NCBI GenBank assembly: GCA_018970945.1
Contig: JAGWVJ010000002.1
Location: 1 to 64,000 of the forward strand
Length of the DNA: 64,000 nt
Reading direction: 5' to 3'
DNA from: Cyanobacteria bacterium REEB417
GTDB lineage: Bacteria > Cyanobacteriota > Cyanobacteriia > PCC-6307 > Cyanobiaceae
Shown piece after piece: positions 1 to 64,000 of this stretch. The translations under genes were made by a program, and so were the position numbers. The notes beneath the pieces are model-generated. The model worked only from the letters and a program-made list of their open reading frames with translations, was not told where the DNA came from and searched no databases. Positions within the stretch are counted from its first letter, which is position 1; every line of letters begins with the position of its first letter.

Positions 1-1
1 C

Positions 2-1639
2 GCTTCAACTGACAATACGACTGCGATTTATGGTGTTAATCTGCTGCAGGCGGATACCATACCTGTCGTCTTCAGTTATCCGGTTCTTCCCACCAGGGTT
101 AGTGGCTCCGATTTTGCCGTCACCCTCAGCGATGGAAAGGTTGTCACCCCAGCTGTAGCAGCCTTTCTGCCCAATCTTGAATTCAACGAGCGTCAGACGG
201 TCGTGCTTGCAGGTTCTTTCGGCAATCGTCTGAGACCTGGTGAAGCTGGGGCCTTCTATCCGACATCGGTGACTGTTGTCAACGACGGCTCTCCTCTCGA
301 AGTGCTTGGTCCTGGCGGACCTGTGAGTGCGGTCGGATTCAGCGTTGCTAGCGCCAATCCCTATGTCACGGGAAATGGCCCGAAGCTGTTGGCCGCCAAA
401 TTGAACCACATCAGTACTTTGGGTGAGGGTGGCCCTCTGGGTGTCGGTCTGACCTCACAGAACAACAGTGGTAGCGATCTGTATGGCAGTCGCGCCCAGT
501 ACCGCTTGAGGCTCTACACCAGTGCTGGATTCTCACCAGATGGCATTGCCAGTCTGCTCCCAACGGAGTTCAGTCGTTACTTCATCCTTCAGGCCCGCGA
601 TGCGCTCGGTGGCCTTATCGAGATCACCCAGGCCGGAGTACCGGTGACACTGGGCCCCTTTGGCACGATCACGGTGCTGGGGCTGGCCGATCTGTCCCAG
701 GCGGGTGCTGCGATCAATGCCGGCTATGTCGAAGACCATGACAATTACTATGACGTGATTCTCGAAGGCGATCAGGCCGCAATCAGCCGTCTTACCGCCG
801 TCCGTATGCCCTCATCGGGTCAGTACCAGGCCGTCTACAACCCAGGGGGTCCCGGCAACGATCCCAGCGCACCAGGTGCAGCTCCGGGGCCATTCACCGT
901 CCCCAGCACCGACCACACCGTAACCATTACAAACGACTTGAACGCTGCGGCCCAGGTCACCCTGGTGGAGGTCGATGGTCCGGTGCTGCGTAATCCCTGG
1001 AGCAATCAGCTCATCGGCTCTCGATTAGGGGTGGCGGTCAGCGACACCGTGAGTGGTCAGACCATCGACGCCTATCAGGATCCGCAGGGCCGTCGCTTCT
1101 ACGCCTCTTTTGCAGCGACCTCCAGTCGAGCCTCCACCCTGCCGGTTGATCAGACGGCGAACCCAGCAATTGATCTGATCAACACCACACGCCTGGCTGC
1201 TGGCACCACAGCCAGCGTGCAGGGATCGTTGAGTCGTTCGGCTTCGTTTGACGCGACCTTGGAGTTCTACAGCGTCGCCGATACCTCCGGAGCCGTCCGT
1301 GATCCGGTCAGCGGTCTATTGCTGCAGCCCGGAGACCCCGGTTATTCCGTGGCGGCTCGGAATCCTGCTAACCGCCTTTCCGCCGCTGGGGGATCGTTGC
1401 AGATCGCCAATCTGGAGGTTCTGCCGTTCAACTTTTCTCTGGCGGCGGGCCAGATTCTGGCCCCCATGCTGACCGTGCACGGGAGTGGCGAAACCTATTT
1501 CGCATTCGCTGCCGCCAATAGCGATGGCGGCGCCCACTTCACCAGTTTTGGTCCCAATGCCTGGGGTATTGAAGACCAATGGGGGCTGGGCGACCGCGAC
1601 TACGACGATTGCATCGTGCGGTTTGCGTTGGTGATCTGA
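2..1639 (+). CDS. Partial DUF4114-type exported/surface protein, 3' part
   Basis: The reading frame is open from the first bases of the window, so the 5' end is missing; the GTG at 203 is an internal candidate only. About 545 residues are visible. They are rich in Gly, Ser, Thr and Val, have few Cys, and show beta-strand-like alternation typical of secreted surface proteins. The last 25 residues carry GIEDQWGLGDRDYDDCIV, which fits the acidic end motif of DUF4114 domains (ED...DxDxxD), probably a calcium-binding edge. No transporter gene is next to it. It ends 2 nt before the convergent lpd stop. The exact function is unknown; the domain call is from motif memory and moderately secure. Confidence 0.6.
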   Translation, partial: ASTDNTTAIYGVNLLQADTIPVVFSYPVLPTRVSGSDFAVTLSDGKVVTPAVAAFLPNLEFNERQTVVLAGSFGNRLRPGEAGAFYPTSVTVVNDGSPLEVLGPGGPVSAVGFSVASANPYVTGNGPKLLAAKLNHISTLGEGGPLGVGLTSQNNSGSDLYGSRAQYRLRLYTSAGFSPDGIASLLPTEFSRYFILQARDALGGLIEITQAGVPVTLGPFGTITVLGLADLSQAGAAINAGYVEDHDNYYDVILEGDQAAISRLTAVRMPSSGQYQAVYNPGGPGNDPSAPGAAPGPFTVPSTDHTVTITNDLNAAAQVTLVEVDGPVLRNPWSNQLIGSRLGVAVSDTVSGQTIDAYQDPQGRRFYASFAATSSRASTLPVDQTANPAIDLINTTRLAAGTTASVQGSLSRSASFDATLEFYSVADTSGAVRDPVSGLLLQPGDPGYSVAARNPANRLSAAGGSLQIANLEVLPFNFSLAAGQILAPMLTVHGSGETYFAFAAANSDGGAHFTSFGPNAWGIEDQWGLGDRDYDDCIVRFALVI

Positions 1640-1640
1640 T

Positions 1641-3101
1641 TCACGACGCCAGCGCCAGGGCGGCCTGCTTGTAGGCCACCTCGACCACTTCCGACAGGGT
1701 CGGGTGGGTGTGCACTTCGTTGACCAGTTGCCTGACGCTCTGGCGCCGGGCCACGGCGTTGCCGATCTCCTGGATCAGATCGGCGGCGTGCAGGCCGTAG
1801 ATGTGGGCGCCGAGGACCTCACCGGTGCCTTTGTTGAACAGCAGCTTCATGAGGCCGTCGCTCTCGAGCTCGGCCAGGGCCTTGGAGTTGGCCTTGAAGT
1901 AGCTGCGCACCACCCCCAGCTCAAAGCCATCGCGGGCGGCCAGCTCCTTGGCATCGGCCTCGCTGAGGCCCACCGAGCTGATCTCGGGGTGGGTGAAGGT
2001 GGCAGCCGGGATCGAGCGGTAATCGATCTGGCGCCCGTGCCCCAGGATGTTGTCGATCGCCACGGCACCCTGCGCAGCGGCGGTGTGGGCCAGCATCATC
2101 TTGCCGGTGACATCGCCCACGGCCCACAGGTGGGGCACCGGCTCATCGCCCACCAGCACCTGCATGCGGTCATTCACGGGAATGAAGCCGCGGTTGGTTT
2201 CGACCCCCACCGCGCCCAGGTTCAGGCTGGAGCTGCTGGGCACGCGGCCGGTGGCCACCAGCACGGCATCCACTTCCAGGGTCTCGACCGGTTCGCGGGT
2301 TTTCATCTCCACCAGCTCGATCGTGACCGGGCAGCCGGGGGTGATCGTCTGAGCCAGGACGCCAGCGCGGGCGTCGATGTCGCGTCCGTCGAGCAGGTGG
2401 CGTGCGGCGATCTTGGCGATGTCGGGGTCAAAAGTGGGCAGCACCCGATCGAGGGCCTCGATCACGGTGACTTCGCAGCCCAGGGCGGTGTACACATCGG
2501 CGAACTCAAGGCCGATGTAGCCGCTTCCGATGATCGCCAGCCAGCGCGGCAGCCACTCCAGGTTCACCGCCTCGTCGCTGGTGAACACGGTGCGGCCGTC
2601 GGTCTCGATGCCGGGGGGCACAAAGGGTTCGGAGCCCGTGGCGATGATCACCTCCTTGGCGCGGTAGGTGCGCTCAAGGCCGCTGCCGCTCTCGCGCACC
2701 ACCACCTGCTGGGGGCCGGCCAGGCGTCCTTCGCCCCGCAGGATCGTGGCGCCGGCCCGCTCGAGGGTCTTGGTGAGGTTGGCGCGGATGGTCGCGACCA
2801 GCTGGTTGGCGTGGTCAGCGATCTTCTGGCGTTCAAAGCGCACCGGCCCGGCGTGGATGCCGAACTGGGCCAGGTGCTGCCTGTCGGCCAGCTCGCGCAC
2901 GCGGCCGCTGGCGGCCAGCAGGGCCTTGGAGGGCACGCAGCCGCGGTTGACGCAGGTGCCGCCCATGTCGCGGCTTTCGACGATGGCCACCTTGAGGCCG
3001 TGTTCGCAGCCGTGCTTGGCCGCATCGAAGCCGCCGTAACCGGCCCCGATCACGAGCACATCGAAATCAAAGCTGCCGTCGCTCACGGGCCCCGGATGCA
3101 T
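1641..3101 (-). CDS. lpd: Dihydrolipoyl dehydrogenase (E3)
   Basis: FAD flavoprotein that reoxidises dihydrolipoyl groups of 2-oxoacid dehydrogenase complexes and the glycine cleavage system with NAD+. The 486-residue length is normal. It has an N-terminal Rossmann motif VIGAGYGG (residues 18-25), the redox disulfide GGTCVNRGC (Cys50 and Cys55), a second NAD-binding motif IGSGYIGLEFA, and the C-terminal dimerisation region ending in HTHPTLSE, which supplies the catalytic His-Glu pair. The frame stays open further upstream into the methyltransferase gene, but the ATG at 3101 gives the family-like N-terminus and shares one base with the TGA of the upstream gene, so translation is likely coupled. 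Confidence 0.95.
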   Translation of the reverse strand: MHPGPVSDGSFDFDVLVIGAGYGGFDAAKHGCEHGLKVAIVESRDMGGTCVNRGCVPSKALLAASGRVRELADRQHLAQFGIHAGPVRFERQKIADHANQLVATIRANLTKTLERAGATILRGEGRLAGPQQVVVRESGSGLERTYRAKEVIIATGSEPFVPPGIETDGRTVFTSDEAVNLEWLPRWLAIIGSGYIGLEFADVYTALGCEVTVIEALDRVLPTFDPDIAKIAARHLLDGRDIDARAGVLAQTITPGCPVTIELVEMKTREPVETLEVDAVLVATGRVPSSSSLNLGAVGVETNRGFIPVNDRMQVLVGDEPVPHLWAVGDVTGKMMLAHTAAAQGAVAIDNILGHGRQIDYRSIPAATFTHPEISSVGLSEADAKELAARDGFELGVVRSYFKANSKALAELESDGLMKLLFNKGTGEVLGAHIYGLHAADLIQEIGNAVARRQSVRQLVNEVHTHPTLSEVVEVAYKQAALALAS

Positions 3102-3940
3102 CAGTTGCCGGGCATTCTCTCCTGCCGCCAGCGCTCGAGCAGCAGCGGCGCCGCCGCCACCGCCACGTTGAGCGATTCGACGGCATCGCTGTGGGGGATG
3201 CAGACCCGTTGGGTCGCCAGCTCCAGCAGCGGCGCCGACAGCCCTGGCCCCTCGGCGCCCAACAGCACCAGGGTGGGCCGGCGCCAGTCGAGCAGCCAAT
3301 AGGGCCGGGCGCCTGCAGCCCCCGGCGGCACCGCCGCCACCACCTGGTGACCGTCGCCCCGCGCCTGGTTCACCAGCGCGACCACCCCCTGCCGCTCGAG
3401 CCGCCGCTGGGGCAGGGCCAGGGCCGCCCCGGCCGAGGCGCGCAGCACCTTGGGCTGCAGCGGGTCGGCTCCGCCGGCCAGCCACACCTGTTCGATGCCT
3501 GCCGCCAGGGCGGTGCGCAGCAGGGTGCCCAGGTTGCCCGGGTCCTGGATGCCGTCCAGCACCAGCACGAACGTGCTGCCTGGGGCCGGCGGCTCGGGTG
3601 GTTCCAGCGTCAGCACCACCCCATCGGGATGCTCGGTGGTGGCCACGGCGGCCAGCACCGCCTCGCTCACCAGGGTGGGGCCGCTGCCGGGGCGCTCCAT
3701 GCGGGTGGTCAGCTGTGTCAGCAGCCCGGGGTGGGCCTCAGCCCAGGCGGGCGTGCAGAGCAGCTGCCGGGGCTGAAGGTCCAGGCGCAGCACCTCCTGG
3801 GCCAGGTGGGTCCCCTCCAGCAGCACCAGACCAGCCTGCCGGCGACCTGCCGGGGTGTGCAGTTGGCGCAGCTGCCCGACCAGGGGGTTGCGGCGGCTGC
3901 TGATCAGCTGGGGTTCAGAAGGTCTGAACGCGGCGCACAT
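3101..3940 (-). CDS. SpoU/TrmH-family RNA 2'-O-methyltransferase
   Basis: Likely SAM-dependent ribose 2'-O-methyltransferase acting on rRNA or tRNA (RlmB/TsnR-like). The C-terminal SPOUT domain shows all three SpoU motifs: motif 1 LDGIQDPGNLGTLLRTA, motif 2 LLGAEGPGLS, and motif 3 IPHSDAVESLNVAVA. The N-terminal 100 residues look like the SpoU substrate-binding domain (SSRRNPLVGQLRQL start). At 279 residues it is of usual size. The ATG at 3940 would overlap the preceding small gene by 26 nt. Its stop overlaps the lpd start by one base. The exact RNA target cannot be told from sequence. Confidence 0.88.
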   Translation of the reverse strand: MCAAFRPSEPQLISSRRNPLVGQLRQLHTPAGRRQAGLVLLEGTHLAQEVLRLDLQPRQLLCTPAWAEAHPGLLTQLTTRMERPGSGPTLVSEAVLAAVATTEHPDGVVLTLEPPEPPAPGSTFVLVLDGIQDPGNLGTLLRTALAAGIEQVWLAGGADPLQPKVLRASAGAALALPQRRLERQGVVALVNQARGDGHQVVAAVPPGAAGARPYWLLDWRRPTLVLLGAEGPGLSAPLLELATQRVCIPHSDAVESLNVAVAAAPLLLERWRQERMPGN

Positions 3941-4163
3941 GCAGGCCGTCGTCGATGGTCAGTTGCTTGCCCTCGAGGTTGAGTCCCCGGACGGCCGCGA
4001 TCTCTCCCTTCAGCCCCTCGGCCTGCAGGTTTTCAACCATTTTCTTGATCAACACGTCTTCGACCGTGGCGGCATCGAGGCCGTCGGGCGTCAGGCTCTC
4101 AAGGAACTTACCGAGCTTGGCAGCGACAAGCTCGGATGCATTGCTGATCTTGAGAACGATCAT
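3915..4163 (-). CDS. Small conserved hypothetical protein, 82 aa
   Basis: An 82-residue mixed alpha/beta protein starting MIVLKISNASELV and ending HVRRVQTF. It has no signal peptide, no Cys and no recognised motif. Codon use fits the neighbours and the frame is tight, starting 9 nt downstream of the tRNA-Leu 3' end and running into the methyltransferase, so it is probably real and co-transcribed with the methyltransferase and lpd. Function unknown; I recall similar short proteins in picocyanobacteria but cannot name a family. Confidence 0.65.
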   Translation of the reverse strand: MIVLKISNASELVAAKLGKFLESLTPDGLDAATVEDVLIKKMVENLQAEGLKGEIAAVRGLNLEGKQLTIDDGLHVRRVQTF

Positions 4164-4171
4164 GAGAAAAA

Positions 4172-4255
4172 TGCGGATGGGGAGACTTGAACTCCCACGA
4201 CATTGCTGCCACTAGTACCTGAAACTAGCGCGTCTACCAATTCCGCCACATCCGC
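4172..4255 (-). tRNA. tRNA-Leu (anticodon CAG)
   Basis: Read on the minus strand, a full class II cloverleaf is seen. Acceptor GCGGATG pairs with CATCCGC and is followed by an A discriminator at 4172. The anticodon stem CTAGT/ACTAG encloses a loop with CAG, there is a long variable arm, and the T-arm contains GTTCAAG. CCA is not encoded. It sits between the divergent murA and the small hypothetical gene. Confidence 0.95.
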
Positions 4256-4398
4256 GTGACGACGTGCCCGCAGGCACCAAGCCACCATACGCCATGGCAG
4301 GACCCCGCAGGGCGTTCAAGACACTTTGGGCGGCGGCCGTCTAGACGGTCTCACTTTTTGTTGTCAAGATGCGCCCAATTGAGCGGACAGTCCTCGCC

Positions 4399-5700
4399 AT
4401 GACAGTCACTGCTGTCCGCAGCAAGGTGATTCTCACCCCCCAGCTCGAGGTCTGTGGGGGGCGTCAGCTGAGCGGTGAATTGACCGTCAGCGGTGCCAAG
4501 AATTCGGCTCTGGTGTTGATGGCGGCCTGTCTGCTCAGCCGCGACACGATTCGCCTGCGCAATGTGCCGCCCCTGACCGACATCACCGCCATGGGCGAGA
4601 TGCTGTCCAGCCTCGGTGCTCGGGTTGTGCGCCTGGGTGACGTGCTCGAGCTCACCGGCGACCGAATCAACAGTTCTGCCGCTCCCTACGAGCTGGTCAA
4701 CAGCCTGCGGGCCAGCTTCTTCTGCATCGGCCCGCTGCTCGCGCGCATGGGCATGGCCCGGGTGCCCCTGCCCGGTGGCTGCCAGATCGGCACCCGCCCG
4801 GTGGTCGAGCATGTCAAGGGCCTCAAGGCCATGGGGGCCCGGGTCACCATCGAACATGGTGTCGTCAATGCGGTGGTGCCCGGCCGCAGCCATCGCCTCA
4901 AGGGCGGCCGCATCCATCTCGACTGCCCCAGTGTGGGTGCGACCGAAACCCTGATGATGGCAGCGGTGCTCGCCGATGGTGAGACCGTCATCGACAACGC
5001 CGCCCAGGAGCCCGAGGTGGTCGATCTGGCCGGGTTGTTGATCGCCATGGGTGCCCGGGTGCGCGGGGCCGGCACCCCCACCATCACGGTGGTAGGGGTC
5101 GAGCGGCTCCATGGCGCCGACTATGCCGTGATCCCCGATCGCATCGAGGCGGGCACCTTTCTTCTGGCTGCGGCGATCACGCGCTCGGCCCTGCGCATCA
5201 CCCCGGTCATCCCCGAGCACCTGGGCGCCGTGATCACCAAACTTGAGGAGGCCGGCTGTCGCATCGAGCATGACGGTATCGGTGTCACGATCGAGGCCAA
5301 GCAGATCGATGCGGTCGATCTGCGCACCCAGCCGTTCCCCGGTTTCCCCACTGACCTGCAGGCGCCGTTCATGAGCCTGCTGGCCACGGCGCGGGGCACC
5401 AGCGTGATCACCGAGAACATCTTCGAAAACCGACTTCAGCACGTGGCAGAGCTGCAGCGCATGGGGGCGGCGATCCGCATGCAGGGCAATACCGCTTTCG
5501 TCGAGGGGGTGGCCCGTCTCAGCGGTGCCCCGGTCCAGGGCACCGACCTGCGGGCCTCGGCGGCGATGGTGCTGGCAGGCCTGGCTGCCGATGGCATTAC
5601 CACCGTGCGCGGCCTTGAGTATCTCGATCGGGGCTATGCCTTCCTCGAGGACAAGCTCAACGCCGTGGGCGCCCAGATCAGTCGCATCAACGCCGCGTAA
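4399..5700 (+). CDS. murA: UDP-N-acetylglucosamine 1-carboxyvinyltransferase
   Basis: First committed enzyme of peptidoglycan synthesis; it transfers enolpyruvate from PEP to UDP-GlcNAc in the cytoplasm. The protein shows SGAKNSAL near the N-terminus (UDP-GlcNAc site), the loop [12 protein letters not shown] with the catalytic, fosfomycin-reactive Cys, and the late [12 protein letters not shown] motif. An upstream ATG at 4369 would add ten residues; I prefer 4399 because MTVTAVRSK gives the usual length (433 aa), but neither site has a clear Shine-Dalgarno. It is followed after 12 nt by tRNA-Leu(CAA), which may be co-transcribed. Confidence 0.93.
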
Positions 5701-5712
5701 GCTCCCAGTCGC

Positions 5713-5794
5713 GGGAGCGTGCCGGAATTGGTAGACGGACTCGACTCAAAATCGAGCGCCTTCGGGCATGTGGGTTCGAGTCCCACCGCTCCCA
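5713..5794 (+). tRNA. tRNA-Leu (anticodon CAA)
   Basis: Class II tRNA: acceptor GGGAGCG pairs with CGCTCCC, the D-loop contains GGTAGAC, the anticodon stem CTCGA/TCGAG holds a loop with CAA, a long variable arm is present, and the T-arm contains GTTCGAGTC. The A at 5794 is the discriminator; CCA is not encoded. It lies between murA and argD on the same strand. Confidence 0.95.
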
Positions 5795-5835
5795 TTGGAT
5801 CTGAAGCTGCGGTCGCAACCGACCTCAGCCCGGTC

Positions 5836-7020
5836 ATGGACACCTACGCCCGCTACCCGCTGGAACTGGTGCGCGGTCGCGATGTCTGGGTGTGGGACAG
5901 CCATGGACGGCGCTACCTCGACTGCGTTGCCGGCATCGCCGTCAACGCCCTGGGTCACAGCGATGGGGCGTTGCGGCGGGCCCTGGCCCGTCAGCTGGGC
6001 CGGTTGCAGCACGTCTCGAACCTGTACCGCATCCCCGAGCAGGAGCAGCTGGCGGCACTGATCAGGGCGCGCAGCTGTTTTGACCGGGTGTTTTTCTGCA
6101 ATTCGGGGGCCGAGGCCAACGAAGCCGCCATCAAGCTGGCCCGCAAGCATGGCCATCAGGTGCGCGGCATCGCGCAGCCGTTGATTCTCACGGCCCAGGC
6201 CAGTTTTCACGGCCGCACCCTGGCGGCGGTCACCGCCACCGGTCAGCCCAAATACCACCAGGGTTTTGAGCCCATGGTCCAGGGCTTTCGCTATTTCCCT
6301 TACAACGACATCGCGGCGTTCGAAGCACTGCTGACCACCTGCGAGGCCAGCGGTCCGCAGGTGGCGGCCGTGCTGCTCGAGCCCCTGCAGGGCGAGGGTG
6401 GGGTGATTCCCGGTGACCCGGCTTTCTTCGCCCGCGTGCGCGAGCTCTGCGACGCGCACCAGGTTCTGCTGATCTTTGACGAGGTACAGATCGGCGTGGG
6501 CCGCAGCGGCCAGCTCTGGGGCTACCAACAGCTTGGTGTGGAGCCCGATGCGATCACCCTGGCCAAGGGTCTCGGCGGCGGATTCCCCATCGGCGCCCTG
6601 GCCGTCAAGGCTCAGGCCGACCACTTCAGACCCGGTGACCACGCCAGCACGTTTGGTGGCAATCCGATGGCCTGCCGCGCCGGCCTCACCGTGCTTGAGC
6701 AGATCGAACGCCGCGATCTGCTGCCCCATGTGCAGCGCATGGGCACCCAGCTGCAGCAACAGCTGGCGGCGCTGGTGGCTCGACACCCCGCCCAGCTCGA
6801 AGGGGTGCGCGGCTGGGGACTGCTGCAGGGGCTGGTGCTGCGTGCCGAGTCGGGCCTCAGCGCTCCAGAGCTGGTCAAGGCGGCCCTGGCCGAGGGCCTG
6901 CTGTTGGTGCCTGCCGGGCCTTCGGTGGTGCGCTTTGTGCCGCCGCTGGTGATCCAACCGCGCCATCTGCGCCGGGCCGTGGCCAGTCTCGAACGGGCCC
7001 TGAGGACCCTTGTCGACTGA
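5836..7020 (+). CDS. argD: Acetylornithine aminotransferase
   Basis: PLP enzyme of arginine synthesis (N-acetylglutamate semialdehyde to N-acetylornithine). Class III aminotransferase features are FFCNSGAEANEAAIK (phosphate-binding loop), SFHGRTLA, FDEVQIGVGRSG with the PLP-binding Asp, and AKGLGGGFPIGA with the Schiff-base Lys. The open frame reaches back through the tRNA-Leu gene, so the start must be downstream; ATG 5836 gives MDTYARYPLELVRG, which is family-typical, and a 394-residue protein. Its 3' end overlaps folC by 11 nt. It may connect with the DgcN/DgcA pair at 12.2-14.4 kb, which would feed N-acetyl-L-glutamate. Confidence 0.93.
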   Translation: MDTYARYPLELVRGRDVWVWDSHGRRYLDCVAGIAVNALGHSDGALRRALARQLGRLQHVSNLYRIPEQEQLAALIRARSCFDRVFFCNSGAEANEAAIKLARKHGHQVRGIAQPLILTAQASFHGRTLAAVTATGQPKYHQGFEPMVQGFRYFPYNDIAAFEALLTTCEASGPQVAAVLLEPLQGEGGVIPGDPAFFARVRELCDAHQVLLIFDEVQIGVGRSGQLWGYQQLGVEPDAITLAKGLGGGFPIGALAVKAQADHFRPGDHASTFGGNPMACRAGLTVLEQIERRDLLPHVQRMGTQLQQQLAALVARHPAQLEGVRGWGLLQGLVLRAESGLSAPELVKAALAEGLLLVPAGPSVVRFVPPLVIQPRHLRRAVASLERALRTLVD

Positions 7021-8308
7021 CGCGGCCTTCGCCGATCTGATCGAACCCTTCAGCCGTCGGGGCGTCGATCTGGGCCTCGATCGCCTGCAGGGCGCTCTGG
7101 CTGAGTTGGGGCATCCCGATCGGTGCTTTGCGGCGGTGCAGGTGGCCGGCACCAACGGCAAGGGCTCGATCAGCACCCTGGTGCATCGCGTGTTGCTGGC
7201 CGCCGGCATCAATGCCGGGCTGTACACCTCACCGCACCTGGTGAGCTGGACCGAACGCGTTCGGCCGGGGGCCGAGCCGATTGCCCCCCTGGTGTTGCGC
7301 CGGCATCTGCTGGCCGCCACGCCGGCAGCGCGCCGTCATGGGCTGACGCCGTTCGAGCTGGTCACGGCGGCGGCATTTCTGGCCTTCGCCGAGGCGGATT
7401 GCCCGCTGGTGGTGCTCGAGGTGGGGCTGGGGGGACGGCTCGATGCGACCACCTGCCATCCCGACCGGGTTGTGATCGGCCTGGCCTCGATCGGGCTTGA
7501 TCATTGCGAGTTTCTGGGGCCCGACCTGGCCAGCATCGCCGCCGAAAAGGCCGGCGTGCTCGGCTCTGGTGCCGTGGCCATCAGCGCTCCCCAGGCGCCC
7601 GAGGTCGCCGCGGTGCTGCAGGCCCGGGCCGCCGCCTGCGGGGCCCGGTTGGCCTGGGTTGATCCCCTGCCCCAGAACGCCGCCGGTGATCTGCTGATCC
7701 AGGGTCAGTGGAGTCCCTGCGGACTGGCGGGCTCGGTGCAGGCCGCCAACGGTGCGGTGGCCCTGGGCGTGTGTGAGGCCCTGGCGGCGCGGGGGTGGCC
7801 CATCGATGGCGCCGCCATGCGGGCGGGGTTTGCCGCGGCCCGCTGGCCCGGACGCCTGCAGCAGCTCGACTGGGACGGCCTGCCACTGCTGCTCGACGGC
7901 GCCCACAACCCGCCGGCGGCGGCTGCCCTGCGGGCCGAGCTCGAGGCCCACCCTGGGCGCCACGGGCTCAGCTCAGGACCGCGGCAGTGGGTGATCGGCA
8001 TGCTGGCCAACAAGCAGGGGCCCGGCATCCTGCGGGCCCTGCTGGCCCCGGGCGATCGCGCCTGGATCGTGCCCGTGCCCGGCCATGCCAGCTGGAGCCG
8101 TGACCAGCTGGCGGCGGCGCTGCACGATCAGCCCCTGCTCGCGTCAGCCCTGCACCAGGCCCGCGACCTGCCACAGGCGCTGCGGGCGGCGCGCCTGCCC
8201 CAACAGCAACGGCTGCCCCAACAGCAACGGCTGATTGTGGCCGGTTCGCTCTATCTGATTGCCCACCTCCTCGAGAGCAGCCCGCCGGTGGGGGTTGGTC
8301 CAGAGTGA
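7010..8308 (+). CDS. folC: Bifunctional folylpolyglutamate/dihydrofolate synthase
   Basis: Adds glutamate to dihydropteroate and to folates (ATP dependent). It has the P-loop VAGTNGKGS, the family motifs EVGLGGRLDATT and LLDGAHNPPAA, and a size of 432 aa. Translation begins at TTG 7010 inside the end of argD, with a GAGG Shine-Dalgarno at 7002-7005; the two genes are thus coupled. Near the C-terminus an 18-bp perfect tandem duplication (8195-8212 and 8213-8230) repeats six residues (LPQQQR) just before the final conserved segment VAGSLYLI. The repeat is in frame and should be tolerated. Confidence 0.92.
   Translation: MSTDAAFADLIEPFSRRGVDLGLDRLQGALAELGHPDRCFAAVQVAGTNGKGSISTLVHRVLLAAGINAGLYTSPHLVSWTERVRPGAEPIAPLVLRRHLLAATPAARRHGLTPFELVTAAAFLAFAEADCPLVVLEVGLGGRLDATTCHPDRVVIGLASIGLDHCEFLGPDLASIAAEKAGVLGSGAVAISAPQAPEVAAVLQARAAACGARLAWVDPLPQNAAGDLLIQGQWSPCGLAGSVQAANGAVALGVCEALAARGWPIDGAAMRAGFAAARWPGRLQQLDWDGLPLLLDGAHNPPAAAALRAELEAHPGRHGLSSGPRQWVIGMLANKQGPGILRALLAPGDRAWIVPVPGHASWSRDQLAAALHDQPLLASALHQARDLPQALRAARLPQQQRLPQQQRLIVAGSLYLIAHLLESSPPVGVGPE
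8195..8230 (+). repeat. 18-bp perfect tandem duplication inside folC
   Basis: Two head-to-tail copies of ctgccccaacagcaacgg, in frame, giving LPQQQR twice. It lies in a surface-type linker close to the FolC C-terminus. Confidence 0.9.
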
Positions 8309-8328
8309 CCGGGTCGGGCGAGGGGCTC

Positions 8329-8859
8329 ATGGCAGATCAGAGGTCACAGGATGGCTGGCAGCTCCAGCGCCGACGCTGGCTGGCGGCGCTGCTGATCGGC
8401 CTGGTGTGCATGGCCGCCGTCCTGGTCGCTCCAGCGGCTGTGAGGGCTGAGTTCTCGGGGGTCGATTACACCCTCACCAACCAGAACGGCGCCGACTTCC
8501 ATGGTCAGGATCTTGCCAACACCTCGTTTGCCGGGGCGTCGGGTCGCCAGGCCAACTTTGCTGGTGCCCAGCTGCACGGCGCGATCCTGACCCAGGCGGC
8601 CTTCCCTGAGGCCAGCTTTGAAGGGGCTGACCTCAGCGGGGTGCTGATGGACAAGGTCGATTTCTCGGGGGCTGATTTCACCGCAGCCAACCTCAGCGGG
8701 GCGATCGCTTCGGGCAGCAGCTTTGCTGGGGCCACGGTCACCAACGCCGATTTCAGCGATGCCCTGATCGATCGCAACGATCAGCGCGCCCTCTGCCGCG
8801 ACGCCGAGGGCACCCATCCGATCACCGGCGTCGACACCCGCGCCAGCCTGGGCTGCTAA
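8329..8859 (+). CDS. Exported pentapeptide-repeat protein
   Basis: A 176-residue protein with an N-terminal Arg-rich segment, one hydrophobic helix and an AVRAEF cleavage site, so probably a thylakoid-lumen or periplasmic protein. Residues after about 55 contain A(D/N)LxX-type pentapeptides (GADFHG, QANFAGA, GADLSG, AANLSG, NADFSD), which build a quadrilateral beta-helix. Two Cys near the C-terminus (LCRD and LGC) could form a disulfide. ATG 8329 is preceded by AGGGG at 8321-8325; a GTG at 8305 overlapping the folC stop is possible but lengthens the N-terminus. Its 3' end overlaps the convergent oxidoreductase by 4 nt. The specific role is unknown. Confidence 0.82.
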   Translation: MADQRSQDGWQLQRRRWLAALLIGLVCMAAVLVAPAAVRAEFSGVDYTLTNQNGADFHGQDLANTSFAGASGRQANFAGAQLHGAILTQAAFPEASFEGADLSGVLMDKVDFSGADFTAANLSGAIASGSSFAGATVTNADFSDALIDRNDQRALCRDAEGTHPITGVDTRASLGC

Positions 8860-10259
8860 CGCTCGAGCCAACCCCGCAGCTTGCCGGGGTTGAGCAGGCC
8901 GGCGGGGTCGTGGGCGGCCTTGGCGGCCACCTGGTCGGCGTCGATGACCCCCAGGCCGCCGTCCTCGACGCTGAGCACGTGCGGATTGAACAGAAAGGCC
9001 CCCAGGGAGCGGCAGTCGTCGATCAGCTGCGCGAGCTGTCCGACCCCCTGCCAGCGCACCAGCGGCAGGCAGGCCAGCCGCGGGGCTCCCTGGTGCCGCA
9101 CCCCTTCCAGGTGCCAGACGAGCGCCGCACCCCAGCGCCGCCGCAGCTCGGCCAGGCAGGGCCCTTCGGGGTGGGGCAGCAACAGCTGCAGGTAGGTCCA
9201 GCCGTCGTGGTTGGCGCGCCAGTGCAGGGTGGTGTGGTTCCAGCCCAGCTCGCGCAGGGCGATGCCCCGGCTCTGGCTCTGGGGCTGGGACCACAGCAGT
9301 TGTCCCCCCAGGCGGGTGATCAGCTCCGGCAGCACCTCCAAGGCTGCAGGGGCCGCCAGCAGCAGCAGGCGGTGCTCCCCCATCGGCCCGCTGCAGCCCG
9401 CGGGCCAGGGCATGGCCAGGGCCACGTCGCTCTCGAGCAGGCAGAGGCTGTTGAGTTCGAGGGCGCTGCGCCCCAGGGCCTGGGCGGCGGTCAGGGCTGC
9501 GTCCCAGTCGCCGAAGCCCGCCACCAGTTGCACCCAGTCCACCGCTTCACACGTGGGCAGCCGCAGGGCCGTGAGAATGCCATTGCAGCCGTAGGCGTGG
9601 TTGAGCGGTTCGCTGCCTAGGGCGTCGAGCTGCAGCAGCCTGGGCACGGGTTCAACGGTCACCACCTCCAGGCCCAGGAGGTTGCCGGGATCCCGCAGGA
9701 AGCCCCAGCGCAACGAACCGATGCCGCCCGCGCCGCCGGCGATGAACCCGCCGATGCTGGCGCTGCGCACCGTGCTGGGCACCAGCCGCAGGGTCCGCCC
9801 CGACGGGGCGAGCTGGCGCTCCAGATCGCCCATGAGTGCGCCCGCCTCGACCGTGATCACGCCTGTGGCTGGATCGTGGTGGCGCAGCCGGTTGAGCCCG
9901 ACCAGATCGAGCACCACCCCGCCGCACAGGGGCACGCATTGGCCGTAGTTGCCGGTGCCGGCGCCGCGGCAGGTGAGCGGCACCCCGTGACGCGCACAGG
10001 CGGCCGCCACCGCCATCACCTGCTCCACGCAGCTGGCAGCGGCCACCAGCTGGGCCCGCTGGCCCTGCAGCAGTGGCTCCAGAACCGGTGAATAGGCAAA
10101 GAAGTCGCGCGACAGGCGGTTCAGATCCGCCATCGCTTCGGTGCCGATGACCCGCAGTTCAGGGTGCTGCTCGGCCAGTTCGGCCCGCAGCAGGGCGATC
10201 GTGGCATCGTCAGGCTCCGGGGGCAGCCCTGCCGGCAGCGTCGTGGGCAGGACGCTCAT
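8856..10259 (-). CDS. FAD-binding oxidoreductase, GlcD/vanillyl-alcohol-oxidase type
   Basis: A 467-residue FAD-linked oxidase or dehydrogenase. The PCMH-type FAD domain is seen at residues ~70-240 (CRGAGTGNYGQCVPLCGG, TVEAGALMGDLE, GGFIAGGAGGIGS), followed by a substrate/cap domain and a C-terminal DPAGLLNPGKLRGW typical of glycolate oxidase GlcD-like enzymes. The substrate is not deducible; a hydroxy acid or alcohol is likely. The gene starts at ATG 10259, 6 nt downstream of the stop of the amidohydrolase, inside a 14-bp tandem repeat. It overlaps the pentapeptide gene tail by 4 nt. Confidence 0.82.
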   Translation of the reverse strand: MSVLPTTLPAGLPPEPDDATIALLRAELAEQHPELRVIGTEAMADLNRLSRDFFAYSPVLEPLLQGQRAQLVAAASCVEQVMAVAAACARHGVPLTCRGAGTGNYGQCVPLCGGVVLDLVGLNRLRHHDPATGVITVEAGALMGDLERQLAPSGRTLRLVPSTVRSASIGGFIAGGAGGIGSLRWGFLRDPGNLLGLEVVTVEPVPRLLQLDALGSEPLNHAYGCNGILTALRLPTCEAVDWVQLVAGFGDWDAALTAAQALGRSALELNSLCLLESDVALAMPWPAGCSGPMGEHRLLLLAAPAALEVLPELITRLGGQLLWSQPQSQSRGIALRELGWNHTTLHWRANHDGWTYLQLLLPHPEGPCLAELRRRWGAALVWHLEGVRHQGAPRLACLPLVRWQGVGQLAQLIDDCRSLGAFLFNPHVLSVEDGGLGVIDADQVAAKAAHDPAGLLNPGKLRGWLER

Positions 10260-10284
10260 GGCACGTCACTCATGGCACGTCACT
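10257..10284. repeat. 14-bp perfect tandem repeat at a gene junction
   Basis: catggcacgtcact occurs twice in succession. It covers the start codon of the FAD oxidoreductase and the stop codon of the upstream amidohydrolase, so the duplication has set the present spacing of the two genes. Confidence 0.9.
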
Positions 10285-11540
10285 CGTGGCAGAGCACCGG
10301 CAAAGGGCGACTCTGGCAAAGGCTCCAGCCAGGTGCCGCTGCGCATCACCCGGCGGGCCGGCGGCCGGGCCAGCACCTCGGCCCAGCTCCCTGCGGCCAG
10401 CACCAGCAGGTCGGCGGGGCAGCCGGGCCGCAGCACCCCATCCCAGGAGAGGTCCATGATCCGCGCCGCGGCGGTGGTGAACGGGGTCAGACCCTGCCGC
10501 TGCCCGGGGTTGAGGTGGCTGGTGGTGAAGCAGAGCCGCACCAGGTCGATCGGGTCGTAGTCCCCGCCCGGGTACCAGGGGTCCTGCACATTGTCGCCAG
10601 CCACGGCCACCTCCACCCCGGCCCGCTGCAGCATGCGGATCGGGGCCTGGGCCCGCAGCCAGGGGGTCTGTTCGGCGCGTCGGCCCAGCAGCCAGAGGTT
10701 GGTGCGCGGCAGGGCCACCACCCTGAGCCCGGCTCTTGCGCACTGCTCGGCCAGGCGCTCGCCGGCTGGGGCGCTGAGCAGGCCCATGCTGCTGGCATGG
10801 CTGCAGGTGATCGGCACACCGGGCCGCAGCGCCAGGGTTTCGCGGGCCATCAGCGCCATGCCCACCCCAGGCGCGTCGTCGCCTTCGTCGACATGCAGAT
10901 CGACGCCGCAACCAAGGCGCTCGGCCAGCTGCAGCAGCGCGCGGACCGCACCCGCATCCTGGAGGCCATGGCCGAATGGGGGCCCCAGCACGCCCCCCAG
11001 CAGCCCACCGGAGCCGGCGACCCGTCGGGCCAGGGTCTCACCCTCGGGCGTGAGCCAGTGGTGGATCGGCACCAGGGCCACCAGCTGCAGGGCGACCCGC
11101 CCGCCCCAGGCCCGTTGCTGGTCGCTGAGAACCTCCCAGCTGGCTTCGCTGGCGGGGCCAGCGCCGCTGTCGATGTGGCTGCGGATCGCCCGCAATCCGT
11201 GGCGCCAGGCTTGCTGCAGGGCCCGCTCGCTGCGCTGTTGCACCTGCTCGGCCGTTCGGGCCGCGAACTCAAGGCGGTTGGCGGCCAGGGCGCCGGCCAT
11301 GGTGCCACCGGGGTTGGGGAAGTCACCGTGGCTGAATGTTTTGTCGAGGTGGGCGTGGGCGTCGACCGGGGGCGTGATCGCCAGGGGCGCGGCTGCTCCT
11401 GCCTCTGCGGGGGCGGCTTGGAGGCGGCGCACCACCCCCGCCTCCAGCTGCAGCTGCACCGTCACCAGGCCTTCGTCATCGGCCGGCGGCAGGTCCTGCA
11501 GGCGGGCGTCGATGAGGCAGCGGGGAACGCGCAGACGCAT
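10266..11540 (-). CDS. Cytosine-deaminase-like metal-dependent amidohydrolase
   Basis: Amidohydrolase-superfamily protein, 424 aa, most like CodA-type deaminases. Metal ligands are visible: DAHAHLDKT (HxH), the later HVDEGDD (His), SHASS (His) and VAGDNVQDPW (Asp). The C-terminal strand LRPGCPADLLVL is typical of the composite beta-sandwich. The frame extends beyond it, but ATG 11540 matches the family start (MRLRVPRCL) and leaves a 1-nt gap from the DUF4359 gene stop. Substrate unknown: cytosine or another cyclic amide or amidine. It forms a tight minus-strand group with the DUF4359 gene and the FAD oxidoreductase. Confidence 0.83.
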   Translation of the reverse strand: MRLRVPRCLIDARLQDLPPADDEGLVTVQLQLEAGVVRRLQAAPAEAGAAAPLAITPPVDAHAHLDKTFSHGDFPNPGGTMAGALAANRLEFAARTAEQVQQRSERALQQAWRHGLRAIRSHIDSGAGPASEASWEVLSDQQRAWGGRVALQLVALVPIHHWLTPEGETLARRVAGSGGLLGGVLGPPFGHGLQDAGAVRALLQLAERLGCGVDLHVDEGDDAPGVGMALMARETLALRPGVPITCSHASSMGLLSAPAGERLAEQCARAGLRVVALPRTNLWLLGRRAEQTPWLRAQAPIRMLQRAGVEVAVAGDNVQDPWYPGGDYDPIDLVRLCFTTSHLNPGQRQGLTPFTTAAARIMDLSWDGVLRPGCPADLLVLAAGSWAEVLARPPARRVMRSGTWLEPLPESPFAGALPRVTCHE

Positions 11541-11541
11541 G

Positions 11542-11949
11542 TCAGGGCTGGCTGCTGGTTTGCAGAACCACAAACTGGCCGGCCAGTGCCAGCGTCGTGA
11601 TCCGGTACTGCGGCAGTTTCCACTGACCCAGCAGCTGCTGGCCTCCGAACTGGGTGGTGTAAAGGCTGGCCACGCCGAGATTGAGCCGTCGGCTGTGGTC
11701 GCGGGCCACCTGCCCGAGGGTCTGCTGTTGCGCGCGAACCATTTCACTGCAGTTCTGAATCACCAGCTGCAGCAGCAACGGCATGGCCGATCGTTGGCAG
11801 AGCTCTTCATCGAGCAGCGCGCTGAGGCGGTGCCCGGCGAAATCTTCGAACTCGCGTTTGCCGGGGTTGGTGACCACCAGACCACCGACGGCCACCACCG
11901 TCAGGGCGGCGATCGCACACCACAGTTGTCGGGTACCGCGCTCTGCCAA
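11542..11949 (-). CDS. DUF4359 protein, membrane-anchored
   Basis: A 135-residue protein with one N-terminal membrane helix (ALTVVAVGGLVVTNPG) followed by KREFEDFAGHRL and a conserved-looking ELCQRS segment, the pattern of the cyanobacterial DUF4359 family. The rest is probably in the periplasm or lumen. Two Cys (CQRS, NCSE) may pair. Function unknown. It is first in a three-gene minus-strand run with the amidohydrolase and FAD oxidoreductase. Confidence 0.72.
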   Translation of the reverse strand: MAERGTRQLWCAIAALTVVAVGGLVVTNPGKREFEDFAGHRLSALLDEELCQRSAMPLLLQLVIQNCSEMVRAQQQTLGQVARDHSRRLNLGVASLYTTQFGGQQLLGQWKLPQYRITTLALAGQFVVLQTSSQP

Positions 11950-12060
11950 GACCCAGGGGCCACAGTGTGGACAAGGCTGGCAGGTTCGTCATGGTTCTGC
12001 CCCGACTTGCTGCACATCGGCACGGTTGCTGAAGGCCCATTTGGTAGATTCCGATTCCGC

Positions 12061-12134
12061 GGCGGGCGTAGCCAAGCGGTTAAGGCAGCGGCTTGTGGCG
12101 CCGCCACTCGGGGGTTCGAATCCCCTCGCTCGCC
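12061..12134 (+). tRNA. tRNA-His (anticodon GTG)
   Basis: Acceptor GCGGGCG pairs with CGCTCGC (one G-T). The encoded G at 12061 is the extra G-1 and faces discriminator C at 12134, the identity mark of tRNA-His. The anticodon loop TTGTGGC carries GTG and the T-arm contains GTTCGAA. A T-run follows directly (12136-12141), a possible weak terminator. Confidence 0.96.
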
Positions 12135-12188
12135 CTTTTTTCTTGGCTCGGTTGTTGTCGATCGGGTTCGTGATCGCCTCGGATGCGA

Positions 12189-13277
12189 TCAACCCAGCAG
12201 GGCATCCAGCAGCGCAGCCGCCCCCCCTCGGACCGGATCGTGGCAGGGCAGACCGGTGGCTGCATGGGTTGCGTTCAGGGCCGTGGCCGCCTCGGCAGGC
12301 TCGAGCAGGGCGGTGTTGAGGGCAATGGCCCGCACCCGTGGCTTCCGTCCATCGGGGCGTGCCAAGGCGGCCAGAGCCTCCACCGCTGTGATCAGTTCGG
12401 CCAGGGGCGGCACTGCCACCTCGGGCAGACCTTTGATCGCTTCTTGACCGGGGCGGTGCACCAACAGCAGGTCGGTGGGCTGGCTGCCGCGGATCAGCGG
12501 CAGCGTGGCGGTCGAGCCGGGATGGGCCAGTGACCCCTGACCCTCCACCAGGATCCAGCTGGCCGAGGTGACAGGGCCCAGCCCTGGGCGCAGACCGCTC
12601 GCCGCTTCCAGCACCGCCGCTTCCACGGCACCGGCGGCGTAGTCGACCCGCACCGCATCGAGGGCCACCCCGCCGCCGCTGATCAGGATGCCTGCCTGGC
12701 CGGTGCCCACAAAGCGGGCATCGAGGCCGCGGCGGAGGGCTTCGGTCTGCAGCTCAAGGCAGGCGCTCATCTTGCCGACGGCCATGTCGCTGCCCACCGC
12801 CAGCAGCCGCCTGCAGGGCAGCGCAGCCGCCCGCGCGGCAGCCACCCGCAGACCCTCTGGTTCCTGGCGCAGATCCCAGATCCATTGGCCCTGCTGCACC
12901 AGCGCAGCCAGCGTCGGGTCGGCGGCCAGGCGGGTGTGCAGTCCGTTGGCCACGCTGAGCCCGGCCCGCAGCGCGGCTTCCACATCGCGGCGCAGGGCAT
13001 CGGGCAGCATTCCCCCTGAGGGAGCCAGCCCGATCACGGCCACCTGCGGTCCGTGGGGCAGGGCCTCGGTCAGCGAGGCCACCACCGGCGCCGGGTGGTC
13101 GATGCCACAGATCACCTGCAGCGGCCGTCCAGCCTGGTCCGGATCCACCACCGCCGCGATCGGCGCGCGGCTGTAGCGCAGCATGGCCAGGCCGGTCTTG
13201 CCGCTCAGGTTGTCGCTGCCCCCATGCAGCAGCAGCACCAGGCGTTGCTCGGGTTGAAGCGGGACGTTCATCGGCAT
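12189..13277 (-). CDS. dgcN: DUF1611 protein, probable D-glutamate N-acetyltransferase DgcN
   Basis: A 362-residue DUF1611 protein. The N-terminal Rossmann-like half leads into the family signature: a P-loop-like GSDMAVGKMSACLELQ, then FVGTGQAGILISGGG, VRVDYAAGAVE and VEGQGSLAHPG. The family contains DgcN, reported to acetylate D-glutamate in marine Proteobacteria and haloarchaea, where it is always paired with the epimerase DgcA. Here the epimerase gene lies 3 nt upstream in the same operon, which supports the assignment by context. The product would be N-acetyl-D-glutamate. Function in a cyanobacterium is inference. Confidence 0.8.
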   Translation of the reverse strand: MPMNVPLQPEQRLVLLLHGGSDNLSGKTGLAMLRYSRAPIAAVVDPDQAGRPLQVICGIDHPAPVVASLTEALPHGPQVAVIGLAPSGGMLPDALRRDVEAALRAGLSVANGLHTRLAADPTLAALVQQGQWIWDLRQEPEGLRVAAARAAALPCRRLLAVGSDMAVGKMSACLELQTEALRRGLDARFVGTGQAGILISGGGVALDAVRVDYAAGAVEAAVLEAASGLRPGLGPVTSASWILVEGQGSLAHPGSTATLPLIRGSQPTDLLLVHRPGQEAIKGLPEVAVPPLAELITAVEALAALARPDGRKPRVRAIALNTALLEPAEAATALNATHAATGLPCHDPVRGGAAALLDALLG

Positions 13278-13280
13278 GGT

Positions 13281-14429
13281 TCAAGCCTCGCAAGGGTTGT
13301 GCCAGCTGATGCCCAGCCCCGCACCCGTGGGTGGCAGCAGCACGTCAGCGCGCCGCTCGAGACCGATGAACGGGTCATCGACCAGGTTGAGGTGGCTGTC
13401 GAGGTCAGGCCAGTGCACCAGCGGCAGCAGGTGGGCGGCGGCGCCGTTGAGCAGGCTGCCGTCGCCGTAGCAGCCCAGCATCACCTGCAGGCCCCGGGTG
13501 TGGGCGTCGCGCGCCATCGCCAGGGCCTCGCGCAGGCCACCACACTTGAGCAGCTTGATGTTGATGCCGTCGATGTGGGGGGCCAGCCGCTCCACGTCGC
13601 CACGGTTCCAGCAGCTCTCATCGGCCACCAGCGGCAACGGGCAATGGGGCTTGAGCGCCGCAAAGCCCGCCCTATCGGCGTCGGGGTCGAGCAACGGCGC
13701 CAGGGGCTGCTCCAGCAGCACCACGCCCTGCTCGGCCAGCCAGGGTGCCATGGCCTGCGCGGTCTCCAGGGTCCAGCCGCCATTGGCATCGACCTGAAGT
13801 TCGCAGGCCCCACCGCACTGCTGCTGCCGTTGCCGCAGCCGCTCAGCCACGGCGACCACCAGCGCCCGGTCGTGCTCCACCCCGTCGGGGCTGCCCAGCT
13901 TGAGCTTGATGCGGGTGGCTGGCAGCTGCAGCCACCAGCGCTCGAGCCGCGCCAACACCGCCAAGGTCTCTCCGAGCCCGAGGGTGACGCTGGTGGCGAC
14001 ACACGCCCCTGGATCCAGCCCCCAGAGCCGATGCAGTGGCTGGGCGAGTCGTTTGCCCCACCAGTCGTGCAGGGCGAGATCGAGGCCGCATCGCGCCGGT
14101 GGACTCAGCCCCGCCAGCAGCGGGTTGATCAGGTCAGCGGGAAGCTCTGCCCGCGGCGGCGGCGGTTCCTGCACGGTGGGCGCTGTCAAGCGGGCTTCCA
14201 GTGCCTCACCCAGTTGCGCCACACGGGGGGCAAAGGCCTCCAGCTCGGCGGCAATGGCGCGGGTTTCGTAGCGGTGATGCCCGGTGTCAAAGCTGCCCGT
14301 TTCACCGAGCCCGATGCGCTCACCATGCTCGAGCTTCACCAGCAGATGCTCGTCACCGCTGCTGCTACCGCGGCTGATCGCCAATGGCACCGCCTTGGTG
14401 AGCCGAAAGCGTCGCAGGCGCAGGTGCAT
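13281..14429 (-). CDS. dgcA: Enolase-superfamily epimerase, DgcA/dipeptide-epimerase type
   Basis: Mandelate-racemase/muconate-lactonising group enzyme of 382 aa. Catalytic residues are intact: KxK in RIKLKLGS, metal ligands in LQVDANGGW, LLEQP and VADES, and the second acid/base Lys in INIKLLKCGG. Such proteins are usually annotated as L-Ala-D/L-Glu epimerase, but when paired with DUF1611 they act as N-acetyl-D-glutamate racemase (DgcA). ATG 14429 has a GGGAGG Shine-Dalgarno 8 nt upstream; an ATG at 14459 is less likely. First gene of the two-gene operon. Product N-acetyl-L-glutamate would enter arginine synthesis or be deacetylated to L-Glu. Confidence 0.84.
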   Translation of the reverse strand: MHLRLRRFRLTKAVPLAISRGSSSGDEHLLVKLEHGERIGLGETGSFDTGHHRYETRAIAAELEAFAPRVAQLGEALEARLTAPTVQEPPPPRAELPADLINPLLAGLSPPARCGLDLALHDWWGKRLAQPLHRLWGLDPGACVATSVTLGLGETLAVLARLERWWLQLPATRIKLKLGSPDGVEHDRALVVAVAERLRQRQQQCGGACELQVDANGGWTLETAQAMAPWLAEQGVVLLEQPLAPLLDPDADRAGFAALKPHCPLPLVADESCWNRGDVERLAPHIDGINIKLLKCGGLREALAMARDAHTRGLQVMLGCYGDGSLLNGAAAHLLPLVHWPDLDSHLNLVDDPFIGLERRADVLLPPTGAGLGISWHNPCEA

Positions 14430-14815
14430 CACGTTGACCTCCCGCTGACAACTTGCCATGGGCTGTCAGCTCCGGCCCGCACGAACCGGTCCACTCGGTG
14501 GGACTGGACGGTTGGCGCCAGTCCCCTGGAGGTCCCTTAAAAAAACACGCCAGAAGACTGGCGCGTTTTTTAAGGGACCTGGATTCGAGAATCTGCTGTG
14601 GGATCCCATCGAGAATTCTCCAACCGAGACCGCAACGACAGCCCTCGGGACGCGTCGTCTCAGACTCCCCAGAACGAGACAGCGTCCATAGGTCCCAGTT
14701 GTGCGTTCAATGGGAGCTTCCAATGGGGAACTTCAAGCAGCGCCCTTCATGGGATCCCTTCACTCCCCACCCTCGCGCTCGGCAAACCCAGCTCACCATG
14801 GGAGACACTGGAGCC
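14430..14815. other. Divergent intergenic region with one strong hairpin
   Basis: 386 bases between the divergent epimerase and miaB genes. It must hold both promoters. The only clear structure is the 14530-14580 inverted repeat. Several short variants of caatggg/catggga occur at 14708-14755. No credible reading frame is present. Confidence 0.7.
14530..14580. terminator. Long near-perfect inverted repeat, terminator-like in both directions
   Basis: A left arm of 24 bases (14530-14553) and a right arm of 23 bases (14558-14580) pair around the loop aaga, with one extra A and one A/C mismatch. The GC-rich tip (cgccag-aaga-ctggcg) is followed by a T-run on each strand, so it resembles an intrinsic terminator both ways, extended by an outer AGGTCCC/GGGACCT stem. 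It lies upstream of both divergent genes, where no terminator is needed, which suggests an attenuator, an unannotated small RNA end, or a mobile palindrome. Confidence 0.75.
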
Positions 14816-16222
14816 ATGACGGCGACAACGATCACCCCCCCTGGGCAGACTGCGGCGCGCTCCGCACGGGGCAGTTACTGGATCACCACGTTCGGCTGCC
14901 AGATGAACAAGGCGGATTCCGAGCGGATGGCCGGAATCCTCGAATCGATGGGATATCAGCAAGCCCGGGCTGAGCAGGAAGCCGATCTCGTTCTTTACAA
15001 CACCTGCACGATCCGCGACAACGCTGAGCAGAAGGTCTACAGCTACCTGGGACGCCAGGCCCAGCGCAAACGCTCCAATCCCCACCTCACCCTGGTGGTG
15101 GCGGGTTGTGTGGCCCAGCAGGAGGGCGAATCCCTGCTGCGGCGCGTGCCCGAGCTCGACCTGGTGATGGGCCCCCAGCACGCCAACCGGCTCGACACCC
15201 TGCTGGCCCAGGTGGAGCAGGGACAGCAGGTGGTGGCCACCGACGGGCACCACATCCTTGAAGACATCACCACCGCCCGGCGTGACAGTCAGGTCTGCGC
15301 CTGGGTCAACGTGATCTACGGCTGCAACGAGCGCTGCACCTACTGCGTGGTGCCTTCGGTGCGGGGCCGCGAGCAGTCGCGTCTGCCCGAAGCGATCAGG
15401 CTCGAGATCGAGGGTCTGGCCGAGCAGGGTTACAGGGAGATCACCCTGCTGGGTCAGAACATCGACGCCTACGGCCGCGACCTGCCCGGCATCACCCCCG
15501 AGGGGCGCCGCGCCCACACCCTGACCGACCTGCTGCACCACGTGCACGGCGTCAGGGGAATCGAACGCATCCGCTTCGCCACCAGCCATCCGCGTTATTT
15601 CACCGAACGCCTCATTGATGCCTGCGCCGGCCTCGACAAGGTCTGTGAGCACTTCCATATCCCGTTCCAGAGCGGGGATGACGAGGTGCTCAAGGCGATG
15701 GCCCGCGGCTACACCATCGATCGCTACCGCCGCATCATCGACCGCATCCGCCAGCGCATGCCCGATGCTGCCATCAGCGCCGATGTGATCGTGGCGTTTC
15801 CGGGGGAGACCGACACCCAGTACCGCCGCACCCTCGATCTGATCGAGGAGATCGGCTTCGACCAGGTCAACACCGCGGCCTACTCGCCCCGCCCCGGCAC
15901 CCCCGCGGCCGACTGGTCCAACCAGCTGGACGAGGCGGTCAAGGTGGCGCGCCTGCAGGAGCTCAACGCCCTGGTGGAGCGCACCGCCAAAGAACGCAGC
16001 GCCCGTTACCTCGGCCGCGTTGAGCAGATCCTGGTGGAGGGCATCAACTCGAAGGACCCCAATCAGGTAATGGGCCGCACCCGGACCAACCGGCTCACCT
16101 TCTTTGCGGCTGCCCGACCCTCGACCGATGGAGTGACGGGTGCGACCTGGCAACCCGGCGATCTGGTCGACGTCCGCATCGACCAGGTGCGCGCCTTCTC
16201 ATTGAGCGGCACACTGGCCTGA
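14816..16222 (+). CDS. miaB: tRNA-2-methylthio-N6-dimethylallyladenosine synthase
   Basis: Radical-SAM methylthiotransferase that modifies A37 of tRNAs reading UNN codons. The N-terminal MTTase domain supplies cluster Cys in [22 protein letters not shown] and [10 protein letters not shown]. The radical SAM motif is [12 protein letters not shown]. The C-terminal TRAM domain runs from about RVEQILVEG to [13 protein letters not shown]. The frame is open far upstream through the hairpin region; ATG 14816 (MTATTITP) gives 468 aa, a normal length. ATG 14798 is six codons longer and equally possible. Confidence 0.93.
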
Positions 16223-16264
16223 CCTTTGTGACGGCCTGCATCGTCAGGCTGCCGACCGCTGCCG

Positions 16265-17422
16265 ATGGGCCCGACTGCTACTGGCCAGACCGCTGCTGCA
16301 TCCCCGACCTGTATCGGTCTGATCTACGGCGGTGACTCGGGCGAGCATGCGGTCTCGATCCGTTCGGCAGCAACCGTTGCTGCTGGGCTGCGCCGCGGTG
16401 CCAACGCTCAGCGTTACCAGCTGCGCTGCTTTTACATCGATCAACAGGGGCGCTGGTGGGGGGGCGACCTCGCTGCCGCGGTCCTTGAGCAGGGCACACC
16501 GGCCAGTCAGGACCAGCTCGAGGCCGCTCTTGAGACGGCTGTGCCCGCGGGCCGGGCCGGGGCTCGCGAGCAGCTGGCCCGCGGGGGTTTTTCAGGCTTT
16601 CCGGCGGGGGCGCTGGCTGTCGATGTCTGGTTCCCGGTGCTGCATGGCCCCAACGGTGAAGACGGGACCATCCAGGGGCTGTTCACGCTGATGCAGAAGC
16701 CTTTTGTGGGCTCGGGCGTGCTGGGTTCGGCTGTGGGCATGGACAAGCTGGCGATGAAAGCAGCCTTTGCGGCTGCCGGCCTGCCCCAGGTGGCCTACGC
16801 CGCCGTCGACGCGGCCGAGGTGCACGCCGCGCCTGAACCCTTGCTGGATCGGCTTGAAGCCCAGCTGGGCTACCCCTGCTTCATCAAGCCGGCCAATCTG
16901 GGCTCGTCGGTGGGCATCAGCAAGGCCAACGCTCGCGCCGAGCTCCTGAGCGGTCTGCTGCTGGCCGCCGGACTGGATCGGCGCATCGTCGTGGAGCAGG
17001 GGGTCAGGGCCCGCGAGCTCGAATGCGCGGTCCGGGGCGGCGGCACGCGGGCTCTTGAGGCGTCGGTGCTCGGCGAGATCTGTTTTGACGCCGATTGGTA
17101 CGACTACGCCACCAAATACAGCGACGGCAAGAGCCAACCCTTGATTCCGGCAGAGGTCCCCGCTGCCCTCAGCGAGCGCGCCCGGGCCATGGCGATCGCA
17201 GCCTGTCAGGCCGTGGCCGCGAGCGGCCTGGCGCGGGTTGATTTCTTTTACGACCCGGCGAGCGGCGACCTCTGGCTCAACGAGATCAACACCCTGCCGG
17301 GCTTCACCAGCCTGAGCATGTATCCGATGCTGTGGGCGGCATCGGGCGTGGATCTGGAAACGCTTCTGCACCAATTGGTCCAGGGCGCAGGAGAATGGCG
17401 CCAGACCCGGGCCGCCGCCTGA
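16265..17422 (+). CDS. ddl: D-alanine--D-alanine ligase
   Basis: ATP-grasp ligase making the D-Ala-D-Ala end of the peptidoglycan precursor. Family motifs: [14 protein letters not shown] (N-terminal substrate loop), [31 protein letters not shown] (ATP-grasp), Y-loop KYSDGKSQ, and [12 protein letters not shown] for the Mg sites. 385 aa, normal for the long bacterial type. It is the first gene of a run ddl-orf-ftsQ-ftsZ on the plus strand, a remnant of the dcw cluster. Confidence 0.95.
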
Positions 17423-17428
17423 TCTGCC

Positions 17429-17839
17429 ATGTCTCACGGATTGTTGTGGCTGCCGCTACTGCTGGTGTTCGTGCTGCTCACGGCCCTCGGATGGCTGGAG
17501 CGGCGGCGACAGCGGCTGTTTCGCGAGTGGGCCGAGGGCGCCGAGCTGGCCAAGCTCGATGGCATGGGCGCCGCCCGGCTCGTGGACGGCATCCTCAGCT
17601 GGAGCACCTTTGAGGCGGGTCAGCTCAAGCCGGTGGATGCGTTCGTGATCAAGCAGCTCGAACTCGTCGAACTGCTGGCCCTGCGCTCCGGAGAAGCCCC
17701 GCTCACCGACGAGAGTCAGGGTGCCTGCCGCCTGCGCCTGGTCGGTGGTGGGGAACAGAAGGATCTGCCTTTTGCCGATGCGGAGCGGGCCCGTCGCTGG
17801 ATCGACGAGCTGATGTCCCGCTCCCGCTGCGAGCTGTGA
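17429..17839 (+). CDS. Conserved hypothetical membrane-anchored protein between ddl and ftsQ
   Basis: 136 residues with an N-terminal membrane helix (LLWLPLLLVFVLLTALGWL) followed by basic RRRQRLF and a mostly helical cytosolic part ending DAERARRWIDELMSRS. No known domain. It starts 6 nt after ddl and its stop overlaps the GTG start of ftsQ by 3 nt, so it is in the same operon and may take part in cell-wall synthesis or division. Function unknown. Confidence 0.72.
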   Translation: MSHGLLWLPLLLVFVLLTALGWLERRRQRLFREWAEGAELAKLDGMGAARLVDGILSWSTFEAGQLKPVDAFVIKQLELVELLALRSGEAPLTDESQGACRLRLVGGGEQKDLPFADAERARRWIDELMSRSRCEL

Positions 17840-18651
17840 CCCAGGCCGAGCGGCGGCGTCAGCTGCGGTTGCAGCGTCGTGTTGAAAGCCTGCGCCAGCT
17901 CTGGCGTTTCGTGGTATTCACCGGGGTGGCGGTCGGGCTGGGGATCACCCTGCTTCGCCATGGCTGGGTGCTGCGCGGGCCCGACCAGGTGGAGCTGATC
18001 GGCAGCCGCCAGGTGCAGCGCGATCAGCTCATCCAGGCCGCCGATCTGCGGTTTCCCCTGCCGTTGCTCACCGTGCAACCCAACCGCCTGGCTGCCCAGC
18101 TCTCGGCTGCGCTGCCCGTGGAGCAGGTGCAGGTGGTGCGGCTCATGGCCCCGCCGCGGTTGCGGGTGCAGCTGGTGGACCGCAGGGCTGTGGCCCGGGC
18201 CGAGCGCCGCGGGTCCCAGGGTCCGGAGATCGGCTACGTCGACCAGCTCGGCAACTGGATGACGGCGCGGCAGCAGTCCGGGGCTCTGGTGGCACCGCCC
18301 GATGCCGGTGGTTTCACCTTGATGGTCAAGGGCTGGCAGCCCCAGTACCGGCCGGCCCTGGCCCAGCTGCTCACCCGTCGCCCCCAGTTCGGTGCTGCCG
18401 TGCAGCAGATCCGTTTTGAACCGGGCGGCAGTCTCTGGCTTGATACCAGCACCCTGGGCGCGGTTCGCTTCGGCCCCCTGGATGAGCGCCTTGCCCGCCG
18501 CATCGACGTGCTGGAGCATCTGCTGCGCGAACTGCCGGCCCAGCTCAAGGGGCGTCAGCTGCAGTCCCTTGATCTGAGCGATCCGGAACAGCCCGAGATC
18601 AGCCTGCCCGGCCCGACCCGAGCCGCCCCACCGGCCCCTGCCAGCCGCTGA
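17836..18651 (+). CDS. ftsQ: Cell division protein FtsQ/DivIB
   Basis: Single-pass membrane protein of the divisome, 271 aa. It has a cytoplasmic basic N-terminus ([19 protein letters not shown]), one membrane helix ([15 protein letters not shown]), then a POTRA domain beginning [15 protein letters not shown], and a beta-domain with [11 protein letters not shown] and [15 protein letters not shown]. The GTG start overlaps the stop of the preceding gene. The Pro/Ala-rich C-terminal tail is low-complexity. Assignment rests on POTRA-type features plus position directly before ftsZ. Confidence 0.85.
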
Positions 18652-18763
18652 AGACAGGTCGTTGCGTCCAGCGCTGAAACGCGCAAAGGTGTGTCATTGC
18701 TTTGTGACGAGCGCGACCTTGACCGACATAATGCAGCCACCCAGCAACGGCCTTGAGGCCCCG

Positions 18764-19861
18764 ATGACCCAAGCCGCCTCCATGAATGCGGGAATCGTCC
18801 CCAGTCAGTCGGCACGCATCGAAGTGATCGGCGTCGGTGGCGGTGGCAGCAATGCAGTCAACCGCATGATCAGCGCCGAGCTCCAGGGCCTCGGCTACCG
18901 GGTGCTCAACACCGATGCCCAGGCGCTCTTGCAGTCGTCGGCCGACCAGCGCATCCAGCTGGGGCAGAAGCTCACCCGCGGTCTGGGTGCGGGTGGCAAT
19001 CCGGTGATCGGCCAGAAAGCGGCTGAAGAGTCGCGTGCCGAGCTGCAGCAGTCATTGCAGGGTGCCGATCTGGTCTTCATCGCCGCCGGCATGGGTGGCG
19101 GTACCGGCACCGGTGCGGCCCCGATCCTGGCCGAGGTGGCAAAAGAGGTCGGCGCCCTCACCGTGGGGATCGTCACCAAGCCCTTCGGTTTCGAGGGGCG
19201 CAAGCGCATGCGCCAGGCCGAGGAGGGCATCGCCCGGCTGGCTGAGCATGTCGACACCCTGATCGTGATCCCCAATGACCGCCTGCGGGAGGCCATCGCC
19301 GGCGCTCCCCTGAACGAAGCCTTCCGCGCCGCCGATGACGTGCTGCGCATGGGTGTCAAGGGCATCAGCGACATCATCACCAGGCCCGGTCTGGTGAACG
19401 TCGACTTTGCCGATGTGCGCTCGGTCATGGCCGATGCCGGCACCGCTCTGCTGGGCATCGGTGTGGGCTCGGGACGCTCCCGGGCCAGCGAAGCCGCCCA
19501 GGCCGCGATGACCAGCCCCCTGCTCGAGTCGGCCCGCATCGACGGGGCCAAGGGCTGCGTGATCAACATCAGCGGTGGCAAGGACATGACCCTGGAGGAC
19601 ATGACCACCGCTTCAGAGGTGATCTACGACGTGGTCGATCCCGAGGCCAACATCATCGTCGGCGCCGTGGTCGATGAGCGGCTCGAGGGCGAGATCCACG
19701 TGACCGTGATCGCCACCGGGTTTGAAAGCGGCACCCCCTACAGGGCTGAGCGTCCGGCCTTTGGTGGGGTCAGCTTCACCACCACAATCGAGGAACGTGG
19801 CGCAAAAATCCCGCCGTTCCTGCTCAATCGCCAGGCCAAGCCCTCTGATCAGGGGATCTGA
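18764..19861 (+). CDS. ftsZ: Cell division GTPase FtsZ
   Basis: Tubulin-like GTPase that forms the Z ring. The 365-aa protein has the nucleotide motif [11 protein letters not shown]-terminal [15 protein letters not shown], the T7 synergy region around [12 protein letters not shown], and [13 protein letters not shown] 18764 follows a GAGG at 18755-18758 with a 5-nt spacer; in-frame upstream ATGs at 18731 and further are less well placed. The C-terminus is short after [11 protein letters not shown], with only a brief tail. It is followed by a 12-bp palindrome (cctgaattcagg, 19871-19882) and the convergent SRP RNA gene. Confidence 0.96.
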
Positions 19862-19942
19862 ATCCAGGGTCCTGAATTCAGGTGTCTGAATCAACCCGGC
19901 TGTGGAGGTTCGGCAATGTCAATGTTGAGCCTTGAAGAGGGT

Positions 19943-20036
19943 GACCCGGAGTCCACGCCTGCCTTGAGCATCCCTTGTGGCTGCTCCCTTCCGGTCCTGA
20001 CCAGATTTAGGCGTCAGGGCCGCGTGGGTCCGAGTC
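19943..20036 (-). ncRNA. ffs: Signal recognition particle 4.5S RNA
   Basis: On the minus strand the universally conserved SRP domain IV is present: GGTCAGGACCGGAAGGGAGC with the following AGCC. The flanks pair as expected: GACTCGGA with TCCGGGTC and CCACGC with GCGTGG close the hairpin, giving about 94 nt, the size of the short bacterial form. Ends are set from the outer stem and may be off by a few bases. It lies between ftsZ and panB, convergent with ftsZ. Confidence 0.9.
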
Positions 20037-20079
20037 TTTCGGATGCTAGCAAGGGTGCCTTGCTCCGAGTTGGGCCCCG

Positions 20080-20922
20080 ATGCTGCGCCCCGGCGACTGG
20101 TTGAGCCGCAAACAGGAAGGTGCCCCCCTGGCCGTGCTCACAGCCTGGGATGCCCCCACCGGCGCCTGGGTGGCCGAGGCCGGGGTCGATGCCGTACTGG
20201 TGGGCGATTCGCTGGCGATGGTGGCGCTGGGCTATGCGACCACCCTGCCGGTGACCCTCGACGCGATGCTGCACCACTGCTGCGCCGTGGGCCGTGGCGT
20301 GGCTTCGGTGATCGCTGAACCGGCGGCCCAGCCGCTGCTGATCTGCGATCTGCCGTTTCTGAGCTATCAGTGCAGTGCCGACGCCGCCGTTGCCGCCGCC
20401 GGTCGCGTGCTCAAGGAGTCGCCGGCGGCGGCGGTCAAGCTCGAAGGTGCCGAGCCCGAGACGCTGGCCGTGATCGATCGCCTGGTGCGCAGCGGCATCC
20501 CGGTGATGGGACATCTGGGCCTGACGCCGCAGTCGGTGCACCAACTCGGCTACCGCCGCCAGGCGACCGATCCGGTCCGTCAGGAGCGGCTTGAGCGCCA
20601 GGCCGAGGCCTTGCAGCGGGCGGGCTGCTTTGCCCTGGTGATCGAGCATGTACCGGCCTCGCTGGGTCAGCGTCTGCAGCAGGTGCTGGCGATCCCGGTG
20701 ATCGGCATCGGCGCCGGCCCCCACTGCGATGGCCAGGTGCTGGTCACCGCTGACCTGCTGGGCATCAGCGCCTGCCAGCCCCCTTTTGCCAGGCCTGCGG
20801 TGGACCTCAGGGGACAGGCCCTTGCGGCCCTGCGGCAGTGGGTTCGGACCCAACGGGACCCAACGCGCGCAGCAGAGACCGAAGCACCGCATTGCTCAGA
20901 CCCAGCCCCGCTGGATCGCTGA
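20080..20922 (+). CDS. panB: 3-methyl-2-oxobutanoate hydroxymethyltransferase
   Basis: First enzyme of pantothenate synthesis; it transfers a hydroxymethyl group from methylene-tetrahydrofolate to 2-oxoisovalerate. Motifs: [28 protein letters not shown] (Mg ligands), [21 protein letters not shown], and [18 protein letters not shown]. Length 280 aa. The last ~38 codons overlap the end of the convergent hemW gene by 116 nt. The region after LRQWVRTQ is weakly conserved, so it is the tail that carries the overlap. Confidence 0.93.
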
Positions 20923-22075
20923 GGCGCCAGCGGTTGCCCTCGAGCAGCAGCAGCCCGGCGTCGCGTTCGTGCTGCAGCTGTCGTCCCAGCGCGTCCAGCA
21001 ATGACGCCCCCTGGCCCAGCCCGGCCTGGGCGAGCAGGGACCCCAGCAGCACCCCTTCGCGGCGGCGCAGCCCCACCAGCAACCGCTCATCGAGGGGCAG
21101 CCGGCTGGGCGTGCTTGTCGCGTGGGGGCGTGCCTCCAGCTGCTGCACCCAGGCGGCGTAGGCCTCGCGGGTGCGCGGCCGCGCCAGGCGCTGGCCACCC
21201 AGACAGCTGGTAGCTCCAAGGCCAAAGGCCCACCAGTCGGCCCCGCTCCAGTAGACCCGGTTGTGGCGTGAGGCATGGCCTGGCAGGGCATAGTTCGACA
21301 CCTCGTAGCGTCCGTAGCCGGCGGCCCCCAGGCAGGCGCTGGTGAGCTCCAGCTGGTCGGCGGCGAGGTCGTCATCGGGAAGCTGCAGCTGGCCCCGCTG
21401 CGCGCGTCTGCCGAACACCGTGCCGGGCTCCAGGGTCAGCTCGTAGACCGACAGGTGGGGCGCGCCGGTGGCGATCGCCTGCTGCAGCTGCACCTGCCAG
21501 GCCGCCAGATCCGGCGGGGCCGAGGCCCCGGCAACCGCAGGAACCGCCTGAATCAGATCCAGGCTCCAGCTGCGCAGCTCGCGTTGCTCCATGGCTGCGC
21601 GCAGCCAGCTGATGGCCTGCATCAGATCGTGGCGCCGGTGCCGGCGTCCCAGGCCCGCCAGCACGCTGTCATCAAAGCTCTGGCCGCCCAGGCTCACCCG
21701 GTTGACGCCGGCCGACAGGTAGCCCCTCAGCCGGGTCTCATCGAAGCTGGCTGGATCCAGCTCCAGGGTGACCTCGCAGCCGGGTGCCAGGCCATGGCGC
21801 CGGTGCAGCTGCCCCAGCAGGTTCGCCACCTGGTCCTCACTGAGCAGTGAGGGGGTGCCGCCGCCCAGGTACACCGTGCTCAGCGGCGGACCGCCGCCGC
21901 TGGCGGCGATCTCCCGCTGCAGCAGCTCCAGGTAGGCGGCGATCGTGGCCGAGCCGGGTGCTCCCGCCGCGGCACTGGCCCGGTCGCCCAGCGGCACCAC
22001 CGCAAAGTCGCAGTAAAAGCAGCGCCGATGGCAGAAGGGAATGTGCAGATAGGCGCTGCGGGGGGCAAACATCAC
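20807..22075 (-). CDS. hemW: Radical SAM heme chaperone HemW-like (HemN family)
   Basis: Radical SAM protein with the HemN/HemW motif [16 protein letters not shown] (CX3CX2C), [12 protein letters not shown], and [13 protein letters not shown]. HemW binds heme and delivers it to respiratory enzymes; coproporphyrinogen dehydrogenase activity is not expected because the HemN-specific extra features are absent. 422 aa. The usual family end ([10 protein letters not shown]) is followed by about 20 further residues that lie inside panB on the other strand. Confidence 0.88.
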
Positions 22076-22160
22076 AGAGGTCGGTTACCCAGGCAGGCCA
22101 AAGGGGCAGGAATCAGGCAAGCTGCCCCGTGGAGGGGCACTGACGTCCCCCAGAGCGGGC

Positions 22161-23402
22161 ATGGTTGACCTCCTCATCCTGATCCTGTTTGTGCTCTCGG
22201 GTGCCGCGGCCGGTTGGCTCGGCGTCGACCTGCTGCCCGAGACGCTGCTGATCCAGGTCGAGGACGCCGAACGGCTGCGCCTGGTGCTGGCCGCCGCCGG
22301 CGCGGGGTTCGGCCTGGTGGCGGGGGTGCTGTTCCGCCAGTTGCGTCGCCGTCTGATGCAGCAGGTGCGCACCATGCCCACCGACCTGCTGATCAGCCGC
22401 GCCGTGGGGCTGATCCTGGGGTTGCTGGTGGCCAACCTGCTGCTGGCGCCCATCCTGCTGCTGCCGCTGCCGTGGGAGGTGATCTTCGTCAAACCACTGG
22501 CGGCGGTGCTCAGCAACGTGTTCTTCGGGGTGCTGGGCTACAACCTGGCCGAGGTGCACGGCCGCACCCTGCTGCGCCTGTTCAACCCCGCCAGCACCGA
22601 AGCCCTGCTGGTGGCCGACGGGGTGCTGCTGCCGGCCAGCGCCAAGATCCTCGACACCAGCGTGATCATCGATGGCCGCATCCGCGGTCTGCTCGAGTCG
22701 GGCCTGCTCGAGGGCCAGGTGATCGTGGCCCAGTGCGTCATCGACGAGCTGCAGGCCCTGGCCGATTCGGCCAATGCCGACAAGCGCGGCAAGGGACGCC
22801 GCGGCCTCAAGCTGCTGGCCGAACTGCGGGAGCAGTACGGCCGTCGCCTGGTGGTCAACAGCACCCGCTACGAGGGCAAGGGGGTCGACGACAAACTGCT
22901 GCGGCTGGCGGCCGACACCGGCGGCACCCTGCTCACCGCCGACTACAACCTGGCCAAGGTGGCCGAGGTGCAGGAGCTCAAGGTCATGAACCTGAGCGAG
23001 CTGGTGATTGCCTTGCGGCCCGAGGTGCAGCCCGGCGATGAGCTGCAGCTCAAGATCGCCCGCGATGGCAAGGAGGCCGACCAGGGTGTCGGTTACCTCG
23101 ACGACGGCACGATGGTGGTGGTCGAGGGAGCCCGTGGCCGCATTGGCGAGCGCCTGCCGGTGATCATCACCGGCGCGCTGCAGAACCCCACCGGTCGCAT
23201 TGTGTTCGGCCGCCTGGATGGCCTGGTCGAGCCTGCGCTGGCCGCCCCGGGCCAGCCCGATCACAGGGCTGATTCCAGGCGTGACGCCAAGCTCGACGCC
23301 AAGGCTGGCAACGACAGCCCCCAGCCCCGGGCCGAGGCCCGCCGCCGCCGCAGCGGCAGGGCGGCCCCTGGAGCCGATCCGGACGCGGCGAACCCCCGCT
23401 AG
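22161..23402 (+). CDS. PIN/TRAM-domain membrane protein (YacL-like)
   Basis: 413 aa with several N-terminal membrane helices (residues ~1-130: LLILILFVLSGAAAGWLG, AVGLILGLLVANLLLAPILLL, VFFGVLGYNLA), a PIN nuclease domain starting KILDTSVIIDGR with further acids in CVIDELQALAD, and TADYNLAKVAEV, then a TRAM domain (DDGTMVVVEGARGRIG). The C-terminal 45 residues are basic, Pro/Ala-rich and disordered. Probably a membrane-tethered RNase. Typical of cyanobacteria and Firmicutes (YacL). Spaced 31 nt from clpR. Confidence 0.87.
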   Translation: MVDLLILILFVLSGAAAGWLGVDLLPETLLIQVEDAERLRLVLAAAGAGFGLVAGVLFRQLRRRLMQQVRTMPTDLLISRAVGLILGLLVANLLLAPILLLPLPWEVIFVKPLAAVLSNVFFGVLGYNLAEVHGRTLLRLFNPASTEALLVADGVLLPASAKILDTSVIIDGRIRGLLESGLLEGQVIVAQCVIDELQALADSANADKRGKGRRGLKLLAELREQYGRRLVVNSTRYEGKGVDDKLLRLAADTGGTLLTADYNLAKVAEVQELKVMNLSELVIALRPEVQPGDELQLKIARDGKEADQGVGYLDDGTMVVVEGARGRIGERLPVIITGALQNPTGRIVFGRLDGLVEPALAAPGQPDHRADSRRDAKLDAKAGNDSPQPRAEARRRRSGRAAPGADPDAANPR

Positions 23403-23433
23403 GCTCGCGGTTTCTGCCTGAGCGGCCCCGCCG

Positions 23434-24141
23434 ATGACGGTGTCAGCCCCCTACTACGGCGATTCGGCGGTGATGCGGACCCCGCCTCCCGATCTGCCGA
23501 GCCTGCTGCTCAAGGAGCGGATCGTGTACCTGGGCTTGCCCCTGTTCAGCGATGACGATGCCAAGCGTCAGATGGGCATCGACGTCACCGAGCTGATCAT
23601 TGCCCAGCTGCTGTATCTGGAGTTTGACAACCCCGACAAGCCGATTTTCTTCTACATCAACTCGACCGGCACCAGCTGGTATTCGGGTGATGCGATCGGC
23701 TTCGAGACCGAGGCCTTTGCGATCGCCGACACGATCAGCTACGTGAAGCCGCCGGTGCACACAATTTGCATCGGTCAGGCCATGGGCACCGCAGCCATGA
23801 TCCTGAGCGCCGGCACCAAGGGCCACCGCGCCGCCCTGCCCCATGCCTCGATCGTGCTGCACCAGCCCCGCAGCGGCGCCCGCGGCCAGGCCACCGACAT
23901 TCAGATCCGGGCCAAGGAGGTGCTGCACAACAAACACACCATGCTCGAGATGCTGGCGACCAACACCGGCAAGAGCGTCGAGGAGCTCGCCCGCGACTCG
24001 GACCGCATGACCTACTTCACCGCCGAGGAGGCCCGGGAGTACGGCCTCATCGACCGGGTGCTCACCAGCCAGAAGGACCTGCCCGGCGGCGGCGCTGCCG
24101 TCGCCGTGACCACCGATCGCAGCCCGGCCGGTATCGGCTGA
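23434..24141 (+). CDS. clpR: ClpR, catalytically inactive ClpP paralogue
   Basis: Subunit of the cyanobacterial mixed ClpP3/R protease core. ClpP fold with LGLPLF, INSTGTSWYSGDAIG and LHQPRSGARGQATD. The catalytic Ser of the ClpP motif GLAASMGAF is replaced by Gly (GQAMGTAAM here), and the catalytic Asp position (DTDRDYF in ClpP) is Met (DSDRMTYF), while the His in LHQP is kept. This matches ClpR, which has a structural role. 235 aa. It lies upstream of an active clpP, and the two products should assemble together. Confidence 0.92.
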   Translation: MTVSAPYYGDSAVMRTPPPDLPSLLLKERIVYLGLPLFSDDDAKRQMGIDVTELIIAQLLYLEFDNPDKPIFFYINSTGTSWYSGDAIGFETEAFAIADTISYVKPPVHTICIGQAMGTAAMILSAGTKGHRAALPHASIVLHQPRSGARGQATDIQIRAKEVLHNKHTMLEMLATNTGKSVEELARDSDRMTYFTAEEAREYGLIDRVLTSQKDLPGGGAAVAVTTDRSPAGIG

Positions 24142-24323
24142 TGCTTGCCTGATCTGACTGGCATGGCTGGTCTGCCGTGCTCGTACCAACCGTGTTCGAG
24201 CAGGGCGCCTGCGCATCACCCTCACCTTCTGCGCACTGACGAGATACTGACGCGACACTGTCTCGACAGTGCTTCAGACCCTCCCCACTCCGGTCCTTCC
24301 GATCCTCACCCACCCCCTGAGCC

Positions 24324-25987
<1,664 letters not shown>

Positions 25988-26004
25988 TCCACCACCTGCT
26001 GCTG

Positions 26005-26949
26005 GTGCTGCTGGCCTGCGGTCTCGACCGCCTGGTCGGTGACCCGCGCTGGTGCCTGCATCCGGTCGTGGTGATGGGCTGGTGCGTTGCCCGCCTGCGG
26101 CGCCTGGCCGAAGCCTGGGCTGGTGAGAGCCCCTGGCGGCTTCGCCTGGCGGGCTGCCTCATCACCATGCTGCTGGTGGGTGGCAGCGGGGGAGCTGGCT
26201 GGGCGCTCACGGCCGTTGCTGCCGCCCTCCCGCCCGACTCGCCGTGGCAGGGACCGGTTGCCTTGCTGGTGGTGATCGCCCTTGCCAGTGCCCTTGCCGG
26301 CCGCAGCCTGGAGCAGGCGATCGCGGCCGTGCTGGGCGATCTGGCCGCCGCCGATCTGCCCGCCGCCCGCACCCGCCTTGCCTGGATTGTGGGACGCGAC
26401 ACCGACCGGCTCAGCGAGTCCGGTGTGCTGCGCGCCCTGGCCGAGACCGCCAGCGAAAACGCTGTCGATGGGGTGTTGGCCCCGTTGTTCTGGATGCTGG
26501 TGGGTGCGGCCCTGGGCCAACCCCTGGCTGTGGCCTGGGGGTTCAAGGCTGCCAGCACCCTCGACTCGATGCTGGGCTATCGGACCGGCAGGTTGCGCTG
26601 GCTCGGCACCGCCGGCGCCCGCCTCGACGACCTGCTCGTCTGGCTGCCCTGCAGGCTCGTGGCCCTGAGCCTGGGACAGCTGCTGCCCGCCCTGCGCGAT
26701 GGGGCCGCCGATCCGTCACCCAACGCCGGGGTCTCCCAGGCGGCCTACGCCCACGCCGTGGGGGTGCAGCTCGGGGGGCTCAACCGCTATGGCGGGGTCG
26801 CTCGGGCCAAACCTCTGCTGGCGGCTGGGGCGCCACCGCCCGATGCGGTTGCTGTGCGGCGCATGCTGGTCCTCAGCCGCTGGGTGCAGCTGGCATGGCT
26901 GCTGTTGGCCTCGGGCTTGGCTCTGTACGTCACGAATGCTCTCAGTTGA
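26005..26949 (+). CDS. cbiB: Adenosylcobinamide-phosphate synthase
   Basis: Integral membrane enzyme that attaches the aminopropanol arm to adenosylcobyric acid. CbiB/CobD signature: CGLDRLVGDPRWCLHPVVVMG at the N-terminus, GRDTDRLSESGVLRALAETASENAVDG (substrate/metal motif), and AASTLDSMLGY, with several membrane helices; 314 aa. The start is uncertain: GTG 26005 is the first normal start codon downstream of the ilvC stop, but it leaves a short N-terminus. It supplies cobalamin that the class II ribonucleotide reductase in this window needs. Confidence 0.9.
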   Translation: MLLACGLDRLVGDPRWCLHPVVVMGWCVARLRRLAEAWAGESPWRLRLAGCLITMLLVGGSGGAGWALTAVAAALPPDSPWQGPVALLVVIALASALAGRSLEQAIAAVLGDLAAADLPAARTRLAWIVGRDTDRLSESGVLRALAETASENAVDGVLAPLFWMLVGAALGQPLAVAWGFKAASTLDSMLGYRTGRLRWLGTAGARLDDLLVWLPCRLVALSLGQLLPALRDGAADPSPNAGVSQAAYAHAVGVQLGGLNRYGGVARAKPLLAAGAPPPDAVAVRRMLVLSRWVQLAWLLLASGLALYVTNALS

Positions 26950-26998
26950 TTGCCGCCGCTTCGCTGCACCCCAATCCTGGGAACAGAGTCAGACGTCC

Positions 26999-27241
26999 AT
27001 GGCCATTCATGAGCTGCTGGAGGATGCGCTCAAGGAGCCATCGATCGGCAGCACGCCCTGCTTTCGCTGGCATGCCACTCCAGTGGGCATCGCCGCCCTG
27101 TGGTGCGCTGAGGCGCCTCCCGGCGCTCCGCCCTATGACGAGGCCCTGCGTGAAGCGCTGCAGGTGGGCCTTGACCTGAGCCGTGAGGAGCGTGAGTTTC
27201 ACCAGGTCAGTTCGGGCCTGGTGCTGCTGTTCCACAGTTGA
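26999..27241 (+). CDS. Small hypothetical protein, 80 aa
   Basis: 80 residues (MAIHELLEDALKEPS...VSSGLVLLFHS) with a compact alpha/beta look, one Cys pair region (CFRW, WCAE) and no signal peptide. An in-frame ATG at 26938 would overlap cbiB. Codon use matches the neighbourhood. No family recognised. Confidence 0.5.
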   Translation: MAIHELLEDALKEPSIGSTPCFRWHATPVGIAALWCAEAPPGAPPYDEALREALQVGLDLSREEREFHQVSSGLVLLFHS

Positions 27242-27323
27242 GAGCACCCGTTGCGTGCGGTGTGATCGGTTGCGGAGCGGCAGCACACGGCTCAGTGCTG
27301 GGAGGGCAGCCTTGGTGACCCAC

Positions 27324-27354
27324 AAAAAAAGATCCGGTGTCAACGACACCGGAC
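27324..27354 (-). terminator. Rho-independent terminator of the DUF839/DUF5648 gene
   Basis: Nine-base perfect stem TCCGGTGTC/GACACCGGA around a 3-base loop, followed on the minus strand by seven T. It lies 50 nt beyond the stop of the 847-aa gene. Confidence 0.88.
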
Positions 27355-27403
27355 CCTGTGCTCCACGGTCTGATCAGGCGCCAGAGCGCCTGATACGGCT
27401 GGT

Positions 27404-29947
27404 TCAGACGTTGAACCCGATGCCTTCGTCGCTCCAGTTGGATGAACCGCCGAGCAGAGCGCTGCGCTCCGCCTGATCCATGGTGAAGTGGTGAAGGCCA
27501 CTCTGGCTGTTGAACAGGCGGTAGACCGGGGTGGAGCCAGCGACCGCACTGCCAGCTGCCCAGACATTGCCAGCCACACCCTCGTACAACAGTCCTGACT
27601 GGGGATTGGCGATCAGACTGGCCTTCTCGTTCTCGTTGGCGGTGAAGAGGTGACCACCCGAACGGGAATTGTAGAAGCGGTGCAGTGCCTGGGTGCCTTT
27701 GGTGGGCAGGTTGAAGGCGACGGCCTCGTAGTTGTGGTTCTGACCCGTGAGTGCGTCGCGCTCCTTGACATTGGTGGTGAACAAATGGCTGCCATCCTTG
27801 GTGTCGTACAACCGGTAGACCGGGGTACCAGTAGGAATGTCAATGCTGAACTGGAGGATCTGACCGCCGTAGTCGGCTTTGTTCTCTTTCACAGCACCGC
27901 CGGATTCACCCGATTGCTGCAGCACCCCGATGAACACGTGCTCACTGAGCGGGCGCGATTGCTCGACCAGCTGGTGGCCATTGCCCTTCAGCTCATCAAC
28001 CGTGTAGAAGCTGCCATCCTCCTTGCGTGTCACCAGGGCTGTCACGTCCCAGCTGCCTGAGAATTCCGAGTTGCGTGCAGCCTGGAAATCACCAGCATTG
28101 GCCGCCACCTTGGCCAGCGCTCTCGGGTTCTTCGTGCCGCCAGCCTGGGCCAGGAAATAGCCGGTGGCGTCGGGCAGCACGCTGAGTGTCTGGGGATCGA
28201 TGCGCAAGGCAAACTTGCGCTCGCCGAAGTCGTTGTTCGAATCCTCATCGATGATCAGGACATCGGCATCAGACGACTTGGCCCACAGCAAGCCGTCCTG
28301 GGCGACCATCGCATATTTATTGGTCTTGATGTGCTTCTCAGCTGTCTGAGAATTAGGGTTGAGATTCGCATCGTAATGGCCGACACCTTTGTTTCCGGTG
28401 TCGATCTTGAGTGCACCGTTGGCTCCCGACAGGATGCGGGTGACATTGGCGCTCAGGTAATCAGGCAGACCGTTTTTGTCGAGATCGTTGGCGGCGATCT
28501 CCTGTTTGATCTTCTGGAAATCAATCCCCAGCAAACCGCCACTGGCGGTGTGATTCTGGATGTAGCGCGACTTGGTCGTGTCAGGGTCAGGCGAGGAATG
28601 TTCGACCTTGGTGTCGCTGTTGAAGAAGGTGTATCCCGTGGGTTGCGCATTGGCTTCCTTCACATTATTGACGGTGTCACCGTCCTGCGCCCAACGAAAC
28701 ACCTCGGTGTCCTTGACGGCTTCAGGAGTGTCGAAACCATCCCAGCGGTACGACGTCGGGTAGTAACGGGCAGAGAAACTCGTGGGAGCGTTGGCATTCA
28801 CCAGGTAGGCATCCAGCATCTTGCTGTCGGCATCAACCGTGCTGATGCCCAACGTCGAGTAGGTGGAAGCATCAAGGGCCATGCCGTAGAGCTGGCCATA
28901 GAGCAGACCGTTGCGAGCCAGGAACTTGTCACGCTCACTGACGCTGCTGCTGTTCTGGTCAATCAGTTTGCCATCGGCGCCAAAGTTCTTGCGGCCGACA
29001 TAGACCTTGAGAGGTGCTGGATTGATGTCGTGGTTGTAACCCGAGGCCACGATCAGCACATAGTCCTGGTGCCCCGAGTTGATGGGCACCAGCTTTTCAT
29101 AGCCGCCCTGGCCCAGGGCTGGGGCAGTGTAGGCCACTTCGTTCTTGACGTCGACAACCATCGATGCCAGACCCATGGTGCCATTGGCCACGTCAGACCC
29201 TTTCAGCGGGCCACTGCCATCGGGATCGGCAAACATGCTGTTGCCAATGTTCCATTCTTCGCCCATCAGCCAGACGTCATCGGCAAAACCGATGCCTGTG
29301 CCGTACTTGTTGGCGGTTTCGTAGAAGGAGGCGCAGAACGAATGGAAGAAGAAATCACCCTGGGTCAGGCGCATGTCATTGACCGCCGGGGTGCTGCCGC
29401 TGGCCGGGCTTCCCGAAATGAACTCGACCAGGGTCCCGTCGGGCAAGGTTTGGTTGCCCCACTTTGCTGCCAGATCTGTTTTTGTGGTGTTTTTGGGTTT
29501 TACCTCCAAGCCAAAAACATTGAACACCCGATCAAACAGATGGCCGGAGGCCTTGAACATCTCGCTGGCGGGACCGCTGTTGTTGCTCAGGAACGTCGCA
29601 AACTTTGATCGGTCGTAGTCGATCGTATGAATGTGGGATCCGGTGAACTTCACCCCTGTTTCCATCACCCAGGGGTAGGTTTCATTCGACATGGTCGCGT
29701 ACGACTCGCTCTGGTATGCCACCCGAACGGTGTTGTTGTCCTTGAGCCAGGCAGCGTTTCCGTCGGGGTAACCCGTCAGGGCCTGCTTGGTGATCGGATC
29801 GATTTCTCCGACCGTGGCGAGAACCTTGAACTTGGCATAGGGAAAGTCTGTATCACCACTCTTGCCATCAAGCAATTCGCTTTTTTGATCCGCAGTGCTG
29901 GCCTCGGGCATCAAGGCAACGGTCTGGCCGATGTTGCGTGTGGGCAT
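27404..29947 (-). CDS. Large PhoX/DUF839-like protein with C-terminal DUF5648 repeats
   Basis: 847 aa. Residues ~200-360 contain DDVWLMGEEWN, LKVYVGRKNFG and RNGLLYGQLYGM, which resemble DUF839/PhoX-type propeller proteins (calcium-dependent phosphatases and relatives). The last ~145 residues hold three copies of a motif of the type VYRLYDTKDGSHLFTT and LHRFYNSRSGGHLFTA, characteristic of DUF5648, a domain found in exported proteins. No signal peptide is visible, so export by a type I system or a non-enzymatic surface role is possible. Acidic, Asn/Asp-rich composition fits an extracellular protein. Base composition is lower in GC than the neighbours. A terminator follows. Activity as a phosphatase is inference only. 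Confidence 0.6.
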   Translation of the reverse strand: MPTRNIGQTVALMPEASTADQKSELLDGKSGDTDFPYAKFKVLATVGEIDPITKQALTGYPDGNAAWLKDNNTVRVAYQSESYATMSNETYPWVMETGVKFTGSHIHTIDYDRSKFATFLSNNSGPASEMFKASGHLFDRVFNVFGLEVKPKNTTKTDLAAKWGNQTLPDGTLVEFISGSPASGSTPAVNDMRLTQGDFFFHSFCASFYETANKYGTGIGFADDVWLMGEEWNIGNSMFADPDGSGPLKGSDVANGTMGLASMVVDVKNEVAYTAPALGQGGYEKLVPINSGHQDYVLIVASGYNHDINPAPLKVYVGRKNFGADGKLIDQNSSSVSERDKFLARNGLLYGQLYGMALDASTYSTLGISTVDADSKMLDAYLVNANAPTSFSARYYPTSYRWDGFDTPEAVKDTEVFRWAQDGDTVNNVKEANAQPTGYTFFNSDTKVEHSSPDPDTTKSRYIQNHTASGGLLGIDFQKIKQEIAANDLDKNGLPDYLSANVTRILSGANGALKIDTGNKGVGHYDANLNPNSQTAEKHIKTNKYAMVAQDGLLWAKSSDADVLIIDEDSNNDFGERKFALRIDPQTLSVLPDATGYFLAQAGGTKNPRALAKVAANAGDFQAARNSEFSGSWDVTALVTRKEDGSFYTVDELKGNGHQLVEQSRPLSEHVFIGVLQQSGESGGAVKENKADYGGQILQFSIDIPTGTPVYRLYDTKDGSHLFTTNVKERDALTGQNHNYEAVAFNLPTKGTQALHRFYNSRSGGHLFTANENEKASLIANPQSGLLYEGVAGNVWAAGSAVAGSTPVYRLFNSQSGLHHFTMDQAERSALLGGSSNWSDEGIGFNV

Positions 29948-30239
29948 GACGGGTCAGTGCAGGGGCTGCAGGGTTGCAGAACTTTTTCAAGTTTTGGCTT
30001 GCTGGCGCGGCTTTGGTAAACGAGCAGTAAAAATCCGTGCAGGCTCTGGTCAAGGCTTCGTAAAGGTTTGATCCATCGTCTCTCTGGCTGGCCATGGTCG
30101 CCCTGCGGCGGATGCTTCGCGTTCTTCTGATCAGCTGACGCAGCTGCCATGGTGCTGTGATGGCGATGGCTGCAGTCGTGCGATCCGCCACTCACGCGCT
30201 TCGCTCGCCAGAGTGGCGCCTGCTGTGAACGCTGTGACG

Positions 30240-30530
30240 ATGCACCCGACCCGCGAGCAGATCCTTGCCGCTTCGGCCGCCTGGGTGGCGGTGGTGCTCA
30301 ACGTGTTACCCGGCCTGGGAGCCGGCTACCTCTATCAACGTCGCTGGAAGGCTTACTGGATCACCTCGGCCCTGGCCACCGCCTGGTTTGTGGCCGGTGC
30401 GGCGTTGGCTCAGGACGCCGATGCGGCGGCAGAGTCTCAGAACCAGTTGGTCGGGTTGATCGGCCTGTTGGTGCTGGCCGCTGTCACGGCCACCGAGGCC
30501 GGCCTGGCGGTCAACAAGGTACGCCGCTGA
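30240..30530 (+). CDS. Small two- or three-helix membrane protein
   Basis: 96 residues from ATG 30240 (a GTG at 30213 adds nine). Hydrophobic helices at WVAVVLNVLPGLGAGYLYQRRW, ITSALATAWFVAGAAL and LVGLIGLLVLAAVTATEAGLAV. The GLGAGYLYQRRWKAYWI part resembles small cyanobacterial membrane proteins with a GxG-Y-RRxK turn (TM2-like), but I do not claim the family. Convergent with the P-type ATPase. Confidence 0.6.
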   Translation: MHPTREQILAASAAWVAVVLNVLPGLGAGYLYQRRWKAYWITSALATAWFVAGAALAQDADAAAESQNQLVGLIGLLVLAAVTATEAGLAVNKVRR

Positions 30531-30627
30531 ACCGCCGCCCTGCAGGGGTGGATCGGGCCCGGCCGACACGCCTGCGCCCCACACGGCGTCGTTGCCCTTG
30601 GCTGCCTCGTCGCCATCGACCGTGGTT

Positions 30628-33552
30628 CTAGCCGTCAGCTGGACCGGTGGGTCGAATCGATCGCTGCGGGGGGGCAGGGCCGTTTCCGAGCAGTGGATCG
30701 AGGCGATTGGCGACAACAGCCACGGGCATCATCGGCAGCACCACCAGGGAACACTGCAGCCACTGCCGCCAGGTCAGTGACGCGCTGCCGAAGAACAGGT
30801 GCATCGGTTCCCACTGGCTGAACAGCACCTGCAACGCCAATGCACTGGCCAGGCCAATCAGCAGGGCCGGGGCCCGTGACACAGCCTGGCCGCAGCGCGT
30901 CCAGCGCCCGTGGCGGCTCGGCCCCACCGAGCTGAGGCTGATCAGATAGGCCACCCGCGCGAGCACCAGGGCCTGCACCGCCATGGTGCGGGCGATGGCG
31001 CGATCGTCGTAGTGGGCATCAGCCCAGAAAAAGACCGCAAAGATCACCACCCAGCTGAACGCCGAGACCACCGCCAACCGATGCAGCAGCGGGCGACTGA
31101 GCAGGGGGCGATCCGGCGGCAGCGGTGGCTGGCGCATCAGCCCGGCGGGTCTGGCTTCAAAGGCCAGCGGCAGCGACATGGTGAGGGAGTTGACCATGTT
31201 GAGCCAGAGCACCTGCAGCGCCGTGATCGGCAGCTCCAACCCCATCAGCGCGCTGATCAGGATGGTGAACGACTCACCACCGTTGACCGGCAGGCAGAAA
31301 GCCAGGGCGCGGTGCAGGTTGAGCGCCACGCCGCGGCCTTCCTCCACCGCGGCGGTGATGGAGGCGAAGTTGTCGTCGGTGAGCACCATCGCTGCGGCCT
31401 CCCGGGCGACGGCCGTGCCGCCGGCACCCATGGCGATGCCGATATCGGCCTGACGCAGGGCAGGAGCATCGTTGACGCCATCACCGGTCATGGCCACGAT
31501 CTGGCCGCTCGCCTGCAGGCTGCGCACCAGCTGCAACTTCTGGGCCGGAGCCATGCGGGCAAACACGTCGGTCTGCTGGACCACGGCATCGACGGCGTCA
31601 CCCGGCAGCGTCGCCAGCCCAGCGCCGTCGATGGCTCGTGGCTCGGGCGCAGCGCCGATACCCAGCTGCCGGGCGATCGTGGTGGCGGTGCCGACGTGAT
31701 CGCCGGTGACCATCTTCACCGCGATGCCGGCGGCGCGGCAGGCGGCCACTGCCCTGCTTGCTTCAGGGCGTGGCGGATCGGCCATGCCCTGCAGCCCCAG
31801 AAAGATCAGATTGGTTTCGATGTGGTCGTGTGCCAGTGCCGCTTGGTGCGGGTGGGCCTGGCCCGTGGCGAAGGCCAGCACCCGCTGCCCCTGGGCTGCC
31901 ATCGCGTCGGCGGCCGTCTGCAGGGCCGCATGATCGAGGGGTTCCCGCGAGCCGCTGCTGGCGCATTGCCAGCGGCAGCGGGGCAGCACGGCCTCGAGCG
32001 ATCCCTTGACCAGGATCCGTTCACGACCGTGCAGGGTGGCCATGACCTGCAGCTCTGGCTCGAACGGCAGCGCATCACGACGGGGATGGTGCCGATGGGC
32101 CTCAGCGTGATCGAGGCCCGCCCGCTGGGCGGCGGCCAGCAGTGCGATTTCGGTGGGATCCCCCACCAGTCCCGCATGGGCACTGGGCCTGGCATCGCTG
32201 CACAGCAGCCCGGCCAGCAGCAGTTCATGCACGGCGCGGTTGCGTTGCAGCGGATCGCCCGCTGCCGCGTCGGGCGAGCTGCCATTGGGCCAGAGCTCTT
32301 CAAGCCGAAACCGTTGCCCGGCGGCATAAAGCTCCAGAACCGCCATGCGGTTCTGGGTGAGAGTGCCGGTCTTGTCGGTGCAGATCACCGTGGCGCTGCC
32401 GAGGGCCTCGACGGCTGGCAGCCTGCGGATGATGGCGTTGCGCTGGGCCATCCGATGCACCCCAATTGCCAGGGTGATCGTGACGATGGCGGGCAACTCC
32501 TCTGGAATCGCGCTGACTGCCAGGGCCACGGCGGCATCAAACATCTCGGCGCCACTGCGGCCACGGGCCAGGCCAGCCAGGGCGGTGAAGATCGAGACGA
32601 ACAGCACCACCTTGAGCACCGTGACGCTGAAATGGCTGAATTGGCGTGTGAGCGGGGTGCTCAGTGTTTCCCCCTGCTTGAGGGAGGCCGCCAGGTGCCC
32701 CAACTCGGTGGCATTGGCCGTGGCCACCACCACCCCACGCCCCTGGCCGCTGCTGACGAAGCTGCCGGCATGGGCCATGCCGGTGCGGTCGGCCAGCGGG
32801 GTCGCGGGCGGATCAGGGCGAACGCCCTTGAGCACCGGCAAGGACTGACCGGTGAGGCTCGACTCATCGAGCTGGAGATGTCGCACCTCCAGCAGTCGCA
32901 GATCGGCGTGCACCCGATCGCCCGCGGCCAGCATCGCCACATCGCCAGGCACCAGCTCCTCTGCCACAAGCCGCTGGCGCCGGCCATCGCGCAGCACCTC
33001 CAGATCGGAGCGAATCTCCTGGGCCAGGGCTCCGATCGACTGCTCGGCGCGGGCCTCCTGCGCAAAGCCGATCACCGCATTGATCACGGTCACGCTCCAG
33101 ATCACCCCGGCTTCCCGTGGCGAACCCATGACAGCCTTGACAGCGCCGGTGATCAGCAGTGCATACAGCAGTGGCGCGTGGAACTGGGCCACAAGCTGCA
33201 GCCACAGTGGCCTGTGCCGGGTTGCTGAGAGGCGATTCGGTCCAAACCGCCGCAGCCGCAGCCGGGCCTCATGGCTGCTCAGACCCTGTGTCAGGTCAAC
33301 CGCCAGGAGCTGCTGCAGCTCCGTGGCCGAGAGGGCATGGGCGCAGCTGAGCTGCAGGTCTGTCGCGGAGAAGGCATCGCTGTCGTGGCTCAACCGTTCA
33401 GCCGCTGGTCGACGTCCAGACGCGACTCTGACCGCGTCCGCCGCGTGGTTGGGCTTCCTGCAGCGGATCAGCGGCAGGTCGACGGCGGGCCCTGCCTCAT
33501 CCGCGCAGGTGGCGAGACCAGGTGGCAGCCGAAAAGCTGTGGCCTTCGGCAT
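30628..33552 (-). CDS. P-type cation-transporting ATPase, P2-like
   Basis: Membrane pump with the phosphorylation motif CTDKTGTLTQNRM, TGDGVNDAPALRQAD, MVTGDH, and the helix-4 motif PEELPA. The N-terminal cation ATPase domain starts near HALSATELQQLLAVDLTQGLSSHEARLRL. These features place it among P2-type (Ca2+- or Na+/K+-ATPase-like) bacterial pumps; in helix 4 PEE replaces the usual PEG. The ion is not known. Up to 974 aa, but the first ~60 residues lack family similarity and would overlap the Nif11 gene by 56 nt, so the true start is probably downstream of 33497. Confidence 0.85.
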   Translation of the reverse strand: MPKATAFRLPPGLATCADEAGPAVDLPLIRCRKPNHAADAVRVASGRRPAAERLSHDSDAFSATDLQLSCAHALSATELQQLLAVDLTQGLSSHEARLRLRRFGPNRLSATRHRPLWLQLVAQFHAPLLYALLITGAVKAVMGSPREAGVIWSVTVINAVIGFAQEARAEQSIGALAQEIRSDLEVLRDGRRQRLVAEELVPGDVAMLAAGDRVHADLRLLEVRHLQLDESSLTGQSLPVLKGVRPDPPATPLADRTGMAHAGSFVSSGQGRGVVVATANATELGHLAASLKQGETLSTPLTRQFSHFSVTVLKVVLFVSIFTALAGLARGRSGAEMFDAAVALAVSAIPEELPAIVTITLAIGVHRMAQRNAIIRRLPAVEALGSATVICTDKTGTLTQNRMAVLELYAAGQRFRLEELWPNGSSPDAAAGDPLQRNRAVHELLLAGLLCSDARPSAHAGLVGDPTEIALLAAAQRAGLDHAEAHRHHPRRDALPFEPELQVMATLHGRERILVKGSLEAVLPRCRWQCASSGSREPLDHAALQTAADAMAAQGQRVLAFATGQAHPHQAALAHDHIETNLIFLGLQGMADPPRPEASRAVAACRAAGIAVKMVTGDHVGTATTIARQLGIGAAPEPRAIDGAGLATLPGDAVDAVVQQTDVFARMAPAQKLQLVRSLQASGQIVAMTGDGVNDAPALRQADIGIAMGAGGTAVAREAAAMVLTDDNFASITAAVEEGRGVALNLHRALAFCLPVNGGESFTILISALMGLELPITALQVLWLNMVNSLTMSLPLAFEARPAGLMRQPPLPPDRPLLSRPLLHRLAVVSAFSWVVIFAVFFWADAHYDDRAIARTMAVQALVLARVAYLISLSSVGPSRHGRWTRCGQAVSRAPALLIGLASALALQVLFSQWEPMHLFFGSASLTWRQWLQCSLVVLPMMPVAVVANRLDPLLGNGPAPPQRSIRPTGPADG

Positions 33553-33661
33553 GGGCGATCAGAACCACCGCGGCCCCATCGGCAGCGGCGTCGACCCTGG
33601 CCTTCAGGTCTGCATCGGCAGCCACCTTGACCATGAAGGCGTTGAGCTGGGCTTTGGACAC
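33497..33661 (-). CDS. Nif11-family short peptide
   Basis: 54 residues from GTG 33661 (AAGGGA seven nt upstream). The sequence reads SKAQLNAFMVKVAADADLK... and ends HAEGHSFSAATWSRHL, the pattern of the Nif11 leader domain (A-x-L-x-x-F, hydrophobic helix, then A...G(H/Y)xF). In picocyanobacteria such peptides are leaders of ribosomal peptide natural products (prochlorosins), but this one ends soon after the domain and has no double-Gly site or core with Cys. No lanthipeptide synthetase is in the window. An ATG at 33691 is an alternative start. Confidence 0.72.
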   Translation of the reverse strand: MSKAQLNAFMVKVAADADLKARVDAAADGAAVVLIAHAEGHSFSAATWSRHLRG

Positions 33662-33710
33662 GGGAGGATCCCTTGGTTCACCTCCATGCATAGTCGAGCG
33701 AGCGCTCTGC

Positions 33711-34007
33711 TCAACTTTCGCCGTGGCTGCGGTCCCACTGCAGCACGACCCCGGGCAGACCATGCTGGTCATGATTCCCAGCTGGATCGCCCACCAGGTC
33801 GCCTTGGCTGCAGGTGCTGATCCAGTGGCGCAGCTGCGGGTAGCGTGCCACCATCGCGGCGTACTGGGCTGAACGCCGGTAGTGCTGTTCGAGCTGCCGG
33901 TAGTCCTGATCGTTCTGCAGCGGCAGCGGCTGGCCGTGAACGAGAGCCTCGTCGGACCCTGGCTCTGTCCTTGCCCCCCCGCGATGGGGCTGATCTTCTG
34001 TTGACAT
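33711..34007 (-). CDS. Hypothetical protein, 98 aa
   Basis: From ATG 34007 (MSTEDQPHRGG) the protein has a charged first third and a helical Tyr/Arg-rich middle (DYRQLEQHYRRSAQYAAMVARYPQLRHW), then a Gly/Asp-rich tail. No motif known. It lies upstream of the Nif11 gene with a 49-nt gap. Reality is moderately likely from composition. Confidence 0.42.
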   Translation of the reverse strand: MSTEDQPHRGGARTEPGSDEALVHGQPLPLQNDQDYRQLEQHYRRSAQYAAMVARYPQLRHWISTCSQGDLVGDPAGNHDQHGLPGVVLQWDRSHGES

Positions 34008-34124
34008 GACCGTGGTGTGGGCGGCCAGGGTTGCGTCAGGCCGACCCGGCTTCACGCTGCCGCAGCTGGTTGGCCTTGGCAGCAGGGTCAGGGCCCATGT
34101 CAGCGGGAGCAGACCCGGCAGGCC

Positions 34125-35216
34125 TCAGGCACGCTGGGCTGCAATCGTCGTAAGGCGCGCCGCGTCGGGATCCCAGAGGATGTAAGCGAAGCAGCCGTAG
34201 ATGTCACGCAGACCGAGACGCTTCACGCTTGTCAGCAGGGCGGCATTGCGGTGCTGGCAGGCGCGCAGCCGGTAATTGGGAATGGCCTCGCACAGATGGT
34301 GGATCGCGTGACAGCCGATGTCGGCCGTGAACCAGTTCAGCAGGGGTGGCAGGTCAAGGTCGCTGGTGCCCTCAAGGACCCCTGCCATCGGGCTCCATCC
34401 CTCGCTGCGGTGGGCATAGGAATCGGGAAAGTTGTGCTGGACGAAGAACACACAGATGAACAGTGCCGCCCCGCAGGTCATCAACGGCACGTACAGGCTC
34501 CAGAAGTGACCGGGGCCAATCCAGGCCCCCATCACCATCCAGAAGCTGAGCACGGCGACGTTGTTCCAGAACAGATCCACGCCTTCGCGCGGACTGTGCC
34601 AGTGGCGGCTGTTGTGTTGCTCAAACAGCTTGAAGAGATTGGCCTTCGGCGCCTGCTGCAGCTGCGCGACCAACCAGGGGATCAGGTCGATCACTCCCAG
34701 AAGCAGCGCCAGCCTGGGCTTGATCACCAGGTAGAAAAAGCCCCCGGGGAACAGCATCAGCGGATGCCGCAACCAGCTGTAAAAGCGCTGTTGGGTCGGG
34801 CTGAGACCGGCGAAGGATTCGGTGCTGATCAGGGCTGAGGGGCCCTTGTACTTCTGCCAGTCGCCGTTGTGCCGGTGATGGAAGGCATGGCCCCGGGACC
34901 ATGGCAGCTGGGGAATCCCGGCCACCACTCCCAGCAGGAAACCGATCCAACGGTTGGCACGGCGGTTCCGGAACAGCGATTCGTGCCCGCAGTCATGCAT
35001 CAACGAGAAGCAGCGGGCCATGAACAGCACCTGCAGCACAAGGACCGGCAGCACGAGCAGCGGTTGGTGGGCAAGGCTCCACAACCCCAAGGCCCACAAC
35101 ATCACGAATGGCCCCAGGGTGTTTAGAACCTGCCAGGCCGCAATGGCATCCGAGCGCTCCAGATAGGGGCGAAGGATGAAATCGCCCCGTCGAATGGCTG
35201 CAGATCGCCGTGGCAT
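34125..35216 (-). CDS. Fatty acid desaturase, membrane di-iron type
   Basis: 363 aa integral membrane protein with the three His boxes in order: HDCGHES (residues ~75), HAFHHRHN (~110) and a C-terminal HAIHHLCE (~305). Several helices lie between. This is the acyl-lipid desaturase / carotenoid hydroxylase-ketolase superfamily. It is not a typical DesA/DesB by visible motif; the substrate may be an acyl chain or another lipid. Sits alone, with 174 nt to the DoxX gene upstream. Assignment of superfamily is secure, of substrate not. Confidence 0.82.
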   Translation of the reverse strand: MPRRSAAIRRGDFILRPYLERSDAIAAWQVLNTLGPFVMLWALGLWSLAHQPLLVLPVLVLQVLFMARCFSLMHDCGHESLFRNRRANRWIGFLLGVVAGIPQLPWSRGHAFHHRHNGDWQKYKGPSALISTESFAGLSPTQQRFYSWLRHPLMLFPGGFFYLVIKPRLALLLGVIDLIPWLVAQLQQAPKANLFKLFEQHNSRHWHSPREGVDLFWNNVAVLSFWMVMGAWIGPGHFWSLYVPLMTCGAALFICVFFVQHNFPDSYAHRSEGWSPMAGVLEGTSDLDLPPLLNWFTADIGCHAIHHLCEAIPNYRLRACQHRNAALLTSVKRLGLRDIYGCFAYILWDPDAARLTTIAAQRA

Positions 35217-35390
35217 GGGTGCCGCATGCCGCCTGGTCGTTTCAAGGCTTGGAGAGAAGGTCAGAACAGTTGTTGCGTAGTGCCCACAACGAACGGCTGA
35301 CCGACCACTGTGAGGTCCATGTTAGGAGCAGATCCGCTGCACGTTGTGGACAACTGCATCCGTGCATGCTGACGCAGAATGCTGACGGTC

Positions 35391-36053
35391 TCAGTTCCTG
35401 CGATCGGCCTGGGTGCTGTCCACCGCGATCGCTGCTGCGGTCAGCACACCAGAGGGTTGGGTTGCGTCAGGCGATTCCGAGACGGTCCTCGACGCAAGTC
35501 CAGCGAGAAGCTCGGGTGCCATGCCCGCATCAAACGAGAAGCGACCCGGACCGTTGAACAACAGCGCCAGGCTGCCGCCCAGGTAGAGCACCACCAGCTC
35601 CAACACGTAGATGTTCAGGCCGGCGGTCAAGATGTGCTGGTACGCCGCTGTCGCCATCGTGCCCGTCAGGGCCAGGGCTCCCAGGGGTGTGAGCAACCCA
35701 AGGATCACCAGCCAGCTGCCGATCAGCTCTGAGAAACCTGCCAGATAGGCAAACAACAGGGGAAAGGGCAGATGCAGTGACGCCACATAGGTGTTGGCGA
35801 ACTGCTGGGGGTCGGCGAGCTTTTCCTGGCCGTGGTGAATCATCATCACGCCAACACTCAGCCGCAGCAGCAACAGGCCGGTCGAGCCCAGCAGCCCTGG
35901 CCGTTGCAGGTAGGTCAGCACAGCGGGCCCGAGCGGTGCCAGCCCGGCCAGCAAGGTGCTGCGGGGTGACGACAGGCTCTGGGTCGCCAGCCAAAGCGCA
36001 AAGCAACCCCCCATGAAGCCGCCAAAAAGCTCGAGCAAAAGGGTTGTGGACAT
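35391..36053 (-). CDS. DoxX-family membrane protein
   Basis: 220 aa with an N-terminal membrane helix, then the DoxX four-helix unit: LLLLRLSVGVMMIHHGQEKL, FAYLAGFSELIGSWLVILGLLTPLGAL, and ELVVLYLGGSLALLFNGPGRFSFD. ATG 36053 was chosen since the upstream open frame is Arg-rich and unlike the family. The extra N-terminal helix and a ~35-residue polar tail are less usual. DoxX proteins are linked with thiosulfate/quinone or redox stress functions; the role here is unknown. Confidence 0.8.
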   Translation of the reverse strand: MSTTLLLELFGGFMGGCFALWLATQSLSSPRSTLLAGLAPLGPAVLTYLQRPGLLGSTGLLLLRLSVGVMMIHHGQEKLADPQQFANTYVASLHLPFPLLFAYLAGFSELIGSWLVILGLLTPLGALALTGTMATAAYQHILTAGLNIYVLELVVLYLGGSLALLFNGPGRFSFDAGMAPELLAGLASRTVSESPDATQPSGVLTAAAIAVDSTQADRRN

Positions 36054-36199
36054 GGTGAGAGCGCGTTGATGAGATCCTGGCAGGCCTCGTGAAGAAACGT
36101 GAAGCGGGGTGCGGGGCCTGCGCGATCCACTTGCGCCAGCCGTTTTCGGCCATGGCCGCCGAGCGCGGCGCTCGCGCTTTCCGCGACGGCGGAGCAAGA

Positions 36200-36217
36200 T
36201 GTAACGGATTCGTTACA
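36200..36217. promoter_or_regulatory. Perfect dyad directly before a start codon
   Basis: tgtaacg-gatt-cgttaca, a 7-bp perfect inverted repeat ending 5 nt before the ATG at 36223 and in the divergent spacer to doxX. It looks like a binding site for a dimeric regulator; half-site spacing (GTA-N10-TAC) is wider than the NtcA consensus GTA-N8-TAC. Confidence 0.5.
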
Positions 36218-36222
36218 AAGCC

Positions 36223-36477
36223 ATGACCCTGGGCGAGCTGTTTCTCGAGGCCCTGAGTTCCGGGGTCATCACCCAGCCGGAGATCGAGTGGGTGCTGGCA
36301 GAACAGAGCCGTTTCTCCAGGCCTGAGCAGGCGGTTCTGCAGCGGCTGGGCCGACTCCTGGATCAGGGGGGGATCCAGTTGGGCTGCCGTCTGTCACCCC
36401 AGCTTCTGCATCACCGCCAGGTGCGCAACGAATGGATCGAGCCCCTTGGGCGCCGCCGTCATGCCCAAGCAGCCTGA
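36223..36477 (+). CDS. Small conserved hypothetical protein, 84 aa
   Basis: 84 residues starting MTLGELFLEALSSGVITQPEIEWVLAEQSRFSRPEQAVLQRLGRLLD, mostly helical, with a basic C-terminus. It resembles short cyanobacterial proteins of unknown function. The start lies just behind the 36200-36217 dyad, so there is little room for a ribosome-binding site; regulation through the dyad is likely. Confidence 0.65.
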   Translation: MTLGELFLEALSSGVITQPEIEWVLAEQSRFSRPEQAVLQRLGRLLDQGGIQLGCRLSPQLLHHRQVRNEWIEPLGRRRHAQAA

Positions 36478-36516
36478 AGGACCCGCATCGCGGGCTCAAG
36501 GAAGGGACTCCCCGGG

Positions 36517-38040
36517 TCAGGCCATTTCCTGTTCACGCTGTTGCTTGTGGCCGATCACCAGCAGCAGCAGGCTGATCGCTCCGAGCAACCCAACCAGCAA
36601 TGCCACCACAACCATGGTGCCCGCCAGGCCACTGGCGTAGGTTTCGCGCATCACCGCGATGACATTGGTCGGCAGACCGTTGGTGTGGCTCAGCATGCCG
36701 CTGCCCAGTGCGGCCCGCACCTTGGCCTCGACGGCAGAACTCCGGACGTCCGGAGAGTCAAGGCCCTGGAGGTGTTCGCGCAGGCTGGCCGACCCGAAAC
36801 CCCGCACCATGGCACTGCTGGCAGCAAACCCCAGGGCAAAGCCAAATTGTCCGGTGGTGGTGCGAAAGGCGGTGACGGGGCCGAGAAACCCCGGCGGAGC
36901 CTCCAGCACGAACAACGCCGACTGGGGGACGATTGTGAAGGCCAACCCACTGCCCACCAGCAGCATTGGCACCACCAGGGAGCCGTAGGGACTGTCGGCG
37001 CGCAACGCGGCAAACCACAGCAGCCCCAGAACCAGAGCCATGAGGCCACCGGCCATCAGCTGGGTGGTGCGCCGACCGGGCTGCAGTAGCTGGCCGGCCG
37101 GAAGCGAACCAACAGCAAACGAAAGCAGCAAAGGCAGCTGGGCCAGGGCCACCTGTGTGGTGCTGAAGTGCTGAACCAGTTGCCAGAAGTTGCTCGTTTG
37201 AAGCTGCACCACGGCCCAGGCGAGGTTCAGCGCGATGCCGCCCACGACCGCAGCAGCGAAGCAACCACGCCGGTAGAGCGCCATCGGGAAGATCGGCTGC
37301 TGACGGTTGCACTCAATCCAACAATGGAGACCGAACAGCAACAATCCAGCCAAGGCGGGAACCAGACACTGCGGCGAGGTCAACCCCTTGACGGCGTGAC
37401 TCACCCCGCTCAGGAAGAGCACCATCGCGCCTGCGATGCTCAGCAGCCCTGGCCAATCGGGTCTGAGCCTGGTGTCGGCGGCCATCGGCGGCAACAGCAG
37501 CGGCAGCCACGGCATGCAGAGCAGCGCCAGCAGCGGCGCCAGGCCCAAGGCCAGACGCCAGCTGGTATCGGCCAAGAAGCCACCCAACAGCGAGCATCCA
37601 ACAAAGCCAGCAATGGTGAACAGGTGCCACACGCCCAAGGCCCTGCCCAGCTGATCGGGGCGACTCACCGCGCCCAAGGCCGCCAACGACAGCACAAGCA
37701 CACCGCCCACGGCGATGCCGGCCAGGGCGCGACCCAGCAGAAACAGGCCCGCCTCGGGCGCCGCCAGGGCGATGCCATCGCCAGCGATCAGCAGCAACAA
37801 GGCGGCGGCGAAGACACGACGACGTCCCAGGCGATCCCCCAGAAAGCCCAACAGCAGCACCGTGGCCGCCTGGGCCAGGGTGGAGATGCTGGCCGCCAGG
37901 GACAGGGTGGTGCCTTGCATCTCCAGGGCCTGAGCGGCCTTCACAAGGGCCGTGTTGGCCACCGTGGGATCGATCAATTGCAGGCTGGCCAGAACACCCA
38001 GAAAAGGCACCGCCAGGGATCTGGTGGGTTGAACGCGCAT
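36517..38040 (-). CDS. Major facilitator superfamily transporter, DHA2-like
   Basis: 507 aa with about 14 membrane helices. The MFS signature GFLGDRLGRRRVF is in the loop after helix 2, and LIDPTVANTALVKAAQAL near the N-terminus is similar to the DIxVVNVALP motif of drug/proton antiporters of the EmrB/QacA type. ATG 38040 is preferred to the 38070 start. Substrate unknown; multidrug or metabolite export expected. The pair with the SemiSWEET gene upstream (79 nt) may be an operon. Confidence 0.82.
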   Translation of the reverse strand: MRVQPTRSLAVPFLGVLASLQLIDPTVANTALVKAAQALEMQGTTLSLAASISTLAQAATVLLLGFLGDRLGRRRVFAAALLLLIAGDGIALAAPEAGLFLLGRALAGIAVGGVLVLSLAALGAVSRPDQLGRALGVWHLFTIAGFVGCSLLGGFLADTSWRLALGLAPLLALLCMPWLPLLLPPMAADTRLRPDWPGLLSIAGAMVLFLSGVSHAVKGLTSPQCLVPALAGLLLFGLHCWIECNRQQPIFPMALYRRGCFAAAVVGGIALNLAWAVVQLQTSNFWQLVQHFSTTQVALAQLPLLLSFAVGSLPAGQLLQPGRRTTQLMAGGLMALVLGLLWFAALRADSPYGSLVVPMLLVGSGLAFTIVPQSALFVLEAPPGFLGPVTAFRTTTGQFGFALGFAASSAMVRGFGSASLREHLQGLDSPDVRSSAVEAKVRAALGSGMLSHTNGLPTNVIAVMRETYASGLAGTMVVVALLVGLLGAISLLLLVIGHKQQREQEMA

Positions 38041-38119
38041 GGGGTGGGCAACGCAGGTGGTCAACAGCACAGGTGATCAACAGCCGCGGCTGCGAGCCGG
38101 CACGGTGGCCAGTTGTGAC

Positions 38120-38383
38120 TCAGCGCGGACTCTGGATTTTGCGCTGCAGGATCAACCCCGCTGGCAACGCAGTGATGAGATTGGAAACCAGAACGGGACC
38201 GTCACCAGTGATCCATCCAAACAGGGCCCAGACAACAACACCAGAGGTGAACATCAGATACATTCCCAGCGAGATACCCGAGGTGTCGCGAGTGCGCAGG
38301 GTCTTCAGGGCCTGGGGGAAAAAACTTGATGTCGTCAGCACTGCAGCAATATAGCCCAAGGCATCAACTGGAGAAGTACTCAT
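38120..38383 (-). CDS. SemiSWEET sugar transporter
   Basis: 87 aa, three membrane helices, with the PQ-loop/MtN3 motif: LGYIAAVLTTSSFFPQALKTLRTRDTSGIS (Pro-Gln and following TRDTSGIS), then MYLMFTSGVVVWALFGWITGD and a third helix with the conserved N (VSNLITALPA). SemiSWEETs dimerise and move sugars. The neighbouring GH63-type glucosidase could provide the substrate. Confidence 0.88.
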   Translation of the reverse strand: MSTSPVDALGYIAAVLTTSSFFPQALKTLRTRDTSGISLGMYLMFTSGVVVWALFGWITGDGPVLVSNLITALPAGLILQRKIQSPR

Positions 38384-38601
38384 GTCTGAATATATAAAGC
38401 CCCAGAATCATTGCATAAATCTCACGTTTTTTGCGTTCTGATGATTGGTTGGTTATTAACCAGGCTGGGGAATGCTCAGAGCGAATTGCTCCGCACTGGG
38501 TGAATTCTGGTTGATTGTGATGGCGAGAACTGTTCCTGCTGGTCTGGTGGCTACTTGTTGGTCAGCAGAAGAAGTGCTTTCAGATGGCTGTAGTTTCGCT
38601 T

Positions 38602-41343
38602 TCAGATGCCACTGTGGCGCTCAACAGGGATGGGTCCAGTGTTGCCGCCACTCGCCAGTCGACTCTCCTGGGTGTTGGCGGCGAAAAAGTGGATTAAATT
38701 AACCACCAGACTACTCCATCCTGTCTGGTGGCTGGCACCAATGCCGGCACCATTGTCTCCGTGGAAGTACTCATAAAACAATAAATTGTCCCTCCAGTGG
38801 GGGTCGCGTTGAAAGGTCTGCTGGCTGCCGAACACGGGTCTCAGGCCTTCGTCGTTGCGTGTGAAGATCGAGACAAGCCTGTGCGAGAGATTTTCGGCGA
38901 TTTCGTAAAGGTTTGCCAGCTGGCCGCTGCCTGTCGGGAATTCAACCTTAAAGTCGTTGCCGAAATACGTGAAATAGACAGACAAGGCGCGAATGATCGC
39001 GAAGTTGACTGGCATCCAGATCGGTCCGCGCCAGTTGCTGTTGCCGCCGAACAGGCCTGAATCAGACTCGGCCGGCAGGTATTGGACAACGTACTCTTGT
39101 TGATTGTGGACAAAGCGATAGGGATCTCTTTCGTGCCGTTTTGAGATCGAGCGAATGCCGTAGTCGCTAAGAAACTCATCGGGATCGAGCATGATCTTGA
39201 GGACGCGGCGAAGATTGGTCTCATCAAGAGCTGACATCATTTGTCGATTGGCATAACCCTTGAGGCTGATGTCATGAAAAGAGCTGTGTTGGTCTGGGTA
39301 TTTATCCCGCATTCGTTGCAAGATTTCGCCAATTTCTGGAAATTGCTCGACCACATCTTGGTCGAACACCTGCACGGCACATAGTGGAATCAGCCCGACC
39401 ATCGACCTGACTTTCAACCGTGTTGAACTTCCGTCGCTTTTGCGTAGAACATCATAAAAGAATCCATCCTCTTCATCCCACATGCTTTCGCTCGCATTGC
39501 GATTAACCATCGCATGGGAGATTCTCAAATAGTGCCTAATAAACTTGACTGGATATTCGCGGTATGTTTCATCACTTCGTGCCAGCTCCAGGGCGATGTT
39601 GACCATGGTCTGGGCGTAGAAGGCCATCCATGCCGTGCCGTCTGCCTGCTCCAGGTGGCCGCCCATATCGGGCGATTCGGTGCGATCAAAAATGCCAATG
39701 TTGTCGAGTCCGAGGAAGCCACCTTGATACACGTTATTGCCGTCGGCATCTTTCCGGTTCACCCACCAGGTGAAGTTGATTAGAAGCTTGTGGAAGCTTT
39801 GTTTCAGCCACTGATGATCTGCTTGGCCGTGAAGTCCGACGCCAGTTAGGTAGACGTAGTATGTTGCCCAGGCATGCACAGGTGGATTGACATCGCCGAA
39901 GTTCCACTCATAGGCAGGAATCTGACCGTTGGGGTGCAGGTACCGGCTGCTCAGCATCAAACTGAGCTGTTGTTTGGCGAAGCTGGGATCCACCAGTGAG
40001 AACGCCATGGTGTGAAACGCAAGATCCCAGGCCGCATACCAGGGATATTCCCATTTGTCTGGCATGGAGATGACATCGCAGTTGTTCATGTGATGCCACT
40101 GCTGATTCCTGAACACCTGTTTGTTTGTGACAGCTAGGGGGTCTATCCCACGCTTTTGGAGCCAGGGAGCGATGTCGTAGTTGTAGAACTGTTTGGACCA
40201 CAGCATCCCTGCCATCGCCTGCCTGAACACCAGCTGTCGTTCGGCATCCAATCCGGCTGGCATCACATGGGCGTAAAAGGCATCACAATCTTGCTTTCGG
40301 AGGTTCAGGATCTGATCAAAGTCGTGTTCAGCAGACTCGTTCTGTGATTCAGTGGTTGCCTTGCTCAGTCGACATTGGATGCTGGTCGAGCTGTGGGCAG
40401 CAAGCGAGAGCTTGAAGATTGCAGAGGCTTTGGTGCCGCGCTGCGCTGGGTTGACAGCCTTGTGCTCCCCGTCAACCAGGTAGCGATGGATGCCGCACTT
40501 GGTGTAGGGGGATTGATTCGGTTGCTGGAACAGCCGTTCGGTGTTGGTTTCGTTCTCTGTAAACACCAGCTCATCAGCCCCGGCGCACTGCAATGTGAAG
40601 GCACCAAGTTCGGAGTGCCATGCCTCGATGCAGGCTGCACCTGAGGTGGATTGGCTTGCCTTTAACTCGGGCTTGTTGCTGCCATCGTGCGCCCAGGTGT
40701 TGCGACACCAGAGGGTTGGTAACACAGTGAGGCTGGCCCGCTGATTGGAACGGTTATGGACCCTGATCTGAATCAGCAGATCTTCGGGACCAGCTTTGGC
40801 ATATTCGACTTCGACGTCGCAGTATTCACTCTCGTCGAAGATTCCCGTATCAATTAGTTCGTATTCCGACTCGTACCTCGACCTGGCTTTGTTGGTAGCG
40901 ACAAGTTCATTGTAGGGAAAGGCATTAAGAGGATATTTGTAGATGTAACGCATGTAAGAATGCGTTGGCGTTGAGTCCAGATAATAGTAATATTCTTTGA
41001 CGTCTTCCCCGTGGTTCCCTTCGCTGTTGGTGAGTCCAAATAGTCGTTCTTTGAGGATCGGGTCCTTGCCATTCCAGAGTGCAAGGGCGAAGCAAAGCAG
41101 TTGGCGGTCATCGCTGATGCCTGCCAGGCCGTCTTCTCCCCATTGGTAGGTGCGGGATCTGGCCTGATCGTGGCTGAATGATTCCCAGGCATTGCCATCG
41201 TGGCTGTCGTCTTCGCGCACCGTGCCCCACTGCCGCTCGCTCAGGTAAGGGCCCCACGTGCGCCACGGCTTGAAGCCTGCATTGGCCTCAATCAGGCGTT
41301 GATGCTCGGGTGTCTGAGCCGTAGCGAGCTGGCCTGCGGACAT
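38602..41343 (-). CDS. GH63-type (MGH1-like) glucosidase
   Basis: 913 aa. The (alpha/alpha)6 catalytic region occupies the C-terminal two thirds with WEYPWYAAWDLAFH, AYEWNFGDVNPPVHAWA, FLGLDNIGIFDRTES, DMGGHLEQADGTAWMA, WDEEDGFFYDV and NSNWRGPIWMP, features of glycoside hydrolase family 63 proteins such as bacterial mannosylglycerate hydrolase / alpha-glucosidase-like enzymes. No signal peptide, so cytoplasmic. Base composition is clearly more AT-rich and codon use differs from flanking core genes, which suggests transfer. The substrate may be glucosylglycerate, mannosylglycerate or other alpha-glucosides; not decided. Confidence 0.85.
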   Translation of the reverse strand: MSAGQLATAQTPEHQRLIEANAGFKPWRTWGPYLSERQWGTVREDDSHDGNAWESFSHDQARSRTYQWGEDGLAGISDDRQLLCFALALWNGKDPILKERLFGLTNSEGNHGEDVKEYYYYLDSTPTHSYMRYIYKYPLNAFPYNELVATNKARSRYESEYELIDTGIFDESEYCDVEVEYAKAGPEDLLIQIRVHNRSNQRASLTVLPTLWCRNTWAHDGSNKPELKASQSTSGAACIEAWHSELGAFTLQCAGADELVFTENETNTERLFQQPNQSPYTKCGIHRYLVDGEHKAVNPAQRGTKASAIFKLSLAAHSSTSIQCRLSKATTESQNESAEHDFDQILNLRKQDCDAFYAHVMPAGLDAERQLVFRQAMAGMLWSKQFYNYDIAPWLQKRGIDPLAVTNKQVFRNQQWHHMNNCDVISMPDKWEYPWYAAWDLAFHTMAFSLVDPSFAKQQLSLMLSSRYLHPNGQIPAYEWNFGDVNPPVHAWATYYVYLTGVGLHGQADHQWLKQSFHKLLINFTWWVNRKDADGNNVYQGGFLGLDNIGIFDRTESPDMGGHLEQADGTAWMAFYAQTMVNIALELARSDETYREYPVKFIRHYLRISHAMVNRNASESMWDEEDGFFYDVLRKSDGSSTRLKVRSMVGLIPLCAVQVFDQDVVEQFPEIGEILQRMRDKYPDQHSSFHDISLKGYANRQMMSALDETNLRRVLKIMLDPDEFLSDYGIRSISKRHERDPYRFVHNQQEYVVQYLPAESDSGLFGGNSNWRGPIWMPVNFAIIRALSVYFTYFGNDFKVEFPTGSGQLANLYEIAENLSHRLVSIFTRNDEGLRPVFGSQQTFQRDPHWRDNLLFYEYFHGDNGAGIGASHQTGWSSLVVNLIHFFAANTQESRLASGGNTGPIPVERHSGI

Positions 41344-41587
41344 TGCAAAGGAATGGAGTCGTGCTGGGTTGGAACGTCAGCGAATGTGGCCTGACCCGAT
41401 GATCCATTCCAATCGTTTTCAGTTTCGCATCCGTCACCGTTGGTCGCAAGACACCATCGCCTTGCGCCAACGCCGCAGGGTGATGGTGCCACCACGGGCG
41501 GAACGCAGCCGTTGCTGCCTGGGCCTGCCCCCATCAGCCAACATCGCAAATTCATGCTAGTACAGGTGTATGCATCTGGAGTGATTC

Positions 41588-41872
41588 ATGGGTGTCCCCC
41601 TTCCCCGGCCGGCGGTGCTGGCAGCCCGGTACGACAGCCCTGTTGATGAGTGGCCCTACCTCGATGAAGGGATGCTGCGCAGGGCGCGCAGCCGCAAGGT
41701 CTGCATGACCTGCCATTGGTTCCGCCACCATGCCGGAGTCAATTGCATCCCGGTGCTTGCCTGCCAGCTTCACCAGGGCCTGATCACCCACGGCGAGCAC
41801 CTCACCAGCCGCTGTCAGGGCTGGACCGATGACATGACCCGTCTGCAGGGCTGGGCGCCCGAGGTTGCCTGA
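41588..41872 (+). CDS. Small Cys/His-rich hypothetical protein, 94 aa
   Basis: 94 residues with CMTCHWFRHH, VNCIPVLACQLHQG and SRCQGW: five Cys and several His placed like a small zinc or Fe-S site. Otherwise hydrophilic. I recall similar picocyanobacterial proteins without a function. Convergent with the PAP/fibrillin-like gene. Confidence 0.65.
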   Translation: MGVPLPRPAVLAARYDSPVDEWPYLDEGMLRRARSRKVCMTCHWFRHHAGVNCIPVLACQLHQGLITHGEHLTSRCQGWTDDMTRLQGWAPEVA

Positions 41873-41928
41873 GTCGTCGCTTTCGCCCCTGCGGCGCGTC
41901 GGTGTTCTGACGGATGGCACGCACGCGT

Positions 41929-42363
41929 TCATGGATCCGCCGCTCGGCTGACCTGCCCCGACTCGGGTAACAACAACGCCTGCAGGCGCAGGTCGCTGCG
42001 CCGCAGCAGGGCAAACACCGTGCCTGCAACCGCCCCGAGCGGTCCCGATAGCCGCAGCAGATTCATGCCTCGCCCCTGGGAGGGGGCCAGCAGTTGCAGA
42101 TTCTCCAGCCAGGGGCCAGCGGCCAGATAGGGCTGGCGGCTGCTGCTCCAGCGCAGTTCCCAGACCCCCTCGAGTTGCTGCAAGGCCCCTGGCGTTGCCA
42201 GGTCAGCAGGCCTTGAGCCCTCCAGAGTCTCGATCAGGGCCTTGACCTGCTGGTTGTGCTGTTGGGCACTGCCACGTGGCTGCTGCCGCAGCAGGTGCAG
42301 CAAGGCCTGACGCTGCTGGAGTGGATCGCTTGATGGGGCACTCGGATCGCACTCAACCATCAT
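41929..42363 (-). CDS. PAP/fibrillin-like protein, short C-terminus
   Basis: 144 aa. The middle part GVWELRWSSSRQPYL...PWLENLQLLAPSQGRGMNLLRL fits the plastid-lipid-associated protein / fibrillin family of cyanobacteria, which bind lipids at thylakoids. The family normally continues with another ~50 residues of beta strands; here the sequence changes to an Arg/Leu-rich tail after GPLGAVAG and stops, so a frameshift or truncation near 42030 is possible. N-terminal helix with many Gln. Confidence 0.6.
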   Translation of the reverse strand: MMVECDPSAPSSDPLQQRQALLHLLRQQPRGSAQQHNQQVKALIETLEGSRPADLATPGALQQLEGVWELRWSSSRQPYLAAGPWLENLQLLAPSQGRGMNLLRLSGPLGAVAGTVFALLRRSDLRLQALLLPESGQVSRAADP

Positions 42364-42820
42364 CGGTTTCAGCAGATGTCAGTCCTAACGGCCCGGATGG
42401 TCGAGCTGTGCGCTGCTGCACAGCGTCATCGCCAACAACACCGAAGCGGTGCTGGGCGCTCACCCGTTCGCCGGCTCGCTGGCGCGAACGACCGCCGAGG
42501 TCGTGGTCGGATGGGTGCCAAAATGATCTATTTGCAGGCTGCTTGATCCATCCACTGGGTACAGAGAGCTCTGCATCGATGTCTGTCCACATCAATAAGT
42601 TGTGGGACATGGGCTAATGATTCATGACCCTGGGCCATAGAACATTGACGTGTGCGCCTTCGGCCAATCGCCCTGCAGCCATGATGGCAGCGGTGATTTC
42701 AAAATTTTACGCTGTCAGTTTCTTCGTCGGTAACGACTAGGAACTTGGGCCATAGAGTTATCTGCTTTAGTGTCGATGCTCCGTCTGCAACTCCTCTAAA
42801 GCAGAGTAAATCAGTGTGGA
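42364..42820. other. Intergenic region with possible gene remnant
   Basis: 457 bases, AT content rising to the right. A plus-frame segment around 42410-42524 reads ...SVIANNTEAVLGAHPFAG... VVVGWVPK and stops, with no start upstream; it looks like a fragment of an old gene. The 11-mer tgggccataga occurs at 42631 and 42746. No intact gene seen. Confidence 0.4.
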
Positions 42821-43294
42821 TTATTCCTTAAATTTTTGTGGTCCTTCGAACAGTCGCTCAAGGTCACCCGACCAAGTGACGCCAGAGATCATCCAGCCAG
42901 CTTTGCCTCGATAGCCAATAAAGTTCCAAGTGATGGCTGATTTCTCGAACCGTTCGAGATAAGTCCACCGGATTAGGTTGTCACCCATGCCTTCTGAACG
43001 AAGAAATTGGTAGCCTAATCTTCCGCCAAAGCGTCTCTGGATCCCAGGTTGTTGGTTGAGGATGTCTTCCAGCGCAACCTGCATGTCGGCGCTGGGCAGG
43101 GATGAATAGAGGCTAAGAGTGGAGTATCCCTCCTTGATCTGTCCTTTGGCTAATGACCCCATAGACTGATCGAGAACCTTGCGTAAAGCGTCAGTGCTAC
43201 TTGCAACCTGCTGCTGAGCAAACGCATTTGGCGGGCTAAGTAGTAGCAACGCAAGAATGCTCTTGTGGACCCATGTTGTTACAAGGCTGTGCAT
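42821..43294 (-). CDS. Exported hypothetical protein
   Basis: From ATG 43294 (157 aa) there is a clear signal peptide: basic WVHKS, hydrophobic ILALLLLSPPNAFA and cleavage before QQQVASS. An upstream ATG at 43333 adds 13 residues. The mature part has alpha/beta pattern (LRKVLDQSMGSLAKGQIKEGYSTL, GYQFLRSEGMGDNLIRWTYLERFEKSAITWNFIGYRGKAGW), like small periplasmic domains with a cystatin/NTF2-type shape. No family named. AT-richer than core genes. Confidence 0.65.
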   Translation of the reverse strand: MHSLVTTWVHKSILALLLLSPPNAFAQQQVASSTDALRKVLDQSMGSLAKGQIKEGYSTLSLYSSLPSADMQVALEDILNQQPGIQRRFGGRLGYQFLRSEGMGDNLIRWTYLERFEKSAITWNFIGYRGKAGWMISGVTWSGDLERLFEGPQKFKE

Positions 43295-43342
43295 GGGCCT
43301 GGCCAGTCCGTTGGGCCTGTGTGTGCATGGCATCGTTAACTC

Positions 43343-43714
43343 ATGAGCAGCATCCGTGGTGATTTTATACGTGTTGCGTTCGCCGTCGTGTTCGACGACG
43401 AAGACGCCCTCGATTCCGAGAGGCTCACCGTCGCCACCACCAGCAAGCCGGACAGGGTCGCCATCAAAGAGGCCCTCAAGGCCTGCTGCCGCCCTCTCCG
43501 CAAGAGGGCTGGCTCAGCGATGGCCGGCGGGTGCTGCACTCCAGACCCGAGCGCTACAGCCGATGGAGTCCGGAGCTTGAGGTGACGCTCGGGGAGTTAA
43601 TTCCCGGAGAAACGGCGCCCCTGCTATTGGCGAAGCCTTCTACGAGCGGTGACGTCGCAAGCAGCTCACGCAGGTGCAGCTGTTTGACGACAATGAAGTT
43701 GACCGGTGGCCGAT
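43343..43714 (+). pseudogene. Possible frameshifted gene remnant
   Basis: A plus-strand frame from ATG 43343 (SIRGDFIRVAFAVVFDDEDALD) breaks near 43490 and seems to continue in another frame with EGWLSDGRRVLHSRPERYSRWSPELEVTLGELIPG up to about 43620. The protein-like composition in two frames suggests one old gene with a frameshift. Family not recognised. Confidence 0.3.
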
Positions 43715-45325
43715 TCAGGCTTCACGTTCGATCAACAGGAATGAAGGGCCTCGATGTTGCATCGATGCACGAAGCTCACTCTGGATCGTGGTTGCATCCC
43801 GGAGGCAGGCGGTGCGTGCGCCATAGCCGCGAGCGATCGATTCAAGATCAAGGGCCGGATCGTCGAAATCAAGGCCAACAAAACGAGCCTGGTCAACGCT
43901 GATGTTGAGGGCGCCGCACCAGAGATCCTTGAGGATCCGGTATTCACGGTTCACAAAGCAAATGAACACCACGGGGATCTGATACCTGGCGGCACTCCAG
44001 ATCGCGTGGATGGAGAACTGAGCACCTCCATCACCGACGAAACAGACCGAAGGCTGACCGGTCGCGAGTGCCAATCCAACCCCTGATGGCATGGCCCAGC
44101 CAAGACCACCACCACGAGGTGCGAAATGGACGTTGCTGAAGCCAAGTGCAATGGCCATCCGCTGCACCAGTGCATCCTCGGATGAGCCTTCCGTAATCAG
44201 ATGGCAATCGCGCGGTAGCTGTTGCAGAAGATCCAGAATCAGGGCATCACTGGCATGGGTGCCCTCAGCGGGATACTGTGCCTGGAGTTCAGCCAACACC
44301 GCAGCGCCATCGTGATGAGAGGGTGAATCAGCAGGAGCAGCGAGTTGATCAACCAAGGCCTTCAAACAGGCATCCACATCTCCCAGCACAGCAAGGTCGC
44401 AGGGGTAATCGAAACCGAGTTGACGCGTCGATGGCGCGAGATGGTAGATCTTCAGGCTCGCCGGGATCGCCTGCACACCATTGAAAGTGAACGTGTCGAT
44501 CTTCTCGCCCAGCAACAGCAAGCGGTCATAGTGGCTCAGAGTCGAACGGATCTCTCGAGTGGTGGCGGGCAACTGACCCTTGTAACGAGGATGTAGGGGG
44601 TTAACAACACCCTGAACATGAAAAGGGGCCGAATACACATCGGCTCCGAGGCAAGAAGCCAGCCGGCTGAGATGTTCAACGGCATCTGAGGCCCCTACCG
44701 CGTAGTCGGCCACGATCGCCAAAGAACCGGCATCTGATGCCCGCAGGACTTCAGCCAACTGGGAGAGGCCAGCTGGCACAACGTCATCAAGCACGACGGT
44801 ACGGCGCAGACCAACCTCGGCCATGGGTTCCTGCATGAAGTTCATGGGGACCGACAGGAACACAGGACCACTTGGTTGCAGCTGTGCCTGAAGCCAACAA
44901 CGCTGCAATGCGACCGGCAGATCCTCAGCCTGAGCCACCTCAAGGCTGTACTTGGTGGCCGTTTCCGCCATCTGTGCATTGGGCGCACCAAGCACGGGAC
45001 TGTGAATCAGAAATCAGGAATCCTGTTGGCCATTGATTACAAGCAGTGGCACGCCGGAGAGAAGAGCATTGCGCATGTTGAACAGACCGTTCGCCAGACC
45101 CGGGTAGGTGTGAAGACTGACCATCGCGGGCTTACGTGTCAACATGGCGTACCCCGCAGCAATGCCGACGGCTGTCGATTCGTGCAGTGCCAGCAGATAT
45201 TGAGCCTTGGATCGGCCTACGGCATCAAGAAAAGTGGTTTCAGTGGTACCAGGATTGCCAAAGACGTATGAGATTTCGTGAAGATCAAGAAAGTCGCGGA
45301 TCAGATCGCCACCTGTGTACGCCAT
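43715..45325 (-). pseudogene. Thiamine-diphosphate decarboxylase (benzoylformate-decarboxylase-like) with in-frame TGA
   Basis: Upstream part (45325-45017) has GNPGTTETTFLDAV, catalytic Glu in LLALHEST and ends GQQDS; a TGA at 45016-45014 follows. The same frame goes on without shift: FLIHSPVLGAPNAQMAETATKYS, the central domain, and the C-terminal ThDP/Mg motif GDGGAQFSIHAIWSAARYQIP...NREYRIL. Relatives of this family read GQQDTR at the break, so an Arg codon CGA changed to TGA is the simple explanation. Without the stop the gene would make ~536 aa, normal length. A GTG at 44995 could restart the C-terminal part, but that lacks the catalytic Glu. The start may also be ATG 45343. Confidence 0.85.
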
Positions 45326-45343
45326 GCAAGTTGCGTCGAGCAT

Positions 45344-45620
45344 TCATCTTCATGACCAAGTTAGCCAGGTGCCTTCTGCCAAACAGCGGGCATGTAGACA
45401 TCAAAGCCCGGAGCGTTGGCCATGGGCGTTGGCCTGCTCAGCCGTGGTGCGGTTCCAAGGGGGTCAGGCGCAGCTGCCGGTGCTGGCACCTGGGGGCCAG
45501 GACCATCAGACATCCGTCGAGAGTGTTGGAGCCGGGGCCGGATCGTCAGCGTGATGCTGTCTGCTGCCCAGGGGGGTGTCACATCTGCCGGCGGGGCCGG
45601 AGGGCTGAGACCTTGCAGCC
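45344..45620. other. Left flank of the IS element, no intact gene
   Basis: 277 bases. A minus-strand frame (Pro-rich, ending AVWQKAPG at 45361) runs into the insertion and would continue in the right flank; it is only a weak candidate for an interrupted gene. Confidence 0.35.
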
Positions 45621-45624
45621 TTAG
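45621..45624. repeat. Target-site duplication TTAG, left copy
   Basis: TTAG directly before the left inverted repeat; the same four bases follow the right repeat at 46995-46998. Fits the YTAR target of the IS5 group. Confidence 0.85.
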
Positions 45625-46994
45625 GAGGCTGCTGAAAAAGCCAGTCACCTGCGGGAGAATGGCGCAACGGCACTGAGTGGATGCGCGGCCAGCAGGAACG
45701 CACCGGTCCCCTGTTCTCGTACATCTCCACAGAAGACCGGATCCCGGTCAGTCATCCCCTGCGACAGGTGCGGCGGCTGGCGGATCAAGCCCTGGATCGG
45801 CTGAACCCCACCTTCTGCAGGCTGTACCCCGAGGGCGGCCGCCCCTCAATCCCACCCGAGCAGCTGCTGCTGGCCTTGTTGCTACAGGCGATCTATGGCA
45901 TCCGCTCAGAGCGGATGCTCATGGAGCAGCTGGACTACAACCTGCTGTTCCGCTGGTTCGTTGGCCTCAATCCCGACGATCCCGTCTGGCATCCCACCAC
46001 ATTCACCAAGAACCGAGACCGGCTGCTCAATGAGGAGCTCATGGCCAAGTTCCTCGAACTCCTGCTGGCTGCGCCTGAGGTCAAGCCTCTGCTGAGCTCA
46101 GAGCACTTTTCGGTCGATGGCACCCTGCTGCGGGCCTGGGCATCCCACAGCTCGCTGGAGCGCATCGATGGCCTGGACGACGGTCCGCCTCCACCCAGTG
46201 GTGGCAAAGGATTCGGCGTCAACACCTCCGGCAAGAAGCGTGCCAAAGGCGACTTCCGCGGTCTGCTGCTCTCCAATCAGACCCACCGTTCCAGCACCGA
46301 TAGCGAGGCCCGGCTGTTCAAAAAGGCTCCTGGTGTTGGTGCCTTCCTGAGCTTCATGGGGCATTGCGTCATGGAGAACCGCAACGGCTTGGTGGTGGCC
46401 AGTGAGGTCACCCAGGCCAACGGCACCGCCGAGCGTGATTCGGCACTGCGTTTGGCACGCTCACTGAGCGGCGCTCATCAGAAAACCCTCGGAGCTGACA
46501 AGGGTTACGACACCCGGGATTTTGTGGCTGACCTGCGCATCAGCGGCATCACCCCGCATGTCGCTCAGAACAGCAGCCGGAGCGGTGGATCAGCGATTGA
46601 TGGTCGGACTGCTCGTCACGTGGGTTACGCCCAGTCGATCAACGCCAGAAAGCGGATCGAGCAGGTCTTTGGCTGGATCAAGCAGGCTGCCGGACTCCGG
46701 CAGCTCAAGGCCCGAGGCCGAACCAAGGTGGGAGCGGTATTCCGGTTGCACGTGGTGGCCTACAACCTGATCCGGATCAGCAACCTGCTCAGAGCCCAGA
46801 GTCAGCAGGAGGCGATGGCATGAACGCGCCGATCAAGGAGTCATTGGTCCTGGAGCGCAGGACTGAGGACGGCCAATCGAGCCTGGAAGCGGTGCATGCG
46901 AGCCGCAGAGGACAGGTCAACCGGATTGACGTGCTCTGCTGACGGTCACGAACAGGGCAAGGCCATTGGCTTTCGTCGCTTTTTCAGCAGCCTC
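45625..46994 (+). mobile_element. IS5-family insertion sequence, 1370 bp
   Basis: Complete element: terminal inverted repeats GAGGCTGCTGAAAAAGC (45625-45641 and, reversed, 46978-46994, 17/17 identical), one intact transposase gene, and a TTAG target duplication. Perfect ends and an open transposase frame suggest a recent and possibly active insertion. Confidence 0.93.
45681..46823 (+). CDS. IS5-family DDE transposase
   Basis: 380 aa. N-terminal DUF772-type domain (PLRQVRRLADQAL, GRPSIPPEQLLLALLLQAIYGIRSER), then the DDE catalytic core: Asp146 in HFSVDGTLLRAW, Asp273 in GADKGYDTRDF and Glu327 in RKRIEQVFGWIKQAAGLRQ, with the Y-(2)-R-(3)-E-(6)-K-like spacing of IS4/IS5 enzymes. A His/Gly-rich linker with GKKRAKGDF lies between. 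Reading frame intact. Confidence 0.93.
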   Translation: MRGQQERTGPLFSYISTEDRIPVSHPLRQVRRLADQALDRLNPTFCRLYPEGGRPSIPPEQLLLALLLQAIYGIRSERMLMEQLDYNLLFRWFVGLNPDDPVWHPTTFTKNRDRLLNEELMAKFLELLLAAPEVKPLLSSEHFSVDGTLLRAWASHSSLERIDGLDDGPPPPSGGKGFGVNTSGKKRAKGDFRGLLLSNQTHRSSTDSEARLFKKAPGVGAFLSFMGHCVMENRNGLVVASEVTQANGTAERDSALRLARSLSGAHQKTLGADKGYDTRDFVADLRISGITPHVAQNSSRSGGSAIDGRTARHVGYAQSINARKRIEQVFGWIKQAAGLRQLKARGRTKVGAVFRLHVVAYNLIRISNLLRAQSQQEAMA

Positions 46995-46998
46995 TTAG
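46978..46998. repeat. Right inverted repeat of the IS plus TTAG copy
   Basis: GCTTTTTCAGCAGCCTC (46978-46994) is the exact reverse complement of the left end; TTAG (46995-46998) is the second target-site copy. Confidence 0.9.
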
Positions 46999-47258
46999 CG
47001 AGGGCATTGGTGCACGTCGCCACAAGGCCGGCCCGTCCCTGTCGTGGTGCTTGGTGCCCGAGCGTTCTGGATCGGGTCGACAAGCCTGGATCGCCTTGTC
47101 AGTGAGCATGGCTGACAGCGCCAGGACGCTAATGCAACAAGGGATGTCAGGGTTCAGCAGGCCAGGTGTCGGTCTAGCCCCGGGCCCAGCTGGCCAAACT
47201 GTCATTCATGCCCTCACCTGCTGTGGCTCTGCCGGGCATCCTTCGGATCTTCTAGAAG
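46999..47258. other. Spacer between IS and tRNA-Ser, possible remnant
   Basis: 260 bases without an intact gene. A minus frame contains SAMLTDKAIQAC, which recalls the N-terminal part of other IS5-type transposases and then loses similarity; an older IS fragment is possible but weakly supported. Confidence 0.35.
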
Positions 47259-47343
47259 CGGAGGGGGTGGGATTCGAACCCACGGTGCCTTTCGGCACGC
47301 CGGTTTTCAAGACCGGAGCCATCAACCACTCGACCACCCCTCC
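47259..47343 (-). tRNA. tRNA-Ser (anticodon TGA)
   Basis: Class II tRNA on the minus strand: acceptor GGAGGGG pairs with CCCCTCC, G discriminator, anticodon stem CCGGT/ACCGG with loop CTTGAAA carrying TGA, a long variable arm (GTGCCGAAAGGCAC) and T-arm GTTCGAATC. It forms the right border of the AT-richer accessory stretch. Confidence 0.95.
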
Positions 47344-47570
47344 AGGCGGTCGCCGGGATGTTCCCGACCCAAGCATGATCCCATTGACGGCGCCGCCGCA
47401 CCAGCCCTGGTGCGCGTCCCGTGAGTCCCGCCTGAGACTGAGTGCCACGATGGGAAGGGTTTGTCCCCGTGCCCGCTGCCGCGATCTGGTGGCCCAGCTC
47501 GAGCGGGCCCTGTGCGCCCTGCCGGCCCACGCACTGTGCTGAGCACTTGAAAGAGGGATGCTGAGCCCGG

Positions 47571-48041
47571 TCAGCCCTTGTTGGGGCAGGCTTTGAGCCT
47601 GGGTTCAAGGGCGCCGAGTTCCCGTTGGTGCTCGTTCAGTCGCTGTTGCACACGCTGCTTGCGCGCGTTCTGGCCCTCGAGCCACCGTTGCCGGCGCTGC
47701 TGCTCACGCAGCCGCCAGGCGTCGAGCTCGGCGATGTAGCGCTCATTGTCGAGCTGCTGGTCTAACTGGCTGTAGCGGCTTGCCACGTCGGGATCGGGGG
47801 CCTTGGGAGCCGAACTGGGTTGGTAGACCTCGGCGGCAATTGCAACCAATCCCTGGGCATCGGCCTGGTGCTGCTGTGCAAGGCTCTGGCGTTCGCGCTC
47901 CAGAGCTTTGCAGCGTTGCTGCAGCTTGTCCCGGCTGGCCGGTTGGCGCTGCCACCAGGGGCTGCAGCCCTGCAGCAGCAGCACAACCGAGACCACCAGG
48001 AGCCAGGGCAACGGTGGGCATCGGACCAGGGACGGGGCCAT
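47571..48041 (-). CDS. Putative lipoprotein with coiled coil
   Basis: 156 aa with a lipoprotein signal: hydrophobic LPWLLVVSVVLLLQGC, the lipobox Cys at ~26. The mature part is highly charged and helical (Gln/Arg/Glu rich: LQQRCKALERERQSLAQQHQ; later RLREQQRRQRWLEGQ), so a coiled coil in the periplasm is predicted. It starts 23 nt after the stop of nrdJ upstream on the same strand. Function unknown. Confidence 0.7.
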   Translation of the reverse strand: MAPSLVRCPPLPWLLVVSVVLLLQGCSPWWQRQPASRDKLQQRCKALERERQSLAQQHQADAQGLVAIAAEVYQPSSAPKAPDPDVASRYSQLDQQLDNERYIAELDAWRLREQQRRQRWLEGQNARKQRVQQRLNEHQRELGALEPRLKACPNKG

Positions 48042-48064
48042 GGCCGGGGTTCCTGCGCGTCAGC

Positions 48065-50443
48065 TCAATTGTTGCTGGGTTTGGCCAGGGGCAGCAGGCA
48101 CTTGTCCGAATCGCAACCGGCCGGGCCCGCCTCCAGCAGCTCGCCGCCGTCGTACCGCTTGAGGGCTTCAAAGAAGCACTCGGTGCGCCGCCGACCGGCC
48201 ACCTCGGCGTTGAGGCGCAGGTAGGTGGCGGCGTCGATCGGCTCGAACGGCAACCGTGGGAAGGTGGCGTTGGCATCGAAGCGGGCCAGCAGCGCCGCCG
48301 AGATGTAGCCCTCGCCTTCTTCGATCGCCCGGTGGATGGCGTCGGCCAGGGGCTCCACCTCCTGGTCGCGAAACTCGATCGTGGCGCTGGTGTTGTGGGC
48401 GGTGTAGTGCTTCTGCACCTGCATGTAGAAGTCGAACTGAGCCAGGGCCGAGAAATTGTTGATCTCCACCGCATCGGCACCGGGAATGTTGGCCCAGCTG
48501 ACCTCGGTGGGGATCTCCACCAGCCATTCAGTGCAGCGGGGATCGAACGGATCGTCGAGCAGACGTCCCTGTTCGTCCTTGTCGCTCTGCGACGGCACGA
48601 TCGTGTAGCCGTAGTCCATGCAGGCGAGGGCCACAGGATCGTTCTTGCGGAAGGTGATGCGGCGGATGAAGCGCTGGGCCTTGGGCGGGTGCCAGCCGGG
48701 GGAGGCACCGGTCAGCAGGCTCTTGGTGCCGGCCGGCTGCACGGTGGTGCAGCGGTTGGGGCGGCGCAGACCGTGGCGATCGCAGTAATCCCAGACCGCT
48801 TCATTGACGATCTGCTTCCAACGGCTCAGATAGGCCGCTTCCTGGGCCTTGAAGGCGCGGCCTTCGGCGGTGTCGGGGCGGCCGGCCTCCCACCAGGTGA
48901 GCCAGGGGGTGCCGAAGGCATGCACAAAGAAGTCGAACAGACCGGTGAAGCTCACGCCCACGATCGGATCCCAGGCGCGGCTCTGGCGGTAGCGCTCCAC
49001 CTCGAAGCGGTGGTTCAGCAGGCAGGCCACCGCCAGGCCACCGGCCTTGAAGGCGTCGTCCTGGGCCTGGTGATCGGCGGGGTCGATCTGGTTGAGGTGG
49101 ATCTCAGCCAGATTGCAGTGGAAGTCGGCGCCGAGAATCTCGCCGCAGGGGTTGAGGCCGTAGCGGCCCAGGCGGTGCTCCAGTTCGGCCGGCGTGATCT
49201 CGCTGTGGTGCAGGGTGAGCCAACGACCGGCCTCCTCGCGGCCTTGGTCGCAGTAGATGTCGACAAATTCGGCCCGCAGCTCGGGGGTGGGCAACAGGTC
49301 GGCGTTGGAGCGGGCGATCGCTTCGGGGGCGAACTGGATCGCGCCCTCGCCGCTGTGGAACTGCTTGGTCACCGCGTCCAGCACGGTCTCGCGGCTCGGC
49401 TTGGTGTGGAACACCCGGGTGTGGTTGGCCATGCGCAGGGCATCGCGCTCGGGGTCGATGCGCCAGTTGCCAGCTTCGTCCTGTTGCCACAGGTTGTCCT
49501 TGGCGTCGGCGGCGGCCGTGTCATCGGCCGCGAACTGCCGCATGCCGGCGCTGCGGCGGATGTTGCCGGCCACGATCGTGACAGCGGCCTCGTCGATCAA
49601 CAGGCAGCACTCAACCGAGGTGAGCTGGCGGCCGATCGCCTTGCCAAGGATCTGGGCAACGCGGGGGTAGAGGTCCTTGAGCTTGACCGGATTCGCCATG
49701 CCGCCGAAGCCCTTGAGCGTTTCGCCCACCGGCCGCACGTCGGAGAGGTCGACACTGATGTGGATGTCGCCGTCGAAGCTCTCGTCGCTGCACAGGTTGA
49801 GCAGCAGCTGGTAGCTGTCGACCCAGCCGCGGCGGGTGTCACCCACCCGGATGCTCACCCGGTTGCCCGCAACAGTGTGGGTGGTGTGCTGCTGGCGGGA
49901 GCCCGCGGGTGTGGAGCCGATGTCGGTGACCCCATCGATCACCAGGCGGTTGCGCACCGCCGGCAGGCGATCGATCAGCCGCGGCTCGATGATGGCGCCG
50001 GTGCCGCAGCCCATCATCGCCAGGTCCATCATCAGACCGAAGGCGTCCCAGTCGACGAGGTTGGTGGAGGTGCAGTTGTAGGCCCCCGAGAAGTTCTCGG
50101 ACCGCTCGATCCACTCGGTGCCGCCGATCCACAGCCAGCGGCCGGATGGCAGTGCCTTCTGCTGCTGCTGCATGCGGCGCAGCAGGGTCACCTCGTCCTC
50201 GTTGAGGTCACCCAGCCGGCGCAGTCCTTCGAGGTTGCGCTCGGCCACTTCGTGCCAGCTTTCGCGCCCTACGGAGCTTTTGCGGCTGTAGGTCCGGTAG
50301 AAGACCGGATTGGCAGCCGGCGCCGTCGCCGGAAAGTCCTGGACCGCGGTGATGCCCAGAGCTGCGGCACCGGCCTGGTCGTGACTGGGCTGGTCGTGAC
50401 TGACCTGTTCGTTCACTGAGGGGCGCGTGGCGGAGGCGGTCAC
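48065..50443 (-). CDS. nrdJ: Adenosylcobalamin-dependent ribonucleoside-triphosphate reductase (class II)
   Basis: Makes deoxyribonucleotides with a B12 radical, oxygen independent. The 10-stranded barrel residues are present: ENFSGAYNCTSTN (first redox Cys), GLNPCGEILGADFHCNL (thiyl-radical Cys with N and E in the NPCGE motif), and VQPAGTKSLLTGASPG. The C-terminal CDSDKC supplies the shuttling Cys pair. Long, monomeric NrdJ type as in cyanobacteria; no NrdA/B is in the window. GTG 50443 is preferred (792 aa); an ATG at 50512 adds a non-conserved stretch. Near the N-terminus SHDQ is duplicated. It depends on cobalamin, compare cbiB at 26 kb. Confidence 0.93.
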   Translation of the reverse strand: MTASATRPSVNEQVSHDQPSHDQAGAAALGITAVQDFPATAPAANPVFYRTYSRKSSVGRESWHEVAERNLEGLRRLGDLNEDEVTLLRRMQQQQKALPSGRWLWIGGTEWIERSENFSGAYNCTSTNLVDWDAFGLMMDLAMMGCGTGAIIEPRLIDRLPAVRNRLVIDGVTDIGSTPAGSRQQHTTHTVAGNRVSIRVGDTRRGWVDSYQLLLNLCSDESFDGDIHISVDLSDVRPVGETLKGFGGMANPVKLKDLYPRVAQILGKAIGRQLTSVECCLLIDEAAVTIVAGNIRRSAGMRQFAADDTAAADAKDNLWQQDEAGNWRIDPERDALRMANHTRVFHTKPSRETVLDAVTKQFHSGEGAIQFAPEAIARSNADLLPTPELRAEFVDIYCDQGREEAGRWLTLHHSEITPAELEHRLGRYGLNPCGEILGADFHCNLAEIHLNQIDPADHQAQDDAFKAGGLAVACLLNHRFEVERYRQSRAWDPIVGVSFTGLFDFFVHAFGTPWLTWWEAGRPDTAEGRAFKAQEAAYLSRWKQIVNEAVWDYCDRHGLRRPNRCTTVQPAGTKSLLTGASPGWHPPKAQRFIRRITFRKNDPVALACMDYGYTIVPSQSDKDEQGRLLDDPFDPRCTEWLVEIPTEVSWANIPGADAVEINNFSALAQFDFYMQVQKHYTAHNTSATIEFRDQEVEPLADAIHRAIEEGEGYISAALLARFDANATFPRLPFEPIDAATYLRLNAEVAGRRRTECFFEALKRYDGGELLEAGPAGCDSDKCLLPLAKPSNN

Positions 50444-50550
50444 AGGGCGCTCGGGTCGTTCGGTGTCGGAACCATAACGCCACTGGTGGGGTGTGCAAGC
50501 AGCCGCAGCCACCAGGCACAGTGTGAGCGCCTGGAGCTCTGGGTTGGTCG

Positions 50551-51240
50551 ATGCAGCGCGTCTGTGAGCCCGAACTGATGGATGCCGCCGCCCAGGCTGC
50601 CGCCTACGCCGCCGCTGATTTCAGCGCCGGTGATCGGGCGGTGGGCGAGCGGGTGCTGGCCCTGCTGGCCGAGGCGCCGGCCCAGGTCCCGCCGTCGCTG
50701 ATCGATCTGGGGTGTGGTCCCGGCAACATCAGCTTCGTGCTGGCTGAGCATCTGCCGGCTACCCGGGTGTTGGGGGTCGACGGGGCCGAGGCGATGCTCC
50801 AGATTGCCCGCCTGCGCCTGGCCGAGGCGCCGCAGCGCTGGCCGGGCCTGGGCTTCGCCCGCGCCCTGCTCACCCCCGCCGGCCTGCAACCTGCGCCGGC
50901 GGGCCGCTTTGGCGCGGTGGTCAGCAACAGCCTGCTGCACCACCTGCATGGGCCCCAGGTGCTGTGGACCGCGGTGCGCCAGCTGGCGGCGCCGGGGGCG
51001 CTCGTTTTCGTCCGTGACCTGCGGCGGCCGGCCAGCCCGGAGGCGGTGCTGGCCCTGCGCGATCGCTACCTGAGCGACGCCCCACCGGTGCTGCAACACG
51101 ATTACGTGGCCTCGCTGCACGCCGCCTTCACGGCTGTTGAAGTGCAGCAGCAGCTGCAGGCGGCCGGCCTGGCCGACCAGCTGCAGGTGGCCGAGCGCGA
51201 TGACCGCTACCTCGAGGTGTGGGGCCGCCTGGCAGGCTGA
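50551..51240 (+). CDS. Class I SAM-dependent methyltransferase
   Basis: 229 aa. Rossmann motif [20 protein letters not shown], acidic loop [15 protein letters not shown], motif with [10 protein letters not shown] and [11 protein letters not shown]-terminal [19 protein letters not shown] is like the ubiE/methyltransferase-11 type of cyanobacteria. Substrate unknown. Starts divergently from nrdJ and ends 4 nt before prfC, so the two are one transcript. Confidence 0.85.
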
Positions 51241-51244
51241 GCCG

Positions 51245-52879
51245 ATGACCAGCACCAGCTCTCCAGAACTGGCGGCCCTGGCCGAGGCCGTGGCCCGGCG
51301 CCGCAACTTTGCGATCATTTCGCACCCCGACGCGGGCAAAACCACCCTCACCGAGAAGCTGCTGCTCTACGGCGGGGCGATCCAGCAGGCGGGCGCGGTC
51401 AAGGCCAAGGGTGAGCAGCGCAAGGTGACCTCCGACTGGATGGAGCTCGAGAAGCAGCGCGGCATCTCGATCACCTCGACGGTGCTGCAGTTCGACTACG
51501 CCGGCAGCACGATCAACCTGCTCGACACCCCGGGCCACCAGGATTTTTCGGAGGACACCTACCGAACCCTTGCGGCGGCCGACAACGCGGTGATGCTCGA
51601 GGACGCCGCCAAGGGTCTCGAGCCCCAGACCCGCAAGCTTTTCGAGGTCTGCCGCCTGCGCCAGATCCCGATCTTCACCTTCATCAACAAGATGGACCGG
51701 CCCGGGCGTGAGCCGCTCGCGCTGATCGATGAGATCGAGCAGGAGCTGGGGCTCGCCTGCTGGCCGGTCAACTGGCCGATCGGCAGCGGCGAGCGCTTCC
51801 GGGGGGTGATCGACCGCCGCAGCCACACGGTGATCCTGTTCGGCCGGGCTGAGCGCGGCAAGGCCAGCGACGAGCAGGTGCTCTCGGTCGCCGAGGCCCG
51901 CGACTCAGGAGCCGTGGAGCCGGAGCTCCTGGATCAGGCCCTCGAGGAACTGGAGTTGCTCGAAGGCGCCGGTGCCGACCTCGATCTGGAGCTGGTGCAC
52001 GGGGGTCAGCTCAGCCCGGTCTTCTTTGGATCGGCGATGACCAACTTCGGCGTGCGGCCGTTCCTCGATGCCTTTCTGGAGCTGGCCCAGAAGCCCACGC
52101 CGCGGGCCAGCAGCGCCGGGGTGATCGAACCGGTGGCGCCGGGATTCAGCGGTTTCGTGTTCAAGCTGCAGGCCAACATGGATCCGCGCCACCGCGACCG
52201 GGTGGCATTTGTGCGGGTCTGCAGCGGTCAGTTCGAGAAGGACATGACCGTGCAGCACGCCCGCACCGGCAAGACGATCCGGTTGTCACGGCCCCAGAAG
52301 CTCTTCGGCCAGGACCGCGAGGTCGTTGAAGACGCCTACCCCGGTGATGTCATCGGCCTCAACAACCCAGGCATGTTCGCCATCGGCGACACCATTTACA
52401 CCGGCAGCCGTCTCGAGTACGAGGGCATTCCCTGCTTCAGCCCCGAGATTTTCGCCTGGCTGCGCAACCCCAACCCCTCGGCGTTCAAGAGCTTCCGCAA
52501 GGGGGTCAATGAACTGCGCGAAGAAGGGGCGGTGCAGGTTCTCTATGACACCGACGAGAGCAAGCGCGATCCGATCCTGGCGGCGGTGGGCCAGCTGCAG
52601 CTCGAGGTGGTCCAGTATCGGCTCGAAAACGAGTACGGCGTCAAGACGCGGCTGGAGCCCCTCGGTTTCGCGGTGGCCCGCTGGGTGGTGGGCGGCTGGC
52701 CGGCGCTCGAGGCGGTGGGGCGCATCTTCAACTGCAAAAGCGTGCGCGACGCCTGGAACCGGCCGGTGCTGTTGTTCAAGAACGACTGGAACCTCAACCA
52801 GCTGGCCGAGGACCATCCCGACCTGGCCTTGAGCGCCGTGGCTCCGGTGGTGAGCGGCGTGGAGCCGATCAGCCTCTGA
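51245..52879 (+). CDS. prfC: Peptide chain release factor 3
   Basis: GTPase that recycles RF1/RF2. 544 aa with the G-domain: [12 protein letters not shown] (P-loop), [11 protein letters not shown] (switch I), [14 protein letters not shown], and [10 protein letters not shown]; the last differs from the NKLDR of many RF3 only slightly. Domains II/III are present up to the C-terminus. The open frame starts earlier inside the methyltransferase, but ATG 51245 gives the normal N-terminus. Confidence 0.95.
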
Positions 52880-52939
52880 TCGGCAGCCACGGCTGCCGGG
52901 TCAGCCGCGCCAGAATCCTTGTAACGAAGGATCACAGGC

Positions 52940-53179
52940 ATGGCTCAGCCACTCTGGCTGGTGCGCCCCCGCCCCGATGGGGGCTGCGATTACGTCAACT
53001 TCGTGCCCTCACCCGGGGTGGGTGGCAGCTTCACGGTCGAAATGCGTGAAGGCAGCCATCTGCCTCCCCAGATGCCACTGCTCAAGCGTCGACACCGCCT
53101 GCCCCTCGAGGAGGCCGAGCAGTGCCGCCAACGGCTGCAACAGAAGGATGGCTTTCGCACCTGTGAGCCCCTCTTCTGA
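52940..53179 (+). CDS. Small hypothetical protein, DUF1651-like
   Basis: 79 aa beginning MAQPLWLVRPRPDGGCDYVNF and ending QQKDGFRTCEPLF, with a central LPPQMPLLKRRHRLPLEEAEQ. The scheme (W-L-x-x-P start, then a PxLKxRRxL segment before a short helix and G(F/W)) fits the picocyanobacterial DUF1651 family, though match is by eye. Lies between prfC and the CPP1-like gene. Confidence 0.55.
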   Translation: MAQPLWLVRPRPDGGCDYVNFVPSPGVGGSFTVEMREGSHLPPQMPLLKRRHRLPLEEAEQCRQRLQQKDGFRTCEPLF

Positions 53180-53229
53180 ACCGGCCTCGATACGCTCGAT
53201 GCAGCACCGCTGCGGCTCTGCCCTCGGCC

Positions 53230-53916
53230 ATGAATTCCAGCCCTGACCAGCCCCAGCCAGCGGCAGACCCGTCGCAGCCCTATGCCCTGCTCGGCGTCTC
53301 GGCAGACGCGAGCTTTGAAGAGGTTCAGGCCGCCAAGCTGGCGCGTCTGGCCGAGGTGGGCGAGGCGCCGCTCGAGAAGGCCCGCATCGAGGCCGCCTAC
53401 GACGCCGTGTTGATGGAGCGCCTCAAGGAGCGCCAGCAGGGTCGCCTCAGCACCGCCGCCCGCACGGCATCGGCCCGCGAACAGCAACGGGCTGCCGCAC
53501 CGGCCAAACCGGTGTTGCCCTCCTTGCCCCGCCTGGGCGCCCTGCCCCGACCGGCTGGATTGCCCCAGCTGCAGTGGTCGGCCCCCCGGCTCGCCCCCGC
53601 TGCCGATGCCTGGATTCCGCTGGCCGGTGGCGCCGCGTTGATCGCCTTGCTGCTGCTGGTGCCGGCAGCCAGCCCCGAGCTGCTGCTGGCGTTGGCCACC
53701 CTCGGAGCCGTGGTGCTGTTGAAGCGCCGCAGCAACCGCTTCTGGATGTCGGTGGGGTGGGCCTTCGCGCTGTTGGTGGTGGGTCTTGTGGTGGGCGGAT
53801 TGCTGAGCGGCGCCCTCTCCCCTGCCCTGCCCCTGGGACTGCCCCTGACCCTGGCGCAGGTGCAGAGCCTGCCGGCCCTGGTGCTGTTGGCCCTGGGGGC
53901 ATTGCTGATCGCCTAG
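53230..53916 (+). CDS. CPP1-like (DUF3353) J-like membrane protein
   Basis: 228 aa. N-terminal J-like part without HPD (YALLGVSADASFEEVQAAKLARLAEV...RIEAAYDAVLMERLKERQQG), an Ala/Arg/Pro linker, then three to four C-terminal membrane helices (ALIALLLLVPA, LLALATLGAVVLLKRRSNRFW, ALLVVGLVVGGLLSGAL, LVLLALGALLIA). This is the CPP1 (chaperone-like protein of POR1) family of cyanobacteria and plastids, linked to stability of protochlorophyllide oxidoreductase. Convergent with the MerT-like gene. Confidence 0.85.
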   Translation: MNSSPDQPQPAADPSQPYALLGVSADASFEEVQAAKLARLAEVGEAPLEKARIEAAYDAVLMERLKERQQGRLSTAARTASAREQQRAAAPAKPVLPSLPRLGALPRPAGLPQLQWSAPRLAPAADAWIPLAGGAALIALLLLVPAASPELLLALATLGAVVLLKRRSNRFWMSVGWAFALLVVGLVVGGLLSGALSPALPLGLPLTLAQVQSLPALVLLALGALLIA

Positions 53917-53956
53917 GAGCCATCGACCCTCGATCAGCGCCTGGGTCGCAGGTGCC

Positions 53957-54340
53957 TCAAAGCCCCAGCAGTCGGGGGAGCACAAAGCTCACCAGCAGCG
54001 CCACGCCGTAGAGCACCAGGGCGATTTGATGCAGCACCCGCGCCCAGGCCCTGGCCCGCCGGCAGCGGCGCGCCAGGGCTGGATCGGCGGGACAGGCGCT
54101 GTGCCGTTGGCGCCGTAGCTGCAGGCTGTTGAACAGCAGCAGGGCACCGGCCAGGCCGAATACCCACCTGGCGTGTTCAGACAGCAGCACCACGCCGGGC
54201 AGCAGCTGGACCAGGGTGGCCACCGCCGATCCTGCCCCCAGCAGCACCAGCAGCGACGGCAGCACGCAGCAGGTCAGGGTGGCCGTGGTCAGCAGCAGAC
54301 CGCTGACCATCCAGACCACCAGGCGGCGCAGCCCGGCCAT
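53957..54340 (-). CDS. MerT-like small inner-membrane metal transporter
   Basis: 127 aa, about four membrane helices. The first helix contains TLTCCVLPSLL, the vicinal Cys pair typical of MerT/MerC-type proteins, and the loop before the last helix carries two more Cys (SACPADPALARRC), the same layout as the cytoplasmic Cys pair of MerT. No other family recognised. Start ATG 54340 shares one base with the TGA of the HMA gene (54340-54342), so the two are translationally coupled. The ion (Hg, Cu, Zn or other) is not known; MerR or MerA genes are not seen in the window. Confidence 0.65.
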   Translation of the reverse strand: MAGLRRLVVWMVSGLLLTTATLTCCVLPSLLVLLGAGSAVATLVQLLPGVVLLSEHARWVFGLAGALLLFNSLQLRRQRHSACPADPALARRCRRARAWARVLHQIALVLYGVALLVSFVLPRLLGL

Positions 54341-54657
54341 CAGCGCGCCGGGGTCGGCTCGATGCTCTGCAGCACGTAGCCAGCCTCCTTGATCGCCTGG
54401 CGGATCGTCTCGGTGTTGCCCCGGAACCCCTCGCCGGTGCGAAGACGTACCGTGCGGGTGGCCATGTCGACGCTGATGTCGCTGATGCCGGGGACGGCCG
54501 AAAGCTTCTTCTGGATTCCCTGGGCGCAGAAGGCACACACCATGCCGTTGATCTTCAGCAGCCAGGTGGTGTTGGTCGCGGCAGCTCCAGTTCCCAGCAC
54601 CAGCAGCGTCAGCAGGCTGCCCAGGAGCAACGATTGCCATGCCATGGGCACGTTCAT
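54340..54657 (-). CDS. Exported HMA-domain (MerP-like) metal-binding protein
   Basis: 105 aa with an N-terminal signal/anchor helix (WQSLLLGSLLTLLVLGTGAAA) and one heavy-metal-associated domain: WLLKINGMVCAFCAQGIQ with CxxC (Cys41 and Cys44), then ISDISVDMATRTVRLR and ETIRQAIKEAGY, the full beta-alpha-beta-beta-alpha-beta scheme. The position before a MerT-like gene parallels merT-merP. Placed in the periplasm by the signal. Confidence 0.85.
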   Translation of the reverse strand: MNVPMAWQSLLLGSLLTLLVLGTGAAATNTTWLLKINGMVCAFCAQGIQKKLSAVPGISDISVDMATRTVRLRTGEGFRGNTETIRQAIKEAGYVLQSIEPTPAR

Positions 54658-54688
54658 GGGTGGGCTGAGTTCATCACGGGATGGGTCG

Positions 54689-55489
54689 TTAGAAGGTGTA
54701 GCGCAGGCTTGCGTGGGGGTGACCTTGCAGGCTGGCCCCCAGCTCGAGCACGTAGCGCCGGTGCAGGAGCCGCAGGGTTGGAATCACCTCCACATCCATG
54801 ATGGTGCCTTGCATCCCCCTCACCTCGACCATGATCCAGGGTTGAATGCGTTCGTAATTGGCGGCGCTCAGGGCAACGCCGGTCTTGATTGAGGCCTGGT
54901 TGCGGCTGGCGCTGCTCGACTGGAGGGTCCGGGCGCTGATCGCCCCATAGAGGCGCTGGGTCTCTGCGTCGATCTGCACGGCTGCGCTGAGCGCGGCTTC
55001 CTGCAGGTTGGGGTTGGTGCCCACGAGGCTGCTGACGGTGCCGGCCCCCAGGTCGAGCCAGATGTTGGCCTGGCTGGTGCTGCCGTTCCAGCGCCGCAGC
55101 AGGCGGGTGTAGGTCACGAAGCTCCACAGCTCGGCCTGGTCGGCGTTGCCCATGCCGTGGCCGCTGTGCCCTCCACCGCCGGCCGCAGGGTTGGCCCGGC
55201 CGCCGTGGTGGTGTCCGCCACCACCGTCGTCGCTGCTGCCGTCGCCGGTGCCGCCGCTGCTGGTTTCGATCCAGTTGACGCTCAGGCCGAAGCCATCGTG
55301 GGTGGTCACCGCCCGGTTGAGGTCGGCCGTGCTCCAGGGGGGGCTGTAGGTGACCTTGAGGGTCGTGCTGTCCATGTAGGCCAGCGGCGCCGCCAGGCTT
55401 GCGGCCGTGGGGGTGGCCGCCATCAAGAGTCCTGTGGCGAGCGCCAGCAGCCGGCGTTCACGAGGGAGCGGTGGCCGGATCAAATTCAC
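54689..55489 (-). CDS. Predicted outer-membrane beta-barrel with His/Gly-rich metal-binding insert
   Basis: 266 aa. N-terminal signal peptide ([20 protein letters not shown]), then alternating polar/hydrophobic strands to the C-terminus that ends in Phe (HASLRYTF), as in outer-membrane proteins. Residues ~79-114 form a Gly/Ser/Asp loop with [10 protein letters not shown] and [10 protein letters not shown], a probable metal-binding loop. It is in an operon with the HMA and MerT-like genes (31-nt gap) and overlaps the end of hslO by 32 nt. Barrel topology is inferred by eye. Confidence 0.6.
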
Positions 55490-56387
55490 GGATCAGCTGC
55501 TCAAGTTCATCCCCACCAACCTGGTACACCTCGTTGCAGAAGTGACAGGTCAGTTCGGCCTGGCCATCCTCGGCCAGGATCGTGCTGAGTTCATCAGGGC
55601 CCAGCAGCCGCAGGGCATTGACACTGCGCTTGCGGCTGCAGGGGCAGTGGAAGCTCACGGGTTGGTCGCTGCTGCCATCACCACTGAGGGGCACCGGATC
55701 GAGATCCGGAAAGATGTCGATCAATAGCTGGCGCAGGTCATCGCCGCAGGCGGCCAGGCGGTTGCTGAACCCGCTCACCTCGCGGCAGCGCTCTTCGAGC
55801 AGGGCGACCAGGGCCGGCTCCCGAGCGGCCTTGGGCAGCACCTGCACCAGCACCCCGCCGCTGCAGCGCACCCCCGAGCTGTCGATCTTTTCGCCGACAA
55901 ACACCGCCGAGGGGGTCTGCTCCGAATGGAGCAGATAGGAGGCGACGTCATCGCCGATGCCGCCGCTCACCAGCTCCACAGTGCTGCTGTAGGGCTCGCC
56001 CTCGCCCAGATCCCGCACCACATGCAGATAGCCGGTGCCGGTTGCGGTCCTGAAGTCGAAGCTGTGCTGGCCATCGGCCTGGGGCGTCAGGTCCAGTTCG
56101 AGGCCGGGGTTGCCCACGAAGCCCCGCACGCTGCCATCGCGGCCGGCATCCACCATCAGTCCCTTGAGCGGTCCATCGGAAGCGATGCGCAGGTTGACGC
56201 GGCCATGGGCCACCTTCATGGAGCTGGCCAGCAGCAGTCCCGCGGTCATGGCACGTCCCAGCAGGGCGGTGGTCAGGTACGAGAGCGCATGCCGGCGCCG
56301 CGCATAGCGGCTGGCCACGGTGGTGGTCACCGCCACCAGACGAATGCCGCCGGCGGCGGCGGTGGCGCGCAGCATCCGATCGCTCAT
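55458..56387 (-). CDS. hslO: Redox-regulated chaperone Hsp33
   Basis: 309 aa holdase activated by oxidation. N-terminal domain with [20 protein letters not shown] and the acidic zinc domain at the C-terminus: FHCPCSRKR and [10 protein letters not shown] (CxC...CxxC), which release zinc and form disulfides under peroxide stress. The start overlaps the stop of the upstream ABC gene by 4 nt (ATGA), and its 3' end overlaps the start of the beta-barrel gene. Confidence 0.95.
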
Positions 56388-57031
56388 GCCACCGATTCGA
56401 CTCGATCCATCGTACGGAGCCTGCCCTGCTCCAGTCGCCAGCAGGGACCTGCGATCGGGGCAAACAATTCGGGTTCGTGGCTGACCACCAGCACCGCCCG
56501 CTGGCGGGCCAGGCCGGCCAGCAGGCTCAGGATCTCGCCCCGCACGCTCCAGTCGAGCCCGGCCGTGGGTTCGTCGAGCAGCAGCACCTGGGGGTTGCGC
56601 AGCAGCTGCACAGCCAGGGCCAGGCGCCGTTGCTGCCCGCCGCTGAGCTGCTCGGGCTGTTGCTGCAGCGACAGGGCCCCAAGCCCCACCTGACGCAGCA
56701 CGGCGGCGGCATCGTCGGCCGCCAGGCGCCGGTGCCCGAGCTTGAGCTCCTGGCCCACGGTGAGGCCCAGGAAGTGGCGCTCGGGAAACTGAAACACCAG
56801 GCCGCAGAGCCAGCGCCGCTGGCGCCCGCCCAGCCGCTGGCCCTGCCAGCGCACCTCACCTGTGGTGGGCTCGGCCAGACCGCCAATCACCTCTAGCAGG
56901 GTGGTCTTGCCACAGCCGCTGCGGCCGGCCACCAAGCCCAGCTGGCCGCTGTCCAGCTGCAGGTCGATGCCCGCGAGCACCGGCGCCACGGACGTGGCGC
57001 TCTGGTAGCGGATACCCTCGAGTTCAAGCAT
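56384..57031 (-). CDS. ABC transporter ATP-binding protein (ECF/ABCI-like)
   Basis: 215 aa single ATPase: Walker [19 protein letters not shown]-loop VFQFPERHF, signature [12 protein letters not shown], Walker [15 protein letters not shown]-loop VVSHEP. The FPE following the Q is typical of ECF (EcfA)/cobalt-type ATPases and plant ABCI11. No permease is adjacent. Start chosen at the ATG of MLELEGIRY; an upstream ATG at 57100 would overlap the divergent gene. Confidence 0.88.
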
Positions 57032-57098
57032 GGGCCTCAGCATGCAGGGCCGCGGGGCGCACTTGCGTGTTTGATGGAACGGTTGCAACGCCGGGTCC

Positions 57099-57545
57099 AT
57101 GGAGGTTCAGTTCCGCGAAATCGATCCGTTCAACTGCTGGATCTGGCTGCGCAGCCCCGATCCCCTTGGTCAGGGGGAGCGGGGCTACCTGGAAACCGCC
57201 TTTGACAGCTGGTTCTTTCTGGGCAAGCTGGGTGGTTTCAATGCCGAGAACCTGCAGACCCATGAGCAGGAGGGCGTCGAACTCAGCTGGATGGGCTACG
57301 ACAGCGCCTCGGCCGATGCCGCCCTACCGGCCCTCATGCACAACATGGGCCCGATGGAGTACCAGGGCTGCTGGGCCCGCTGCTGGGTCGATCTGGGCAC
57401 CAGCGATGCCGTTGCGCTCGACGTGTTGATCAATACCCTGCGCCAGCTGAGCCAGGAGGTGGTCGAGCTCGAGGAGCTGCTGATCGGCGGTCTCAACGAC
57501 GACTGGCCGGTCGACGACCAGGGCGAGTCGCTGTTCGACGGCTGA
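57099..57545 (+). CDS. DUF3531 protein
   Basis: 148 aa acidic protein: MEVQFREIDPFNCWIWL, SWFFLGKLGGFNAENL, MGYDSASADAALPALMHNMGPMEYQGCWARCWVDLGT. This is the DUF3531 family, conserved in cyanobacteria and plastids, often next to rsmE as here (2-nt gap). Function unknown. Confidence 0.85.
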   Translation: MEVQFREIDPFNCWIWLRSPDPLGQGERGYLETAFDSWFFLGKLGGFNAENLQTHEQEGVELSWMGYDSASADAALPALMHNMGPMEYQGCWARCWVDLGTSDAVALDVLINTLRQLSQEVVELEELLIGGLNDDWPVDDQGESLFDG

Positions 57546-57547
57546 CC

Positions 57548-58291
57548 GTGGGTCGCGAACTGCGCCGGTTGCTGCTCAGCCCCGCACGCCTCGCTGCTGC
57601 CGCTGCCACCGGTGCCGTGGCCCTGCAGCCCCCTGAGCTGCACTACCTGAGTCGGGTGTTGCGGTTGCGGGCCGGCGACAGGTTTGCGGTGGTCGACGGT
57701 GCCGGTCGGCTCTGGGAGGCCAGCCTGGCGGATGGCGCGGCACGGCTGCAGCAGCCCCAGGCGGAGCCGCTGCAGCATCAGCCGCCTCCCCGACCCCGCC
57801 TGCAGCTGGCCTTTGCCCCGCCCCGCCGTGACACTGACGTGCTGCTGCGCATGGCCACCGAGCTGGGCATCGATTCGCTGCAGCCGCTGCTGGCCGACCG
57901 CAGTGTGGCCGAACGCTGGAATGGGCCTCGCGCCGCGGGCCTGGTGCGTGAGGCCGTGGAGCAGTGCGAGCGGCTCTGGGCTCCGGAGCTGACGCCTCCC
58001 TGCCCTGCCCGCGACTGCTTTGCCGTGACCTCGGGTCTGCGGTTGCTGGCCACCACCCGCAGCGACGCCCTGCCGCAGCTCGAGCGGCTGCTGGCCGAGC
58101 AGAAGCTCCCGCCAGATTCCACGGTCAGCGTGGCCATCGGGCCCGAGGGGGGCTGGAGTCCCGATGAAGAGCAGGCCGCCCTGGCCCATGGCTGGATGGC
58201 GGTTCAGCTCGGGTCCACGATCCTGCGCACCGCAACGGCGGCGGTGGCGGCGGCCACGCTTCTGGTCAACTGGCGCCAGCGCGAGCATTGA
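57548..58291 (+). CDS. rsmE: 16S rRNA (uracil-1498-N3)-methyltransferase
   Basis: 247 aa SPOUT enzyme. PUA-like N-terminus with HYLSRVLRLRAGD, then the SPOUT knot: AIGPEGGWSPDEEQAALAHG and LGSTILRTATAAVAA, and RSVAERWNG. GTG 57548 start directly after DUF3531. Modifies U1498 in helix 44 of 16S rRNA. Confidence 0.93.
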   Translation: MGRELRRLLLSPARLAAAAATGAVALQPPELHYLSRVLRLRAGDRFAVVDGAGRLWEASLADGAARLQQPQAEPLQHQPPPRPRLQLAFAPPRRDTDVLLRMATELGIDSLQPLLADRSVAERWNGPRAAGLVREAVEQCERLWAPELTPPCPARDCFAVTSGLRLLATTRSDALPQLERLLAEQKLPPDSTVSVAIGPEGGWSPDEEQAALAHGWMAVQLGSTILRTATAAVAAATLLVNWRQREH

Positions 58292-58315
58292 TCGCGCCAG
58301 CTTGATCGCGCCAGC

Positions 58316-58705
58316 TCAGCTGCGCACCATGCCAGCCGCCATCTGCTTGTAGCCGGCCAGATTGGCTCCGGCCTTGCGACGGCGGGTGGGCACGGCGTTG
58401 GCCGGATTCAGGGCCTCCGGTGCAAACGTGACCACGCTGGCAGGGGGTTTGGCCTCCTGGGCGGCGCGCAGCTCAGCGGCGATGGCCTCAGCGGTGGTCA
58501 GCGCCGGACCAGCCGTTGCCATCGGGGCCGCTGTTGCCGGGACCGCTGCTGCGGGAGCCGCGGTGGCGGCAGCGACTGTGACGATCGGAACTGCCGCAGC
58601 CGGCTCGGCCGGTTGGGCTGGTTCGGTGGCCAGCGCCACCTGGGCTGGTTTGGCACCCTCGCTGCCCAGATCCAGAAAGAAATTGCCCTTGTTGTTGAAC
58701 ACCAT
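58316..58705 (-). CDS. Ala/Pro-rich hypothetical protein
   Basis: 129 aa. The start MVFNNKGNFFLDL and end ANLAGYKQMAAGMVRS are the likely functional parts; the middle is an Ala/Pro/Val linker. A longer open frame upstream on this strand is an artefact overlapping DUF92 and the sigma factor gene. Low complexity makes family calls unsafe; conserved ends suggest a real protein. Confidence 0.6.
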   Translation of the reverse strand: MVFNNKGNFFLDLGSEGAKPAQVALATEPAQPAEPAAAVPIVTVAAATAAPAAAVPATAAPMATAGPALTTAEAIAAELRAAQEAKPPASVVTFAPEALNPANAVPTRRRKAGANLAGYKQMAAGMVRS

Positions 58706-58789
58706 GGAGATGGCCCCGCGTGGGCTGATTATCCGGTGCCCATGGCCGTCGTCTGGGACGGCCGTTGGGCAGTGCAACACAATGGCTCC

Positions 58790-59542
58790 ATGACGGTATG
58801 GCTGCACTGGGGCTGGGCGCTGCTGCTCAACGCGGCGCTGATCGCCGTTGCTAGCCGCCTGCCCCTGCTCACCCCGGCCGGCTGGGTCCACGCCGCCGTC
58901 CTGGGCACGGTGCTGTGGGGCACCCTGGGGCCCCCTGGCTGGCTGGCGGTGGTGGTGTATCTGCTGCTGGGCTCGCTGGTGACCCGGCTGGGCTACGGCC
59001 ACAAGCAGGCCCGCGGCCTGGCCGAGGCCCGTGGCGGCCGTCGGGGGCCAGAAAACGTCTGGGGCTCGGCCGCCACCGGGGCCCTGCTGGCCCTGCTGTG
59101 TGGTGTGGCCCCTGCAGCCTGGAGCCCGTTGTTGCTGGTGGGGTTTGCGGCCAGCTTCGCGGCCAAGCTCGCCGACACCTGCGGCAGCGAGATCGGCAAA
59201 CGCTGGGGTCGCCGCACCGTGTTGATCACGACTCTGCGGCCCGTGCCGCCGGGCACCGAGGGCGCGATCAGCCTCGAGGGCACCGCCGCTAGCGCCGCCG
59301 GTGCCCTGGTGATGGCCCTGGTCTGCGCGGCCCTGGGGTTGCTGCGCGGTGCCGGCCACCTGGAGCAGGTGTTGCTGCTGGTGACCCTGGTGGGTCTGGT
59401 GGCCACCGTGATCGAGAGTGCCATCGGTGCCACCCTGCAGCGCCGCTGGACCTGGCTCAGCAATGAGCTGGTCAATGGCCTTCAGACCGCCATCGCCGCC
59501 CTTCTGGCCATCGGCCTGATGGCGTTGGCCCAGCCGCTCTGA
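58790..59542 (+). CDS. DUF92 membrane protein, VTE6-like (phytyl phosphate kinase family)
   Basis: 250 aa with about six helices. Family core: GYGHKQARGLAEARGGRRGPENVWGS, AASFAAKLADTCGSEIGKRWG, and TEGAISLEGTAAS. Plant VTE6 and its cyanobacterial homologue phosphorylate phytyl phosphate for tocopherol/phylloquinone and chlorophyll salvage. ATG 58790 preferred. The last 61 nt overlap the convergent sigma gene. Confidence 0.85.
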   Translation: MTVWLHWGWALLLNAALIAVASRLPLLTPAGWVHAAVLGTVLWGTLGPPGWLAVVVYLLLGSLVTRLGYGHKQARGLAEARGGRRGPENVWGSAATGALLALLCGVAPAAWSPLLLVGFAASFAAKLADTCGSEIGKRWGRRTVLITTLRPVPPGTEGAISLEGTAASAAGALVMALVCAALGLLRGAGHLEQVLLLVTLVGLVATVIESAIGATLQRRWTWLSNELVNGLQTAIAALLAIGLMALAQPL

Positions 59543-60309
59543 AGCGCGCTCACGAGCACGGTGTAGCGCTGTTGCAGCTGGCGCGGTCGCTGCCCCTGCT
59601 CGGCGGCCAGGGCCTCCCAGTCGCGATTCTCGACGATGCGGCCCCAGAGCAGCTGCCGATCGGCGGGGGCATGCTGGGCCAGGGCCCGTTGCAACCACTG
59701 CCACTGCTGCTGTTGCTGCCGATCCAGCGCCGGGCCGGCATGGGCGTTGCCGCCCGGGTCGTGGCTCAGCCGTTCGATCAGGCTGGTGACAGCTCCATCG
59801 GCATCGGCCGCCGCGAGCGGGGCATCGAGGCTGCAGAGCCGCAGGGCCTGCTGCACCGCCGCCGCCTCCTGCAGCTGCTGGGCGCTGCAGCCCAGGGCGG
59901 CGCTCAGATCCAGTTGCCCAAGGGGCGGCAGGCCCTGGCACGCGCGTCGGTTCTGCAGGCTGCAGACCCGTTGCTGCAGTTCGCGCAGGCGGCGCGGGGT
60001 CTTGAGGGGCTGGTTGCGATCCCGTTCCTCGTGCTGCATCGCCCCGCGGATGAACGGAACCGCATAGCTGCTGAGCTGCAGCCCGCGGCCTGCCTCGAAG
60101 CAGTCGATCGCCCGGATCAGGCCGATGCAACCCACCGACACCAGATCGCCATGGCTCAGGCTGCCTTTGCCCAGCTGGCCTGCGGCGACGTGGTGCACCA
60201 GGCCCAGGTTGGCCTCCACAAGCCGGTTGCGCAGCTGCAGCCGCTGGCGTGGATCACGGCACATGGCCAGCGCAGCCAGCAGGGCGGTGTTGGTGGGGTT
60301 GTTCGGCAT
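59482..60309 (-). CDS. Sigma-70 family factor, divergent group
   Basis: 275 aa. Region 2 is clear: NRLVEANLGLVHHVAAGQLGKGSLSHGDLVSVGCIGLIRAIDCFEAGRGLQLSSYAVPFIRGAMQHEERDRNQ. Region 3 is loosely present (TPRRLRELQQRV), and region 4 is hard to see: RDWEALAAEQGQRPRQLQQRYT stands at its place with a helix-turn-helix-like spacing. Looks like a picocyanobacterial alternative (type III-like) sigma factor. It overlaps the DUF92 3' end by 61 nt. Confidence 0.78.
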   Translation of the reverse strand: MPNNPTNTALLAALAMCRDPRQRLQLRNRLVEANLGLVHHVAAGQLGKGSLSHGDLVSVGCIGLIRAIDCFEAGRGLQLSSYAVPFIRGAMQHEERDRNQPLKTPRRLRELQQRVCSLQNRRACQGLPPLGQLDLSAALGCSAQQLQEAAAVQQALRLCSLDAPLAAADADGAVTSLIERLSHDPGGNAHAGPALDRQQQQQWQWLQRALAQHAPADRQLLWGRIVENRDWEALAAEQGQRPRQLQQRYTVLVSALQSGWANAIRPMARRAAMAV

Positions 60310-60377
60310 GGTTCAGATTGAGGTCCGTGGTTTCACGGTCTGCCAGGCCTTCCCGCCATCACCTCCCCCGACAGAGT

Positions 60378-60406
60378 GAAAAGGCCTCACCCGTTCGGGT
60401 GAGCGC
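60378..60406 (-). terminator. Rho-independent terminator after the GDSL gene
   Basis: Stem CTCACCCG-(AA)-CGGGTGAG, extended by GGCG/GGCC, with CCTTTTCAC on the minus strand. It begins right at the stop of the GDSL gene and ends the phn-operon transcript. Confidence 0.8.
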
Positions 60407-60407
60407 C

Positions 60408-61088
60408 TCAGGCAGCACCCGGCGTCACCCGCAGCTGCAGTTGCAGATCGGCCCATTGCAGCAGGGCTGGCCAGTGGCGCAGGCGTTCGTACACCTGCCT
60501 GTGCCCCTCGCTGTTGAGGTGCAGACCATCACTGTCCAGCCATTGAGGCCATGAGGGATCGCCCATCAGCGACTCGAGCAAGGGTAGAAACGGCACGTCG
60601 GCGGCCAGGCAGGCCTCCTCCAGCAGGGCCTCGTAGCGCCGCAGGTCGGCCAGGCTGTACCAGAGCACCTCGGCGTAGGGCATCGCCTCCTCGAGCACCG
60701 GGGTGAGCCCGATCACCAACACGGGCGCAAGTCTGCGGGCCTGGGCCAGCAACTGCTGCAGGCCAAACAGAAACCCGCCGGAGTCCAGTTGCGGGCGGCC
60801 GTCCGGCCGACCGACGCGGGCGCTGTCGTTGAGGCCGATCCCCAGCAGAATGCCCTGGGGCTGCTGGCGTCTGAGCTCGCCCCGTCGCCCCACCTCGAGC
60901 GCCAGGCGTGCCGCCAGGCGCTCGAGCCCATCGCCACGCACCCCCAGGTTGTAAAGCACCGGTCCGCCCGGCAGCTCCATCCAGTGACGTCGCAGCCGTT
61001 CGCACCAGCCCCCCTCGAGCGGATCCCCCCAGCCATAGACGCCACTGTCGCCCAGGGCGATGAGTTTCTTGGGGATCGGCACTGGCAT
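60408..61088 (-). CDS. GDSL/SGNH-family esterase
   Basis: 226 aa, no signal peptide. SGNH blocks: LIALGDSGVYGWGDPLEGGW (block I Ser), LYNLGVRGDGLERL (block II Gly), ILLGIGLNDSARV (block III Asn) and WLDSDGLHLNSEGH (block V Asp-x-x-His). Substrate unknown. It is last in the phosphonate transport operon (25-nt gap from phnE). Confidence 0.85.
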   Translation of the reverse strand: MPVPIPKKLIALGDSGVYGWGDPLEGGWCERLRRHWMELPGGPVLYNLGVRGDGLERLAARLALEVGRRGELRRQQPQGILLGIGLNDSARVGRPDGRPQLDSGGFLFGLQQLLAQARRLAPVLVIGLTPVLEEAMPYAEVLWYSLADLRRYEALLEEACLAADVPFLPLLESLMGDPSWPQWLDSDGLHLNSEGHRQVYERLRHWPALLQWADLQLQLRVTPGAA

Positions 61089-61113
61089 GGTTCGGCGGAG
61101 TCGGGTGGCGGGG

Positions 61114-62667
61114 TCAGGCCCCCAGCAACTGGCGGCGGCTCCGGTCGCTGAGATCTTCTCCCACCAGGGTCAGCAGGGCATAGGCCACCAGCAGCAGGCC
61201 GATCTGCTGCCAGGCGAAGCTGCTGAGGCTTTCGCGCAGCTGGCTGCCCAGGCCGGTGCCGCCCACCAGTCCCACCACCACCGTCTCGCGCAGGATCACG
61301 TCACTGCGGTAAGCCCCGTAGGCCAGGTAGGAGCGGGCCACCCGGCTGAAGCGTCCATAGAGCAGGGCGAGTCGAGGCCCGCTGCCGCTGCTGCTGAGGG
61401 CCTGCTCGGGGGTGGGATCGGCGGCGCTGCAGGCTTCCCGCAATAGCCGCCCCAGAATGCCAAGGTTGTGAAAGCCCAGGGCCAGCGCGGCCGGCAGCAG
61501 GCCGGGTTTGAGCACAAACAGCAGCAGCAGCGCCGTCAGCGGTGGCGGCCAGAGCCGCCCCAGCATCCAGCCCAGCTGCAGCAGGGCGCGGCCCTGGCGC
61601 CAGGGGGCCACCAGCAGCAGCAGCAGCGGTCCCACACCCACCGCCAGCGCCGCTGCCGTGAGCGTCAACAGCAAGGTTCCCGCGATCAGGCTTGGCCAGG
61701 GCAGGGCCAGGGCCTCCTGCCAGCCCCCTTGACCCAGCGGCGGCAGCGGTTGCCAGTGCAGCAGCTGGGTTGGATCAATCTGGAGCCACCGGGCAGCGCC
61801 CCAGGCCAGCAGCAGCAGGCTGCCCAGCAGCACCAGCATCTGCCGCCCCCGACGGCCAACGGGGCGGCGTTGTGTTTGGGGCCCCAGGCTGAGCCGTGCC
61901 GGCATGCTCCAGTGGCGCCGCAGGCGAGCGATCAGGGCCTCGAGCGGCAGCATCACCGCGAGCAGCAGCCAGAGGCCGCTCCACAGTTCGTGGAACTGCA
62001 GTGACTGCAGGCTCAGCAGCAGATCGTTGCCCAGGCCGCCCAGGCCAAACACCCCCAGCAGGGTGGCGCTGCGCAGGGCGCATTCGAGCCGGTAGCCCCC
62101 GTAGCTGAGCAGGCCCGGCAGCAGCGGGGGGCCCAGGGCCGTCAGCAGGGCGGTGGGCGCGGGCGTCCCCGCGCTCAACAGGGCGGAGAGGCTGGCCCGG
62201 GGCAGGGCATCCAGCAGGTCGCGCACCACCCGGGCCACCAGGGTGCCATAGGGGATCGCGATCGCGGCCACCGCCACCGCTGGCTGCAGACCGATCAGCT
62301 GCAGCAACAGCAGGCCCCAGATCAGCTCATGGATGGAGCGTGGCAGCGCCAGCAGCCGGGCCAGCAGATCGGCGGGCCAACACCGCCCGCTGAGGCTCTG
62401 CCAGACCACCCGGGCGCTGGCCAGCCCCAGCACCACCCCCAGCACCAGGCTCACGGCCCAGCCCACCAGGGCCACGGCGCAGGTGATCGCCAGACCCCGC
62501 AGCAGGCTCTGCAGCACCAACGGATCGAGGCTGGGCTGCAGCGCCGCGGCGGCAAACTGGCCGACTAGCTCCCAGCCGCCCCCGTGCAGGGCCTGGGGCA
62601 GCAGCAGCAGCAGCGGCAGCAGCACCGCGGCGGGCAGCAGCATCAGCAGCGGCGCGGCCGGTTTCAA
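61114..62667 (-). CDS. phnE: Phosphonate-type ABC permease, two PhnE-like domains fused
   Basis: 517 aa, about twelve membrane helices in two homologous halves. Each half ends with an EAA-like loop: RSIHELIWGLLLLQLIGL in the first, and in the second LREACSAADPTPEQALSSSG followed by YRSDVILRETVVVGLVGGTGLGSQL; the latter is typical of PhnE/PtxC. Normally PhnE is a single ~260-aa domain that dimerises; here one chain makes the channel. The start overlaps phnC stop by 4 nt (ATGA). Confidence 0.87.
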   Translation of the reverse strand: MKPAAPLLMLLPAAVLLPLLLLLPQALHGGGWELVGQFAAAALQPSLDPLVLQSLLRGLAITCAVALVGWAVSLVLGVVLGLASARVVWQSLSGRCWPADLLARLLALPRSIHELIWGLLLLQLIGLQPAVAVAAIAIPYGTLVARVVRDLLDALPRASLSALLSAGTPAPTALLTALGPPLLPGLLSYGGYRLECALRSATLLGVFGLGGLGNDLLLSLQSLQFHELWSGLWLLLAVMLPLEALIARLRRHWSMPARLSLGPQTQRRPVGRRGRQMLVLLGSLLLLAWGAARWLQIDPTQLLHWQPLPPLGQGGWQEALALPWPSLIAGTLLLTLTAAALAVGVGPLLLLLVAPWRQGRALLQLGWMLGRLWPPPLTALLLLFVLKPGLLPAALALGFHNLGILGRLLREACSAADPTPEQALSSSGSGPRLALLYGRFSRVARSYLAYGAYRSDVILRETVVVGLVGGTGLGSQLRESLSSFAWQQIGLLLVAYALLTLVGEDLSDRSRRQLLGA

Positions 62668-63461
62668 CCCACGCCTGCGGCGCCCTTGGCGTCCGCATAC
62701 AGATCGGTCAGGGTTGCGGGGGTCAGGGCACTGCGTGGCATGTCAAACGCCACCTGCCCGCCCCGCAGCCCGATGACTCGGTCAAAACCGGCCAGCAGGT
62801 CAGGCCTGTGCAGGCTGAGCAGCAGCGCCCGGGGCGCTGCGCCCTCACGCAGGAGCAGGGCCAGCAGCCCATCAGCCAGCCGTGGATCCAGGCTGGCGAG
62901 GGGTTCGTCGGCCAGAAGCAGTTCGGGTTCCTGGCGCAGCAGCCTGGCCAGGGCCACCCGCTGCCGCTGGCCGCCCGAGAGGGTCGCCACCGGTTCGACC
63001 AGGAGTCCTGGTTCCAGGTCGAGGCGCAGCAACAGCTCGCGGCAGGCCTGGGTTTCTAGGGGAACCAGCAGGTTGAGCAGTGCCCGTGGCCAGCCCCAGG
63101 CCCCCAGGCGTCCGGCGTTGAGGTTCTGCTGCACGGTCAGTTCCTCAATCAGGCGCAGGTCCTGCCAGAGCGTGCCGATGCGGCGCTGCTGACGCCGCCG
63201 GGCCCGTGCCCTGGAGGCCCGCGTTTCCCCATGCCACAGCACCTGGCCCTGATCGGGCTCCAACAGGCCATTGGCCACCGCCAGGAGGGTGCTCTTGCCG
63301 GCGCCGCTGGGGCCCAGCAGGGCCAGCCGTTCGCCCGGCCTGAGCTGCAGGTTGACCCCATCCAGGCGGGGCTGACAGCGCCCCCGCACGGTGATGTTCT
63401 CGAGGGTCAGCAGGGCAGTCAACGGCGGGTTCTGTGGGTGTGCCGGGCAGGGCGCAACCAC
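62664..63461 (-). CDS. phnC: Phosphonate-type ABC transporter ATP-binding protein
   Basis: 265 aa. Walker A GPSGAGKSTLLAVANGL, Q-loop TLWQDLRL, signature LSGGQRQRVALARL, Walker B LLLADEPLASLDP, H-loop LSLHRPD. The RRRQQRRIGTLWQ insertion before the Q-loop and AGRLGAW fit PhnC. The N-terminus is possibly shorter: a TTG at 63422 would remove 13 residues. Substrates in this family: phosphonates, phosphite or phosphate esters. Confidence 0.9.
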   Translation of the reverse strand: MVAPCPAHPQNPPLTALLTLENITVRGRCQPRLDGVNLQLRPGERLALLGPSGAGKSTLLAVANGLLEPDQGQVLWHGETRASRARARRRQQRRIGTLWQDLRLIEELTVQQNLNAGRLGAWGWPRALLNLLVPLETQACRELLLRLDLEPGLLVEPVATLSGGQRQRVALARLLRQEPELLLADEPLASLDPRLADGLLALLLREGAAPRALLLSLHRPDLLAGFDRVIGLRGGQVAFDMPRSALTPATLTDLYADAKGAAGVG

Positions 63462-63485
63462 CCATCCTGCCCCAGCTGCCGGCCC

Positions 63486-63572
63486 TCAGGCCAGGGTGAG
63501 GCGGTAGACGATCAACGCCAGGATCAGCGCCACCAGGGACACCTCGATCAGATCGGGCCCGCGGGGATTCAT
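63486..63572 (-). CDS. 28-aa single-helix membrane peptide
   Basis: A tiny frame, ATG 63572 to TGA 63486: polar start NPRGPDLIE and one hydrophobic helix VSLVALILALIVYRL. It begins 7 nt after the stop of the 80-aa membrane protein gene and ends 24 nt before the phnC start, so it sits in the operon. Not matched by eye to known small photosystem or cytochrome subunits (PsaM, PsbM, PsbT, PetN, Psb30). Likely real because of tight placement and composition. Confidence 0.55.
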   Translation of the reverse strand: MNPRGPDLIEVSLVALILALIVYRLTLA

Positions 63573-63579
63573 GGCCGTC

Positions 63580-63822
63580 TCAGGGGTGCCGCCGCTCGAG
63601 GCTGGCTGCCGAGGGCAGCGCCAGTGCCAGCACCAGCATCGGGATCTCGATCAGCCATTGGCCGTTGCCCAGGGTGATGAAGGCCAGATCGAGAACGGCA
63701 ATGCTGCGCAGAAAGAGCGACCAGGCCTCATCCCCCTCATTGCTGGCGCGGGTCCAGATCACCAGGCCGGCGAGCAGCAGCACCAGATCGATCAACCAGA
63801 CCACGGAGCAGCCGCACCGCAC
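63580..63822 (-). CDS. Small membrane protein, 80 aa, in phosphonate operon
   Basis: 80 residues, two to three membrane helices: CSVVWLIDLVLLLAGLVIW, LRSIAVLDLAFITLGNGQWL and EIPMLVLALALPSAASL, with a short acidic loop NEGDEAW. No known family. Lies 44 nt after the phnD stop and 7 nt before the 28-aa gene. Confidence 0.62.
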   Translation of the reverse strand: MRCGCSVVWLIDLVLLLAGLVIWTRASNEGDEAWSLFLRSIAVLDLAFITLGNGQWLIEIPMLVLALALPSAASLERRHP

Positions 63823-63866
63823 TGGGTTGATTCTGAACGGTGTGGTGCCCGCCCCACCCCGATGGG

Positions 63867-64000
63867 TCAGCGAATCTTGCCAAGTTGCCGGCCCACACGC
63901 TCGATCGGTGCATAGGCCTTGCTGTCGACCGGGGTGAACTGCTGGGCGCCAAACAACTGCAGCACCGCCCTCTGCTCGGGGTTGGCGGGCCGCCAGCTGA
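63867..64000 (-). CDS. phnD: Phosphonate-type substrate-binding protein, C-terminal end
   Basis: Only the last ~44 residues are in the window: WRPANPEQRAVLQLFG... and VDSKAYAPIERVGRQLGK before a TGA at 63867. The ending with Y-x-P-I-x-x-V fits the C-terminus of PhnD/SsuA-type binding proteins. Gene order phnD, two small genes, phnC, phnE supports it. The main part is beyond the right edge. Confidence 0.7.
   Translation of the reverse strand, partial: SWRPANPEQRAVLQLFGAQQFTPVDSKAYAPIERVGRQLGKIR

Follow-up and report, generated by a model that had tools for sequence, protein, structure and literature searches.

Three tightly packed genes were located on the minus strand at positions 53957-55489 of the window (the whole stretch of DNA that was analyzed, 64,000 nucleotides in length), behind hsp33. 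Genes were called using a simple codon model. The three open reading frames (ORFs) had been picked out in an earlier reading of the sequence, and their coordinates, strand, and description were all found to be accurate. The genes, the loop within the first of them, and the flanking genes are as follows.

54689..55489, minus strand: predicted outer-membrane beta-barrel (266 aa; GTG start; signal peptide at about 1-33; C-terminal Phe)
55145..55255, minus strand: Gly/Asp/His-rich loop of the barrel, predicted to be disordered (residues 79-115, strands 3/4)
54340..54657, minus strand: exported HMA-domain protein (105 aa; GMVCAFC; PF00403, 1e-11)
53957..54340, minus strand: MerT-like inner-membrane protein (127 aa; ATG at 54340; three predicted helices)
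55458..56387, minus strand: hsp33 (PF01430, 3.7e-79), preceding the trio; right boundary of the insertion site
53230..53916, plus strand: CPP1-like gene (PF11833, 2.3e-41), left edge of the insertion site

The barrel gene starts with a GTG within the 3' end of hsp33, and its product ends in RYTF. The ATG of the MerT-like gene and the stop codon of the HMA gene overlap by one base. As the same gene set was found in five other Cyanobiaceae and in about 18 Burkholderiaceae, the three ORFs are not a product of chance. The window was said to lack merA and merR, and this was confirmed: no MerR homologue was found in it, and its sole MerA-like gene (1641-3110) was rejected as MerA and identified as dihydrolipoyl dehydrogenase (TIGR01350, 411.8 bits against a cut-off of 408.8).

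In six relatives, two of which belong to the same genus, the CPP1-like gene and hsp33 were directly adjacent and convergent with no trio between them. Thus, the trio is accessory, at a chromosomal site that is itself conserved, and it is probably a stand-alone insert in a few Cyanobiaceae. Its G+C content (0.65-0.71) was the same as that of the flanks. Elsewhere in the window, two adjoining minus-strand ORFs (43715-45343) resemble, by eye, pieces of one gene for a decarboxylase-type thiamine-diphosphate enzyme that a frameshift may have split, and a further ORF (45681-46823) resembles, also by eye, an insertion-sequence transposase.

Properties of the three proteins

The AlphaFold2 model of the barrel, built from seven sequences (pLDDT 74, pTM 0.66), had 12 strands. 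The top matches of this model in a Foldseek search against the PDB were outer-membrane barrels, including PcoB (7pge), KdgM, NanC, and FapF, and the TM-scores were low for all the best matches. PcoB was the third-best match (E 4.7e-4, TM-scores 0.36-0.44); because the matches spanned several outer-membrane barrels, all at low TM-scores, a special kinship with PcoB is unsupported. The structure prediction agreed with the original prediction of a barrel for the 266-aa protein, and the class of outer-membrane barrel is well supported by the model. An assignment to PcoB/CopB by sequence was rejected (no PF05275 hit; hhalign 0.7%). No family in Pfam or NCBIfam was reached at the curated cut-offs, and, judged from these searches, the barrel is an undescribed family.

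The stretch of residues 79-115 that joins strand 3 to strand 4 had pLDDT values below 50 and was predicted to be disordered. Both termini are usually periplasmic in such barrels, and, if this is presumed here, the loop would face outward. The barrel of the window contains GGHHHGG and GHSGHGMG. The His excess (P=0.0026) refers to the window loop alone, in a region chosen after the fact, and 5 His in 27 residues were found in 4 of the 54 called genes of the window. The loop was His-rich in five of the six cyanobacterial homologues (the window and four others), with unrelated sequences; that of L018 was acidic, with no His. The Burkholderiaceae barrels had no loop, and their first strand often had Met-x-Met instead. 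The His-rich loop therefore failed as a general trait of the family, and it was dropped as a defining feature, being variable among homologues, with a His density seen in 4 of the called genes of the window. As the loop varies, it does not define a 'receptor', and it is best read, from the aligned sequences, as a lineage-specific, cyanobacterial addition.

The HMA protein had a hydrophobic segment at its N-terminus and an HMA domain, containing CxxC, above the Pfam cut-off (PF00403, 45.5 against 24.8 bits). Both Cys residues were kept in 25 of 25 homologues. The MerP cut-off was not reached (TIGR02052, 37.4 bits; cut-off 92.55), and the protein was also under the CopZ cut-off.

The MerT-like protein had TCC at 23-25 in helix 1 and C83 and C93 in the loop before helix 3, and Cys 24, 25, 83, and 93 were invariant in the aligned MerT-like sets. 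Its model had three helices with a modest pLDDT (66.6), and the PDB search gave no match. No Pfam or NCBIfam family was reached at the curated cut-offs, and the score against PRK13751 was 16.2 bits (cut-off 150). PF02411 matched only one of seven members (E 0.069), and a PF02411 scan of 24 carrier genomes found none of the trio MerT-like proteins. When the MerT-like profile was compared with that of true MerT (hhalign), the probability was 91.7% (E 7.7e-7), with the CC pairs aligned. The proposed kinship with MerT was thus retained as a distant one with the Cys pattern kept, and the placing of the protein as a distant MerT relative outside PF02411 is supported by the profiles.

This distant kinship and the weak match of the HMA protein to MerP would be explained if the trio were a diverged mer operon for mercury uptake and detoxification. 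However, of the 24 carriers, a single one had a MerA above its cut-off, and there it was on another contig, adjoining its own true MerT. The MerT-like protein is below the PF02411 cut-off, and a barrel of this kind is missing from classical mer operons. Mercury detoxification was ruled out by the lack of MerA, and mercury uptake of this kind, largely refuted, is highly improbable; the non-mercury role originally preferred was upheld.

Distribution and linkage of the trio

The close survey covered Cyanobiaceae and one proteobacterial family. The MerT-like profile matched in 8 of 400 Cyanobiaceae genomes and the barrel profile in 6 of 400, all within the same eight. The barrel and MerT-like genes were adjacent in 6 of 6 barrel-bearing genomes, and the Fisher P for their co-occurrence was 5e-12, which is overstated because related genomes are not independent. 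One of the remaining two genomes had an HMA-MerT pair and no barrel, and therefore the barrel is not always needed; in the other, the match was at a contig end. The barrel-less pair (L004, 6883-7670, in a 3.7-Mb Cyanobiaceae genome) adjoins a divergent sugar ABC permease gene.

The order barrel-HMA-MerT on a single strand was found in the window and L018. In four genomes of another genus, including Vulcanococcus MAGs (L014-L017), the HMA gene was divergent from MerT-barrel, and a MerR gene adjoined the barrel gene. Small DUF3721 proteins adjoin MerR and the trio in these genomes (L014, 7798-8088; L015, 3185-3873; L016, 5571-6232; L017, 7879-8564). Those of the Vulcanococcus-type genomes contain FNCTGAHxMGxxWMPC and a His near the end, and they are possibly metal-binding partners.

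Single-sequence searches with the barrel (40 genomes, 386 genomes, and genome contigs) gave no match; the early phylum-wide searches were of this insensitive type, and barrel homologues were reached by following the MerT-like gene first. The barrel profile was then used against 84,980 genomes and gave one further match, Rubrivivax pictus, in which the barrel, HMA, and MerT-like genes were in the same order as in the window. In the family of this species, taken here as Burkholderiaceae because GTDB places Rubrivivax there, the barrel matched in 19 of 191 genomes, of which one (G920) was weak and probably spurious. Seventeen of the other 18 had the order barrel-HMA-MerT, and in the last the trio was split across two contig ends. 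The neighbor search thus found the gene set kept together in Cyanobiaceae and Burkholderiaceae, as expected for a conserved trio.

The cyanobacterial proteins formed one group in the unrooted trees (99/99 for the barrel and 93/96 for MerT), which fits a single origin of the trio in the sampled cyanobacteria. The plasmids searched had no barrel, and the only MerT-like match was a weak one, in Variovorax, among unannotated genes. No description of the trio was found in the open-access literature.

Copper as the candidate metal

In 13 of 18 Burkholderiaceae carriers, a CusF gene (PF11604) was no more than 6 kb away from the trio, usually directly upstream, and in about 10 it adjoined the barrel gene; the CusF-type neighbor scored 81 bits with PF11604. 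These carrier genomes have 0-5 CusF genes each, and, at about 1.5 copies in 3.7 Mb, a CusF gene would be this close by chance in about 0.5% of cases per genome (about 1e-26 overall). Genes for multicopper oxidase (PF07732/PF07731) were near seven Burkholderiaceae trios and cupredoxin genes near several, and DUF411, CopA-type ATPases, and outer-membrane efflux proteins also recurred around them. CueR was over its cut-off beside the trio of L065. Near three Burkholderiaceae trios (L066, 1739-2653; L067, 218-970; L068, 7755-8648), there was a membrane protein of the MauE type whose N-terminus resembles HMA.

Because of the CusF proximity and the rarity of MerA, copper, or silver with its similar chemistry, is the best-supported metal. 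Since copper genes surround the trio in many Burkholderiaceae, the three genes probably form a path for copper through the cell envelope, carried as an extra by a few picocyanobacteria. The original prediction had named copper, zinc, or nickel as a nutrient metal; copper was backed by the Burkholderiaceae neighbors, and zinc and nickel found no support.

No copper gene was recognized adjacent to the cyanobacterial trios, and CusF was absent from 7 of 7 cyanobacterial genomes. For cyanobacteria, we infer copper by homology. The MerR beside four cyanobacterial trios scored about equally with CadR-PbrR (71.9 bits) and CueR (68.9 bits), both below the cut-off, and a metal-specific operator beside it was looked for and none identified. 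The slightly better CadR-PbrR score is what would be expected if another thiophilic metal (Ag, Cd, or Zn) were the substrate, at least in cyanobacteria, and HMA domains bind several metals. This is quite unlikely, since no Cd- or Zn-specific gene recurs near the trio as CusF does, and copper or silver is the metal of both CusF and multicopper oxidase.

The multicopper oxidase and cupredoxin genes would also suit a role in maturation or buffering of periplasmic copper proteins, with little net transport, in which the trio would supply copper to these neighbors. However, most carriers, including all cyanobacteria, have no such neighbor, and a membrane protein of the MerT kind that carries a Cys pair in a loop suggests movement through the membrane, which makes such a role unlikely.

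Proposed copper route and comparison with known systems

On balance, we favor the trio as a single copper-handling module spanning the envelope, with inward transfer of copper. Copper would cross the outer membrane via the barrel, and in the periplasm the CxxC of the HMA protein would bind Cu(I). MerP passes metal to MerT, and by analogy Cys 24/25 in helix 1 of the MerT-like protein would receive Cu(I) from the HMA protein, after which loop Cys 83/93 would accept it on the cytosolic side for release into the cytoplasm. In Burkholderiaceae, the trio would act within larger copper clusters with CusF, multicopper oxidase, cupredoxin, and an outer-membrane efflux protein, and the cyanobacterial barrel may have gained its loop, usually a His-rich one. 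To what was computed (the three genes, their kinds and linkage, the copper neighborhood in Burkholderiaceae, the fold class of the barrel, and the empty site), this module adds transfer between the proteins and its inward direction, both suggested by analogy with MerP-MerT and with the uptake argument made for PcoB.

Uptake is the favored direction of transport, and efflux is its main rival. In an efflux or copper tolerance system, the parts would work outwards, with Cu(I) gathered by the HMA and MerT-like proteins so that it can be expelled and the barrel serving as the exit channel. The Burkholderiaceae trio is located among copper-resistance genes, and PcoB was treated as an efflux channel in Caulobacter (Khochtali et al. 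2025, PMC12509749). The neighborhood itself gives no direction, as copper clusters contain uptake and efflux parts alike. Against efflux, the MerT proteins established in mer systems are importers, the trio has no energy-coupled pump, and a passive barrel cannot drive metal against a gradient, which was the argument for uptake by PcoB (PMC9210255). Efflux can therefore be considered doubtful.

That the trio is an undescribed three-part copper route across both membranes, i.e., a new barrel family, an HMA carrier, and a MerT-like importer for copper rather than mercury, we regard as an even call. Passage of copper through the cyanobacterial outer membrane has been ascribed to porin-like proteins (reviewed in PMC12292863), and the direction of transport by PcoB is disputed (PMC9210255, PMC12509749). 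If true, the route would provide a dedicated outer-membrane copper entry in cyanobacteria, where only general porin-like proteins are now assumed, and a compact barrel-carrier-importer set with an order conserved in two phyla would be a small model in which both questions could be tested.

PcoB/CopB (PF05275, 7pge) is a 12-stranded outer-membrane barrel (PMC9210255), as is predicted for the trio barrel, and the genes of both lie among those for cupredoxin, CusF, and multicopper oxidase. Both have a disordered, variable, and often His-rich segment, which is the strand 3-4 loop in the trio barrel and the N-terminus in PcoB, where this His/Met-rich segment was required for copper resistance in Caulobacter (PMC12509749). 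The two are nevertheless unrelated in sequence. A search for CopB in 24 genomes carrying the trio or the HMA-MerT pair gave no match, and the mutual exclusion of trio and CopB (0/17 against 4/20, P=0.11) is suggestive and not significant; the two may fill the same slot. A Burkholderiaceae genome with CopB instead of the trio had it near cupredoxin and CusF genes (L074, L075).

The MerT-like protein shares with MerT the CC in helix 1 and a Cys pair before helix 3, and its three predicted helices would be a further likeness. It differs in the spacing of the loop Cys (C-x9-C against C-x5-C in MerT), in scoring below the Pfam and NCBIfam cut-offs, and in having copper genes rather than merA as neighbors, and the trio would show a transporter of the MerT kind in use beyond mercury resistance. 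The HMA protein, like MerP and CopZ, has a single HMA domain with GMxCxxC, and MerP is likewise exported, whereas the trio protein is under the cut-offs of both. As in PcoABCDE/CopABCD, an outer-membrane barrel, a periplasmic copper carrier, and an inner-membrane transporter would be combined in one cluster, with all three parts of the trio drawn from other families.
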